The position numbers and the translations under genes are program-made. The notes below the pieces were generated by a model. That model did no database searches and was not told the DNA's origin. It saw only the letters and a list, made by a program, of their open reading frames with translations. Positions 1 through 48,144 of a stretch of 48,144 nt of DNA are shown piece after piece. Origin of the DNA: Mesobacillus subterraneus (GTDB lineage: Bacteria > Bacillota > Bacilli > Bacillales > Cytobacillaceae). The stretch lies in NCBI RefSeq assembly GCF_000934845.1, contig NZ_JXIQ01000184.1:1-48144 (forward strand), read 5' to 3'. Every line of letters starts with the position of its first letter. Position 1 is the stretch's first letter.

Positions 1-85
1 ACATTATAAAACGTCATTAACATCTCCCGAAGGTTAAAAAAATACAAATTAAAATTTTAATGAAAAATTTTTCATTATTGACCAT

Positions 86-111
86 AAAAAAACTCCACCA
101 TTTAGGCGGAG
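86..111 (-). terminator. Rho-independent terminator downstream of the uppP remnant
   Basis: On the minus strand a 7-bp stem (CTCCGCC with GGTGGAG, one G-T pair) and a 5-nt loop are followed by seven T residues. It lies 20 bp past the stop codon of the truncated uppP fragment, so it is probably that gene's original terminator, left behind when the 5' part was lost. Confidence 0.75.
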
Positions 112-130
112 TAGAAATATAAGAATTTAT

Positions 131-331
131 TTATCCTAAAATAATGACTGCAATTCCAACGACAAAACAATAAATTGAAAAGTAACCGAGTTTTCCCTTT
201 TGCATAACATTAATGAACCACTTTAATGAAAAATAGGAAGCAACTAAAGATGCAATAAAGGCTAGTGTATAGGGAAGAAAGAGCTCTCCCATTCTTGGAT
301 CGTGAATTAAATCGGAAAGCGACAATATCAT
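131..331 (-). pseudogene. uppP: C-terminal remnant of undecaprenyl-diphosphatase (UppP/BacA)
   Basis: The 66 residues match the last quarter of UppP, the membrane enzyme that dephosphorylates undecaprenyl diphosphate in wall lipid recycling. Two hydrophobic segments are visible (around FLPYTLAFIASLVASYF and YFSIYCFVVGIAVIILG) with the family-typical sequence KWFINVMQKGKLGYFSIYC between them. UppP is normally about 265-275 residues with its catalytic motifs in the N-terminal part, all absent here. The frame is closed by a TAG at 341-343, and no UppP-like sequence lies further upstream. I read it as a decayed fragment, not a short gene. A chance hydrophobic ORF is the alternative, but the spacing and terminal pattern fit UppP well. 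Confidence 0.65.
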
Positions 332-553
332 CCCTCTACACTAACAGGTATATAGAGAAAAAAGGAAAACTTAAGTGCTGTCTCACGTTTAGTTCCGAGG
401 CCCATAGAAGATACGATGGTTGCACCTGATTAATAAAGTTAGCAGAAATACAATAAAATCAACATAAGACGTTTGATAATGAGCGTTAATTCATAAATAA
501 GCGTTAATCCTTCCTGGATCAACGCAATCACCATTTAGCTATTTAGTTTGGCA

Positions 554-664
554 TTAATACTTACCTTCGTTAAGTTCACTAAGTACCTTATTTAGAAATT
601 CCCTGGCTACTTTTTTTGTTTTAAAACCTCCTCGTACTAAGTAATTGAGTATGTTTATAAAAAA
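554..664 (-). pseudogene. Fragment of a phage/ICE-type integrase arm-DNA-binding domain
   Basis: Translating the minus strand from 664 down to the TAA at 554-556 gives a 36-codon open segment. It contains YLVRGGFKTKKVAREFLNK, followed by VLSELNEGKY. The pattern GGFKTKKxAxxFLxxxxxELxxG is the hallmark of the N-terminal arm-binding domain of tyrosine integrases from phages and Tn916/ICEBs1-type elements. There is no start codon in frame, a stop lies just upstream (665-667), and the core-binding and catalytic domains are missing. It is therefore a relic. The rest of 332-746 holds no gene that I can recognise. Confidence 0.55.
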
Positions 665-708
665 TTATCCCCCCCTTCTCATAAAGCTTTTTATCTATGT
701 TTTTTTGA

Positions 709-733
709 AGCCGCCATAGTATGGTGGCTTCAT
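709..733. repeat. Inverted repeat downstream of malL
   Basis: A 9-bp stem (GAAGCCGCC with GGTGGCTTC, one G-T pair) around a 7-nt loop lies 14 bp past the end of the GH13 gene. On the minus strand it is followed by A residues, not T residues, so it is not a classical terminator for the operon. It could protect the 3' end of the mRNA. Confidence 0.5.
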
Positions 734-746
734 AGATAAACAATTA

Positions 747-2459
747 TCATTTCACATAGTATACAAGCGTTTCGAAGGCCCTTAAAGTGATAGAGGATTC
801 AGCTTTAACCTCTTTATAATTGTGAACAATTAATTTACCGGTAGTGATTACTGACAATATTTCGTTATTATCAATTACAATTTCGTCTCTACTAAAGTTA
901 CACAACACAACAACCTTTTCATTCTCACTTCTTCGCTCATATGCAAAAATCTTTGGATGATCCTCAAATAATAGATTGAAGTCACCGGTTGTGATGACAT
1001 CTAATTTCTTTCTAAGAGCGATTAAATGTTTATAATGATAAAAAATAGATTCTTTATCTTCTAAGGCTGCTTCTGCATTAATTTCTTTATAGCGTGGATT
1101 TACTTCAATCCATGGGGTTCCTTTCGTGAACCCGCTATGAACTTGTTCGCTCCACTGCATAGGAGTCCTGGCGTTGTCCCTTCCTTTTACATAAATTGAT
1201 TTCATGATATCTTCCGTCGGAACTCCAAGAGAATGTTTTTCTCTGAACATATTTAATGTCTCGACGTCTTGATATTGTTCGATCGATTCAAACTCCACAT
1301 TTGTCATCCCGATCTCTTCACCCTGATAAATATAAGGTGTCCCCTGCATCATGTGAAGGCAAGTCGCAAACATTTTGGCAGATTCCACTCGGTACTCTTG
1401 GTCATCACCAAACCGGGAAACAACCCTTGGCTGATCGTGGTTATTCCAATACAAGCTATTCCAACCTGTGCCATGTAATTCAGTCTGCCATTTTGTCAGA
1501 TTCTTCTTTAAATGAACCAGATTCAAAGGTTTGAGATCCCATTTTTCAGTAGGACCACTATCTAAACCCATGTGTTCAAAGGTGAAAATCATGTTAATTT
1601 CCTTATTTTGAGGCTTTGTGTACATGACCGCATCTGCGGTACTCGCTCCCGGCATCTCCCCAACAGTCAAAATATCGTATTGAGATAGAACTTTTTCATT
1701 CATCTCTCTCAAGTATTTATGAATCTTTGGTCCATTTACGAAGTATGGACCTCCATCCCCATATATAGCACCTTCTTTAACCTCCCCATCTGGAAGACTA
1801 GGGACCTTAGAAATAAAGTTAATGACGTCCATACGAAAACCGTCTATGCCTTTATCAAGCCAAAATTTCATCATGGTGTAAATTTCATTCCTTAGAGCTG
1901 GATTTTCCCAGTTCAAATCAGGCTGTTTTTTTGAAAAAAGATGCAGATAATATTCATTTGTGTTTTCGTCATAATTCCAGGCCGGCCCACTAAAAATCGA
2001 TCCCCAATTGTTCGGCTCTTTTCCGTTTCTTCCTGGCTTCCAAACATAATAGTCTCGATACGGATTATCCAGGCCTTTCTTCGATTCTACAAACCAGGAG
2101 TGTTCGTCAGAAGTATGATTCACTACTAAATCCATGATGATTTTCAATCCTCGCTGATGAGCAGCATCAAGAAGATGATCCAAATCCTCCATCGTTCCAA
2201 ATTCCTTCATGATTTGGTAATAATCCCTTATGTCATAACCGTTATCGTCATTTGGAGAGTCATAGATAGGACTTAGCCAGATCACATCCACGCCAAGCTC
2301 CTTTAAGTAATCTAACTTTTGGATAATCCCCTGCAAATCCCCAATACCATCCCCATTGGAATCATAAAAACTTCTAGGATAGATTTGATATACAATACTT
2401 TTTTTCCACCATTGTTGGTCATTCTTTACCTTTTCCACTACAGTATCTCGACTTTCCAT
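747..2459 (-). CDS. malL: GH13 oligo-1,6-glucosidase / alpha-glucosidase (MalL type)
   Basis: This 570-residue cytoplasmic enzyme has no signal peptide and is predicted to hydrolyse alpha-1,6 (and often alpha-1,4) bonds at the non-reducing end of short gluco-oligosaccharides. It opens with WWKKSIVYQIYPRSFYDSNGDG, the usual start of the GH13 oligo-1,6-glucosidase subfamily. The nucleophile is D211 in GFRMDVINF, the acid/base E268 in TVGEMPG and the third acid D342 in NNHDQPRVVSRFG. Length is normal for the family. It is the last gene of a seven-gene minus-strand operon. Its start overlaps the end of the upstream GH31 gene by 22 bp, which suggests coupled translation, and GGGAG and GGAG ribosome-site matches lie just upstream. 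In this setting it probably finishes the degradation to glucose. Exact bond preference cannot be read from sequence. Confidence 0.92.
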   Translation of the reverse strand: MESRDTVVEKVKNDQQWWKKSIVYQIYPRSFYDSNGDGIGDLQGIIQKLDYLKELGVDVIWLSPIYDSPNDDNGYDIRDYYQIMKEFGTMEDLDHLLDAAHQRGLKIIMDLVVNHTSDEHSWFVESKKGLDNPYRDYYVWKPGRNGKEPNNWGSIFSGPAWNYDENTNEYYLHLFSKKQPDLNWENPALRNEIYTMMKFWLDKGIDGFRMDVINFISKVPSLPDGEVKEGAIYGDGGPYFVNGPKIHKYLREMNEKVLSQYDILTVGEMPGASTADAVMYTKPQNKEINMIFTFEHMGLDSGPTEKWDLKPLNLVHLKKNLTKWQTELHGTGWNSLYWNNHDQPRVVSRFGDDQEYRVESAKMFATCLHMMQGTPYIYQGEEIGMTNVEFESIEQYQDVETLNMFREKHSLGVPTEDIMKSIYVKGRDNARTPMQWSEQVHSGFTKGTPWIEVNPRYKEINAEAALEDKESIFYHYKHLIALRKKLDVITTGDFNLLFEDHPKIFAYERRSENEKVVVLCNFSRDEIVIDNNEILSVITTGKLIVHNYKEVKAESSITLRAFETLVYYVK

Positions 2460-4777
2460 TTCTCCGGCTCCCTTACTTCAGATAAATTCTCAATCCTAAC
2501 GTCTCCCGAGTAGCCATAAACCTTCATCCCTTTTACTTGGCTTTTCCATTGCTTATCTCCGCTTATATTTACATTAACACCCAAATAACCGTCATTCATT
2601 TCAGTTTGGAAATCTGTGATGGAATAATGACCATCTTTATAGCCAAGGGAACTTCCATCATCTTCATACAAACTGAACTTCCCTTTATCACCAGCATAAA
2701 CTTCCATCTCAAGGATTTGATTTTCAGTTGTATTTTGAACATCTGATCCAATAGGAAGAATGGTTCCCTCTTTTATAAAGATTGGGAGCTTATCTAACGC
2801 TGCTTCTATTAGGACATACTTTCCACCTTGATAGGATTCTTTCGTCCAGTAATCATACCAAACTCCCCCAGGAAGATAGATGGACCGATGGGTCATGCCT
2901 GGTCGTAAAATAGGCGCGATCATGACATTGCTTCCCAAGAGGAACTGATCACTGATATTAAATGTAGTTTCATCCTCTGGATATTCCATCACAAGAGGAC
3001 GAACGATTGGGACTCCCGTTTGGGATGACTCATGGAAAAGGGAATAGAGATAAGGGAGCCACTTATATCTCAGCTTGATGTATTTTTTTACTATTTCAGT
3101 TGTTTCTTCACCAAAAACCCATGGCTCCTGTCGAATACTGTCCTGTACACTATGATTTCTGAAATAAGGCATGAAAGTTCCGACCTGTGTCCACCTAATC
3201 AACAATTCGGGTGTACAGTCAGAAGAGAAACCGCCAACATCTGCTCCAGTAAAAGCAACCCCTGACATGCCAAGATTCATGATCATCGGCAGTGACATTT
3301 CAAGATGCTCCCAGTGGCTTCGGTTATCTCCCGTCCAGACGGTGGCATATCTTTGAATACCAGCATAACCAGCACGGGTCAAAACGAAAGGACGTTTATC
3401 GGGAAGTATCTCCGAAAGTCCTTCGACAGTTGCTTTGCTCATGTAGAGTCCGTAGGTGTTGTGCATCTCCAAATGCGGTTTCAGTTCTCCATCCACATCA
3501 TGCATCACATCGAGATCCATGGTCTTACTTTCATTGAAGACAGACGGTTCGTTCATATCATTCCAAATTCCTTCAATGCCGAGATCGGTATAAAATTTAT
3601 GCAAACTTCCCCACCATTTCCTAGCATCAGAATTCATGAAGTCAGGAAAAGCACTCGTTCCAGGCCAGACATCCCCATGATAAATCTGCCCATCAAGATA
3701 CTTACAAAATAAGCCCTTCTTTACCCCTTCTGCGTACACAGGATACTGAACATCCTTTTTCACTCCTGGATCTACAATTGGCACAACCTTGATCCCGTTA
3801 TTTAATAATGTAGAGATCAGGTTATCAGGTTGCGGAAAATGATCCTTATCAAAGGTAAATACTCGATAATCCCTCATATAATGGATGTCGAAAAATATAC
3901 AATCCAATGGGATTCCTTCTTCTTTGAAACGATTAGCGACTGCCAGGACCTCTTCTTCTGATCGATAGCTATAGCGGGACTGGTGATATCCAATCGCCCA
4001 TTTGGGAGGCAGACTCATCTTTCCTGTCAACTCGGTGTAAAGGGTGGTGATTTCCTTTAAATCCCCACCAATAAAAAGGTAGAAGTCGCTTTGGCCACCA
4101 TTGGCACTCATCCTGAATTTATTTGAGTAGGTCTGGGTATCAAATTCTGTTTTAAATGTATTATCAAAGAAAAGTCCATAAGATCTCTGCTTGTTATGAA
4201 CAGCAAAATATGGGATGGATTGATACAACTCAACCGTGTCCTTATTGTGCGGTGCATAAACGTCCGTATTCCACATTGACAGTTTCGAACCTCTCTTATT
4301 GAGGAAGCCAGTTTTTTCCCCAAATCCATAAAAGACATCATCAGTCTCCATCAGTGCATCAAAAAAGACTTCTCCACTGTTTTTATAAAAAGCTGACGGA
4401 TTACCCGATTGGAAGATTGTTCTTTGGTTATTTGATATCTTTATTGTGAAAGGATCTTTGGTTACCTCAACTTTTACCGAATCACAGGTGATCATTAATT
4501 GGTCATTCGTTTCCTCAAACAATGCCTCATGAGGCACTTGCTTAAGTGACACAGCAATACTCGATGCCGACTCTACTTTTCCAAATGGATTTATTAAGAT
4601 CCTAGGAATCTTTTTTTCTACAAAATAAATCAAAAACTCACCATGCTCATTAGTGCCTGTTAGCATATAATCTTTCCACGAGAAGGACTTGACTGAACCA
4701 ACATGTAATTTAGGTTCGCTTTCGATTTTTTCCTGGGTTGGAAGGATAGCAAAACTAGTTGTATCTAACACATTCAT
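2438..4777 (-). CDS. GH31 alpha-glucosidase (first of two)
   Basis: About 779 residues, cytoplasmic. A beta-sandwich N-terminal region (about 1-240) precedes a GH31 barrel that begins near MSLPPKWAIGYHQSRYSY. The GH31 signature GIWNDMNEPS holds the nucleophile D407, and VWTGDNRSHWEHL holds the likely acid/base aspartate. C-terminal beta domains follow. It lies 12 bp after the larger GH31 gene and overlaps malL. By gene order it corresponds to the alpha-glucosidase of the Listeria cycloalternan locus (lmo0183 position). The ATG at 4777 lies only one base after GGAGG; the GTG two codons further in (4771) has a 7-nt spacing and may be the true start. The substrate is inferred from context: alpha-1,3 or alpha-1,6 linked gluco-oligosaccharides. 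Confidence 0.88.
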   Translation of the reverse strand: MNVLDTTSFAILPTQEKIESEPKLHVGSVKSFSWKDYMLTGTNEHGEFLIYFVEKKIPRILINPFGKVESASSIAVSLKQVPHEALFEETNDQLMITCDSVKVEVTKDPFTIKISNNQRTIFQSGNPSAFYKNSGEVFFDALMETDDVFYGFGEKTGFLNKRGSKLSMWNTDVYAPHNKDTVELYQSIPYFAVHNKQRSYGLFFDNTFKTEFDTQTYSNKFRMSANGGQSDFYLFIGGDLKEITTLYTELTGKMSLPPKWAIGYHQSRYSYRSEEEVLAVANRFKEEGIPLDCIFFDIHYMRDYRVFTFDKDHFPQPDNLISTLLNNGIKVVPIVDPGVKKDVQYPVYAEGVKKGLFCKYLDGQIYHGDVWPGTSAFPDFMNSDARKWWGSLHKFYTDLGIEGIWNDMNEPSVFNESKTMDLDVMHDVDGELKPHLEMHNTYGLYMSKATVEGLSEILPDKRPFVLTRAGYAGIQRYATVWTGDNRSHWEHLEMSLPMIMNLGMSGVAFTGADVGGFSSDCTPELLIRWTQVGTFMPYFRNHSVQDSIRQEPWVFGEETTEIVKKYIKLRYKWLPYLYSLFHESSQTGVPIVRPLVMEYPEDETTFNISDQFLLGSNVMIAPILRPGMTHRSIYLPGGVWYDYWTKESYQGGKYVLIEAALDKLPIFIKEGTILPIGSDVQNTTENQILEMEVYAGDKGKFSLYEDDGSSLGYKDGHYSITDFQTEMNDGYLGVNVNISGDKQWKSQVKGMKVYGYSGDVRIENLSEVREPEKWKVEIL

Positions 4778-4789
4778 ACCTCCATGTAC

Positions 4790-7700
4790 TCAAGCTTTTT
4801 TCTTTCCGTTTATAAAAACAGTTTTCCCTTCTGAGTTAGCTTCATCAGGAAGATAAACATCAAATTCTTCTGTTGGTCCACTTACTGAAATCTTCCACCT
4901 ATCCGATTCTTCTATGACGTCAACACCCCATTGATTATTCAGGTGGTCATTGATTCTTTCGGATAATCCATCCTTTAAATAAATCCTTAATAAAGGTCTG
5001 ACATAACTAGTAATATCATTGGAAACCCAAGAACCTAACTGAAGCGTTTGATCCACATTTGTTAAAATTACAGCCCCTTCTTTAACGTAAACAGGAATAT
5101 GGTCAAGTGGTGAATCAATCAATTCATAGGCAGGACCGATAATTCTTTTTCCGCTCCAGAAATCAAACCAAGTTCCTTCAGGGAAATAAACTTTTCTTGA
5201 AGTTGCACCTTCTTCTGTTACAGGAGCAACCAATAAAGAAGATCCAAAGTAATATTGGTCGAATACTCCTTCACCTCGTTGATCTTCGGGGTTCTCCATA
5301 AATAAGGAGCGCATTAATGGAATACCTGTTTCACTAGTTTTTCTTGCTTCGTTCCAAATGTAAGGGAGCAAGTTCATTCGGACATTGGCATAAAATCTAT
5401 ATCCCTCAATTGCAATTTTTTGATTGGTCCTCTCCGCAATATTCCATGGAGTGCGATCCTGATTAAACTCGCCTTTGCTTTCAGCGTGATACTGCATAAT
5501 TGGACAAAAGGCCGCCATAGCCGCAGATCGGACATACAATTCGGCAGTTGGAATATCACCATTGAATCCCGCTAAGTCCCAGCCCCAAAATGGAATTCCT
5601 GACATTCCGGAAGTGATACCTGCGGCCAAAGACCGCTTAAAAGCGTCAAAAGTCGATCTTTCATCCCCTGCCCAATGTGCTGGGAAGTTTTGAGCTCCCA
5701 TATATCCGGCTCGACTAAAGGTCATTGCATTTCCACATTTAAAGTCATTAGCGAATTGGTAGTACGCCTCTATATAATCATTTGGATACAAATTACGCAT
5801 TTCGTCGCCGGTTTTCCCATCAGCAAACAGTAATTCGTCTCCGAACACGAACTCCCCACCATCTGTTTTGAAGCCATCCACTCCAATTTCAAGTAAATAC
5901 TTCCGTTTTTTAAACCACCATTCTTTGGCTTCTTGATTGGAAAAGTCCATCAACAGACTTTCCTTAAACCAGCCTTCAGGCATCCTATATGGAGATTCGT
6001 CTTCCTTTTTGACAACATATCCATTTTCCAGCATATATTTTTCATCCGCATCTTTTTGCGGATGTGTTTGCCTGTTCAAGTATTTTTTTATCGGAATTTG
6101 CCATAGCAACACTTTCAACCCATTATCATGCAGGTATTCAAATAATCCCTTCGGATCCGGCCATCGTCCCCATTCAGGAAACTCCATTTCGTTGTAAGTA
6201 TGACTTTCTCCATTACCCTTCACCTCATATTGGGCATCATTGAACATGTAATAAGTGGCTTCATCACTCCACTGTTCGAGGACTAGAACAGTCGCTGGTA
6301 TCTGATATGCGTTTGTTTTCTCAACTTCTGAACGGGTTAAACTGTCCCTGTCCCAGTTATTGCTCGACATCCAGGGTCCAAACGCCCAAACAGGTGGTAA
6401 TACTGGTTTGCCAGTTTTCAAAGTGTAGGATTCAATCACTTCTTTTGGTTTTCCTAAGAATGCGGCAATCGAGGTGCTTTGTTCTTGTTCTGACATCCTT
6501 ATTTTTATAGACATGGCATCCTTCAATGAGTGAGCGATGTCAAAATGGGTGTACCTGTTGGTATTAACCACCAAGCCATATCCCAGTGAACTGATGTAAA
6601 AAGGAACAGGCATATAAGTCCTTGTACCTTGGTCTCGATACTGATTATAAACATAGCAATCTAGGACATTCCCGCGCTGTTCAACAGCGTTATATCTCTC
6701 ACCGAATCCATAAAAGCTTTCGTTCAACGGTGTATGCAAATTTAGCTTTAAGTCTCTGATAAACTTTTTTTCATCAGTCGTACATTCAATAAAAGAAAGG
6801 AAATCATGTGACTTTAAAAGTGTTTTGTTGGCATCTTTTATGCAAATAAAAAATGGATCTAACTGCAGGTCAACAGTAAATTCTTGGTTCATGGATCTAA
6901 GGATAAGAGCTTCACATTCTTCCTGAAGGGATTCTTGATTAATATTAGAACCAATATTGATATAAAAATGGTCTTCATTGAAGCCCAAATTGATCTGTAA
7001 CGAAAAACCATCCTCCTCTTTCGCTAACAAGACTACTTCACTCTCAGCCTTTTCAAATAAGCGGAATTCATTTAGTACCCGACGTTTTAGAGGTGTGATT
7101 GGAAATCGCTCTGATTGCACCTTAAGGCCCTCGCCTTTATAAGCAGAGAAATGATAACTGAATTCCTCCTGCTTGGTCAGAGCCTCTATAGTTCCAGTCC
7201 ATATGTACACTTTTTTATCATCAACATATTTCCTGGTTAACTCATTTGTCTTTACGATATCACCGCTTGCTGACTCTAGAGTTAATAAAACCGTATCTAC
7301 TTCTCCTTCAGGCCATACTTGGCATGCTACTGTTATTGGCTCTTCGGTGGTCGGATAATGTGGACTTCGTTCTGTAAGTTGCGGTTCGTAAATGTTATGA
7401 TTGCCAAAGGGCGTATGTACTATTTTGTACTCTTCTATTGAATCAACCTTATAGTGTTCTATCATTTCAATAATCACTTTTCCAAGCTCGGATTCCTCTG
7501 TCGACTCTTTTCCAATCAAGCTTTGTGCCAAATTTAAATAGGTATTCGCTTTTTCATAGTTGCCTTTTTCTAGAAAATATAATGACAAAAGCGCAGTTGC
7601 TGAAGAAGATTCTTTCTTACCTTCAATCGTTTTTAGTGCCCCTGTATTATTCACTAACTTCCTTTCGATTTGGCCAACTGCTTCTACCACAATTAAGTCC

Positions 7701-8194
7701 TCAGGAGAAAATAATCCATATGGCATAACTGCAGTAAGCATATCCAATGAAATTTGCCGTTCATTCACGGCATTGAGCAACATACCCCCAGAAAGTAGAG
7801 AGTCAAAGACAAAATCCCTGATTTCTGTGATTGTTTTTTGGAGTTCATATTGCTGGAGATTATTTTTAGATTGAATCAATGCCGCATATACCATTGCTAT
7901 GTTCGAAATATGAATATCTTTTTTGCCGTCTCCCCAGATACGTTCAAAAGGTTTTTTCCAGTTATCCTGGAGAAACGTTAAGTAAGGTTGAACATTAACT
8001 TCTTTCAAGTTCTCACTATTTGTCTCTTTTAAATAGTTTTGCACATTCCATAGCCAGGTAGCAATAAGGTGTAAACTGTCCTTATCAAGTTGAGGTTTAT
8101 GATTAAGAAGAATTCTTTCCGAGGATGGATAATCATTATTTAACTGGTATACATGAGCTTTAAGCAGCTTGCTGTACATTTCTTTTGAATCCAT
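4790..8194 (-). CDS. Large multidomain GH31 enzyme, candidate cycloalternan/isomaltosyl-oligosaccharide-degrading enzyme
   Basis: 1134 residues with no signal peptide. Three parts are visible. Residues about 1-245 are all-helical and contain ISLDMLTAVMPYGLFSPEDL and a later GNYEKAN segment, which resemble the C-terminal half of GH15 (glucoamylase-type) toroids. Residues about 275-370 look like an Ig-like beta module (ITVACQVWPEGEVDTVLLTL). The rest is a GH31 enzyme with nucleophile D778 in GFKTDGGEF and likely acid/base D844 in HWAGDERSTFDAF. Size and position (after the binding protein, before a smaller GH31 and a GH13) match Listeria Lmo0182, described as a cycloalternan-degrading enzyme. 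The start ATG has AGGGGAG about 7 nt upstream. GH31 is certain; the substrate is inferred from gene order. Confidence 0.87.
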   Translation of the reverse strand: MDSKEMYSKLLKAHVYQLNNDYPSSERILLNHKPQLDKDSLHLIATWLWNVQNYLKETNSENLKEVNVQPYLTFLQDNWKKPFERIWGDGKKDIHISNIAMVYAALIQSKNNLQQYELQKTITEIRDFVFDSLLSGGMLLNAVNERQISLDMLTAVMPYGLFSPEDLIVVEAVGQIERKLVNNTGALKTIEGKKESSSATALLSLYFLEKGNYEKANTYLNLAQSLIGKESTEESELGKVIIEMIEHYKVDSIEEYKIVHTPFGNHNIYEPQLTERSPHYPTTEEPITVACQVWPEGEVDTVLLTLESASGDIVKTNELTRKYVDDKKVYIWTGTIEALTKQEEFSYHFSAYKGEGLKVQSERFPITPLKRRVLNEFRLFEKAESEVVLLAKEEDGFSLQINLGFNEDHFYINIGSNINQESLQEECEALILRSMNQEFTVDLQLDPFFICIKDANKTLLKSHDFLSFIECTTDEKKFIRDLKLNLHTPLNESFYGFGERYNAVEQRGNVLDCYVYNQYRDQGTRTYMPVPFYISSLGYGLVVNTNRYTHFDIAHSLKDAMSIKIRMSEQEQSTSIAAFLGKPKEVIESYTLKTGKPVLPPVWAFGPWMSSNNWDRDSLTRSEVEKTNAYQIPATVLVLEQWSDEATYYMFNDAQYEVKGNGESHTYNEMEFPEWGRWPDPKGLFEYLHDNGLKVLLWQIPIKKYLNRQTHPQKDADEKYMLENGYVVKKEDESPYRMPEGWFKESLLMDFSNQEAKEWWFKKRKYLLEIGVDGFKTDGGEFVFGDELLFADGKTGDEMRNLYPNDYIEAYYQFANDFKCGNAMTFSRAGYMGAQNFPAHWAGDERSTFDAFKRSLAAGITSGMSGIPFWGWDLAGFNGDIPTAELYVRSAAMAAFCPIMQYHAESKGEFNQDRTPWNIAERTNQKIAIEGYRFYANVRMNLLPYIWNEARKTSETGIPLMRSLFMENPEDQRGEGVFDQYYFGSSLLVAPVTEEGATSRKVYFPEGTWFDFWSGKRIIGPAYELIDSPLDHIPVYVKEGAVILTNVDQTLQLGSWVSNDITSYVRPLLRIYLKDGLSERINDHLNNQWGVDVIEESDRWKISVSGPTEEFDVYLPDEANSEGKTVFINGKKKA

Positions 8195-8260
8195 GTGTCT
8201 CTCCCCTTATGTTAGAAGAGAAGGATAGGAGGATGCCCCAATATCCTTCTCCAGATTTGA

Positions 8261-9538
8261 TTACTTCAACTTCTCTAATTCTCCCTGCATTACTTTCAAT
8301 GCTTCTTCAGGGCTTTTTTTACCATTCACCACATTTTCTAGTTCCTTTGTGATCAGGTCACTCATTTTACTCCAATCTTCAATTACTGGAGGTAAAACAA
8401 GCGTATCCAGTGCTTCAAAAATAACTTCCCTGCTTTCTGGAGGAGTTTGTTCCAGATAAGGCTTTAAGATTTCTTCATTCGTGATTGCTGGAAGTTCCCA
8501 TGAACTTGCAATTCGAATTTCTGCGGCTTCGTCACTAGCGCTCATGAAGCGTGCAAATTTATAAGCAGCATTTTGAGCATCTGAGTCCTTTGAAACTGCT
8601 AATCCATTTGCGAAGAAGTGGTGTGCCTTTTGAGTATTACCTGCTTCAAGTGCAATATCCCATTTGAATGGTGCATCTTTAAAAGCGGATAGCATCCAGA
8701 TTCCAGTGTGCAGGATCCCGATTTGACCGTTCTTAAACAAATCTTCTGGTGACTGGCCAGATAAATCTCCTACGGAAGGAGTAACTTTATATTTGTTTAC
8801 CTTATCAACCATATATTGAAGAGCTTCTGCATTTTCAGGGCTATCGATGGTTACTTTTGATTTGTCTTCATTGAAGACAGATCCGCCATTTTGAGCAATC
8901 ACCTTATAAAATTCATGGAACTGAATCGGTGCATAAGTTCCCCAAACCTTTTCATCCTTGTTCGTGATTTTCTGAGCTGCTGCCAATTCATCTTCCCATG
9001 TCCATTCAGCAGTTGGATAATCAACTTCCGCTTTATCAAACAAGTCTTTATTGTAGAAAGTAACAACGTTTGAGAAGCTTTCCACCATTCCATATTGTTT
9101 TCCTTCGTATTGATAAGCTTTATATGCTTCTTGATTTAATTTAGATGGATCAAAGTCTTTATCTTCTTCAATGTATTTAGACAAGTCCGCTAACGCTCCC
9201 TTTGAAGCATAACTAACGAAGTTTTCATAGTTAAGTTCGAATGCATCCGGTGCTTTTCCTCCTGCAATCATGGTTTGCAGCTTTGTGAAATAATCATCAT
9301 AAGCAGCAATCTCATAATCTACTTTTACATTTGGATTTTGCTTTTCAAATGCACTGATCATATCCTGTAGGTCTTTTTCATGGTCAGTACCTGGTGAAAA
9401 GGTAAAGTAATTGATTGTTACCGTTTCATCTTGTTTGTTATCTCCAGAGCTTTTTTCCGAATCAGAACATCCTGCCAATACAGTAAAAGTAAGCATAAAT
9501 AGTAGTACGATAGCCGAAACAAGCTTTTTCTGTGTCAT
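8261..9538 (-). CDS. Sugar ABC transporter substrate-binding lipoprotein
   Basis: 425 residues. It has a lipoprotein signal peptide (KK, hydrophobic stretch, lipobox LAGC with Cys23), then a Ser/Asp/Lys-rich linker and a family-1 extracellular solute-binding fold. It is predicted to sit on the outer face of the membrane and hand an oligosaccharide to the two permeases encoded just upstream. In the syntenic Listeria locus the equivalent protein (Lmo0181) binds cycloalternan, so a cyclic or branched alpha-glucan is the favoured ligand here by inference. AAGGGGGA precedes the ATG. The 66-bp gap to the next gene has no strong hairpin. Confidence 0.9.
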   Translation of the reverse strand: MTQKKLVSAIVLLFMLTFTVLAGCSDSEKSSGDNKQDETVTINYFTFSPGTDHEKDLQDMISAFEKQNPNVKVDYEIAAYDDYFTKLQTMIAGGKAPDAFELNYENFVSYASKGALADLSKYIEEDKDFDPSKLNQEAYKAYQYEGKQYGMVESFSNVVTFYNKDLFDKAEVDYPTAEWTWEDELAAAQKITNKDEKVWGTYAPIQFHEFYKVIAQNGGSVFNEDKSKVTIDSPENAEALQYMVDKVNKYKVTPSVGDLSGQSPEDLFKNGQIGILHTGIWMLSAFKDAPFKWDIALEAGNTQKAHHFFANGLAVSKDSDAQNAAYKFARFMSASDEAAEIRIASSWELPAITNEEILKPYLEQTPPESREVIFEALDTLVLPPVIEDWSKMSDLITKELENVVNGKKSPEEALKVMQGELEKLK

Positions 9539-9553
9539 CTCAATTCCCCCTTA

Positions 9554-10435
9554 TTATTCTTTCATTCCACTCATTGTCATTCCTTGAATAAAGTACTTCT
9601 GCGCAAATAAATAGACTGCAAGTATTGGCAAAACACTAATGACTACGCCTGCCATCATCATGTTCCAATTCGTTTCCCACCTCCCTTGCAGAAGAGATAA
9701 TCCTAGAGGCAAGGTAGCAAAACTTTTATCATTAATTACAATAAGTGGCCATAAGTAATTGTTCCAAGATTGCATGAATGAAAAAATGCCTAACGTCGCG
9801 AGTGTTGGTTTAGATAATGGCATGATTACTCGCCAGAATATTGAAAAATGGTTGGCACCATCCATGAATGCAGCCTCTTCAAGTTCTTTCGGAATCGACA
9901 AGAATGCCTGACGTAACAGAAAAGTTCCAAAAACACCAAACAATCCAGGAACGATCAATGCCTGATACGTATCAAGCCAGCCAAAGTTTTTCATTAAAAT
10001 AAACTGTGGTATCATGGTGACCTGCGCTGGAACCATCATTGTTGCCAGGTAAAAAAGGAAGAGTTTATCCCTGCCCCAAAATTGCATCCTAGCAAACGCA
10101 TATGCTGCCATAGAACTTAATAACAGCTGGCCAAAAGTTGTCAGAATCGCTACTAACAGTGAATTCCCCAAAAAGTGAAGCATAGGGAATGCTCCAGTCA
10201 CATCCTTATAATTTTGGAAAGTTGCATGATCAGGGAAAAACTGTGGCGGAAAGACCATTGTGGCCCCCTGATTCTTTAATGAAGTAGAGATCATCCATAA
10301 AAAAGGCAGCAGCATCGCTATTGCACCTAAGATCAAAACGATGTACAGTAAACCTTTTTTAAATATCCTAAAGCTTGTAAGTTGATAATCTTTTTGAAGG
10401 ACAGTTGAATGCTTTGTAACCGTATTCATTCCCAT
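9554..10435 (-). CDS. Sugar ABC transporter permease, MalG type
   Basis: About 293 residues with six predicted membrane segments. The binding-protein-dependent transport motif EEAAFMDGANHFSIFWRVIMPLS (EAA loop that contacts the ATPase) is present, and the C-terminus GMTMSGMKE is typical of MalG/LacG permeases. The ORF can be extended to an ATG at 10510, but this runs 73 bp into the preceding permease gene. The ATG at 10435 has AGGTGG 11 nt upstream and lies just after that gene's TGA, so I place the start there. It pairs with the MalF-type permease. No ATPase gene is nearby; a shared MsmX-type ATPase is the likely energiser. Confidence 0.9.
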   Translation of the reverse strand: MGMNTVTKHSTVLQKDYQLTSFRIFKKGLLYIVLILGAIAMLLPFLWMISTSLKNQGATMVFPPQFFPDHATFQNYKDVTGAFPMLHFLGNSLLVAILTTFGQLLLSSMAAYAFARMQFWGRDKLFLFYLATMMVPAQVTMIPQFILMKNFGWLDTYQALIVPGLFGVFGTFLLRQAFLSIPKELEEAAFMDGANHFSIFWRVIMPLSKPTLATLGIFSFMQSWNNYLWPLIVINDKSFATLPLGLSLLQGRWETNWNMMMAGVVISVLPILAVYLFAQKYFIQGMTMSGMKE

Positions 10436-10437
10436 GT

Positions 10438-11313
10438 TCAATCCGCCCACCTTTTCTGTAGTTTCATCTGGATTAAAGTAATCACAAATATGACGATGAA
10501 TAAAATCCATGACATTGCAGAAGCGTAGCCCATTTCGAAATACCGGAAAGCATGATTGTATATGTTTTGAACTAGAACATTTGTAGCTCCGCCAGGGCCT
10601 CCTTCAGTCATGATCATGACCTGGTCAAAAACCTGGAATGAGTTAATCAAAGAAATGATGGTTACAAAAAATGTCGTAGGTGTCAAAAGCGGAAGTGTGA
10701 TATTCCAGAATTTCTTCCAGGAATTTGCCCCATCAATATCTGCTGCTTCGTAGTAGGAGGTTGAAATATTTTGCAAGCCGCCCAAGAAGAGTACCATAAC
10801 AAATCCAATGTCTTTCCAGACACTTGTGATGATGATAGCTGGCATAGCTAAACTTTCATCTTGGAGCCAATTCAGCCCCTCAATACCAACAAATGATAAG
10901 AAATAATTTATTAATCCGTAACTCGGGTTAAACAGCCATTTCCAGACCAGAGATACGGCAACCCAGGAAGTCACTACTGGTAAAAAATATGCTGCTCTGA
11001 AGAATGTTCTTAATTTTACTTTTCGATTAAGCAGCAAAGCACATGCTAATCCGAAAATCATCACTAAGGGTAAATATCCAACAATAAAAGTTACCGTGTG
11101 GGTGAACGCTGCCCAAAATTCTTTGTCCACCATTAACTGTTTGTAATTATCAATACCCACAAATTCCATAGTGGATATTAGGTCCCAGTTCGTAAAGCTG
11201 ATGGCTAATGATGACAAAAGTGGGAAAACGATAAAAGTAAAGAAACCGATTAAATTGGGCAAAAGGAACACAGCTACCCAAAAGGCTGTCTTTTTCTTTG
11301 TCATTCCAACCAT
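10438..11313 (-). CDS. Sugar ABC transporter permease, MalF type
   Basis: 291 residues with about six membrane segments and the conserved loop YYEAADIDGANSWKKFWNITLPLL. This is the EAA motif that docks on the nucleotide-binding subunit. It is the first transport gene after the ROK regulator (9-bp gap) and is followed within 2 bp by the second permease. GAGGTG lies 5 nt before the ATG at 11313. The protein forms the heterodimeric channel of the importer with the MalG-type partner. Confidence 0.9.
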   Translation of the reverse strand: MVGMTKKKTAFWVAVFLLPNLIGFFTFIVFPLLSSLAISFTNWDLISTMEFVGIDNYKQLMVDKEFWAAFTHTVTFIVGYLPLVMIFGLACALLLNRKVKLRTFFRAAYFLPVVTSWVAVSLVWKWLFNPSYGLINYFLSFVGIEGLNWLQDESLAMPAIIITSVWKDIGFVMVLFLGGLQNISTSYYEAADIDGANSWKKFWNITLPLLTPTTFFVTIISLINSFQVFDQVMIMTEGGPGGATNVLVQNIYNHAFRYFEMGYASAMSWILFIVIFVITLIQMKLQKRWAD

Positions 11314-11322
11314 GTTCTCACC

Positions 11323-12543
11323 TCAATTTAATATAGATTTAGATTCTTCATAGATTGGAGCCTGGAACAAATGAGTGATTGCAAGTAAGGCTGCCCCTTT
11401 TAGCCATGAATCATCTCCTAGTTCTGTTGGCCTGATTTCTGTTTGGATCTTTGCTGCAGAGAAAAAGTTCTTCCTTGCAATATCTACAGCGGTATCCAGG
11501 AATAAGTGTTTGTATTTCATCCCTTCTCCAATAAGCAAAATTGTATGGGGATTAAGTGCGTTAATTGCATTTAGTATTCCATACCCAAGATTCTCACCAA
11601 ATGATTTCATCAGCTCGATTGCGAGAGCATCCCCATTTTCCGCCCCCTTGGAAACTTCTTCAAATGAAAAGTCTTCAATAATTGTTTCTGGATAGCTTTC
11701 TTTGATTTCACTGCCACGGTTTAATAGATAGAACTCAGACGCATACATTTCAAGACAACCCTTTTGTCCGCAATGACAAGGATATCCGCCAATCTTCATT
11801 ACAGTATGGCCGAACTCACCAGCTCCCCCGGATTCTCCGTAATAAATTTTCTTATTGACCACGAGGGACATACCCAATCCGGCACCAACAGAGATACACA
11901 GGAAGTTTGACAGGTCTTTTCCTTCTCCGTACCATAATTCAGCCATTGTGTAAGCGTTGACATTTTTATCAATGAATACTGGAATATTGTTCAACTGCTC
12001 GCTTAACAATTGACATAAAGGTACGTTTTCCCAACCAAGCATTGATGATCTAACAATCGTCCCTTCTTGGCGGTTAATTAATCCAGAAGCAGCGATTCCT
12101 ATACCCATTAGTTGCTCCATTGGCTTATCAGCATTTTGTAAAAGTTCCTTAATTTCACCAGCAATCATCGCTACAACATCCTGGATATTATCAAATCTGT
12201 TAAATTTCTTTTCTACTAAATTCAAAATGTCGGCATTTAAATTCGTTAAAGCAAATAATACTCTTTTTTCCTCGATCTTTACTCCAACTGTATACCCGTA
12301 ATCCGCATTAAACTCCAGGAGTACTGGCCTTCTACCTCCAGTTGATGTAGCAACACCAACTTCCCTTACCAAATCAACAGACATTAGCCCATCAACAATA
12401 TAAGTAATTGTCGATAAACTCATCTTCGTGATTTTAGAAACATCAGACCTACTGATTCTGCCTGATTTCCTTATTAAGTTAATTACTATGAAACGGTTCA
12501 TTTCCTTGATTAGATCCTTACTTCCTTTTCTAAGTCCATTCAT
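11323..12543 (-). CDS. ROK-family transcriptional regulator of the alpha-glucan operon
   Basis: 406 residues. An N-terminal winged helix (about 1-75; LIRKSGRISRSDVSKITKMS) is followed by a ROK sugar-kinase-like domain with the zinc motif CHCGQKGCLEMYAS near residue 260, as in XylR and NagC repressors. It is the promoter-proximal gene of the operon, 9 bp before the MalF permease gene, as in the Listeria lmo0178-lmo0184 locus. It probably represses the operon, including itself, until a glucan-derived sugar binds. A 31-bp palindrome 34 bp before its start is the obvious operator candidate. The kinase fold in such repressors serves sugar sensing; catalysis is not expected. Confidence 0.9.
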   Translation of the reverse strand: MNGLRKGSKDLIKEMNRFIVINLIRKSGRISRSDVSKITKMSLSTITYIVDGLMSVDLVREVGVATSTGGRRPVLLEFNADYGYTVGVKIEEKRVLFALTNLNADILNLVEKKFNRFDNIQDVVAMIAGEIKELLQNADKPMEQLMGIGIAASGLINRQEGTIVRSSMLGWENVPLCQLLSEQLNNIPVFIDKNVNAYTMAELWYGEGKDLSNFLCISVGAGLGMSLVVNKKIYYGESGGAGEFGHTVMKIGGYPCHCGQKGCLEMYASEFYLLNRGSEIKESYPETIIEDFSFEEVSKGAENGDALAIELMKSFGENLGYGILNAINALNPHTILLIGEGMKYKHLFLDTAVDIARKNFFSAAKIQTEIRPTELGDDSWLKGAALLAITHLFQAPIYEESKSILN

Positions 12544-12577
12544 TTACTCCAACTCCAAAATTTATTAACTAAAGATT

Positions 12578-12608
12578 AACTTACTTTCTTCAATAAAGCA
12601 AGTAAGTT
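12578..12608. promoter_or_regulatory. 31-bp palindrome, candidate ROK operator
   Basis: Half-sites AACTTACTT (12578-12586) and AAGTAAGTT (12600-12608) are perfect inverted repeats. An inner CTT/AAG pair extends the symmetry to 12 of 13 positions per arm, around a 5-bp centre. Length and AT-rich form resemble XylR-type ROK operators. It sits between the ROK gene and the divergent cotS-like gene, 34 bp upstream of the ROK start. On the plus strand it is followed by six T residues and could alternatively be read as a weak terminator, but no plus-strand gene ends here. Confidence 0.6.
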
Positions 12609-12714
12609 TTTTCGATATTTTTCGACAATTTAACTCATCTTTTAAAGTCATTAAAATAATTATTTCCGTCCATGGATATAAGTCCACCCAATTTTTCTCC
12701 AATGGAATATACTA

Positions 12715-12723
12715 CATAAATTA
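12715..12723 (+). promoter_or_regulatory. Sigma-K-like -10 element before the cotS-like gene
   Basis: CATAAATTA fits the sigma-K -10 consensus CATAnnnTA exactly. No good AC-containing -35 lies 16-17 bp upstream (TTCT at 12695-12698), and the predicted transcript start would be close to the ribosome site at 12731, so this is weak. A sigma-A-like TATACT (12708-12713) also lacks a -35. Confidence 0.3.
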
Positions 12724-12748
12724 AAGAACCAGGAAGGGGAATGACTAG

Positions 12749-13855
12749 TTGGAACAACTTATTGCACCATGGGATTTAGATGGCAGCTTAGGCGATTTAT
12801 ATGTTCCGCCATATATAGAAGAAATGGCTCAACAAGTCATCAATAAATACGATTTTAAAGTAAATAATATGGAAGTTATTACGACAAAGGCGGATAAGGG
12901 CGGGCTAATATGGAAAATCAATACCACCAAGGGGCCTAAAAGTTTAAAAATACTCCACCGAAGGCCTACTAGGAGTTTATTCAGCATAGGAGCTCAAGAG
13001 TATTTAGTAAATGTAAAAAAGGCAAGAATTCCGGTAATTGTAAAGACAAAGACAGGTGCAAACACGGTGGAAATGGGAGGGAAAATCTGGTTTGTCGCCG
13101 ATTGGATTGAACCGCTTACTCCAGTATCTGCCGACCTGGAAGGAGCGAAGTTACTGAGTCATGCGATTGGAGAGTTCAACGAGCTTTCCAAAGGCTATGT
13201 TCCTCCTAGAGGGGCAGAAACTTCTTCCCGGTTATATCGTTGGCCTAAAGCTTATAAAAAAATTAGTAAAAAAATCAACTGGTTTAAACATGTTGCCAAT
13301 TTATATTCCGAGCTGCCAGCCAGCAAAACCATTTTAAATTCGGCGGATATGTTTGATGAGCAAGCTAGAAAAGCATGGACCATGCTCGAGAAATCAAATT
13401 ATCAATCCCTAGTTGCCAAAGGAAATAAAGAATGGGGATTAGTTCACCAGGATTACGGATGGTCAAATGGACAAATGGGCCCAGGTGGGATGTGGATTAT
13501 CGACTTGGATGGGGTGGCATATGACTTGTCCATTCGGGATTTACGCAAACTCATTGGCGGCAGCATGGATGATTTAGGAAGATGGGATATTAATTGGGTT
13601 GTAGGAATGCTTGATGCATACAATGAAGCAAATCCGATTTCTGACGACTTACTTGAAATTTTATTAATCGATTTGTCGCTGCCTAATTTATATTATAAAA
13701 ACGTAAAGGAGATATTGATTGATCCTGTCCTGTCTTTAAACAGCGAATTTGATTCTGTTGTTCAAAGGATTATTGAAATGGATCAAACAAAATGGCCGGT
13801 AATTGAACAAGTGCGTAAAGAATGGAGAGGGGGAAAACGGAAATGGAAGTCTTAA
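12749..13855 (+). CDS. cotS: CotS/CotI-family spore coat protein (kinase-like fold)
   Basis: 368 residues of the CotS/CotI/YutH family, spore coat proteins with the fold of aminoglycoside/choline kinases. LVHQDYGWSNGQM gives the catalytic-loop pattern HxDxxxxN, and IIDLDGVAYDL gives the metal-binding aspartates, so phosphotransfer may be retained. Translation begins at a TTG preceded by AGGAAGGGG; the nearby ATG at 12741 is out of frame. The gene overlaps the following CotSA-like glycosyltransferase gene by 13 bp and is presumably cotranscribed with it, as cotS and cotSA are in B. subtilis. Expression in the mother cell is expected. CotS versus CotI assignment is tentative. Confidence 0.8.
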   Translation: MEQLIAPWDLDGSLGDLYVPPYIEEMAQQVINKYDFKVNNMEVITTKADKGGLIWKINTTKGPKSLKILHRRPTRSLFSIGAQEYLVNVKKARIPVIVKTKTGANTVEMGGKIWFVADWIEPLTPVSADLEGAKLLSHAIGEFNELSKGYVPPRGAETSSRLYRWPKAYKKISKKINWFKHVANLYSELPASKTILNSADMFDEQARKAWTMLEKSNYQSLVAKGNKEWGLVHQDYGWSNGQMGPGGMWIIDLDGVAYDLSIRDLRKLIGGSMDDLGRWDINWVVGMLDAYNEANPISDDLLEILLIDLSLPNLYYKNVKEILIDPVLSLNSEFDSVVQRIIEMDQTKWPVIEQVRKEWRGGKRKWKS

Positions 13856-15231
13856 TAGTTAGTACGGAAAAACTTCCAGTTCCGCCGGTAAAAGGAGGAG
13901 CAATTCAAACATATATCCATGGAACTTTGCCAGTTTTAAGAAAAAACCATTCGATCACCATAATTGGACGGGATGATGAAACATTACCTGATAAGGAAAT
14001 AAAGGACGGGATTAAATATATAAGAGTTACAGGAGGATTACTAGAAACATACCAAGAAGGCGTAGTGAATTTTCTTAAAAACAATAAGTTTGACTTGATT
14101 CATATTTTCAATCGTCCTCGCCTTGTTTTACCAATACGGGAAGTGGCACCTCGTTCACGACTCGTTTTAAGTATGCACAATGATATGTTTAAGAGAGAAA
14201 AAATAGATCCTGAAGAAGCTCAGAAAGCAATCGATCAATTAGATAAGATCATAACCATCAGCAATTATATAGGAAAAGAAATAACAGACCTTTATCCTGA
14301 TGCTAAACCTAAAATAAAAACAATTTATTCTGGTGTGGACTTGGATCGATTTGTTCCTGTTTATTCTGATAAAGGCAAGAAAATAAGGGCTTCCATGCGA
14401 CGAGAACACAAGTTAGAATCAAAAAAGGTTATTTTATTTGCTGGGAGGCTTTCTGCAAACAAAGGGGCAGATATACTTCTGAGGGCTATGGAGCTCTTGG
14501 TTAAAAGGCACCCAAATGTGGCGTTGGTTCTTATGGGAGGCAAAGGTTTTAGTGATAACGGTATGAGTGATTACATTGCTTATATGAAAGCTATCGCGGA
14601 CCGCCTAACCATTCCAGTCATAACAACTGGCTTTGTTCAGCCTGATCAAATTCAAAACTGGTTCATCGCTTCAGATATATTTGTTTGCCCTTCTCAATGG
14701 GAGGAACCGTTGGCACGAGTTCATTATGAGGCTATGGCAGCAGGATTGCCGATTGTTACTACTAACCGGGGAGGAAACTCTGAAGTCATAGAGGTTGGCA
14801 AAAACGGACTGATTGTCCAAAACCCAGAAGATCCTCAAGAATTTGCAAACCATTTATCAAAATTACTTTCAAATCCTGCTCTATGTAAAGAGATGGGACA
14901 ATACGGAAGACGGATTGCAGAAAAAAATCATCACTGGGATCGAGTCATCAATGATATATCACAAGTTTGGAGTGAGATCGAGCATAAAATCAAGAATCAC
15001 CTCGAAATAGGAAATCAATCGATAGTTAAAGTGGAAGATGAATATTCATCGCTGAGTGAGTTGGTAAGGTATTTATTAGGGGAAGAGTCCACTGAGAACG
15101 AGCCATCGATACCACGGATTGCTGATAAAGTTTCACAAGTTAAGAAAAAGCCAGTTCGAAAAAAACTACCATCAAAACCATGGTATAGCAGTGAAAAAGC
15201 AGCTATAAAGGCAAACAAAATTTCATTTTAA
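13843..15231 (+). CDS. cotSA: CotSA-like GT4 glycosyltransferase of the spore coat
   Basis: 462 residues. The GT4 architecture is clear: an N-terminal Rossmann domain with VPPVKGGAIQTYI, then the C-terminal domain with ILFAGRLSANKGADILL, and the donor-site motif EEPLARVHYEAMAAGLPIVTT. B. subtilis CotSA is about 377 residues; here an extra tail of about 85 residues, ending in a Lys/Arg-rich stretch (VKKKPVRKKLPSKPW), is added. The frame is open to an ATG at 13822, but the ATG at 13843 has AGAGGGGG 8 nt upstream and is the better start. It overlaps the cotS-like gene. It is a paralogue of the convergent ytcC gene (15287-16465). Role: glycosylation of spore surface material, by family inference. 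Confidence 0.82.
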   Translation: MEVLIVSTEKLPVPPVKGGAIQTYIHGTLPVLRKNHSITIIGRDDETLPDKEIKDGIKYIRVTGGLLETYQEGVVNFLKNNKFDLIHIFNRPRLVLPIREVAPRSRLVLSMHNDMFKREKIDPEEAQKAIDQLDKIITISNYIGKEITDLYPDAKPKIKTIYSGVDLDRFVPVYSDKGKKIRASMRREHKLESKKVILFAGRLSANKGADILLRAMELLVKRHPNVALVLMGGKGFSDNGMSDYIAYMKAIADRLTIPVITTGFVQPDQIQNWFIASDIFVCPSQWEEPLARVHYEAMAAGLPIVTTNRGGNSEVIEVGKNGLIVQNPEDPQEFANHLSKLLSNPALCKEMGQYGRRIAEKNHHWDRVINDISQVWSEIEHKIKNHLEIGNQSIVKVEDEYSSLSELVRYLLGEESTENEPSIPRIADKVSQVKKKPVRKKLPSKPWYSSEKAAIKANKISF

Positions 15232-15239
15232 CCTAAATG

Positions 15240-15267
15240 AAAACCACCCGTTGAGACGGGTGGTTTT
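15240..15267. terminator. Bidirectional terminator between two convergent glycosyltransferase genes
   Basis: A perfect 12-bp stem (AAAACCACCCGT with ACGGGTGGTTTT) and a TGAG loop, with T residues on either strand within the stem ends. It lies 8 bp after the CotSA-like stop and 19 bp from the ytcC stop, and can serve both genes. Confidence 0.88.
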
Positions 15268-15286
15268 CTCTGTATGGACACTCTGA

Positions 15287-16465
15287 TTAGAAAAAACGGA
15301 ATAGCTGCTGCCTAAATCCTTTTTCGTTATTAGGTAACAAGTCAGAGTAAACATGGATCAATCGGCTTGCCGTCTGCTTGAATTGAAAATTTGATTCGAC
15401 TAATTTTCTTGCTTCCTTTGTAATTATTTCCACACTATCGGGATTCATCAAATAAAAATGGATTCCCTTTGCAAATTCGCTAACTTGATCGTACTTGTCA
15501 ATTAAATAGCCTGTTTTTTTATGGGAAACCACCTCTGCATTTCCTCCCCTATTTGTAGTGATGACAGGTATTCCTGCTGCAAATGCTTCATAGTGAACTC
15601 TCGCTAATGGTTCTTGCCACTGTGAGGAGCAGACGAAAATATCACTCATCAAAAAAATGTTTGGGATTTCACTTGCTGCGATAAACTTTGTGAAAATAAT
15701 TTTGTTGCCTAATGGTTCTGCTAATTTCTTTAAGTAGCGAATATAATGATTGATCCCATCATCGCTAAACCATTTCCCCCCAGCAATTACAAGAACCGCA
15801 TCAGGATATTTTTTGGCGATAGCTTTAAATGCCGCTATGAGAAGATGAGGGCCTTTATTTTTGGTTAGCCTCCCAACAAATAAAATGACCTTCTTATCCT
15901 CGATATTATATTTTTTTCGATATTCCGTTCTGATCTCCTTGCCTTTCGAAGACCAAACAGGAGGATATTCCATTAAATTCACTCCAGAGTAGACTACTTT
16001 CACTTTGGATTCCGCTTCAGGAAAACGCTCCAAAACTGTTCGTTTTACATACTCGCTTACGGTAACAATCCTATCTACCAAGCTTATAATTTCTTTTCCT
16101 TGTTCCAAGGTTACTTTTTTTTCGGAAAGCATTTCGTTATGAAGTCCTAAAACGAATCGGCTTGTTGGAGTGGCTTTTTTATAAAGAGGGATGGTTAATG
16201 GCCGATTAAAAACATGAATAATGGGAAACTTCTTTTCAGCAAGTATTTTAGCAATATTCCTTTCGTAGTGCTGGGGAGGTACACGGATGTATTGCACACC
16301 GTTACGTGTTTCATTATCAGGGAGGGATGGATCAGAGACTGAAATAATCGTTAATTCATAGTTATCCTTGAGATACGGGGTGACACCATCGATCATCATT
16401 TGGATAGCTCCACCCTTTACAGCAGGTGAAGGAAGCTTTTCTGTGCAAATAAAAGCGAGCCTCAT
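15287..16465 (-). CDS. ytcC: YtcC-like GT4 glycosyltransferase
   Basis: 392 residues, GT4 fold with PAVKGGAIQMMI near the N-terminus, ILFVGRLTKNKGPHLLIAAF at the start of the donor domain, and EPLARVHYEAFAAGIPVITTN as the donor-sugar motif. It follows a nucleotide-sugar epimerase gene and a UDP-glucose dehydrogenase gene (4-bp overlap with the epimerase gene). This is the ytcA-ytcB-ytcC order of B. subtilis, a locus expressed late in sporulation and tied to the spore surface. It likely transfers a uronic-acid-derived or related sugar made by its neighbours. The strong similarity to the convergent CotSA-like gene indicates duplication. Confidence 0.83.
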   Translation of the reverse strand: MRLAFICTEKLPSPAVKGGAIQMMIDGVTPYLKDNYELTIISVSDPSLPDNETRNGVQYIRVPPQHYERNIAKILAEKKFPIIHVFNRPLTIPLYKKATPTSRFVLGLHNEMLSEKKVTLEQGKEIISLVDRIVTVSEYVKRTVLERFPEAESKVKVVYSGVNLMEYPPVWSSKGKEIRTEYRKKYNIEDKKVILFVGRLTKNKGPHLLIAAFKAIAKKYPDAVLVIAGGKWFSDDGINHYIRYLKKLAEPLGNKIIFTKFIAASEIPNIFLMSDIFVCSSQWQEPLARVHYEAFAAGIPVITTNRGGNAEVVSHKKTGYLIDKYDQVSEFAKGIHFYLMNPDSVEIITKEARKLVESNFQFKQTASRLIHVYSDLLPNNEKGFRQQLFRFF

Positions 16466-17418
16466 TCCCCCACCTCCTTATAGAGTGCTTGTATATCCTT
16501 TACTTCATTAATTAATCCTTCTTTTAAAGATACTTTTGGCTGGTAATGCAGAAGCTTCTCTGCTTTTGTGATATCAGCCCAAGTATGTCGCGGTTCCCCT
16601 CGAGTTTTCCCAATAAAGTCCATGGCCACTTTTTTGCCAGTCAGCTCTTCTAATACCTTGATCACTTCTAAAATGGATTTTCGTTCTTTTCCTCCTATAT
16701 TAATTGTTTCACCGATGACATGGTCCCCATAAATAGCAGCAACCGTTCCTTCCACACAATCCCCAATATACGTAAAATCACGCGTTTGTTTGCCATCACC
16801 GTATATAGGGATGGGCTTACTCTTTAACATGTATTCAATGAACCGATGAAAAGCCATATCTGGCCGCTGTCTAGGTCCATAAACAGTAAAATACCGAAGG
16901 ATCGTGATTGGAATGCCGTCGTTTTCACTGTAGACATTACATAAGTATTCTCCCGTTAGCTTTGTTACTCCATAAGGCGAAAGAGGAGAAAGAAAACTAT
17001 TTTCCGAAACCATCCCACTCTTTTCTCCATAGACGGAAGAAGTAGAAGCATAGACTAGCTTCTTTATAGAAACATCCTTACAAGCTTCCAACAGCCGTTG
17101 GGTGACGAGAATATTAGATTCTGCATACAATGGAAAATTATTACCCCAGCTAGAGCGCACTCCTGGCATTCCGGCCAAATGACAAATCACATCATCTTTC
17201 GACATTACTTTTCCCCAGTCAATTTCCAATAAATTTTTATCAAGAAACGTAAAACGAGGATGATGCAGCAAATTTTTAAGATTTCTTCGTTTTACTTGTT
17301 TTAGAGCAGGGTCGATAAAACCGTCGATGCCGATCACCATATTCTGCTCATCCTTTAATAGCCTCTCACATAAATGGGATCCAATGAATCCAGCTGCTCC
17401 TGTAACGATAATCCTCAT
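16462..17418 (-). CDS. ytcB: NAD-dependent nucleotide-sugar epimerase (YtcB)
   Basis: 318 residues of the extended short-chain dehydrogenase family. TGAAGFIG at the N-terminus is the NAD-binding glycine motif; the catalytic pair is in SPYGVTKLTGEY (YxxxK), with the upstream catalytic serine/threonine in YASTSSVYG. Related enzymes epimerise UDP-glucose or UDP-glucuronate at C4. The start codon shares one base with the end of the UDP-glucose dehydrogenase gene, suggesting that UDP-glucuronate is the likely substrate. The three ytc genes are translationally coupled. Confidence 0.83.
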   Translation of the reverse strand: MRIIVTGAAGFIGSHLCERLLKDEQNMVIGIDGFIDPALKQVKRRNLKNLLHHPRFTFLDKNLLEIDWGKVMSKDDVICHLAGMPGVRSSWGNNFPLYAESNILVTQRLLEACKDVSIKKLVYASTSSVYGEKSGMVSENSFLSPLSPYGVTKLTGEYLCNVYSENDGIPITILRYFTVYGPRQRPDMAFHRFIEYMLKSKPIPIYGDGKQTRDFTYIGDCVEGTVAAIYGDHVIGETINIGGKERKSILEVIKVLEELTGKKVAMDFIGKTRGEPRHTWADITKAEKLLHYQPKVSLKEGLINEVKDIQALYKEVGE

Positions 17419-18695
17419 TATCTGGCCACCCCAATATAATGAAATTGATAACCGGCTACGTGATTTCGGTCAATAATATTCCGTCCATCCACTAAAATAT
17501 TTCCCTTCATGAAGTCCTTTACCTTCTTCCAATCTACGCTTTTAAACTGGCTCCACTCGGTAGCGATGATTAAGGCGTCTGACTCTTTGACCGCTTCATA
17601 CATATCTTCGTATACAGTAATCGCAGGATCGGATAACTGGACAATAGGATCAAATGCGTGAATCTCAGCCCCTTTTTCGAGTAATTTTTTGATCAATAGC
17701 AATGATCTTGATTCCCGAGTATCATCTGTTTCAGGCTTAAAAGCTAACCCCCAAACAGAAATCTTCTTCCCGTTGAGGTTCGTCAATTTATTCGTTAATT
17801 TTTCAAGGTACAAATTAATTTGAGAATCGTTTACATTTTGAACCGCCATTACTATTTCGGGAATAATGTCCTTTTGTTTCGCGGCATATTCTAAAGCACG
17901 GACATCTTTTGGAAAACAAGATCCACCGTATCCTAACCCTGCATGGAGGAAATAAGGACCAATTCTTTTATCTCTTCCTAATGCACTTGCAATATGGGAA
18001 ATTTCCACATCATAGGCATCACAAATACGGGCCATTTCGTTCATAAATGATATCTTTGTTGCTAAAAAAGCGTTCGAGGCATATTTAATCATTTCAGCTC
18101 CCGTTAAAGAAGTAATAATATAAGGCGCATGTATTTTCGCATACAATTTTTTTATTGTTTCAATCGGCTTTTGCCTCTTTACCCCGACGACGATTTTGTC
18201 AGGATTCAACATATCAGCCAAAGCATTTCCTTCTCTTAGAAACTCTGGATTCGATACAATATCAAACATATTGGAGTCGATTCCTTTTTCCATTAAGGTT
18301 TGATGGATCCATTCATTTGTTCCTGGTATTACAGTACTTTTCGTGATAATTGTTTTATGAGAGTGAATCGACTGTCCGATTGAATCAATGACATCGTTAA
18401 TCGCAGTCAGGTTTTGGCTTCCGTCTTCATTAGTAGGAGTGCCTACAGTGATATAAATGATTGGACATTCTTTAATCCCATAATGAATATCAGATAGGAA
18501 ATGCAACCTACCTCTCTTTTTATTTCGATCGATTAGTGCCGATAAACCTGGTTCGTAAATGGGAACTTTCCCCTCGTTTAACTTCTCTATTTTTGTTCTG
18601 TCGTTATCAACACAGTAAACATCGTGACCCAAGTCCGATAAAACGGTACCTGTAGTTAATCCCACATATCCTGTACCAATGACACAAATTTTCAT
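17418..18695 (-). CDS. ytcA: UDP-glucose 6-dehydrogenase (YtcA)
   Basis: 425 residues of the UDP-glucose/GDP-mannose dehydrogenase family. It oxidises UDP-glucose to UDP-glucuronate with two NAD. The Rossmann motif GTGYVG is at the N-terminus and the catalytic cysteine is in GYGGSCFPKDVRAL. The C-terminal domain has KISVWGLAFKPETDDTRES. An ATG at 18704 lies immediately after AGAGG with no spacing; the ATG at 18695 has a 9-nt spacing and is chosen. It is the first of the ytcABC trio, 118 bp after cotH, with no strong terminator between, so cotH and ytcABC may form one transcript. Confidence 0.87.
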   Translation of the reverse strand: MKICVIGTGYVGLTTGTVLSDLGHDVYCVDNDRTKIEKLNEGKVPIYEPGLSALIDRNKKRGRLHFLSDIHYGIKECPIIYITVGTPTNEDGSQNLTAINDVIDSIGQSIHSHKTIITKSTVIPGTNEWIHQTLMEKGIDSNMFDIVSNPEFLREGNALADMLNPDKIVVGVKRQKPIETIKKLYAKIHAPYIITSLTGAEMIKYASNAFLATKISFMNEMARICDAYDVEISHIASALGRDKRIGPYFLHAGLGYGGSCFPKDVRALEYAAKQKDIIPEIVMAVQNVNDSQINLYLEKLTNKLTNLNGKKISVWGLAFKPETDDTRESRSLLLIKKLLEKGAEIHAFDPIVQLSDPAITVYEDMYEAVKESDALIIATEWSQFKSVDWKKVKDFMKGNILVDGRNIIDRNHVAGYQFHYIGVAR

Positions 18696-18813
18696 CCTTA
18701 TCATCCTCTTGCCCTACATTCATTTCTTACTATCTTATTTACATTAGTACGAAACGTGAAGGTTGAATAAGGATGAAAGCAGAAAAAGTGTGGGGAACCT
18801 CCATCTTCACCCT

Positions 18814-19896
18814 TCATATTAGTTCATCAAGATGGTCCCTAAGATAATGATTGCGGTTTAAGATAAACTGCAAAATGAATTCTGGTTCTCTCTCAAATAA
18901 TTCAATATCAGTCATTTTGTATGGATCGAATGCTATATGAGGTCGTAACTTGTTATAAAGATTTGTAATCATTGGTTCTATTTTTTTGACTGTGAAATAC
19001 TCCTCTACTATTTCTTCGAGCAGAAGTCGGTATTGAATACGGAATTCCTTCACATCAAGAATCCTTGCAGTTAGCGTATTAAATCCTTCTATAGGAACTT
19101 GATTGTATTTCATTGCTTTCCCATTCCAATTTCTACCGAATGTTGCATCGTAATCCCAAGGGATGTTTTCGTACAATCCAGTTTGACCATGTCGATAAAG
19201 TGCATAATTTTGAATGAATCCATCATAGTTCTGTGTACAAACTGCCCCACAAAGCCAAGTCAAATATTTTTTTACATCCAGGTATTCCCCAATTTCTTCG
19301 CCAAAATCATTTCTCGGGATGGAGTTGATTTTTATTATCAGCCTTTCTAAATCTAAGTCATCCTCTTCCTTTCCTAATTTTCGAACATACCCTGAGGTTA
19401 GTGATTCTTTTGGCTCTCCTTTTGTGGTTAATAATGAAAAATTACTTTGTCGATTTGATGCATAATAAATAGGGCCATATGGCAGATGTCTCTTTTGCAG
19501 AAATACATCATCAACAGATTCAAGCTGTAAGTAGATTCCAGCAGGCTCTCCATTCATCTCGATTAAAACATGGTTGCAGTCAGGGGAAATGCTCCCAATC
19601 ATCTTGAAAAAATCAAAAGATAACTTATTGCGTATGAAAGATGGATCACAAAATTCTGCGTTAAGATGCATTTCACGAGCTTCAAATTCTTCATTATATA
19701 TCCCAAAATCAATTTTATAAGATTTTTTCTGGAACTTCCGTGTGTGATTTCCACGATAAGTAATACCTGCATCATGAGAAAGGTTATCGGCAACTAATTG
19801 GCAAGAAATAGGCTCTTCATGCCAAATATTCCTTTCTAAAAATGTCAGGTGCTCACGATCCATAATAATATTCAGTTTAGGTATCTCATCATGCAT
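18814..19896 (-). CDS. cotH: Spore coat protein kinase CotH
   Basis: 360 residues, the usual length for Bacillus CotH. The CotH kinase fold is supported by GITYRGNHTRKFQKKSYKIDF in the N-lobe and NIPWDYDATFGRNWNGK, which carries the metal-binding aspartates. In B. subtilis CotH phosphorylates serines of the coat proteins CotB and CotG and is needed for inner and outer coat assembly. The only in-frame start after an upstream TGA is the ATG at 19896, 12 nt after GGGAGG. An overlapping five-codon ATG frame (ending TGCATGA) shares this leader. The divergent neighbour is a small Gly-Ser repeat gene, placed as cotG is in B. subtilis. Confidence 0.9.
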   Translation of the reverse strand: MHDEIPKLNIIMDREHLTFLERNIWHEEPISCQLVADNLSHDAGITYRGNHTRKFQKKSYKIDFGIYNEEFEAREMHLNAEFCDPSFIRNKLSFDFFKMIGSISPDCNHVLIEMNGEPAGIYLQLESVDDVFLQKRHLPYGPIYYASNRQSNFSLLTTKGEPKESLTSGYVRKLGKEEDDLDLERLIIKINSIPRNDFGEEIGEYLDVKKYLTWLCGAVCTQNYDGFIQNYALYRHGQTGLYENIPWDYDATFGRNWNGKAMKYNQVPIEGFNTLTARILDVKEFRIQYRLLLEEIVEEYFTVKKIEPMITNLYNKLRPHIAFDPYKMTDIELFEREPEFILQFILNRNHYLRDHLDELI

Positions 19897-19921
19897 CTGA
19901 AATCATAGCCTCCCTTGCTTT

Positions 19922-19930
19922 TATCCTATG
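19922..19930 (-). promoter_or_regulatory. Sigma-K-like -10 for cotH
   Basis: On the minus strand CATAGGATA fits CATAnnnTA exactly and lies 25 bp before the cotH start. The -35 region 16 bp upstream reads ATCA, only a partial match to the AC core. B. subtilis cotH is a sigma-K gene, which supports the assignment. Confidence 0.55.
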
Positions 19931-19972
19931 AAAAAAAGGGCGTACATGATAATGAATTCCATGTAAGTTTAG

Positions 19973-20001
19973 TACCAATAAATAAAGAACCACATAAAAT
20001 A
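19973..20001 (+). promoter_or_regulatory. Sigma-K promoter for the Gly-Ser repeat gene
   Basis: TACC (19973-19976), a 16-bp spacer and CATAAAATA (19993-20001) match the sigma-K form xACx-N16-CATAnnnTA. The predicted transcript start is about 43 bp before the ATG at 20052. Together with the cotH element on the other strand this makes a divergent late-sporulation promoter region. Confidence 0.7.
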
Positions 20002-20051
20002 CACTACCTTAACTATTAAGGACATTTATTGAAAAGGTGGTATTTACTTTT

Positions 20052-20264
20052 ATGGGAAAAGAAGAAATGTCATGGCTTCTTAGAGGAGCAAGAGATTCAG
20101 GTCTTGATCGGTTCCTGATGAGAAACCCAGGATCGACTAAAAATCCTGAAGTTGAAGCTGAAGCTGGTTCTGGCTCAGGTTCTGGTTCTTGTTCTAGCTC
20201 CGGATCTGGTTCTGGTTCTGGATCCGGTTCAGGTTCCGGATCTGGTTCTGGTTCTGCTTTATAA
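20052..20264 (+). CDS. Small Gly-Ser dipeptide repeat protein, candidate CotG-like coat protein
   Basis: 70 residues. A unique N-terminal part (about 1-38; MSWLLRGARDSGLDRFLMR) is followed by about 15 Gly-Ser dipeptides from residue 39 with a short CSSS interruption, ending SAL. AAAGGTGG lies 11 nt before the ATG, and a good sigma-K promoter lies upstream, so I take this strand as coding; the reverse frame, rich in PEPD, is a shadow. It has no clear homologue that I can name. Position and serine richness parallel B. subtilis cotG, which is divergent from cotH and encodes a CotH substrate. Role as a CotH phospho-substrate is inferred. The hexamer DNA repeat should make its length variable. Confidence 0.65.
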   Translation: MGKEEMSWLLRGARDSGLDRFLMRNPGSTKNPEVEAEAGSGSGSGSCSSSGSGSGSGSGSGSGSGSGSAL

Positions 20265-20301
20265 AGCAATTTTTAGGGGTAGATAATCTTCAATAGAACA
20301 A

Positions 20302-20332
20302 AAACAGGAAACCTTTAACGGGTTTCCTGTTT
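20302..20332 (-). terminator. Terminator of the lysine-type ABC operon
   Basis: A perfect 12-bp stem (AAACAGGAAACC with GGTTTCCTGTTT) and a 7-nt loop, followed on the minus strand by TTTTTGTT. It lies 27 bp past the ATPase stop codon and may also stop transcription from the Gly-Ser repeat gene. Confidence 0.85.
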
Positions 20333-20358
20333 CACTTAAGTTAATCGCTATTTTACAT

Positions 20359-21102
20359 TTAATAGACCACTTTAAAAGTACGTTTCAAGAATTCTCTCGT
20401 TCTATCTTGCTGCGGATTATTGAAGATTTGTTCGGGACTTCCTTCCTCTGCAATAATCCCTTTGTCCATAAAAACGACACGATCTGATACTTCCTTCGCG
20501 AATTCCATCTCATGCGTTACAATCAGCATCGTAAGGCCGGACATCGCAAGTTCCTTCATTACTTTAAGGACTTCGCCAACCATTTCTGGGTCCAGTGCCG
20601 AAGTTGGTTCGTCAAACAGCAGGACGTCCGGTTCCATAGATAGGGCCCTGGCAATTGCTACCCGTTGTTTTTGGCCGCCGGATAGCTGCTTTGGCTTGGC
20701 ATTAATATACTGATCCATGCCAACAATCTTCAAGTATTTCATTGCTACCTTTTCGGCTTCTTCCTTTGAACGGCCTAATACTTTGATTTGGCCAACTGTA
20801 CAATTTTTCAAGACATTGTGATTCGTAAATAAATTAAATTGCTGGAATACCATTCCTAAATGTCTGCGATAGGTTGGAATATCATGCTTATCATCCAGAA
20901 TATTCTCTCCGTTATAGATAATTTCTCCACCGCTTGGTTTTTCCAATAGATTAATGCAGCGAAGAAGAGTTGATTTTCCAGATCCCGAGGAGCCAATGAT
21001 CGTCATGACTTCTCCTTTATTGACTGAGAAGCTGATGTCTTTGAGAACTTCATGAGTGCCAAAGGACTTGTTAAGATGCTGAATATCAATTACTGTTTCC
21101 AC
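20359..21102 (-). CDS. Amino-acid ABC transporter ATPase (lysine importer)
   Basis: About 247 residues of the GlnQ/ArtP family. Walker A is [11 protein letters not shown], the signature [15 protein letters not shown], Walker [13 protein letters not shown], and the switch histidine is in VTHEM. The frame extends to an ATG at 21147 inside the permease gene; the GTG at 21102 has AAGGAGG 7 nt upstream and gives the usual N-terminus ([14 protein letters not shown]), so it is preferred. It is the last gene of the operon, 16 bp after the permease gene. The lysine riboswitch upstream of the operon implies that lysine is imported. Confidence 0.9.
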
Positions 21103-21118
21103 ACTCTCTCCTCCTTCA

Positions 21119-21856
21119 TTACTTCGCTGGTTGCATTTCTTCGCCACGAACCATTGTATAGTTATCTGGTCCTTCTAGTCTTCTTTCAAAGTAAAGTAAA
21201 ATTCGCGTAACAGCGAAGGTCATGACAAAATAGATCACACATGCAACAAAAAATGATTCGAAATATCTGAAGTTGTTACCTGCGACTGATTTTGTTAAGA
21301 AATACAATTCTGAAACGGAGATTACATTTAGAACGGAAGTGTCTTTAATATTAATTACGAACTGGTTGCCAGTTGCCGGCAGGATATTGCGAACCACCTG
21401 CGGAAGGACAACATTCATCATCGTTTGAAGATGATTCATACCAATTGCCTGCGCAGCTTCAAACTGTCCTTTATCAACAGATACTATTCCACCGCGGACA
21501 ATTTCTGCCATGTAAGCCCCTGTATTAATGGAAACAACAATAAGAGCGGCAGCCATTACCTCTATATTCACACCGAATGCTAACGCAGACCCATAATATA
21601 TGACCATAGCCTGAACAATCATCGGAGTACCCCGAAAAAACTCAATATATACCGACAGTAAAAAGTTCACGAAAAGGAGAAACCATTTTTTCACTCCGTG
21701 CTCCGGAGCGGGGATTGTACGGATTACTCCAGCGATTAAACCAATAATAGCCCCCACAACTGTACCGATCAGGGAAATATAAAGGGTAACTCCGGCTCCG
21801 CGAAGGAACATTTGCCAGTTTTCTGAAACGATCTTAACGATCCACTCTAAACTCAT
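21119..21856 (-). CDS. Amino-acid ABC transporter permease (lysine importer)
   Basis: 245 residues of the polar amino-acid (HisMQ) permease family. It has about five membrane segments and the ATPase-contact loop [21 protein letters not shown]. The N-terminal [16 protein letters not shown] pattern is typical. It lies between the binding protein and the ATPase genes. The same operon and riboswitch control point to lysine. Confidence 0.9.
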
Positions 21857-21872
21857 TTTCCTTCTCCTTTCA

Positions 21873-21912
21873 CCATAAAACCGACTGTATAGTAGTACAG
21901 CCGGTTTTATGG
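21873..21912 (-). repeat. Hairpin between the binding-protein and permease genes
   Basis: A 40-nt inverted repeat can form a 17-pair stem with one mismatch around a 6-nt loop. The outer arm begins CCATAAAACCG. It is in the 60-bp gap after the binding-protein gene and has no T tract on the minus strand. Such hairpins commonly stabilise the binding-protein mRNA and lower downstream expression, giving more binding protein than permease. Confidence 0.7.
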
Positions 21913-21916
21913 AATG

Positions 21917-22753
21917 TTATTCTGCTGCAGGTTGATTCTTAATAGCAGCATCCATTATTTCTGTACGCTCATCCTCTGAGATACCTTTTAAAATTTCGTT
22001 GATTTTGTCCGTTAACTCACTGCCTTTTTGAAGTCCAACAGCAATAGCAGTATCATCTTCTGAAGTTTTGAATCCATCTTCAAATTCCACCATCGCAAAG
22101 TTTTCGTTTGCAGCGGCAGCGCTGACAGCCTCCGGACGCTCCGAAACGTACCCATCGATGATTCCAGATTCAAGCGCAACCCTCATTGCCGGGAAGTTGT
22201 CCATCGCTGTCTCTTTGGACACTCCTTCCATTTGGTCGATTACGGAATAATGGAAGGTATTTAATTGAGCAGTAACTTTAGCACCTTTAAAATCCTGGAT
22301 GGAAGCCGCATTTTCGTATTTTCCACCTTTTTTAACAACCATTACTAGATTCGATTTATAGTAGTTGTCCGAAAAATCAATTGTCTCTTTACGCTCTGCT
22401 GTTGGGGACATCCCTGCGATAATTGCGTCAATCTTGCCTGAAGTCAATGATGGAACTAGTCCGTCCCATTCCGTTTTAACGACAACTAATTCTTTTCCTA
22501 AACCATCAGCGATTTTCTTTGCGATTTCGACATCATACCCGCCTGCATACTCAGATGTTCCTGATATCTTCACTCCGCCATTTGAATTATCCTTCTGAGT
22601 CCAGTTGAATGGAGCATAACCAGCTTCAAGGCCTATCTTAAATGTATTGTCGTCAGATGAGCCTGATGCTGAATCGTTACCAGCACCACACCCTGCAAGT
22701 AAAATCATTGCTGAAAGCAGCAATGCCAAAAATAATGACCCCTTTTTTCTCAT
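21917..22753 (-). CDS. Amino-acid (lysine) ABC transporter substrate-binding lipoprotein
   Basis: 278 residues. The signal peptide MRKKGSLFLALLLSAMILLAGC has a lipobox with Cys22. The mature part is a family-3 solute-binding fold: FKIGLEAGYAPFNW at its start and DAIIAGMSPTAERKETIDFSDNYY in the middle. It is the first gene after the lysine riboswitch, with the permease and ATPase genes following. Substrate lysine is inferred from the riboswitch. Confidence 0.9.
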   Translation of the reverse strand: MRKKGSLFLALLLSAMILLAGCGAGNDSASGSSDDNTFKIGLEAGYAPFNWTQKDNSNGGVKISGTSEYAGGYDVEIAKKIADGLGKELVVVKTEWDGLVPSLTSGKIDAIIAGMSPTAERKETIDFSDNYYKSNLVMVVKKGGKYENAASIQDFKGAKVTAQLNTFHYSVIDQMEGVSKETAMDNFPAMRVALESGIIDGYVSERPEAVSAAAANENFAMVEFEDGFKTSEDDTAIAVGLQKGSELTDKINEILKGISEDERTEIMDAAIKNQPAAE

Positions 22754-22793
22754 GTTCGTTCCTCCTTGGTTTAGTTAGAGCGTTTTACACACA

Positions 22794-22825
22794 ACAAAAA
22801 GCGACCTGAGATAAACTCAGGTCGC
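22794..22825 (-). terminator. Lysine riboswitch expression-platform terminator
   Basis: A perfect 10-bp stem (GCGACCTGAG with CTCAGGTCGC) and 5-nt loop, followed on the minus strand by TTTTTGTTG. It is between the aptamer and the binding-protein gene, as expected for premature termination when lysine is bound. Confidence 0.88.
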
Positions 22826-22866
22826 ATTATTGACAGATGCCCTAAAGTCCTCTCTTTTCCCAAAAC

Positions 22867-23040
22867 GAGATAGCACAACTCAATAAACTGGGGAGTTCAT
22901 TGAGACAGTCCTGCAGTTCTTAACTGCAGACCCAGCAAACAACAATGAGAATATTGCCCGCTTCGGCGACATTTCCTTCTCCATGGCATCAAAGCTTCTC
23001 AAACTCCGCCAAAGACTGTTAAATATCGCGCCTCTACCTC
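22867..23040 (-). promoter_or_regulatory. Lysine riboswitch (L box) aptamer
   Basis: On the minus strand the conserved L-box blocks appear in order: GAGGTAGAGGCGCGAT, then AGTCTTTGGCGGAG, GAAGGAAATGTCGCCGAAG, TTTGCTGGGTCTGCAG, GGACTGTCTC and a closing CTATCTC. The last pairs with the opening GAGGTAG to form P1. With the terminator just downstream this is an off-switch for the lysine importer genes. A TTGACA (23103-23108) and a TATAAT (23068-23073) lie upstream but are 29 bp apart, so the promoter is not assigned. Confidence 0.92.
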
Positions 23041-23165
23041 ACTAGCAAAAGTGAGGTTAAATATTTAATTATAGTAACTAGGCTACAACAACCTTTCCGT
23101 TCTGTCAATCTAGTTCTTTTTGGAAAATCAAATAATCTATGTAACTTTCATTCAAAAAATGGGTA

Positions 23166-23193
23166 AAGCAGGTAGCTAAGAGGCTGCCTGCTT
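23166..23193 (-). terminator. Terminator of dctP
   Basis: A stem of AAGCAGG with CCTGCTT is extended by an inner AGC/GCT pair after one mismatch. It is followed on the minus strand by TACCCATTTTTTG. It lies 18 bp past the transporter stop codon. Confidence 0.75.
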
Positions 23194-23210
23194 GGATAAA
23201 TGTTCAAGGT

Positions 23211-24461
23211 TTATGCCGATACCTTGGAATGTACTGCCTCTGTTACGGGTGTGAACTCTCCTTCAGACTTAGAGATCACAACGGTTGCGACACCGTTGCC
23301 AATTAAGTTTGTAATAGCTCTGGCCTCTGACATGAAGCGGTCTACTCCGAGGATAAGCGCCATTCCTTCGACTGGTATGGATGGAAATACCGCAAGTGTC
23401 GCTGCAAGTGTCACGAAGCCGGAGCCTGTTACGCCTGCCGCCCCTTTTGAGGTAAGCATCAACACTCCTAGGAGGGTTATCTGCTGCCAGATGCTCAAGT
23501 CTACCCCATAGGCCTGAGCAATAAATAGTGCCGCCATCGAAAGGTAGATGGATGTTCCATCAAGGTTGAAGGAATAACCAGTTGGAAGCACAAGTCCTAC
23601 AACGGGCTTGGAACAGCCATATTTCTCGAGTTTTTCCATCATTTTCGGCAAAGCTGCTTCCGATGATGATGTCCCAATGACGAGTAGAATTTCTTCTTTA
23701 ATATACACAATGAATTTAAAGATATTAAACCCATGAAACTTTGCAATCGCTCCAAGGACAAGAAAAATAAAGATAGCCATTGTCAGGTAGACAGAACCCA
23801 TCAATTTGCCTAGGAAAAAGAGGGAACCAATGCCAAATTCGCCGATTGTATAGGCCATGGCTCCAAAAGCTGCAAGTGGAGAGATCTTCATAATGATATT
23901 AACAATTCCGAAGAAGACATCGGCGATTCTTTCAAAAAACTCCAAAATTGGCTTCCCCTTTTTACCAATATGTGCCAGGGAAGTGCCGAATAGGATAGCA
24001 AGTAACAGCACTGGCAGAAGTTGGCCTCCGGTAAATGCACCTATGAAGCTATCTGGTACGATTGTTAGAATGAAATCCATGAATCCATGGCTAGTTTCCT
24101 CTGCTGCCTTTGTATATTGCGATACATCCCCTTCCCCTGCTTTCGCATCAATGCCATTTCCTGCTTTGATGACATTCGCAACGATTATTCCGATTGTGAG
24201 GGCAATAGTCGAAACAATTTCAAAATAAATTAGCGCCTTTCCCCCAATCTTGCCGACCTTTTTTAAGTCTCCCATTCCTGCAATTCCAATGACAATCGTC
24301 AGGAAAATAATTGGAGCAATAACCATTTTAACAAGTTTAATAAAAATGTCTGCAAGCACCTTCAACTGTGAACCGATATCAGGAAAAATAAAACCGATCA
24401 TAATACCGAGAAAAATACCAATAATCACCTGTGCAGTAAGACTCTTAAAGTTAATCCTCAA
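23211..24461 (-). CDS. dctP: C4-dicarboxylate:cation symporter DctP
   Basis: 416 residues of the dicarboxylate/amino acid:cation symporter family (DctA/GltP). The second half has the hairpin and substrate motifs IGTSSSEAALP, LPTGYSFNLDGTSIY and, near the end, DRFMSEARAITNLIGNGVATVV, which lean towards the C4-dicarboxylate branch. The start is a TTG with GGGAGG 8 nt upstream. The divergent genes are dctS and dctR, whose B. subtilis counterparts activate dctP in response to succinate, fumarate and malate. A cre box lies 28 bp upstream of the start codon. Confidence 0.88.
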   Translation of the reverse strand: MRINFKSLTAQVIIGIFLGIMIGFIFPDIGSQLKVLADIFIKLVKMVIAPIIFLTIVIGIAGMGDLKKVGKIGGKALIYFEIVSTIALTIGIIVANVIKAGNGIDAKAGEGDVSQYTKAAEETSHGFMDFILTIVPDSFIGAFTGGQLLPVLLLAILFGTSLAHIGKKGKPILEFFERIADVFFGIVNIIMKISPLAAFGAMAYTIGEFGIGSLFFLGKLMGSVYLTMAIFIFLVLGAIAKFHGFNIFKFIVYIKEEILLVIGTSSSEAALPKMMEKLEKYGCSKPVVGLVLPTGYSFNLDGTSIYLSMAALFIAQAYGVDLSIWQQITLLGVLMLTSKGAAGVTGSGFVTLAATLAVFPSIPVEGMALILGVDRFMSEARAITNLIGNGVATVVISKSEGEFTPVTEAVHSKVSA

Positions 24462-24488
24462 GCCAATTCCCTCCCCTTTGAGAAATTT

Positions 24489-24502
24489 TGAAAACGATTA
24501 CA
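24489..24502 (-). promoter_or_regulatory. CcpA cre box upstream of dctP
   Basis: On the minus strand the 14-mer TGTAATCGTTTTCA fits the consensus TGWAANCGNTNWCA at every fixed position. It lies 28-41 bp before the dctP start, where CcpA binding would block transcription. Repression of dicarboxylate uptake by glucose is known for B. subtilis dctP. Confidence 0.75.
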
Positions 24503-24688
24503 TTTTCTTGGAATATTAATATATTACAATTTTGTGAACACGGAATCTAGTTTAATAAACTTTAAAAACTGTTTTGTAATTAAAAAAAGAGAAAAAATAA
24601 AATAATCAGTTAGGTTCGCTTTCGCCAATTCCATCCTTTCTATACAATGAAAATTAGCAGCTAATAAAAGCAATGTGGGGGATTTCGC

Positions 24689-26294
24689 GTGCAAAGACAG
24701 CGGTTTCGGTTTAAATTAAGCATCATCATCATTTTCTTCGTTTGTTTAGTCGTTTTGATATCCCTGATGATTACCGACCTATTGATCAGCAATTCTGTTA
24801 GTAAAAACATAAGAAAAACCCAGGAAGAAAAGGCGTTAATTGTTGCGAGGACTGTCTCCAAGTCTAATATTGTCATTCATGCCTTAGAAGACAAGCAAGC
24901 CGCTCGTGCCGTCCAAGATTACACAAATGAAATCCAGTCAGCAACAGATGTTCTGTTCATCGTTATTATGGATATGAATGGAATTCGCCTGACTCATCCG
25001 AATGAGGAGATGATTGGCAAGTCATTTGTAGGCGGAGATGAAAAAGCCGCTCTAAAAGGAAAGGAATATGTCTCCGTTTCACGCGGAACTCTTGGACAAT
25101 CAGTACGGGCTTTTACCCCCATATACAATGATAAAAATAAACAAATTGGCGCAGCGGCAGTTGGCATCTCGCTAAGCAGTCTGGAAACAGCCCTTGAAAC
25201 CAGCCATAAGAACATTCTCATTGTCACCATTTTTGGTCTGTTAATTGGGATCATCGGGGCAATCATCTTGGCCAAATATATAAAGAAAATTCTCCTTGGT
25301 CTTGAACCTTTTGCTATTTCGAGGATTCTTGAGGAAAGAAGTACCATGCTGCAATCTGTACACGAAGGAATTATTGCTGTTGCATACATCTACCATTACA
25401 TTGGTAAATAAATCAGCTTTGCAAATTTTAAAAAGAGCCGGTCTATCACAAAAACCGATCGGAATGAAAATTTATGACTATATGCCATCAACAAGACTGG
25501 ATCATGTTTTAAAAACGGGACAGCCAGAATTGGATGAAGAACAAACGATTAACGGCGTTTCCATTTTAGTCAACCGGGTTCCACTTTTTGTGAATGGCGC
25601 GGTTGTCGGAGCAATTTCCACTTTCCGTGATAAAACAGAAGTAAACCAGTTAGCAGAACAGCTGACCGGTGTCAGAACGTATGCCGAAGCACTTCGGGCA
25701 CAATCGCATGAGTTCCTGAATCGTCTTCATGTTATATCAGGCATGGTACAATTAAAATCGTACAATCAACTGGCCGCGTTTATCCGGACACTGGTTGATT
25801 ACCGCAACCAGGAGTTCGGCAGCATTACTCAGCATCTCAAAGATCCTGCCCTCGCAGGCTTTATCATGGGAAAAATAAGTTATTCCCGAGAAGCCAAAGT
25901 GGACCTTTCGATAGAATGTACCAGCATTATTCCTGAGCCGGCAGAAAATAAGACGACTCATGAGTTGATTACGATCTTAGGGAATCTTCTCGACAATGCC
26001 ATCGAGGCAATGACAGACAGCGAAGACAAAACAGTCGAAGTTCATTTGTCATACGAAGATAATTGGTTACTAATCGAAGTCTCTGATTCTGGCCCAGGTA
26101 TCGCAAATGAACTGCAAAAAGAAGTTTTTAAAAAGGGATACTCGACAAAAGGGGAAAACCGAGGGTTTGGTCTGTATCTAGTTGAAAAAAGCATCGAAGC
26201 TCTCGGGGGCGAGTTAATTATTGATTCAAAGTTACGATTAGGGACGAATTTTTATGTAAAAATTCCATATAAAGCAAAAGAGGTGGGGAAATGA
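24689..26294 (+). pseudogene. dctS: Sensor histidine kinase DctS, interrupted by a frameshift
   Basis: Two overlapping frames (24689-25411 and 25296-26294) together encode a CitA/DcuS-family sensor. Frame one has a membrane segment, an extracytoplasmic PAS-like domain (GIRLTHPNEEMIGK), a second membrane segment and a linker ending QSVHEGIIAV. Frame two resumes at STITLVNKSALQIL in the cytoplasmic PAS domain. It continues with the phospho-acceptor histidine in AQSHEFLNRLHVI (CAT at 25707), the N box LLDNAIEA, DSGPGI and RGFGLYLVE. The frame changes between 25382 and 25388, where 7 nt replace an expected 6 or 9. The GTG at 24689 follows GGGGGA. A sequencing error cannot be excluded. The full span (1606 nt) equals the 535-residue length of B. 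subtilis DctS plus one base. Confidence 0.85.
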
Positions 26295-27004
26295 TCAGGG
26301 TACTAATTGTCGACGATGATCCGATGGTCGCAGAATTAAACAAGCGTTATCTGCAAAAAGTGCATGGGTTTACTCTTGCTGGAATCGTCCATACAGTAAA
26401 GGACGCTAGAGAATTTCTTGAAACGGAAAGGGTTCACCTCATCCTGCTTGACGTTTATATGCCAAGTGCTACGGGAATCGATTTGCTCCGTTTTATAAGA
26501 AAAAAGAACATCTCAGTCGATGTCATCCTGATCACAGCGGCCACAGATAAAGAGAATATTCAAACTGCACTAAGGTACGGAGCACTGGATTACTTAATCA
26601 AGCCATTTGAGTTCGATCGATTCAACCAGGCCTTATTACAATATAAAGAAAAACACCATTTTTTTGAGAATCATCCTATGCTTAGACAGGAAGATATTGA
26701 TGGACAAATCTTAAGCACCGAGCAAAAATTCGCAGCTTCATCAATAGAAAACCTGCCAAAAGGGTTAACAACCAGCACTTTGGAATCTATCCTAAAAGTG
26801 ATTCAAAAGAAAGCGAACCAGCCTTTTTCGACCGATGATATTTCAGAAATCACCGTTATTTCACGAGTATCCGTCCGTAAATACCTGAAATTTTTAACGA
26901 ACCTAGGCATCCTTGAAGAATCTTTAACCTACGGCGTCGGCCGCCCAGGCCATTTGTATAGATTAAAAGAACATAAGCTAAAGCAATTGAATAGATTTTT
27001 TTAA
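26291..27004 (+). CDS. dctR: Response regulator DctR (CitB family)
   Basis: 237 residues. The N-terminal receiver domain has the acidic pocket VDDDP, phospho-acceptor D54 in LILLDVYMP, the conserved threonine region LITAATD and the lysine in DYLIKPFEFDRF. The C-terminal part has a helix-turn-helix (DDISEITVISRVSVRKYLKFL) of the CitB/DpiA type. The ATGA overlap with dctS indicates cotranscription. It should activate dctP once phosphorylated by DctS. If the dctS frameshift is real this regulator has lost its cognate kinase. Confidence 0.9.
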   Translation: MIRVLIVDDDPMVAELNKRYLQKVHGFTLAGIVHTVKDAREFLETERVHLILLDVYMPSATGIDLLRFIRKKNISVDVILITAATDKENIQTALRYGALDYLIKPFEFDRFNQALLQYKEKHHFFENHPMLRQEDIDGQILSTEQKFAASSIENLPKGLTTSTLESILKVIQKKANQPFSTDDISEITVISRVSVRKYLKFLTNLGILEESLTYGVGRPGHLYRLKEHKLKQLNRFF

Positions 27005-27058
27005 GAAAAGCTTTTGGTGCCTTGGTCAGCCTTTTATCAGTAGGCATTTCCTTTTCCA

Positions 27059-27166
27059 CTAAAGCTGTTCCTTAAACAATCCGATTCGCTTTATTTCTTC
27101 CAGATGAATTTCGGATAGTCCTTCTAGGATTTCCATTCCTTTTTCTGTTACATCCACGAAAATACT
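27059..27166 (-). pseudogene. C-terminal fragment of a winged-helix (MarR-like) regulator
   Basis: A 34-codon minus-strand frame, bounded upstream by a TAA (27167-27169), reads FVDVTEKGMEILEGLSEIHL and then EEIKRIGLFKEQL before a TAG. VTEKGMEIL is typical of the end of the wing in MarR- and PadR-like proteins, with a dimerisation helix after it. No start or DNA-binding part is present. It lies downstream of the osmolyte transporter genes, which in Bacillus are often controlled by MarR-like GbsR/OpcR proteins; any link is speculative. Confidence 0.35.
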
Positions 27167-27183
27167 TTAGAACTTTTTATTAG

Positions 27184-27211
27184 AAGCCCCCTGCATCAGC
27201 TGCAAGGGGCT
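27184..27211. terminator. Terminator between dctR and opuFB
   Basis: An 11-pair stem (AGCCCCCTGCA with TGCAAGGGGCT, one G-T pair) and a 5-nt loop. On the plus strand CTTGTATTTTTATT follows; on the minus strand the tail is T-poor. It can end dctR transcription and probably also that of opuFB, whose stop is 10 bp away. Confidence 0.7.
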
Positions 27212-27220
27212 CTTGTATTT

Positions 27221-28738
27221 TTATTCGATTAATCCTGCTGTTTTTAAATACTCCCTGGCGGTTTCTTCAGAAGATTTTCCTTCGACGTTCACCTGGTAAT
27301 TCATTTTCCGCATTTCGTCGTCCGTGATTTTACCTGCGAGTCTATTGAGTGCCTTGACGACTTCCGGATATTTTTCTGCAGTTTCTGCTCTTAGCAGCGG
27401 AGCTCCCTGATATGGAGGGAATAGGTTTTTATCATCTTCCAGTACCACTAATTTATATCGCTTTAGTTCACTGTCAGTCGAATAAGCGTCCACGAGGTTG
27501 ATTTCTCCGTTTTTTATCGCCCCATACCTTAGTTTCGGCTCCATTGTGGTCAAGTCTGGCAGATTTAGACCATAAAGTTTTCGAATTCCTTTGTAGCCAT
27601 CTTCCCGATCGGAAAATTCAAGGGTAAAGCCCGCTTTAAGGGATGATTCCATCGACTTCAAATCAGAAATGGTCTTTAAATCATTTTCTTTCGCCAGTTG
27701 TTCTGGAACTGCTAAAGCATAAGTGTTATTGTATTCCATTGGCTTTAGCATCTCCATGTTGAATTCTTTTTTCATTCCTTCTTTTGCCTGCTTATATACT
27801 TCGTCACGGCTTGTACTATTGGCGGTTTCTTTTAAAAATTCCGAGATCGCTGTGCCGGTAAATTCAGGATAAATATCAATATCTCCATTTTGTAAAGCTG
27901 TGAAAACAAAAGATGTTTTCCCCAAACCGGTTTTAAGCTTTACGGGGTGATCCGTTTCTTCTTCGATTAAGATCTTGTACATATTAATCAGGATTTCCGG
28001 TTCTGCTCCGAGCTTTCCAGCGATGACTAGTTCGTCTTCCTTTTTCCCGCCAAGGAAGGGCAACGCCATTATGAGGATGACGGATAATGATATTGCGCCA
28101 ATCATGATAAGCGCTTTTTTAAAAGAAGCTCTTTCGAACCTTCTAAGGACAAGGTCGAACAGGATGGCAAGCATGGCTGCAGGGATGGCACCAAAAAAAA
28201 GTAGCGCTGTATTATTCCGGTCGATTCCGAGCAGAATCAAGTCCCCTAACCCTCCGGCTCCAATCAGAGCTGCAATCGTTGCTGTTCCTACAATCAACAC
28301 CATTGCGGTCCGGATACCTGCCATAATGACCGGCATTGCCAAAGGAAGTTCTACCTTCATCAACCGCCGCTTGCTGTTCATTCCCATCGCTCGAGCTGCT
28401 TCGATTAAGGCGGGATCTACTTCATTTATTCCTGTATAGGTATTTCGCAAGATCGGCAGCAGTGCGTATGCCACGAGCGCAATAATCGCCGGAACTTTGC
28501 CGATTCCAAAAAGCGGGATCAGCAAACCAAGCAGCGCTAAGGAAGGAATCGTTTGCAGCACTGCTGTTAACCCGATGATTCCTTCTGATATTCGCTTTCT
28601 TCTCGTTAAAAAAATCCCAAGAGGAATGGCGATTAAGACAGCAAAGAACAAGGCGATAAATGATATTTGGATATGTTCAAGCAAGGAACTGAACAGCTCA
28701 TCTTTGCGATCTATGAATGTGGAAGTCCAGCTATTCAT
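27221..28738 (-). CDS. opuFB: Compatible-solute ABC transporter, permease fused to substrate-binding domain (OpuFB)
   Basis: 505 residues. Residues about 1-210 form an OpuB/OpuC-type permease with six membrane segments and the loop LIEAARAMGMNSKRRLMKVELPLA. After a further membrane segment, residues about 240-505 form a binding domain of the QAT family (LVIAGKLGAEPEILINMYKI). This is the architecture of OpuF from Bacillus, a glycine-betaine-type osmoprotectant importer, so no separate binding-protein gene is expected, and none is present. It overlaps the ATPase gene opuFA by 8 bp. The substrate range (glycine betaine, choline-like compounds) is family inference. Confidence 0.9.
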   Translation of the reverse strand: MNSWTSTFIDRKDELFSSLLEHIQISFIALFFAVLIAIPLGIFLTRRKRISEGIIGLTAVLQTIPSLALLGLLIPLFGIGKVPAIIALVAYALLPILRNTYTGINEVDPALIEAARAMGMNSKRRLMKVELPLAMPVIMAGIRTAMVLIVGTATIAALIGAGGLGDLILLGIDRNNTALLFFGAIPAAMLAILFDLVLRRFERASFKKALIMIGAISLSVILIMALPFLGGKKEDELVIAGKLGAEPEILINMYKILIEEETDHPVKLKTGLGKTSFVFTALQNGDIDIYPEFTGTAISEFLKETANSTSRDEVYKQAKEGMKKEFNMEMLKPMEYNNTYALAVPEQLAKENDLKTISDLKSMESSLKAGFTLEFSDREDGYKGIRKLYGLNLPDLTTMEPKLRYGAIKNGEINLVDAYSTDSELKRYKLVVLEDDKNLFPPYQGAPLLRAETAEKYPEVVKALNRLAGKITDDEMRKMNYQVNVEGKSSEETAREYLKTAGLIE

Positions 28739-29681
28739 CTCGTACCTCCATCTGCCTTGCCAAAATCAAGATGATTCCCTGTCTGTCAATGGTGCCAATT
28801 ATTTCAGCCATTTCTTTTACCGCCAGCTGTTCGTGCTCACCAAGCAAAGTCAGGATTTCGTTTAAACGTACCCGGGATGCAATGACGGGCAAGTTGTCCA
28901 CGGCTTCATGATTTACCGGCTTGACAACTCCCTTGAGATCGATCATCCTTTCCTCAGCCTGGTCAATCCCGACGAACTCTCGAACAAAATCATTTGCAGG
29001 CTGTTGGATCAACTCTTGCGGAGTCCCTATCTGAACAATCTCTCCATTCCTCATCAGGCAAATTCTGTCACCAAGCTTCAATGCCTCGCTCATATCATGG
29101 GTAACAAACACAATTGTTTTCTTTATATTGTTTTGCAGCTGAATCAGGTCATCCTGGAGTTTTTCCCTGCTCAATGGGTCCAATGCGCTGAATGGTTCAT
29201 CCATTAAAATAATCGGCGGACTTGCAGCAAGTGCCCGGGCAACTCCAATTCTTTGCTGCTGTCCTCCCGAAAGTTCATGCGGCAGCCTTTTACGATAAGT
29301 TTTTGGGTCCAGTCCGACCATTTCCAGCAATTCATTGATCCGCTCACTGATTTTTTTCTGTCCCCATTTCTTCATTTCCGGAACAACCGAAATATTTTCT
29401 TCGATTGTCATATGCGGAAACAACGCGATTTGCTGAAGCACATAGCCAATATCCCAGCGCAGCTCATGAATATCATAGTCACTAATCATCTGATCTTTGA
29501 TTCTTATGAAGCCTTCCGTAAGCGGAATCAACCGATTGATCATTTTTAAAGTCGTCGTCTTTCCCGAACCGCTAGGTCCAATCAGGACTAGCAGTTCCCC
29601 TTCGTTGATTTGTAAAGTAAAATTCTTTACGGCATACGTTTCATCGTCATATTTCTTTGCGACATTAGCAAAGCTGATCAC
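28731..29681 (-). CDS. opuFA: Compatible-solute ABC transporter ATPase (OpuFA)
   Basis: 316 residues. Walker A is GPSGSGKTTTLKMINRL, the signature is LSGGQQQRIGVARAL, Walker B is IILMDEPFSALDPLSREKLQ, and VTHDMSEAL contains the switch histidine. About 65 residues at the C-terminus (TLLGEHEQLAVKEMAEIIGTIDRQG) look like part of a CBS module, which in the OpuA family senses ionic strength. Translation starts at a GTG with GGGGTG 5 nt upstream. The gene begins 33 bp after the ZIP transporter gene, with no terminator between them. Confidence 0.88.
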   Translation of the reverse strand: MISFANVAKKYDDETYAVKNFTLQINEGELLVLIGPSGSGKTTTLKMINRLIPLTEGFIRIKDQMISDYDIHELRWDIGYVLQQIALFPHMTIEENISVVPEMKKWGQKKISERINELLEMVGLDPKTYRKRLPHELSGGQQQRIGVARALAASPPIILMDEPFSALDPLSREKLQDDLIQLQNNIKKTIVFVTHDMSEALKLGDRICLMRNGEIVQIGTPQELIQQPANDFVREFVGIDQAEERMIDLKGVVKPVNHEAVDNLPVIASRVRLNEILTLLGEHEQLAVKEMAEIIGTIDRQGIILILARQMEVRDE

Positions 29682-29714
29682 TTTTTCACCCCTAAATTAT
29701 CTTGCCTCCAATTT

Positions 29715-30530
29715 TTATCCTAATGCTACGTCAAGGATCATCATAATCGCGAATCCAAACATCAGGCTTAATGATGCTAGATCGCTGTTGCCGTTTTCCT
29801 GGGATCCTGGGATTACTTCTTCTGCTACTACGAAAATCATCGCTCCGGCCGCAAAACTTAATGCATACGGGAGAAGAGGCTGGATAAATAGGACCGCGGC
29901 AGCTCCGGCCATTGCGGCAATTGGCTCGACCATACCAGAGAACTGGCCGTACATGAAGCTTCTCTTTCTAGACATACCTGTTTGCCGAAGTGGCATCGAA
30001 ACTGCGACACCTTCCGGGAAGTTTTGGATACCGATCCCTATCGCTAGTGCGATCGCACCCATAAGTGACGCTGAAGGAAAGCTTGCAGCTGCTGCCCCGA
30101 AAGCCACACCAACAGCGAGTCCTTCAGGAATGTTGTGCAAAGTGATCGCCAACACCATCAAAGTGCTTCGTCTCTTCTTTTCAGGATGGATTCCTTCAGC
30201 TTTCTCCACTGATAAATTAGGATGCAAATGGGGCATCAATTTATCTACGACCATTAAGAACAATCCGCCTAAGAGAAATCCGGTTGCAGCTGGTACCCAG
30301 CTAGGCAGGCTCCCCCCCTCCCCCATCTCAATCGCTGGAGCAAGCAATGACCAGAAACTTGCAGCAATCATAACGCCTGCCGCAAGACCCATCATACTAT
30401 CCAAAAACCTTTGATTAGGATTTTTCGTTGTAAACACAATAGCGGCTCCCAGCGCAGTCATTCCCCAGGTAAACAATGTCCCGATCAAAGCCTGGATTAC
30501 TGGATGTAAGCCTATAAAATATTCAAGCAT
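29715..30530 (-). CDS. ZIP-family divalent metal transporter
   Basis: 271 residues, about eight membrane segments. The ZIP metal-site motifs are present: HNIPEGLAVGVAFG in membrane segment 4 and NFPEGVAVSMPLR in segment 5. The loop before them is rich in His/Lys (MPHLHPN, HPEKKRR). It probably imports zinc, iron or manganese. AGGAGG precedes the ATG. Its short distance to opuFA suggests possible cotranscription, which is functionally odd; a promoter inside its 3' end is an alternative. Confidence 0.87.
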   Translation of the reverse strand: MLEYFIGLHPVIQALIGTLFTWGMTALGAAIVFTTKNPNQRFLDSMMGLAAGVMIAASFWSLLAPAIEMGEGGSLPSWVPAATGFLLGGLFLMVVDKLMPHLHPNLSVEKAEGIHPEKKRRSTLMVLAITLHNIPEGLAVGVAFGAAAASFPSASLMGAIALAIGIGIQNFPEGVAVSMPLRQTGMSRKRSFMYGQFSGMVEPIAAMAGAAAVLFIQPLLPYALSFAAGAMIFVVAEEVIPGSQENGNSDLASLSLMFGFAIMMILDVALG

Positions 30531-30745
30531 TCTTATAACCTCCTAAAGACTATCTAGCATCATTGTAACTTATAATAAAGTATTAGATCGAGGATAAAGT
30601 GATGTATGTTTTTATTCTGCTATGTTTGTTTTATCAAGACTACTACATTTTATCCATTATTCCAAACCAGCAGAGCCGGATCAATGGATTTTCATAAAAA
30701 AAAGGGATACGCTAATAAAATAGTTTATTTAATGGAAGGAAGTAA

Positions 30746-31492
<747 letters not shown>

Positions 31493-31648
31493 ATATTTGA
31501 TTGACTTGTGAAGTTTTAGAATATATAGTAATTTGTATTATTCTTCTTTTGGATTTATTCTTTGTGATCGTTCCTTTCTCTCTTTTTCTATTAAAGGATA
31601 CACCTCCATCCTAACAGAAGAATGCACAGTTACCATCAAGAGGAGGCA

Positions 31649-33016
31649 ATGGAATTGCAGCAAAAAATCTCGTTTTCAACCTATGCGCTTATTGGCACCA
31701 TGCTATTTGGCATGTACTTTGGCGCTGGAAATTTAATTTTCCCGATTCAATTAGGCCAGCTTGCCGGCACCAATTTCTGGCCTGCGTTAATCGGGTTCCT
31801 CGTAACAGCGATTGGACTTCCCTTTTTAGGAATAGTAGCAATTGGAATTTCTGGGAGCAGCGGCTTGCGTGATTTTGCCAGCAGAGTTCACCCAGTTTTC
31901 GGCATTGCCTTTGCCACCGTTCTTTACTTAACCATTGGACCATTTTTTGCCATTCCACGGACTGCGACAGTTCCGTTTGTTGTCGGATTTGAGCCGTATA
32001 TCGCTTCTGGCCAGGCTGATTTATGGCTAGGGATTTTTAGTTTCGTCTTTTTTGCCATTGTTTATTTCTTCTCGCTCCGTCCAGCAAAGGTGATGGATTA
32101 CATCGGCAAATATTTGACCCCAGCGTTTCTCGTATTTCTATTTCTTTTAATCGGGTTTTCGATATTTAATCCAATGGGAGGGTATGGTCAACCTACCGGT
32201 GCGTACGAGAAGCTTGCCTTCATGACCGGTTTTAAAGAAGGGTATAATACGATGGACGCTCTGGCATCTTTGGCATTTGGGATTGTCGTCATACATGCGA
32301 TTAAAAGACAAGGGATTACGGACAAAAAGGAAATTGCCAAAGCAACGATCAAATCAGGGATTTTCGCAATGTCGCTGATGATGTTGATCTACGGACTAAT
32401 CACTTTTATGGGTGCATCAAGTGTGTCAGCTATTGGAACATTCGAAAATGGCGGCCAAATTTTTGCAGCAGTCGCCCAGCATTATTTTGGCTCTTTCGGT
32501 GCCGTCCTTCTTGCGATCATCATTGTGCTTGCCTGTTTAAAAACTAGCATTGGCCTTATCACAGCCTGCAGCGAATTCTTTCATGATGCGTTTCCGAAGA
32601 TTTCTTACAAGATGTACGTGTTTTCACTTAGCTTCGTCTCTTTTGCAATAGCAAACTTTGGCTTAAACAATATTATCCAATTTGCTGTACCGGTTTTATT
32701 GTTCTTGTATCCTTTAGCAATCATTCTCATCCTATTGACGCTGTTATCCCCTCTATTCGGCAATAAGCAGAACGTTTACTCTGCCGCGATGGCGATGACC
32801 TTTCTTGTCAGCTTTTTTGATGGATACAGTGCATTAGCAGCAAATATTTCCGGTCTAAATATTCCGATCTTCCAATCCGTTAAAACGTTATTCATCGACT
32901 ACCTCCCGTTATACGATATAGGTCTTGGCTGGATCCTTCCCGCCCTCATCGGAGCAGGGATCGGCTATCTTTCCCCGACACAATTGCCGGCGGGAACGTA
33001 CCAAAAAGAACTGTAG
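31649..33016 (+). CDS. brnQ: Branched-chain amino acid transporter BrnQ (LIVCS family)
   Basis: About 455 residues with twelve predicted membrane segments. The family-typical start QKISFSTYALIGTMLFGMYFGAGNLIFP is followed by QLGQLAG. It is a sodium-coupled symporter for leucine, isoleucine and valine. The frame is open back to an ATG at 31622. AGGAGG lies at 31641-31646, only 2 nt before the ATG at 31649 but 8 nt before a TTG at 31655. The TTG gives an N-terminus MQQKISF and may be the real start. I see no T-box or riboswitch in the 155-bp upstream gap. Confidence 0.9.
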   Translation: MELQQKISFSTYALIGTMLFGMYFGAGNLIFPIQLGQLAGTNFWPALIGFLVTAIGLPFLGIVAIGISGSSGLRDFASRVHPVFGIAFATVLYLTIGPFFAIPRTATVPFVVGFEPYIASGQADLWLGIFSFVFFAIVYFFSLRPAKVMDYIGKYLTPAFLVFLFLLIGFSIFNPMGGYGQPTGAYEKLAFMTGFKEGYNTMDALASLAFGIVVIHAIKRQGITDKKEIAKATIKSGIFAMSLMMLIYGLITFMGASSVSAIGTFENGGQIFAAVAQHYFGSFGAVLLAIIIVLACLKTSIGLITACSEFFHDAFPKISYKMYVFSLSFVSFAIANFGLNNIIQFAVPVLLFLYPLAIILILLTLLSPLFGNKQNVYSAAMAMTFLVSFFDGYSALAANISGLNIPIFQSVKTLFIDYLPLYDIGLGWILPALIGAGIGYLSPTQLPAGTYQKEL

Positions 33017-33036
33017 GCTCCTCTGCAGTTCTTTTT
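33003..33036 (+). terminator. Terminator of brnQ
   Basis: An 11-bp stem (AAAAAGAACTG with CAGTTCTTTTT) encloses a 12-nt loop that contains the brnQ stop codon. It is followed by a T-rich tract to 33048. Confidence 0.82.
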
Positions 33037-33137
33037 TTCTTTTTTTAAAAATTGGCATTGCATCTTTTATCTGTTATGTAATATACTTTAATAAAATAAA
33101 TTGTTATATAACAACATTCAGGAAGAGAGGAAGAATC

Positions 33138-33461
33138 ATGAAAAAAACGGATGCAATTGCACGGAGGATTTTAGGTTGGAAGCTAAACAGATGGGATCGC
33201 TGGTTTGACTATGAGAAAGGTGTATTCATCAATGACTCTGAATTTAATCCAGAGCAGAGTCTGGTGCATGCAATGCTGATTGTTGAAAAGCTGGAAAAAC
33301 TAGGGTACAGCTTTTCATCCAACGGAGTTTCTGATGCTGCATTCAATCAATATAAAGGCACAGGGAAAAACCTTCCAGAAGCGATTATAAACGCTGCCTA
33401 TTCTATCATTGAAAATGACTCGGTCGTAGCGAGTGCCACACTATGGCGAAAACTATCATAA
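33138..33461 (+). CDS. Small protein resembling phage BC1872 / ABA-sandwich family
   Basis: 107 residues. It begins KKTDAIARRILGWKLNRWDRWFD and has FNPEQSLVHAMLIVEKLEKLGY followed by a C-terminal AIINAAYSIIE. This layout (AxxILGWK near the start, FxPxxxxxxAxxVVEKL in the middle, EAIxxAA at the end) is that of the BC1872-type phage ABA-sandwich family, small proteins of unknown function found in phages and Bacillus chromosomes. GGAAGAGAGGAAG precedes the ATG. A longer open frame extends upstream into brnQ but has no ribosome site. It stands alone; no other phage gene is close. Confidence 0.7.
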   Translation: MKKTDAIARRILGWKLNRWDRWFDYEKGVFINDSEFNPEQSLVHAMLIVEKLEKLGYSFSSNGVSDAAFNQYKGTGKNLPEAIINAAYSIIENDSVVASATLWRKLS

Positions 33462-33658
33462 TAATGGAAACTTACTTCTCGTCAGCTCGGATGAACGAAG
33501 GACAGATCACGCTTTTCTCACTCGAAACCTAATAAAAATTCCATCCATGGTTTCCCCCTATTTTTTCTGTGTCATTGGAAAATGACCAAAATCACAAGGG
33601 AGGAAACTTTTTTTCTGCTTTCCGGGAGAGTAAAATAGACTTGAAAGGAAGTGGACAA

Positions 33659-34471
33659 ATGGCAATTTCAACAACAACCTCTAAACAATCTCCTTTGTCT
33701 CGTTACATCCCACCTAAAGGCATGTTTGAAACGTTTGAGGGAGAAGCTCCATATCTTGAGAAGGTAAAGGAATGGGGATTGAGCGCGAAGAAAGAGTTTT
33801 GGTACAAAGACAGATACCAGCATTGTCTTGTAAAGATAAAGGGGTATGAAGTTTTCGGTGAAACGGCTGAATACAATACGCTTGTCGTAGAATTTCCTGA
33901 TGGGACTCTGACATGCATCCACCCGGCATATTTAAAGGAAATGCAATCCTCAAACTTTGGAAAGGAAATAATAGAACAGCCTGATAACGCGCCAAAAGCA
34001 GATACAGGAGGCATGGAACAGACAACCGTTTCTGAAACAGCAGAAATTGCCTCTGCACAAGCGTCGGCTAAACCGGAAAAAAACGTCAAGCCCGCAGCAA
34101 ACAAGGAAATAAAAGCACAAAAAGAAACAGCCTCTAAATTGGTACTGCCAGAAGATAAAGTCCATTTTACAGCAAAGGTGAAGCAATTTGCCTTAAGCTG
34201 GAATCACTTTAATGAAGACAATGAGGAGGTTATTGTCTTCCAAGATGTTCGGATTGATCAGGAAGAACCAATTGAGATTGGACTTGCTTGGGGTTCACAC
34301 AGCAAAACACTGAAAAAACTCGAACTCGTGCCCGGACAGGAACTTGAATTCCACGGCAAAATTGTGAAAAAGAGTCTCCCAAAAGGCAAGGACGTCGAAG
34401 ATGAATCGATGCTGCTAGATGTTTCCGTTGGATACAAGATCAATAATCCATCAAAAATCGTTAAAAGATAA
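33659..34471 (+). CDS. Hypothetical two-domain protein with charged linker
   Basis: 270 residues, not recognised. Residues about 15-105 form a compact domain (EAPYLEKVKEWGLSAKKEFW, VVEFPDGTLTCIHPAYLKEM). A low-complexity linker rich in Ala, Lys, Glu and Thr follows (about 110-160). The C-terminal 105 residues are beta-rich (VHFTAKVKQFALSWNHF, GQELEFHGKIVKKSL, VGYKINNPSKI) and read like an OB-type fold. There is no signal peptide or membrane segment. The ATG at 33659 has AAAGGAAGTGG upstream and is preferred over the in-frame ATG at 33569. Confidence 0.7.
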   Translation: MAISTTTSKQSPLSRYIPPKGMFETFEGEAPYLEKVKEWGLSAKKEFWYKDRYQHCLVKIKGYEVFGETAEYNTLVVEFPDGTLTCIHPAYLKEMQSSNFGKEIIEQPDNAPKADTGGMEQTTVSETAEIASAQASAKPEKNVKPAANKEIKAQKETASKLVLPEDKVHFTAKVKQFALSWNHFNEDNEEVIVFQDVRIDQEEPIEIGLAWGSHSKTLKKLELVPGQELEFHGKIVKKSLPKGKDVEDESMLLDVSVGYKINNPSKIVKR

Positions 34472-34572
34472 CGGGAAACAATGAACATAGGACAACCAAT
34501 ACCAAAATTAATTTGCAATTATCGAAAATAACCGTCATGCTGAAAGAAAGTCATAATCCATAGGTGAGTAAA

Positions 34573-34947
34573 ATGATTGAAATAAAAACTTCTGAAATAA
34601 GCGATGGCGAGTTTAATAGAGGCGTTTTTGCCACTCAAAATATTGCAAAGGGCGATCTGATCCACGAGGCTCCTGTTCTCTCGTATCCTAATGATCAGCA
34701 TGTGCACATCGAGAAAACCGCGTTAGCCGATTATGCATTTGAGTACGGTATAAACCATTCAGCGATCTTGTTGGGTTACGGGATGCTGTTCAATCATTCC
34801 TATGAGCCAAATGCAATCTATGAAATCAATTTTGGCAAACATACTTTTGATTTTTATGCCTATCGGGATATTCGCGCAGGCGAAGAGATTGTCATTAACT
34901 ATAATGGCGATGTCGATAATAACGATCCACTCTGGTTCAACGAATAG
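34573..34947 (+). CDS. SET-domain protein
   Basis: 124 residues, essentially a minimal SET domain. RGVFATQNIAKGDLIHEAP is the N-terminal SET motif, MLFNHSYEPNAIYE matches the NHSxxPN knot motif, and IRAGEEIVINYNGD matches the final GEELxxxY motif. Short bacterial SET proteins may methylate protein lysines; the target is unknown. AGGTG lies 6 nt before the ATG at 34573; a GTG at 34564 is possible. No post-SET cysteines are present. Confidence 0.82.
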   Translation: MIEIKTSEISDGEFNRGVFATQNIAKGDLIHEAPVLSYPNDQHVHIEKTALADYAFEYGINHSAILLGYGMLFNHSYEPNAIYEINFGKHTFDFYAYRDIRAGEEIVINYNGDVDNNDPLWFNE

Positions 34948-34970
34948 AAATAACAGATATGCTTCCTTTC

Positions 34971-35004
34971 AAAGATGCGGCTCCCATATGGAAGCCGCAT
35001 CTTT
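34971..35004. terminator. Terminator between the SET gene and hemY
   Basis: A perfect 12-bp stem (AAAGATGCGGCT with AGCCGCATCTTT) and 10-nt loop, with a T tract on the plus strand up to 35008. It ends the SET-gene transcript and lies 30 bp beyond the convergent hemY stop, so it may also serve that gene. Confidence 0.85.
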
Positions 35005-35034
35005 TTTTATAAAAATTCTTATGCAGACTCCAGC

Positions 35035-36450
35035 TTAAAAACATTCCTTAAAGTATTCCATCACATTTCCCACAGCCGCTTCTGCCTGGTCGATGCATCC
35101 AGGTATCCCAACACCTTCATAAGAACCGCCAGCAAGAAAGATGCCTGGAAGCTCTTGTTTAAGCTCCGCTTTCACCTTTGCGATTCTTTCAAGATGGCCA
35201 ACCGTATATTGCGGCATCGCTTTTCTCCACCTGGTCACAATAGTGAATTCTGGCTTTGCCTTAATATTCATCGTTTTATTCAAATCTCTTAATACCAATT
35301 CGGTTATTTGGTCATCTGTTAGATTGACCGCTTCCTGGTCATCCGGTTTGCCGACATAGCAGCGGAGAAGCGCCATATTGTCAGGTGATGTGCCCGGCCA
35401 TTTTTTATGTGTCCACGTACAGGCAGTAATCCGAAAATCACTGTTTCTCGACACCAGGAATCCTGTTCCGTCGATATCCTTCTCGATCGCTGATTTTGGA
35501 AATGCCATCGCCACGTTTGCCACAGAATTGGCTGGCATATGTTTAAACGGTTCCATGAATGGATACGCCGACAACATGCGCTGGGCGTGGAAGTGATCTG
35601 TCGCAATCACTACACTATCTGCCGTTTCCACTTCCCCCTTCTCGAGATAGACTTGATAAGTCGATCCTGTCCTCTCAACCTTGTTCACCGCTTTTCCCTT
35701 CAAAACGGACCCTTTTTCGAGACGCCTTTCCACCTGGCGGACCAATTCCTCCAAACCAGTTGACAAGGAAATAAACATCCCTTTTTTCGATCCTGGCTTT
35801 TTGGCAGTTTTCGGAGGCTTCGGCATCGATTTGTTCAAACCAATCACTAGGCTGCGATACTTCTGTTCGATTTCATAGAAATTGGGGAACAAAGCCATCA
35901 GGCTCAGCTCGTCTATATCGCCTGCATAAATCCCGGACAACAAAGGATCTATCAGGTTTTCAACGACCTCATTTCCGAGCCGTCGCCGGAAAAATACGCC
36001 TAATGACTGATCGGCTGTCGGTTCCCCTTTTGGCAAAATAAAATCCCCTGCTGCTCGTAATTTGCCCAGAGGGGAAAATAACCCAGACAACGCAAACGGG
36101 GTGACTTTTGTGGGAATTCCCATGAACGATCCGTCAGGCATGGTGTGCAGCCTGCCCCTTGCGTAAATATAAGATCTCCCCGCCATATTCGAGATGATTT
36201 TATCCTGGAGACCTACTTCTTCAATCAACCTCAACGCACTTTTTTTTCGGGCAATGATTGAATCAGGACCTCTTTCAATGACAAAACCATCCCTCGTCTC
36301 AGTACGGATAACCCCGCCAAGACGGCCGCTAGCCTCGATCAATTTAACTTCGATCGGCAGCTCTTCTTCCCTTGCTTTCTTTTGGAGATAATACGCAGCA
36401 GTTAGCCCAGTAATTCCACCGCCTATGATGATAACCTTTTTTTGATCCAT
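35035..36450 (-). CDS. hemY: Coproporphyrinogen III / protoporphyrinogen oxidase (HemY, CgoX)
   Basis: About 471 residues, an FAD enzyme of the monoderm haem pathway that oxidises coproporphyrinogen III to coproporphyrin III. The dinucleotide fold KKVIIIGGGITGLTAAYYLQ is at the N-terminus and the FAD C-terminal motif GIFLAGGSYEGVGIPGCIDQAE at the end. ATG 36450 is chosen with GGGTG 6 nt upstream; a GTG at 36459 is also possible. In B. subtilis it follows hemE and hemH; here it stands alone, so the gene has been relocated or the other haem genes are elsewhere. Confidence 0.9.
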   Translation of the reverse strand: MDQKKVIIIGGGITGLTAAYYLQKKAREEELPIEVKLIEASGRLGGVIRTETRDGFVIERGPDSIIARKKSALRLIEEVGLQDKIISNMAGRSYIYARGRLHTMPDGSFMGIPTKVTPFALSGLFSPLGKLRAAGDFILPKGEPTADQSLGVFFRRRLGNEVVENLIDPLLSGIYAGDIDELSLMALFPNFYEIEQKYRSLVIGLNKSMPKPPKTAKKPGSKKGMFISLSTGLEELVRQVERRLEKGSVLKGKAVNKVERTGSTYQVYLEKGEVETADSVVIATDHFHAQRMLSAYPFMEPFKHMPANSVANVAMAFPKSAIEKDIDGTGFLVSRNSDFRITACTWTHKKWPGTSPDNMALLRCYVGKPDDQEAVNLTDDQITELVLRDLNKTMNIKAKPEFTIVTRWRKAMPQYTVGHLERIAKVKAELKQELPGIFLAGGSYEGVGIPGCIDQAEAAVGNVMEYFKECF

Positions 36451-36598
36451 ATTGCTCACCCGTCTTTTTGTACTAATTATCTAATATGTGAAAGTTTTAA
36501 CATAAAAAAAGTATAGCACTAGAAACAGACAAGTTGATGGATGTTATTTTACTAAAATGTGAACGAGAGTACTGGAAAAAATCTCTGATAATTACCAG

Positions 36599-36711
36599 TT
36601 CGCGGAATTATCATTGTTTTTCGCGGAATCAAGTGCGAGTTTCGCGGAATTAATCGTCTTTATCACGGAATCAGGATGGCAGATCGCGGAATAAAGTCGC
36701 CAGTTCCGCGG
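36599..36711. repeat. Intergenic array of a GC-rich motif at exact 21-bp period
   Basis: The 8-mer CGCGGAAT starts at 36601, 36622, 36643 and 36685, with a one-base variant (CACGGAAT) at 36664: five units spaced exactly 21 bp. A sixth, degenerate copy (CCGCGG) lies at 36706. The motif is usually flanked by TT on the left and TA or CA on the right; the 9-11 bases between units are unrelated. It lies in the 388-bp gap between hemY and the cyclase gene, which otherwise shows no gene. The period equals two helical turns, so all motifs face the same side of the DNA. Confidence 0.85.
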
Positions 36712-36838
36712 TTATTCGATATTATGGATACTCTTCCTTGGTTTCTATATTGTTTCCAGGTAAAAATCGTTCGAACAATAATGTAGGTCAGTACTCCTAA
36801 AGTTACAAATATACTTGTAATCCGCCAAACCTGCAAAT

Positions 36839-37465
36839 TTATTTCATTTTTCGAATCACCGCTCTAACCGGGCTCCCGTCTCCCTGTTCGAGCGGGAGCG
36901 GCAGGGCGGCGAGTTCGTAGTCACCCGGTTCAATCTGATCCAGTACAAGGCCTTCAAGAATATGGATTCCATGGTTGTTCAGTTCATGATGCGCATTGAG
37001 TTCTTTACTGTCCAGTGGATCGACCGATGGCAAATCGAGTCCGAGTAATTGTACTCCCTGCTCAGACAGATATGCAGCCAATTCCGGTTCGATATGAGGG
37101 ATTGATTCCGGGAAAGCTGTTTTATCCTGCCATGCATCGGTTCTGATCAGCAGCCGCTTTACTCCGCTTAGATTAATGCCTTCAAGCTCTTTAAGCCCGA
37201 TACTGGCTGGCTTATCCACATGGATTACAAGTGCAACTCCAATATAGAGTTGAAAGTCCAAATCAATGACCTTTTTCCCATCGCTTTCGAAATGAAAAGG
37301 GGCATCAATATGTGTGCCCGTATGAGTGCTCATCGTCACCTGCCCGACATTGACCGAACCGCTTTCTTCCATACCCCAGCTCACTTGGTATTCAAATGGC
37401 GTGTCGCCAGGCCAGACAGGAATTTTATCGTGTAAAACCTGCGAAATATCAATCCAGTTTTCCAT
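36839..37465 (-). CDS. kynB: Cyclase-family metal hydrolase, probable kynurenine formamidase
   Basis: 208 residues, matching KynB length (about 209). The family hallmark HTGTHIDAPFHF (metal ligands His, His, Asp) is present, as is the later HHELNNHGIHILEGLVL. KynB hydrolyses N-formylkynurenine in tryptophan breakdown. No kynA or kynU gene is beside it, so the substrate is uncertain and other cyclase-family amidases are possible. GAAAGGAAGG lies upstream of the ATG. Confidence 0.75.
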   Translation of the reverse strand: MENWIDISQVLHDKIPVWPGDTPFEYQVSWGMEESGSVNVGQVTMSTHTGTHIDAPFHFESDGKKVIDLDFQLYIGVALVIHVDKPASIGLKELEGINLSGVKRLLIRTDAWQDKTAFPESIPHIEPELAAYLSEQGVQLLGLDLPSVDPLDSKELNAHHELNNHGIHILEGLVLDQIEPGDYELAALPLPLEQGDGSPVRAVIRKMK

Positions 37466-37730
37466 ACATTTTTCCTTCTTTCCTCTATAAAATAGTCTCC
37501 CGCTTAGGATTCACTTTCGTTCTCCATTCCTCAAGCGAAAGGGTAATCTCCTGTAGCAAAGTTAATACTTATAATTATAGTATTATTACAGTGTGATATA
37601 GACTTTTTTTATCACAGTTATGAACATTTTCTAAAACACTTCATAATTAGTTTGGGTAACACTATGCTTTTTATTATGGATAAATGGGTATATATTGGGG
37701 ATAAGGAATAAAGGAAGGGGATCATCGGCT

Positions 37731-38846
37731 TTGAGACAATTTTTTTCGCTTCTGATTATCGGGGCGCTGGCCTACTTTTCATGGCCATACATTACTGAGA
37801 ATAAAGATATTCAAACTAAAATAGAGAATTTAAAAGAAAACCAAGAACTTGCGTCTGTGCTTGAGAAGCTGAATAGCGGATTGAACCAACTGATCTGGCA
37901 GGTCAATGAGAAAAAAGAGGAATTAACGCAGGATGAAAAGATTTTGCCTAAAGTATCTAAACCAGAACTGGCAACACCTTCAGAGGTAACATTCACCATC
38001 CATAATATTAGAATTGGGGATAAAAAGGTCGAAGTTGAAAAACAGCTTGGCGCCCCGAAACGGATTTCCATGAATGAGTACGGTACAGAGTGGCATGCCT
38101 ATCATGAAAATTTTCAGAACTTCACGATGGTTTCCTATAGCAAGGACGGAGTAGTGAATGCTCTGTATACTAATCAGGACCTGATTGCTGCTAAAAATGG
38201 CATCAAATATGGCGCTGCGAAAGAGACCGTTCGTCAGACACTTGGGGAACCACTCAAGGAAATCAGAAAAGGGCTTGTTTATTACCAGTTCCAGAATGAT
38301 CAAGACTATGACGTTTACCATATTGATGACAGCTATGTGACTGTCTTTTATGATAAACACAGGAACAATACCGTAACAGCCATCCAGATGATCAGTGAAA
38401 AACTGGAGCAAAGTAAGGCAGGTTTTTATACGAAAGCGAGTGACGCGTTGAGAGCAGGTTTTGAATACCAGTTGTTTGATTTGACGAATGCTTCAAGGGT
38501 CGTTCATGGTTTAGGCATCCTTACTTGGGACGATCCAATTAAGGTTACGGCCCGCAAACACAGTGTCGATATGGCGGAGAACTCCTATTTCAGCCATACG
38601 AATCCTGCAGGCCAGTCGCCTTTTGACAGGATGGCTGAAGACGATATTGTCTTTTCCGTCGCCGGGGAAAACCTCGCATACGGCCAATTCAGCAGCATTT
38701 TCGCCCATGAAGGTTTGATGAACTCACTCGGGCACCGGGAGAATATCCTGAAGCCGGACTTCAAGTTGCTTGGTGTCGGCGTCGCCTTCGGACCAAAGCA
38801 TGAACCTTATTTTACAGAGAACTTTTACAGTAAGAGGAAGTTTTAA
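37731..38846 (+). CDS. Membrane-anchored CAP-domain protein (YlbC-like)
   Basis: About 371 residues. The N-terminus has one hydrophobic segment (FFSLLIIGALAYFSWPYI), then a coiled, charged stretch, a CAP-associated N-terminal domain (about 95-230; IGDKKVEVEKQLGAPKRIS and GAAKETVRQTLGEPLKEI are two similar sub-repeats), and a C-terminal CAP/SCP domain with ARKHSVDMAENSYFSHTNPAGQSPFDRM and GHRENIL. B. subtilis YlbC has the same layout. The TTG at 37731 follows AAAGGAAGGGG by 9 nt; the frame is open back to a TTG at 37695, which lacks a site. It probably acts outside the membrane; function unknown. Confidence 0.82.
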   Translation: MRQFFSLLIIGALAYFSWPYITENKDIQTKIENLKENQELASVLEKLNSGLNQLIWQVNEKKEELTQDEKILPKVSKPELATPSEVTFTIHNIRIGDKKVEVEKQLGAPKRISMNEYGTEWHAYHENFQNFTMVSYSKDGVVNALYTNQDLIAAKNGIKYGAAKETVRQTLGEPLKEIRKGLVYYQFQNDQDYDVYHIDDSYVTVFYDKHRNNTVTAIQMISEKLEQSKAGFYTKASDALRAGFEYQLFDLTNASRVVHGLGILTWDDPIKVTARKHSVDMAENSYFSHTNPAGQSPFDRMAEDDIVFSVAGENLAYGQFSSIFAHEGLMNSLGHRENILKPDFKLLGVGVAFGPKHEPYFTENFYSKRKF

Positions 38847-38956
38847 GAAAGCTGACTGGGAAAAATTCGCTATATAAAGCTGCAATATCGGTTATTTCCG
38901 AGGATCAAGTCTAGTTTTCAATATAATTCTACCGCTTGTTCATGCTTGAATGATTT

Positions 38957-39068
38957 TATTGGCGGTTTTCACAATTATATTGGCGATTTCCGGATTTTAT
39001 TGGCGATAATATTGTTTTATTGGCGAAAACCACTTACTTATTGGCGAAAAACTAATTTTTGGCGAATT
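38957..39068. repeat. Second intergenic array: TTATTGGCGA motif, about 20-21 bp period
   Basis: The core GGCG starts at 38961, 38982, 39002, 39022, 39043 and 39061 (spacings 21, 20, 20, 21, 18). The consensus is TTATTGGCGAAAA. It lies in the 313-bp gap between the CAP-domain gene and the subtilisin gene, before a bidirectional terminator. Its form parallels the array at 36599-36711, but its motif differs. No ORF uses it sensibly. Confidence 0.82.
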
Positions 39069-39108
39069 GGAAATTCCGGGCTCTTTTTTCCATTTACCGA
39101 AAAACAAA

Positions 39109-39147
39109 AAACCACTGAATCGGCGCTCACTCCCGATTCGGCGGTTT
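39109..39147. terminator. Bidirectional terminator between the CAP-domain and subtilisin genes
   Basis: A 15-pair stem (AAACCACTGAATCGG with CCGATTCGGCGGTTT, two G-T pairs) and 9-nt loop. T tracts follow on both strands (plus: to 39151; minus: TTTTTTGTTTTT). It lies 12 bp from the subtilisin stop codon. Confidence 0.85.
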
Positions 39148-39159
39148 TTTTCGCGATCG

Positions 39160-40401
39160 TTACTTCACTCGTGGGAAACCGAAACCTGACGCATAGTCAT
39201 CGCCTGATGTTGCACCCGATCCACCTTGGATATCGTTCGCTTTTGCCCGATTCTGTAGCTCGGCGCGAAGCTGATTGTGACTCATGTTTGGATTTTCCGC
39301 CCAGATCTTCGCTGCCAATCCGGACACGTGCGGAGTTGCCATGGATGTTCCGCTAATGGTGTTATAGGAACCGTCGTACCAGGTTGATTCAATTGATCTT
39401 CCTGGTGCAGATACTTCCACATCCCGTTCCTGGATTAGATAATCCCCATCAGTAGCGGGATTTCCGCGGGAGGAGAAGTCAGCGACACGGTATGTACCGT
39501 TTTCCTGAACATCTTCAAGTGCTGCGACTGCAACTGCGTTTGTCAATGCGCCCGGGTATCCAATAGTATCCGCATTCGGACCGCTGTTTCCAGCTGCTGC
39601 AACAACCAGAACCCCTTTTCCATAGGCATAATCCACTGCATCCGCAATCATTGTACTCTTGCTGCTCGAACCAAGAGACATCGAGAGCACGACATGCGAG
39701 TTCGTACGGGCAGCTTCATCTGCAACATGCTGGATGGCGGCGGCGATATCATCAGAATAACCGGATCCTTGATCGTTTAGCACTTTATAGGCCCAAAGAT
39801 CAGCTTCAGGAGCTACCCCATAAATTCCATTTCCTGATCCTCCATCTGCCAGTACCGTTCCGGCTACATGAGTACCATGGCCGTTTTTATCCGTACAAGT
39901 CCCATTTACCAACGGGGATCTTCGGTTCGTAAAATCCTTGCATTGCTCATCGCTGCCAGCCAAATCGGCATGGTTTACGTTGACTCCCGTATCGAGTACG
40001 GCTACTTTAACCCCGCTGCCACCGGACGTTGCCTGTAGATTGCTATCATTGTAGATTGCTTCCATTCCCCAAGGTGTGCGGTCGGAAGGTGCAGCCTGAG
40101 CACCTGATCCTGGCTTCGCTTCCAGCTGAACCTGAGAAACTGGTTCTACTTTTAGATTCTTATTTTTTAATAGTGCTAGATATTGCGGAGCATTTACCGT
40201 CGTGGTAAAACCGGTTTCTCCAAAATCCCATCTAATTCCATATTGGTCTTTCACCTTAGCCTTTTCCGCTGATGGACCATGAACCAAAATTCGATAGGAG
40301 TCCTGCGTCTCTGGTGTCTGTCCAAATACCCCAGCTGCGAACATAGATAGTCCCATTGTCATGCTTAATAGTGCGGCTCCGATTGCTTTTTTTCCTTTCA
40401 T
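39160..40401 (-). CDS. Secreted subtilisin-like serine protease (S8)
   Basis: About 413 residues. A Sec signal peptide (MKGKKAIGAALLSMTMGLSM to the AAGVFGQ region) and an inhibitor propeptide (about 30-105) precede the mature protease. The catalytic triad is D137 (VAVLDTGVN), H175 (NGHGTHVAG) and S353 (GTSMATPHV), with the oxyanion asparagine in AAAGNSG. Two cysteines flanking an insertion (EQCKDF and NGTCTD) could form a disulfide, and the overall length is close to that of the TA41/sphericase-type subtilisins. GAGGAG lies 7 nt before the ATG at 40401; an ATG at 40419 is upstream of that site. Degrades extracellular protein. Confidence 0.93.
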   Translation of the reverse strand: MKGKKAIGAALLSMTMGLSMFAAGVFGQTPETQDSYRILVHGPSAEKAKVKDQYGIRWDFGETGFTTTVNAPQYLALLKNKNLKVEPVSQVQLEAKPGSGAQAAPSDRTPWGMEAIYNDSNLQATSGGSGVKVAVLDTGVNVNHADLAGSDEQCKDFTNRRSPLVNGTCTDKNGHGTHVAGTVLADGGSGNGIYGVAPEADLWAYKVLNDQGSGYSDDIAAAIQHVADEAARTNSHVVLSMSLGSSSKSTMIADAVDYAYGKGVLVVAAAGNSGPNADTIGYPGALTNAVAVAALEDVQENGTYRVADFSSRGNPATDGDYLIQERDVEVSAPGRSIESTWYDGSYNTISGTSMATPHVSGLAAKIWAENPNMSHNQLRAELQNRAKANDIQGGSGATSGDDYASGFGFPRVK

Positions 40402-40590
40402 CCAACCACTCCTCGGCATTGATATGGTATTACAATTTTTATTATATTTTAAATTTTTAGATAACTACAATATGCTAAATGAATCATTTTGAATTTTTAA
40501 GAATAAGGTCCATTGCTGTGTGAAAAAAATGTCATATGCACAAAGAATCATTTTTAAAATTTCCCAATATCGTTTTGGATTTTAAAATGA

Positions 40591-40617
40591 AAAAAAACCT
40601 CTAAAAGAGGTTTTTTT
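40591..40617. terminator. Terminator of the htrA-parvulin operon
   Basis: A 12-bp stem (AAAAAAACCTCT with AGAGGTTTTTTT) and a 3-nt loop, with T tracts on both strands. It lies 5 bp beyond the foldase stop codon. The 160 bp from here to the subtilisin start are AT-rich; two related GAATCATTTT stretches (near 40485 and 40547) are the only pattern seen. Confidence 0.82.
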
Positions 40618-40622
40618 GAAAA

Positions 40623-41498
40623 TTAATATGTCTGAATTTGATAGTCTGCTTTTGTTTTATTAAGCCAGTTTGGATATTCTGCTTGGATTTTTTGGTCGTA
40701 TAAGGATGCTTTGATTTCTTCCATATGGTCTTCAAATACCGCCGGTTTTGCTGCTTTTTTATCGGCAACTTTGATGATATGGTAGCCAAAGTCCGTTTTT
40801 ACCGGGGCACTGACTTCTCCCACTTTCATCGCAAAGGCTGCATCCTCAAATTCCTTCGCCATCTCGCCCTTTCCGAAATAGCCCAGGTCTCCACCTTTAT
40901 CCGCATTGCTTGCATCCGTTGAATATTCTTTGGCTAATGCAGCAAAGTCTTTACCGCTGTCCAGTTCTTTCTTGACTTTCTGGGCCGTTGCCTCATCCTC
41001 GACTAAAATATGGCTTGCTTTTACCTGTTCCTTTTGGTCAAAATTAGCTTTATTTTCCGCAAAATATGTTTTCATTTCTTCTTCCGTTACCTTGATGGAA
41101 GGTTTGATCATTTTTTCAGCGAGCAAATACGTTTGGATATCCGCCCTGATTTTGTCGATTGATACTTTATTCTGCTCAAGTGCCGCTGCAAACGCATCTT
41201 CCCCACCATAGGATTCCTGGAGCTTTGTCAGCTCTTCATCTATTTCATTTCCGGTTACTGTTACCTTTTGCTTGTCAGCTTCCATTTCAATCACTTTATT
41301 GGTGATCATCGAGTCCAATGTATCTGCGCCATACAACTCTGTTAATTTTGTGTTCAGTTCATCCTTGGTAATTTTTTCCCCATTGACGCTCGCTGCTGTT
41401 TCTGTTTTTGAAAAAGCTGTCGCAAAGATCAGGATAATTCCTAAGGTAATTACAGCAGAAATCAGCATTAATTTGTTTTTTTTCATAAAAGCAATCAT
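40623..41498 (-). CDS. Extracytoplasmic parvulin-type peptidyl-prolyl isomerase (PrsA/YacD-like)
   Basis: 291 residues. An N-terminal hydrophobic segment (LMLISAVITLGIILIFATAF) is followed by a SurA/PrsA chaperone domain (VNGEKITKDELNTKL) and a parvulin domain (QVKASHILVEDEATAQKVKK, YSTDASNADKGGDLGYFGKGEM, GYHIIKV). It should assist folding of secreted proteins on the outer face of the membrane. PrsA proteins are usually lipoproteins; this one has no lipobox cysteine, so it is probably membrane-anchored by its N-terminus. GGAGG lies 6 nt before the ATG. It begins 15 bp after the HtrA protease gene. Confidence 0.87.
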   Translation of the reverse strand: MIAFMKKNKLMLISAVITLGIILIFATAFSKTETAASVNGEKITKDELNTKLTELYGADTLDSMITNKVIEMEADKQKVTVTGNEIDEELTKLQESYGGEDAFAAALEQNKVSIDKIRADIQTYLLAEKMIKPSIKVTEEEMKTYFAENKANFDQKEQVKASHILVEDEATAQKVKKELDSGKDFAALAKEYSTDASNADKGGDLGYFGKGEMAKEFEDAAFAMKVGEVSAPVKTDFGYHIIKVADKKAAKPAVFEDHMEEIKASLYDQKIQAEYPNWLNKTKADYQIQTY

Positions 41499-41513
41499 TA
41501 TTTCCCTCCATTA

Positions 41514-42824
41514 TTAGATGCTTGAAGCAGTCAGCACAACCTTTAAAGTTTGCTGCTTGCCGTCACGGTAAATTTTCACTTGAGCACTGTCACCCTTTTT
41601 CAGCTTCGTATACATATATTTTCTTAGATCACTGGCACTTTTTACTGGTACATCATTAATGCCGACAATAAGATCCTGTTCCTGAAGGCCCGCTTTGGCT
41701 GCTGCAGAATTTGGGTCAACGCTTGTCACCATCGTGCCGGAGTTGACATTGGCGGGCAGATTTTCGAGATACATTTCAGGAATTTGCTCCAAATCAGCAA
41801 GGCTAACACCTAAATAAGGACGTTCAACTTTGCCTTTTTCGATAAGTTGGTTGACGATTGGCAAAGCTTCCTGGCTCGGAATGGCAAAGCCGAGGCCTTC
41901 CACCCCATTCTGCGAAATTTTTAAGCTATTGATTCCAATCACTTTTCCATCTGTATTGATCAATGCGCCGCCACTGTTCCCCGGATTGATGGCTGCGTCG
42001 GTCTGGATAACGGTCATTACCCATTCACCGGCTGAAGTCGGAACGGAGATCGACCGGTCAACCGCGCTTACGATTCCTTGAGTAACAGTCCGCGATAAGT
42101 CCAGTCCGAGTGGATTTCCAATAGCCAGAACCTGATCACCAGGCCTTAAGGCGGAAGAATCGCCAAATTCGAGGGCATTCACTGCCTTGTTGTCCTCGAT
42201 TTTAATCACTGCCAAATCAGTTAACGCATCAGCTCCAACAACTTGCGCCTCAACCTTTTCGCCATTGTACAAGGAAACTTCTACTTTGGTTGCTCCTTCA
42301 ATTACATGGTTATTGGTGACAATGAAGGCATCCTTGCCCGTCTTTTTAAAAATAACCCCAGAACCAGACCCAGTTTCGACATTTCCCTGAGTGCGGGAAA
42401 AAGGATTGTTTTGCTGCTGGATATTGCTGATGCCTACAATCGATTTAGAAGAATTTTCAATGATGTCCGCAATGGAACCTGTACTTTTTGCAGAGGTTGG
42501 GGTCGCTACAACATTCGAACTGCTTTCTGCCGCTGTCTGTGGCTGAACATTTTGCCCAGCATCCATTTCAGTAAAATTCACAGCCGCAAGTGTTATGGCC
42601 GAACCAACTACTCCAGCCATGACAGATGATAAAATGCTTTTCATTTTATTAGACTTTTTGGCCGGTTCCGATCCGTTGTACCGGGATTGCTGCTCGTTCG
42701 TTTGCTCCAAGTTCTGATTTCGGGTTTGCTGTTCTTTGTCCGGTTCCCACTCTTTGTTCCGGGATTCCTGCTCGTTTACCGGTTCTGTTTCATGGTTCCG
42801 GGATTCCTGCTCGAATTCATTCAT
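41514..42824 (-). CDS. htrA: HtrA-type membrane-anchored serine protease with PDZ domain
   Basis: 436 residues. The cytoplasmic tail (about 1-60) contains four 13-residue repeats; a membrane segment (SILSSVMAGVVGSAITLAAV) follows. The protease domain has the histidine in VTNNHVIEGA, the aspartate in DALTDLAVIKIED and the serine S284 in NPGNSGGALI. A PDZ domain closes the protein (KAGLQEQDLIVGIND). In Bacillus, HtrA proteins degrade misfolded secreted proteins and are induced by CssRS. It forms an operon with the parvulin gene, pairing refolding and degradation. GGAGGAGG precedes the ATG. No clear CssR box was identified. Confidence 0.92.
   Translation of the reverse strand: MNEFEQESRNHETEPVNEQESRNKEWEPDKEQQTRNQNLEQTNEQQSRYNGSEPAKKSNKMKSILSSVMAGVVGSAITLAAVNFTEMDAGQNVQPQTAAESSSNVVATPTSAKSTGSIADIIENSSKSIVGISNIQQQNNPFSRTQGNVETGSGSGVIFKKTGKDAFIVTNNHVIEGATKVEVSLYNGEKVEAQVVGADALTDLAVIKIEDNKAVNALEFGDSSALRPGDQVLAIGNPLGLDLSRTVTQGIVSAVDRSISVPTSAGEWVMTVIQTDAAINPGNSGGALINTDGKVIGINSLKISQNGVEGLGFAIPSQEALPIVNQLIEKGKVERPYLGVSLADLEQIPEMYLENLPANVNSGTMVTSVDPNSAAAKAGLQEQDLIVGINDVPVKSASDLRKYMYTKLKKGDSAQVKIYRDGKQQTLKVVLTASSI
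42657..42812 (-). repeat. Four 39-bp tandem repeats inside the htrA gene
   Basis: Residues 5-17, 18-30, 31-43 and 44-56 of HtrA are related 13-residue units: EQESRNHETEPVN, EQESRNKEWEPDK, EQQTRNQNLEQTN and EQQSRYNGSEPAK. The DNA repeats are visible as recurring GGGATT-CTGCTCG segments on the plus strand. The unit is Glu/Gln/Asn/Arg-rich and on the cytoplasmic side. Confidence 0.85.
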
Positions 42825-42909
42825 GGTATTTCCTCCTCCATTTTTTATCTTGTTTTCATCTTAACCAGAAAATATGAACAAATTATTAACAAATTGAGGC
42901 AAGGATTTT

Positions 42910-42927
42910 AAATGTTTAAAAACATTT
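42910..42927. promoter_or_regulatory. Short palindrome upstream of htrA
   Basis: AAATGTTT and AAACATTT are inverted 8-mers with a 2-bp centre, 86 bp upstream of the htrA start. It could be an operator, but AT-rich palindromes of this size also arise by chance. Confidence 0.3.
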
Positions 42928-42944
42928 TCTCGTCGTTCCCGCAG

Positions 42945-42980
42945 AAAAAAGCTGCAGACAACGTTGTCTGCAGCTTTTTT
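42945..42980 (-). terminator. Terminator of the riboflavin operon
   Basis: A perfect 18-bp inverted repeat (AAAAAAGCTGCAGACAAC and its complement) without a spacer, 8 bp beyond the ribH stop codon. A T run closes the stem on the minus strand. Confidence 0.88.
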
Positions 42981-42988
42981 TAAAGAGA

Positions 42989-43459
42989 TTAGCGATCCAT
43001 ATCCCTCAGCAAATTTGCCATTTCGATTGCAGACATTGCTGCATCCCAGCCTTTATTGCCTGCTTTTGTGCCGGCTCGTTCGATAGCCTGTTCGATTGTG
43101 TCGGTTGTCAGGACACCAAAGATGACAGGAATCCCTGTGTTCATAGCGGCGGCTGACACGCCTTTTGCCGTTTCATTGGAAACATAGTCAAAATGCGGAG
43201 TGGAGCCACGAATGACGGTTCCTAACGTGATGACTGCATCATATTTATTGCTCTTTGCCATTTTTTGCGCCACCAATGGAATTTCAAAAGCACCAGGAAC
43301 CCAGGCAACCTCGACATCCTTTTCATTGACGCCGTGTCTTTTTAAAGCATCCTGTGCCCCGCCCAAAAGCTTTGAGGTGATGAATTCATTGAAACGTCCG
43401 ACAACGATGCCGATCTTAAGACCTGCTCCGACTAAATTGCCTTCAAATGTTTTGTTCAT
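42989..43459 (-). CDS. ribH: 6,7-dimethyl-8-ribityllumazine synthase
   Basis: 156 residues, normal length. It condenses 5-amino-6-ribitylaminouracil with dihydroxybutanone phosphate to give lumazine. Family motifs are present: [42 protein letters not shown] and [17 protein letters not shown]. It is the last of four rib genes and lies 15 bp after ribBA. In Bacillus it forms a 60-mer shell around riboflavin synthase. Confidence 0.96.
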
Positions 43460-43474
43460 ATTTGAATCCCCCTA

Positions 43475-44668
43475 TTAAAATTTAAGTAAATGACCAAGTT
43501 TGCTGTGTTTTGTTTTTAAGTAGTTTTCGTTTTCTTTCCTTGTTGGCATCTGGATGGGCACTCGGTCGACTACTTCTAGTCCATAACCCTTTAACCCTCT
43601 GATTTTTCTTGGATTGTTCGTGAGTAGCTTCATTTGCTTGATGCCAAGGTCTTTTAATATCTGTGCTCCAATCCCATATTCGCGAAGATCAGCACCAAAG
43701 CCGAGTTTTTCATTGGCCTCTACCGTATCGTAGCCCTCTTCCTGCAGCTTATATGCCCTCAGCTTGTTCAGCAAGCCGATGCCCCTGCCTTCTTGGCGCA
43801 AATACAAAAGCACACCGCGTCCCTCTTCATTAATCTGAGTAAGTGCAGCATGCAGCTGGGGACCGCAGTCACAGCGATAGGAACCAAATACGTCTCCGGT
43901 AAGGCATTCTGAGTGAACCCTAACCAATACCGGCTCATCTGGATCAATATCACCTTTCACAAGGGCAATATGCTCCTTGTCATCCACAACGTTCGAATAC
44001 CCGATAGCCTTGAATATCCCGAATTCCGTCGGAAGATTGATTTCCACCTCGCGCTGAATCAGCTTGTCTTTACGATTGCGGTATTGGATAAGATCCTTGA
44101 TGGTGATCATTTTCAAATCGAATTGGTCGGCAATCTTGCGGAGCTGCGGCACTCGTGCCATCGTGCCGTCTTCATTCATGATTTCGCAAATTACGCCGGC
44201 CGGCTTGGCTCCGCACATTTTCGCCAGATCGACCGCCGCCTCCGTATGGCCAGCACGCCTTAAGATGCCACCCTTTTTGGCAACAAGCGGAAATACATGG
44301 CCTGGACGTTTGAAATCAGCTGCCTTTGACTCTGGATCAAGCATACTAAGCACAGTGGCTGAGCGCTCAAACGCAGAAATACCTGTCGTGGAAAACTTAT
44401 GGTCAACACTAACCGTAAACGCGGTACCATGAGGATCCGTATTGTGCGACACCATCGGCATCAGGCCAAGCTTTTGTGCCAGTTCTGTTTCAATTGGAAC
44501 ACAGATCAGCCCCCGGCCATGCGTCGCCATAAAGTTAATGACATCAGGTGTTGCTTTTTCAGCAAGCGCAATAAAATCTCCTTCATTCTCCCGGTCCTCA
44601 TCATCGCAAACGATGACGACATTGCCTTGCATTAGTTCATATATCGCCTCTTCAATTGGATCAAACAT
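43475..44668 (-). CDS. ribBA: Bifunctional dihydroxybutanone-phosphate synthase / GTP cyclohydrolase II
   Basis: About 397 residues. The N-terminal RibB domain has [13 protein letters not shown] and [10 protein letters not shown]; it makes dihydroxybutanone phosphate from ribulose 5-phosphate. The C-terminal RibA domain has [23 protein letters not shown] with the three zinc cysteines and [10 protein letters not shown]; it opens GTP. The frame extends to a GTG at 44683 that overlaps the ribE stop, but the ATG at 44668 has GAGG 9 nt upstream and gives the usual MFDPIEEAI start. Both entry reactions of riboflavin synthesis are on this protein. Confidence 0.95.
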
Positions 44669-44679
44669 TTTCATCATCC

Positions 44680-45336
44680 TCACATAAACCCGTTATCCTC
44701 TAAAAATCGGGCTGTAATCTTGCTTTCTCTTTTTGGAGCTGCTGCGAGCTGATCACTCAAGAAGTGCCCCACATACTTGCCAATCATGTCACATTCAATA
44801 TTGACGATATCGCCTTTATCCTTAAAGCCTAGTACCGTGTCAGCAAGGGTCAACGGGATCAGTGACAAGGTCAAACTGTCTTCTGATATTCCAAAAACGG
44901 TTAGGCTTGTTCCATCAACAGCGACGGAGCCTTTTAGGATGACATATTTCAGCAAATCCGGTTCCACCTGGATTTCATAATACACTGCATTTTCAACTTG
45001 GGTCTTTCCTTTGATGATCCCGACGCCATCCACGTGTCCGGCGACAAAGTGACCGCCGAAGCGGCCTCCCGCTGCCATCGCCCTTTCCAGATTTACCTTT
45101 GAACCCCGCCTGGCGGTTTTCAGGCTCGAGGCTTTTACTGTCTCAGGCATCACATCTACGGTAAACCTATTTTCTGTATAAGAGGTGACCGTCAGGCATA
45201 CCCCGTTCACTGCAATACTGTCACCAACTTGTACATCTGTCAGTACTTTTTTTGCGTCGATTGTCAGCATAAACGATTCTCCGCTGTACTGGATATTGGC
45301 AATTGTCCCAATTTCCTCAATAATTCCTGTAAACAT
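44680..45336 (-). CDS. ribE: Riboflavin synthase, alpha subunit
   Basis: 218 residues. It opens with [10 protein letters not shown] and has two tandem lumazine-binding half-domains (first ending near residue 96; second from about [13 protein letters not shown]), the standard architecture. It dismutates two lumazines to riboflavin. It is 14 bp after ribD and abuts ribBA. Confidence 0.95.
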
Positions 45337-45350
45337 ATGAAAACCTCCCT

Positions 45351-46433
45351 CTAGATCGGCTCAGCAATAATCCTGATATCCTCGCCGATTTGTTTTACAT
45401 CGGTAATTTTCAAGGGAACTGTTTCTTCCAGACGAACGATGCCTTCGCCTCCGTAGGCTGTCGGAGCATTTCTGCCACCAATCAGCTTAGGGGCAATATA
45501 AGTAATCACCTGCTGAAAGGCCTTCTCTTTTAAAAAACTGCCATGGACTTCGGCACCGCCTTCCACAAACAGAGAAGTGATCCCGCGTTCCCCCAATTTT
45601 TTCAGCATTTCGTTTATTTCGACTTTCGCAGTTTCTAGCTTGATGATTTTGATGCCTTGGTCTTCGAATTGTTTTGCCCTTTCAGGTTTGGCACCAGCAG
45701 CTGTGACGATGATCGTCTCAGCTGCGTGATCACGAATTACCTCTGATTCCATTGGTGTTCTCAAAGTCGAATCCAAAATCACCCGAACGGGATTTTTTCC
45801 GCCAGTTTCCAGCCTTGTTGTCAGGCTTGGATTATCTTTGATAACGGTGTTGACACCTACAAGAATAGCATCCTGTGTATGGCGAAAGTGATGAACATCC
45901 TTTCGCGCTTCCTCACCTGTGATCCATTTACTCTCTCCCGACACTGTCGCAATTTTGCCATCAAGGCTCGTGGCAGACTTCAAGGTTACAAATGGGAGTC
46001 CCGTACTTATGTAATGAAAAAATACGTTATTCAGGGCTATGGCTTCCTCCGCTAATAACCCAACCTCCACTTCTATGCCAGCCTCCCGCATTTTGGTAAT
46101 TCCTGCACCAGCAACGAGGGGGTTTGGATCAACCGAAGCCACAAATACCTTTTTGATGCCCGACTTTATGACAAGGTTCGAACAGGGCGGCGTCTTCCCA
46201 ACATGGCTGCACGGCTCAAGAGTCACGTAAAGAGTTGCTCCCTTCGCTTTCTCCCCTGCCATTGTAATAGCGTGAACCTCGGCATGTGGCTCACCTGCCC
46301 GCAAATGGGCGCCCAAACCTATGATTCCCCCGTCTTTTACGAGCACAGCGCCAACCTGGGGATTTGGGGAGGTTTGTCCTTCCGCTGCTTTTGCAAGATT
46401 GATCGCAAGGGCCATATAATCTTGATGCTTCAT
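45351..46433 (-). CDS. ribD: Bifunctional deaminase/reductase RibD
   Basis: 360 residues. The N-terminal cytidine-deaminase-like domain has HAEVHAI and PCSHVGKTPPCSNLVI (zinc ligands His and two Cys). The C-terminal reductase domain has SLDGKIATVSGESKWITG and the NADPH-binding LFVEGGAEVHGSFL. It catalyses the second and third steps from the GTP-derived pyrimidine. It is the first gene of the operon, after the FMN riboswitch; GAGGAGGG precedes the ATG. Confidence 0.96.
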   Translation of the reverse strand: MKHQDYMALAINLAKAAEGQTSPNPQVGAVLVKDGGIIGLGAHLRAGEPHAEVHAITMAGEKAKGATLYVTLEPCSHVGKTPPCSNLVIKSGIKKVFVASVDPNPLVAGAGITKMREAGIEVEVGLLAEEAIALNNVFFHYISTGLPFVTLKSATSLDGKIATVSGESKWITGEEARKDVHHFRHTQDAILVGVNTVIKDNPSLTTRLETGGKNPVRVILDSTLRTPMESEVIRDHAAETIIVTAAGAKPERAKQFEDQGIKIIKLETAKVEINEMLKKLGERGITSLFVEGGAEVHGSFLKEKAFQQVITYIAPKLIGGRNAPTAYGGEGIVRLEETVPLKITDVKQIGEDIRIIAEPI

Positions 46434-46454
46434 CTTTTTCCCTCCTCGTTAAAA

Positions 46455-46485
46455 GAAAAAACCCCGAAACAATAGGCTTCGGGGT
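46455..46485 (-). terminator. FMN riboswitch terminator
   Basis: On the minus strand ACCCCGAAG and TTTCGGGGT pair across a 7-nt loop, followed by TTTTTTC. The 5' arm with its flanks (GACCCCGAAG) is the exact complement of CTTCGGGGTC in the 5' part of the aptamer (about 46686-46695). This provides a long-range antiterminator in the FMN-free state. Confidence 0.87.
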
Positions 46486-46502
46486 CCTTAAAAAGACAAT
46501 AT

Positions 46503-46554
46503 CAAACAAGAGGATATAAAAGGGGATAATCGTCCCTTTTGCTATCCTTGTTTT
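46503..46554 (-). repeat. Extra hairpin between FMN aptamer and terminator
   Basis: AAACAAGGATA and CAAAAGGG on the 5' side pair with CCCTTTT and TATCCT-TTGTTT on the 3' side, with a few bulges, around a loop near ACGATTATC. It fills the space between aptamer and terminator and would bring the two ends of the long-range antiterminator closer. Confidence 0.6.
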
Positions 46555-46557
46555 TTC

Positions 46558-46697
46558 CCTTCTCCCATCCAGACTGTAACTGTCGGCTCTGGAGTTTCAC
46601 CAGATCCACCGTTTAATAAATGTTAACCGGGTCACGGACTAAGAAGCAAATGCTTCATCACCGCCGGTTGGGAATTTCACCCGACCCCGAAGGAATA
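46558..46697 (-). promoter_or_regulatory. FMN riboswitch (RFN element)
   Basis: The conserved RFN blocks appear in order on the minus strand: CCTTCGGGGTCGGGTGAAATTC, CCGGCGGTGATG, AGTCCGTGACCCG, GGTGGATCTGGTGAAACTCC, GAGCCGACAGT and CAGTCTGGATGGGAGAAGG. It controls ribD-ribE-ribBA-ribH by FMN-dependent termination. Confidence 0.96.
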
Positions 46698-46752
46698 TTC
46701 AATTAGCATCATTATACAGAATATGCTCTGGAAAGCACAACAAACTAGCTTC

Positions 46753-47094
46753 TTATTTTTTCATCAGTTTCTCAATCGTCGTCAGCAGTTCATCAATCAC
46801 TTCATTGTCACCTTCCTGAATCCGTTCAACGATGCATGATTTCATATGCCCTTCAAGCAGCAGCTTTGCTACGCTGTTCAATGCCGCCTGAGTTGCAGAA
46901 ATTTGCGTGATCACATCATCACAATACGTATCTCTTTCAATCAACCCTTTAATACCGCGAATTTGTCCTTCTATCCGATTCAATCTATTAACGAGATTTT
47001 TCTTCGTTTTTTCAGAGTGATGGCTTTTTCGCACTGAGGCGCAGCAGCTGTCCCCACAGTCAGTTGAGTGTACGTTGGGCTCTAAACTGTCCAT
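46753..47094 (-). CDS. csoR: CsoR/FrmR-family metal-sensing repressor
   Basis: 113 residues, all-helical DUF156 repressor. The copper-site residues of CsoR are visible: Cys in TYCDDVITQISA and the His and Cys in EGHMKSCIVERI; the helix RLNRIEGQIRGIKGLIE is the DNA-contact region. The N-terminal extension is rich in Cys and His (DCGDSCCASVRKSHHS) and may bind extra metal. B. subtilis CsoR controls copZA; no copper gene is next to it here, so its targets are elsewhere or the ligand differs (persulfide or nickel sensors share the fold). Confidence 0.85.
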   Translation of the reverse strand: MDSLEPNVHSTDCGDSCCASVRKSHHSEKTKKNLVNRLNRIEGQIRGIKGLIERDTYCDDVITQISATQAALNSVAKLLLEGHMKSCIVERIQEGDNEVIDELLTTIEKLMKK

Positions 47095-47124
47095 CTAAAA
47101 ACCCCCCTTTTGTATATTTTATCA

Positions 47125-47143
47125 TACCCCCTTATCGTACCCC
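47125..47143. promoter_or_regulatory. TACCCC direct repeat before the csoR-like gene
   Basis: TACCCCC (47125-47131) and TACCCC (47138-47143) are direct repeats 13 bp apart, 31 bp upstream of the repressor start. CsoR/FrmR proteins bind G-tract-containing sites, so this is a candidate autoregulatory operator. Confidence 0.4.
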
Positions 47144-47200
47144 TCATAAAAGCCTGTATTAAACCACAAAATTACATCCTATTGCATGGTGCTAAATAGG

Positions 47201-48002
47201 CTAGACAATGACTAAAGCTTCTTCCGGAAAAAGTAATTGGATATCTTTAATACTTCTCAATACTGCATCATGTACATTTTCCCGTTTCCCACAATTGCTA
47301 CATAATAGTGTTTTTCGAGTAACGATCGTATTGATGCTATGACAATGAGAACATGTTATTCCCTTTTTCAATTTGTTGAAACTATATTCAGGCAGCCGTG
47401 AGTATGGTGAATCTTGGGTATGCAGGGAATGCAGCCGTTCCGCTAGGTTTATGTGGGTATCTTTTATTGGAGCAAATTGTTTTTGCAGATTTATTTTTAA
47501 GAAGTCTTGGAATCTGGTTTGGAAAGATAATTGGTAAATTACGCGGTGCTTGATAGAGGGCAAAGTGGGGGTTCACGAAGACTAGTGTTGATTCAATTTT
47601 TATGTTGTATCCAAGGTCTCGGACCATCCTTCGCAGGAGAGATTCTGCTCGTTCCATTAGTATGAGCGGATTGCTTATTTCCACTCCATTGTGGGTGTAC
47701 CATCTATCGCCTTCAATAAAATAATCTCCCTCAAAGTTTTTCACTTCGAACATGTGAATAATCTTTGACAAGAATAGGGAATCGATTTGGAACTTGGTAT
47801 TTCTATGTTCCAAAAGCAAATCATTCAAAACCAGGAAGCCATTTTCTACCTCCTCCATCCAATGATCAAAAATCACTTCGCCTTCATATCCTTTTTCCAA
47901 ATAAAGATAGTTACTATGTTCTTTCGGAGTCAGGCTCATTCTGGAATTCAGCATTCTCAGAATCTGTAGTTCCAACGATTCCACACGGGTTTTCACTATC
48001 AA
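47201..48002 (-). pseudogene. NERD-domain protein with zinc ribbon, frameshifted
   Basis: Frame one (start to about 47500) encodes a NERD (nuclease-related) domain: GYEGEVIFDHWM, QIDSLFLSKIIHMFEVKNFEGDYF and NPLILMERAESLLRR, through IPRLLK. Frame two (47201-47563) continues the family sequence as INLQKQFAPIKDTHINLAERL and ends in a zinc ribbon (CSHCHS, 12-residue gap, CSNCGK). Restoring one base to the five-T run at 47494-47498 joins them into about 267 residues. The TTG at 48002, 8 nt after GGAGG, gives the usual MIVK start; the upstream ATG at 48017 is too close to the site. The function of this family is unknown. It could be a real decay or a sequencing error in a homopolymer. Confidence 0.8.
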
Positions 48003-48144
48003 AAAACATTCCTCCATTCATATTGTATTGCAATTAATTAGTATGTTTTATTCGAATATTTAACAAGCTTTTTCTACTATATAAATGGAATTAAAGGATT
48101 TTAGGAATATTTGTCCAATTATTATAGGTAAATAAAACCTATGG

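Follow-up and report, generated by a model that had tools for sequence, protein, structure and literature searches.

A 21-bp phased motif array in Mesobacillus subterraneus belongs to a published class of intergenic repeats that keep their sites and change type within the genus

Two arrays and their neighbours in the window

The window, that is, the whole stretch of 48,144 nucleotides of Mesobacillus subterraneus DNA that was analysed, carries two arrays of short, regularly spaced motifs. One lies upstream of the gene for a HemG/HemY-like flavin amine oxidoreductase (which we take to be HemG), and the other between convergent genes for a CAP-domain protein and a subtilase. The features are given below by coordinates, strand and description.

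35035..36459, minus strand: HemG/HemY-like flavin amine oxidoreductase (PF01593), used as orthology anchor
36571..36599, plus strand: leader of array 1, a 29-bp imperfect palindrome, ACTGGAAA-N13-TTACCAGT, abutting the first repeat
36600..36692, plus strand: array 1 (family A), five TCGCGGAAT units at an exact 21-bp step
36600, 36621, 36642, 36663 (TCACGGAAT) and 36684, plus strand: starts of the TCGCGGAAT units of array 1
36839..37465, minus strand: putative cyclase (PF04199)
37695..38846, plus strand: CAP-domain protein (PF14504, PF00188), second orthology anchor
38855..38879, plus strand: remnant of a lost family-I array, consisting of one TTCGCTATA unit joined to a left leader half-site (ACTGGGAAAAA)
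38956..39065, minus strand: array 2 (family B), five TTATTGGCGA units (TCGCCAATAA read from the leader)
39066..39094, minus strand: leader of array 2, AATGGAAA-N13-TTTCCAAT
39160..40419, minus strand: subtilase-family protease (PF00082), convergent with the CAP gene

An earlier note on this DNA had described array 1 as five copies of one motif, one of them altered, at exactly 21-bp spacing and followed by a degenerate sixth, and the positions bear this out: TTCGCGGAAT stands at 36599, 36620 and 36641, ATCACGGAAT at 36662 (with a single change, within CGCGGAAT) and ATCGCGGAAT at 36683, the whole spanning 36599-36692, while the sixth position, at 36706, reads CCGCGGTT. The bases between the units are unrelated (mean spacer identity 0.38). 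The evidence for array 1 is its register, because the 10-mer alone is not rare in the window (8 occurrences with one mismatch against 3.64 expected, and 4 of 100 shuffles reaching 8). Promoter-like consensus matches numbered 4, against 1.4 expected from shuffles. No terminator-like site was found at array 1, in agreement with the earlier note, and no Rfam family reached its gathering score between 34900 and 40600. A coding repeat was ruled out as well, as had also been claimed: the 20-bp steps found in other arrays disrupt the frame, and none of the 74 Mesobacillus arrays collected overlaps a predicted gene. On the cyclase side of array 1, relatives carry a different gene (by eye).

The units of array 2 follow one another at 21, 20, 20 and 21 bp, with an extra degenerate unit, TTTTTGGCGA, 18 bp further on at the leader-proximal side; because this adjoining unit is degenerate, the leader of array 2 falls outside the strict leader count given below. 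Tandem Repeats Finder, at score 30, reported array 2 and not array 1. The same program reported a 6-bp/24-bp tandem repeat of CTGGTT units elsewhere in the window (20164-20256). At the site of the family-I remnant, 17 relatives have a family-I array, whereas the genome of the window (G000) contains no three-copy family-I match. The earlier note had overlooked the leader palindrome and the second array, as well as the fact that repeats of this class had been published.

Leader, period and families across the genus

The 29-bp leader, ACTGGAAAAAA-N8-WWTTTCCAGT with half-sites 21 bp apart, abuts the first repeat in 59 of the 74 Mesobacillus arrays (families A, B, G and I; at most two mismatches per half-site), and 57 of these 59 leader sequences are distinct. 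Among the 15 arrays outside this strict count, nine have a shifted or degenerate leader by eye (array 2 included), and in six, all of family A, the left half-site at least is missing; the leader is not seen in families C, D, E, F and H. The leader together with TTCGC was found in 20 of the 21 genomes of the genus and in 0 of 172 other genomes of the family. Searched for by itself, the leader matched 49 times in three genomes, a count in which palindromic matches appear once for each strand; of the 28 loci (out of 30) examined with their flanks, 25 lead directly into phased repeats, and at L207, L211 and L235 the repeats lie on the opposite side of the palindrome. In some leaders (L220, L233 and others) the palindrome is nearly perfect, with a centre such as CACGTG, and such leaders give a match on either strand. 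An RNA hairpin formed by the leader was considered and rejected: positions 2 and 28 (33 CG, 12 TG, 11 CA, 2 TA and 1 TC; n = 59) do not co-vary, and the leader may therefore be two half-sites and not a hairpin.

The spacing of the repeats was similarly regular. Of 195 same-core pairs less than 90 bp apart (seven cores, 41 blocks), 194 lay at 20-21, 40-42, 60-63 or 80-84 bp, and one at 52 bp. Family A intervals were 21 bp in 96 of 98 cases and family I intervals 20 bp in 36 of 37, and those of family B (n = 175) were 20, 21 and 19 bp in 115, 59 and 1 cases, respectively. The two-turn period is firm, yet it is not exactly 21 bp in every family; by arithmetic, with 10.5 bp to the turn, each 20-bp step falls about 34 degrees short, so that the phase drifts along the array. 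Of the proposal that a motif and its helical phase are kept, the spacing of about two turns stands and fits side-by-side assembly, but 21 bp is not universal (20 or 20/21 bp is used elsewhere), and relatives bear other motifs at the position orthologous to array 1.

Three copies of TCGCGGAAT in register were found in 11 of 61 genomes and three copies of TATTGGCGA in 20 of 61, all within the genus, with no match to the reversed-pattern controls (in 61 of 61 genomes for TCGCGGAAT). A motif-free detector set to 19-22 bp found 35 divergent-spacer arrays in 115 blocks of 20 kb (15 in G018 and 4 in G009, that is, 19 in Mesobacillus, and 16 in G034, where many lie in repeated blocks), compared with 0-4 arrays at six other period ranges and none in five shuffles of the same 2300 kb. 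Further motifs recovered by it in the genus were CGTGCAATTA, TATTACCGG, TTTATTCGCA, TCGCTATA and TCGACCA, and CAACCGGAGATA, CAACGGGGATTA and CAACTGGTATTA form adjoining arrays near the terminus of G018. The three arrays, at 10814-11250 of L261, each have a 21-bp period and their own variant of CAAC-NGG-N-ATA. Several families can thus be present in one genome (A and B in the window; B, C, E, F and G in G018).

Individual families have also been lost. Family I gave no match in G000, G008 and the incomplete G010 and 9-92 in each of the remaining 18 genomes, with a reversed control that was not fully clean (3 matches, in G003 only). Family B is nearly lost from G017 (2 matches) and G015 (4 matches), and G008 has no match to A, B, I or the leader. 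Any function of the arrays must be dispensable, since arrays are gained and lost and G008 has none of these elements. The loss of family I from G000 and the near loss of B would fit a family-specific partner, but drift would fit as well.

Outside the genus, arrays were found in two of eight other genera of the family sampled at 80-100 kb each (G034 and G023, with none in G024, G030, G036, G027, G035 and G029) and in none of five other families of the order (80 kb each). Matches outside Bacillaceae (Treponema, Hasllibacter, Acidobacteria, Myxococcales, Rathayibacter and others) contained no divergent-spacer array except L059. In L162 (G034), at about 11000-17100, entire ATCAACCA arrays recur in blocks together with their shared flanks, at distances of about 187-219 bp, and L170 and L171 (G023) hold AAGGCTCAT arrays of 9-12 copies at an exact 20-bp step with alternating spacer types. 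Arrays L027, L071 and L075 sit in a record named Chryseobacterium sp. ISL-80, a name that looks wrong.

Orthologous sites, placement and conservation

At orthologous sites the array is retained while its type changes, and such changes include switches between the 20-21 bp and the 52-53 bp class. Upstream of hemG, the 21 genomes carry family A in five (G000, G005, G006, G007 and G017), family C at 19-21 bp in six (G001, G004, G011, G013, G018 and G020), and family D, whose unit is 53 bp long and whose inverted cores alternate, in another five (G003, G009, G015, G016 and G019); a single leftover unit is present in G002 and G012, and nothing in G008, G014 and G010. At the site between the CAP and subtilase genes, 16 of 21 genomes have family I facing family B, with I and its leader behind the CAP gene and B with its leader on the subtilase side; in two genomes (G007 and G017) only two or three exact I units are present. 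G014 has I only, the window genome has B with a fragment of I, and neither family is present in G010 and G008. In G002 (L289), two inverted-core units lie 52 bp apart downstream of the CAP gene before the contig ends. These 52-bp units occupy the place of the 20-21 bp arrays in other species.

Among the alternatives to a protein-binding function, a mobile repeat carries the most weight, followed by an RNA element, then a neutral satellite and lastly intrinsic curvature. A selfish, MITE-like dispersed element, in which a mobilising enzyme would use the leader as its terminal sequence and copying would require the motif, is unlikely. It would account for many copies per genome with a constant end, for several array types at one site, and for the recurrence of spacers such as AAATTGTGAACT at different loci, but the arrays stay at the same sites genus-wide, as I and B do at the CAP site, and blastn matched array 1 to no plasmid or phage record. 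Spread by phages or plasmids was rejected, since viral contigs gave 0 matches for the leader, 0 for family B and only three stretches for family A, of which one (L294) is an alignable tandem repeat and two (L295 and L296) share one short match.

Gene contexts were tabulated, a check that had been proposed for array 1, and showed the arrays to be intergenic, mostly between tandem genes and rarely between divergent ones. In counts made with a simple custom gene finder and including orthologous loci, the 66 arrays with both neighbours known comprised 48 tandem, 14 convergent and 4 divergent contexts, against 155, 33 and 50, respectively, for 238 background gaps of at least 200 bp. Divergent placement was rarer than in the background (4/66 versus 50/238, P 0.003), and the P value for convergent placement was 0.18. 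The leader-side gene faced the leader with its 3' end in 47 of 70 cases (46% expected, P 0.0007), the hemG array being an exception to this tendency.

Placement of this kind could also be expected if the arrays worked at the transcript level, as small RNAs or 3' tails for instance, an explanation that we regard as improbable. Besides the 3' ends at the leader, it can draw on the 52-nt satellites of Bacillus coagulans reported in RNA-seq data (PMC8625621) and on the folding of array 1, which is better than that of most shuffles: the z values for both strands were -1.83 and -2.49 for array 1, the two strongest folds, with 2 and 8 of 200 shuffles folding as well. For array 2, however, the values were -0.62 and 0.17, not above shuffles, and no Rfam family was found. 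The arrays occur in both orientations relative to neighbouring genes (29 sense and 19 antisense among the 48 tandem-gene arrays), and those at the CAP site often lie past a terminator-like hairpin (by eye), all of which argues against an RNA element.

With respect to the replication origin, located from dnaA, family B lay in the origin half of four complete genomes in 19/21, 17/21, 12/14 and 11/13 cases, counts in which orthologous arrays are shared between genomes and gene content is uncontrolled. In each of G009, G016, G018 and G019 one family-B array is about 4 kb from dnaA. Arrays of other families were found close to the terminus.

The motifs are better conserved than the spacers between them. 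At the hemG site, where the family-A arrays of five species have five units each in the same order, differences amounted to 36/500 in motifs and 123/440 in spacers (Fisher P 9e-18, from non-independent pairs). At the CAP site (16 loci), the corresponding values were 77/2457 and 489/2093 for family B (14 of 16 rows in register) and 0/1080 and 387/1080 for family I (10 of 13 rows), a comparison that favours the motif because rows were kept only if each motif was within two bases, and in which pairs are again non-independent. Family A carries 1.67-2.00 bits per motif position and 0.05-0.6 bits over most spacer positions, and families B and I also show constraint towards A/T in parts of the spacer, reaching at least 1 bit. 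An apparently orthologous GTGCAATTA array in two species (L131 12846 and L202 2403) keeps much of its spacers besides the motif. In this it is unlike families A, B and I, which let their spacers drift.

The comparison of period and motif against spacer, which the earlier note had called for, upheld its view that array 1 is not an ordinary tandem duplication: low spacer identity and spacer divergence rule that out, the motif and period are kept while spacers drift, and the pattern recurs in the genome and in relatives. Absence from relatives, random spacing and alignable spacers had been named as grounds for abandoning that view, and none of them was found for family A; family I is less clear as to the spacers, since some of its arrays have near-identical neighbouring ones. 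Such arrays (L214), which look like recent tandem expansions, and the somewhat more degenerate leader-distal units of families A and B are what replication slippage producing 20-21 bp duplications, followed by decay, might leave. A neutral satellite of this kind is nevertheless very improbable, as decay should affect motif and spacer alike while the motif changes less, and slippage does not explain one period for unrelated motifs together with a common leader. Least probable is intrinsic curvature from AT tracts phased with the helix and acting with no specific protein: each unit alternates a GC core with AT-rich flanks, but an invariant 8-9 bp core, family-specific cores and a conserved palindrome would all be unneeded for bending.

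Relation to known repeats and a possible architectural role

The array belongs to a published, unexplained class of repeats. Subirana and Messeguer 2021 (PMC8161180) described Bacillus repeats of 20-21 nt or 52 nt, with constant length and variable sequence, several families per genome, a generally non-coding location and a short conserved signal in each repeat. The authors, who called the repeats enigmatic, noted the two helical turns and proposed a polymerising nucleoid-stabilising protein or small RNAs; the same authors later reported transcription of the 52-nt repeats of B. coagulans (PMC8625621), and an earlier general survey of prokaryotic satellites is available (PMC6749651). Array 1 fits the definition in PMC8161180, in which units are of 20-21 nt (+/-1) in at least four copies, with five units at 21 bp; it shares the core TCGCGG with the 21-nt repeat signal of B. 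weihaiensis (Table 2 of that paper), and the several same-length families per genome, short signal and non-coding location are found here too. Table 4 of the same paper gives, for B. selenatarsenatis, 30 repeats of 20-21 nt and another 49 of 51-53 nt. The families described there are mostly species-specific, whereas A, B and I are shared across the genus; species-specificity was not taken as defining, because the paper itself records shared families both for B. selenatarsenatis with two closely related species and for B. simplex with B. muralis. In unit length, family D upstream of hemG (53 bp) and the CAP-site units of G002 (52 bp) resemble the 52-nt repeats, and 52.5 bp is five helical turns by arithmetic. 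These repeats differ from the other arrays described here by the longer unit, the inverted cores and the greater similarity of spacers within an array.

Three other systems share some of these properties. Plasmid iterons are direct repeats about two turns apart that are bound side by side by an initiator. The arrays described here, in contrast, are dispersed over the chromosome with several motifs per genome, and the two window arrays are flanked by genes for HemG-like, cyclase, CAP and subtilase proteins and not by a Rep gene. CRISPR arrays likewise combine a leader, short repeats and unrelated spacers, but the repeats here measure 9-10 bp, and CRISPR-like spacer acquisition was rejected because orthologous arrays keep their unit number and their spacers in order, the spacers remaining recognisable and aligning unit by unit. 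Noc sites are single palindromes of another sequence, and thus differ from the direct-repeat arrays described here in both form and sequence. The Noc sites of Bacillus subtilis are specific sites scattered around the chromosome (PMC4331003), as the arrays described here are; family B is enriched in the origin half of four genomes.

Added here to the published description are the leader, the swaps at one site (including those between size classes), the conservation of motif over spacer, and the family losses. The main text of PMC8161180 has no words beginning with leader, flank, palindrom or intergenic, and the leader, the one-site swaps and selection on motif over spacer were not found in the literature searched, nor was any partner or function of the repeat class reported there since 2021.

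A short motif repeated at 20-21 bp is more conserved than its spacers, lies mostly behind a constant leader and is kept at orthologous sites. Array 1 is probably one of a family of chromosomal, intergenic binding platforms for a sequence-specific protein, and action at the DNA level is favoured because motif and period are conserved, the palindrome is constant, the arrays face either way relative to genes, and no consistent RNA fold was seen. We infer that a DNA-binding protein would recognise each motif and contact the copy bound two helical turns further on, which would let four to six copies align along one face over about 100-130 bp of DNA. The leader could be bound as a dimer site, perhaps seeding assembly in one direction, and the motif families might be read by related proteins or by altered specificities while the leader stays unchanged. 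The role of the platform that fits best would be that of an architectural or insulating nucleoprotein block and not classical promoter regulation, a preference that follows from its intergenic position, the frequent 3' end of a gene at the leader and the rarity of divergent neighbours.

More tentatively, the swaps could reflect a conserved palindromic seed combined with interchangeable phased arrays, in which related proteins of diverging specificity would assemble from the same leader and motif and protein would turn over together by lineage; two-turn (20-21 bp) and five-turn (52-53 bp) arrays may then be alternative solutions to the same intergenic, chromosome-architectural task.

The leader offers a fixed bait for protein pull-down, and the family losses a phylogenetic profile for the partner, for example a factor absent from G000 and G008 and present in the 18 genomes with family I, while the hemG and CAP sites provide natural swaps for comparison. 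If a partner is found, the arrays would represent a multi-copy architectural system of bacterial chromosomes with satellite-like turnover of its motifs.
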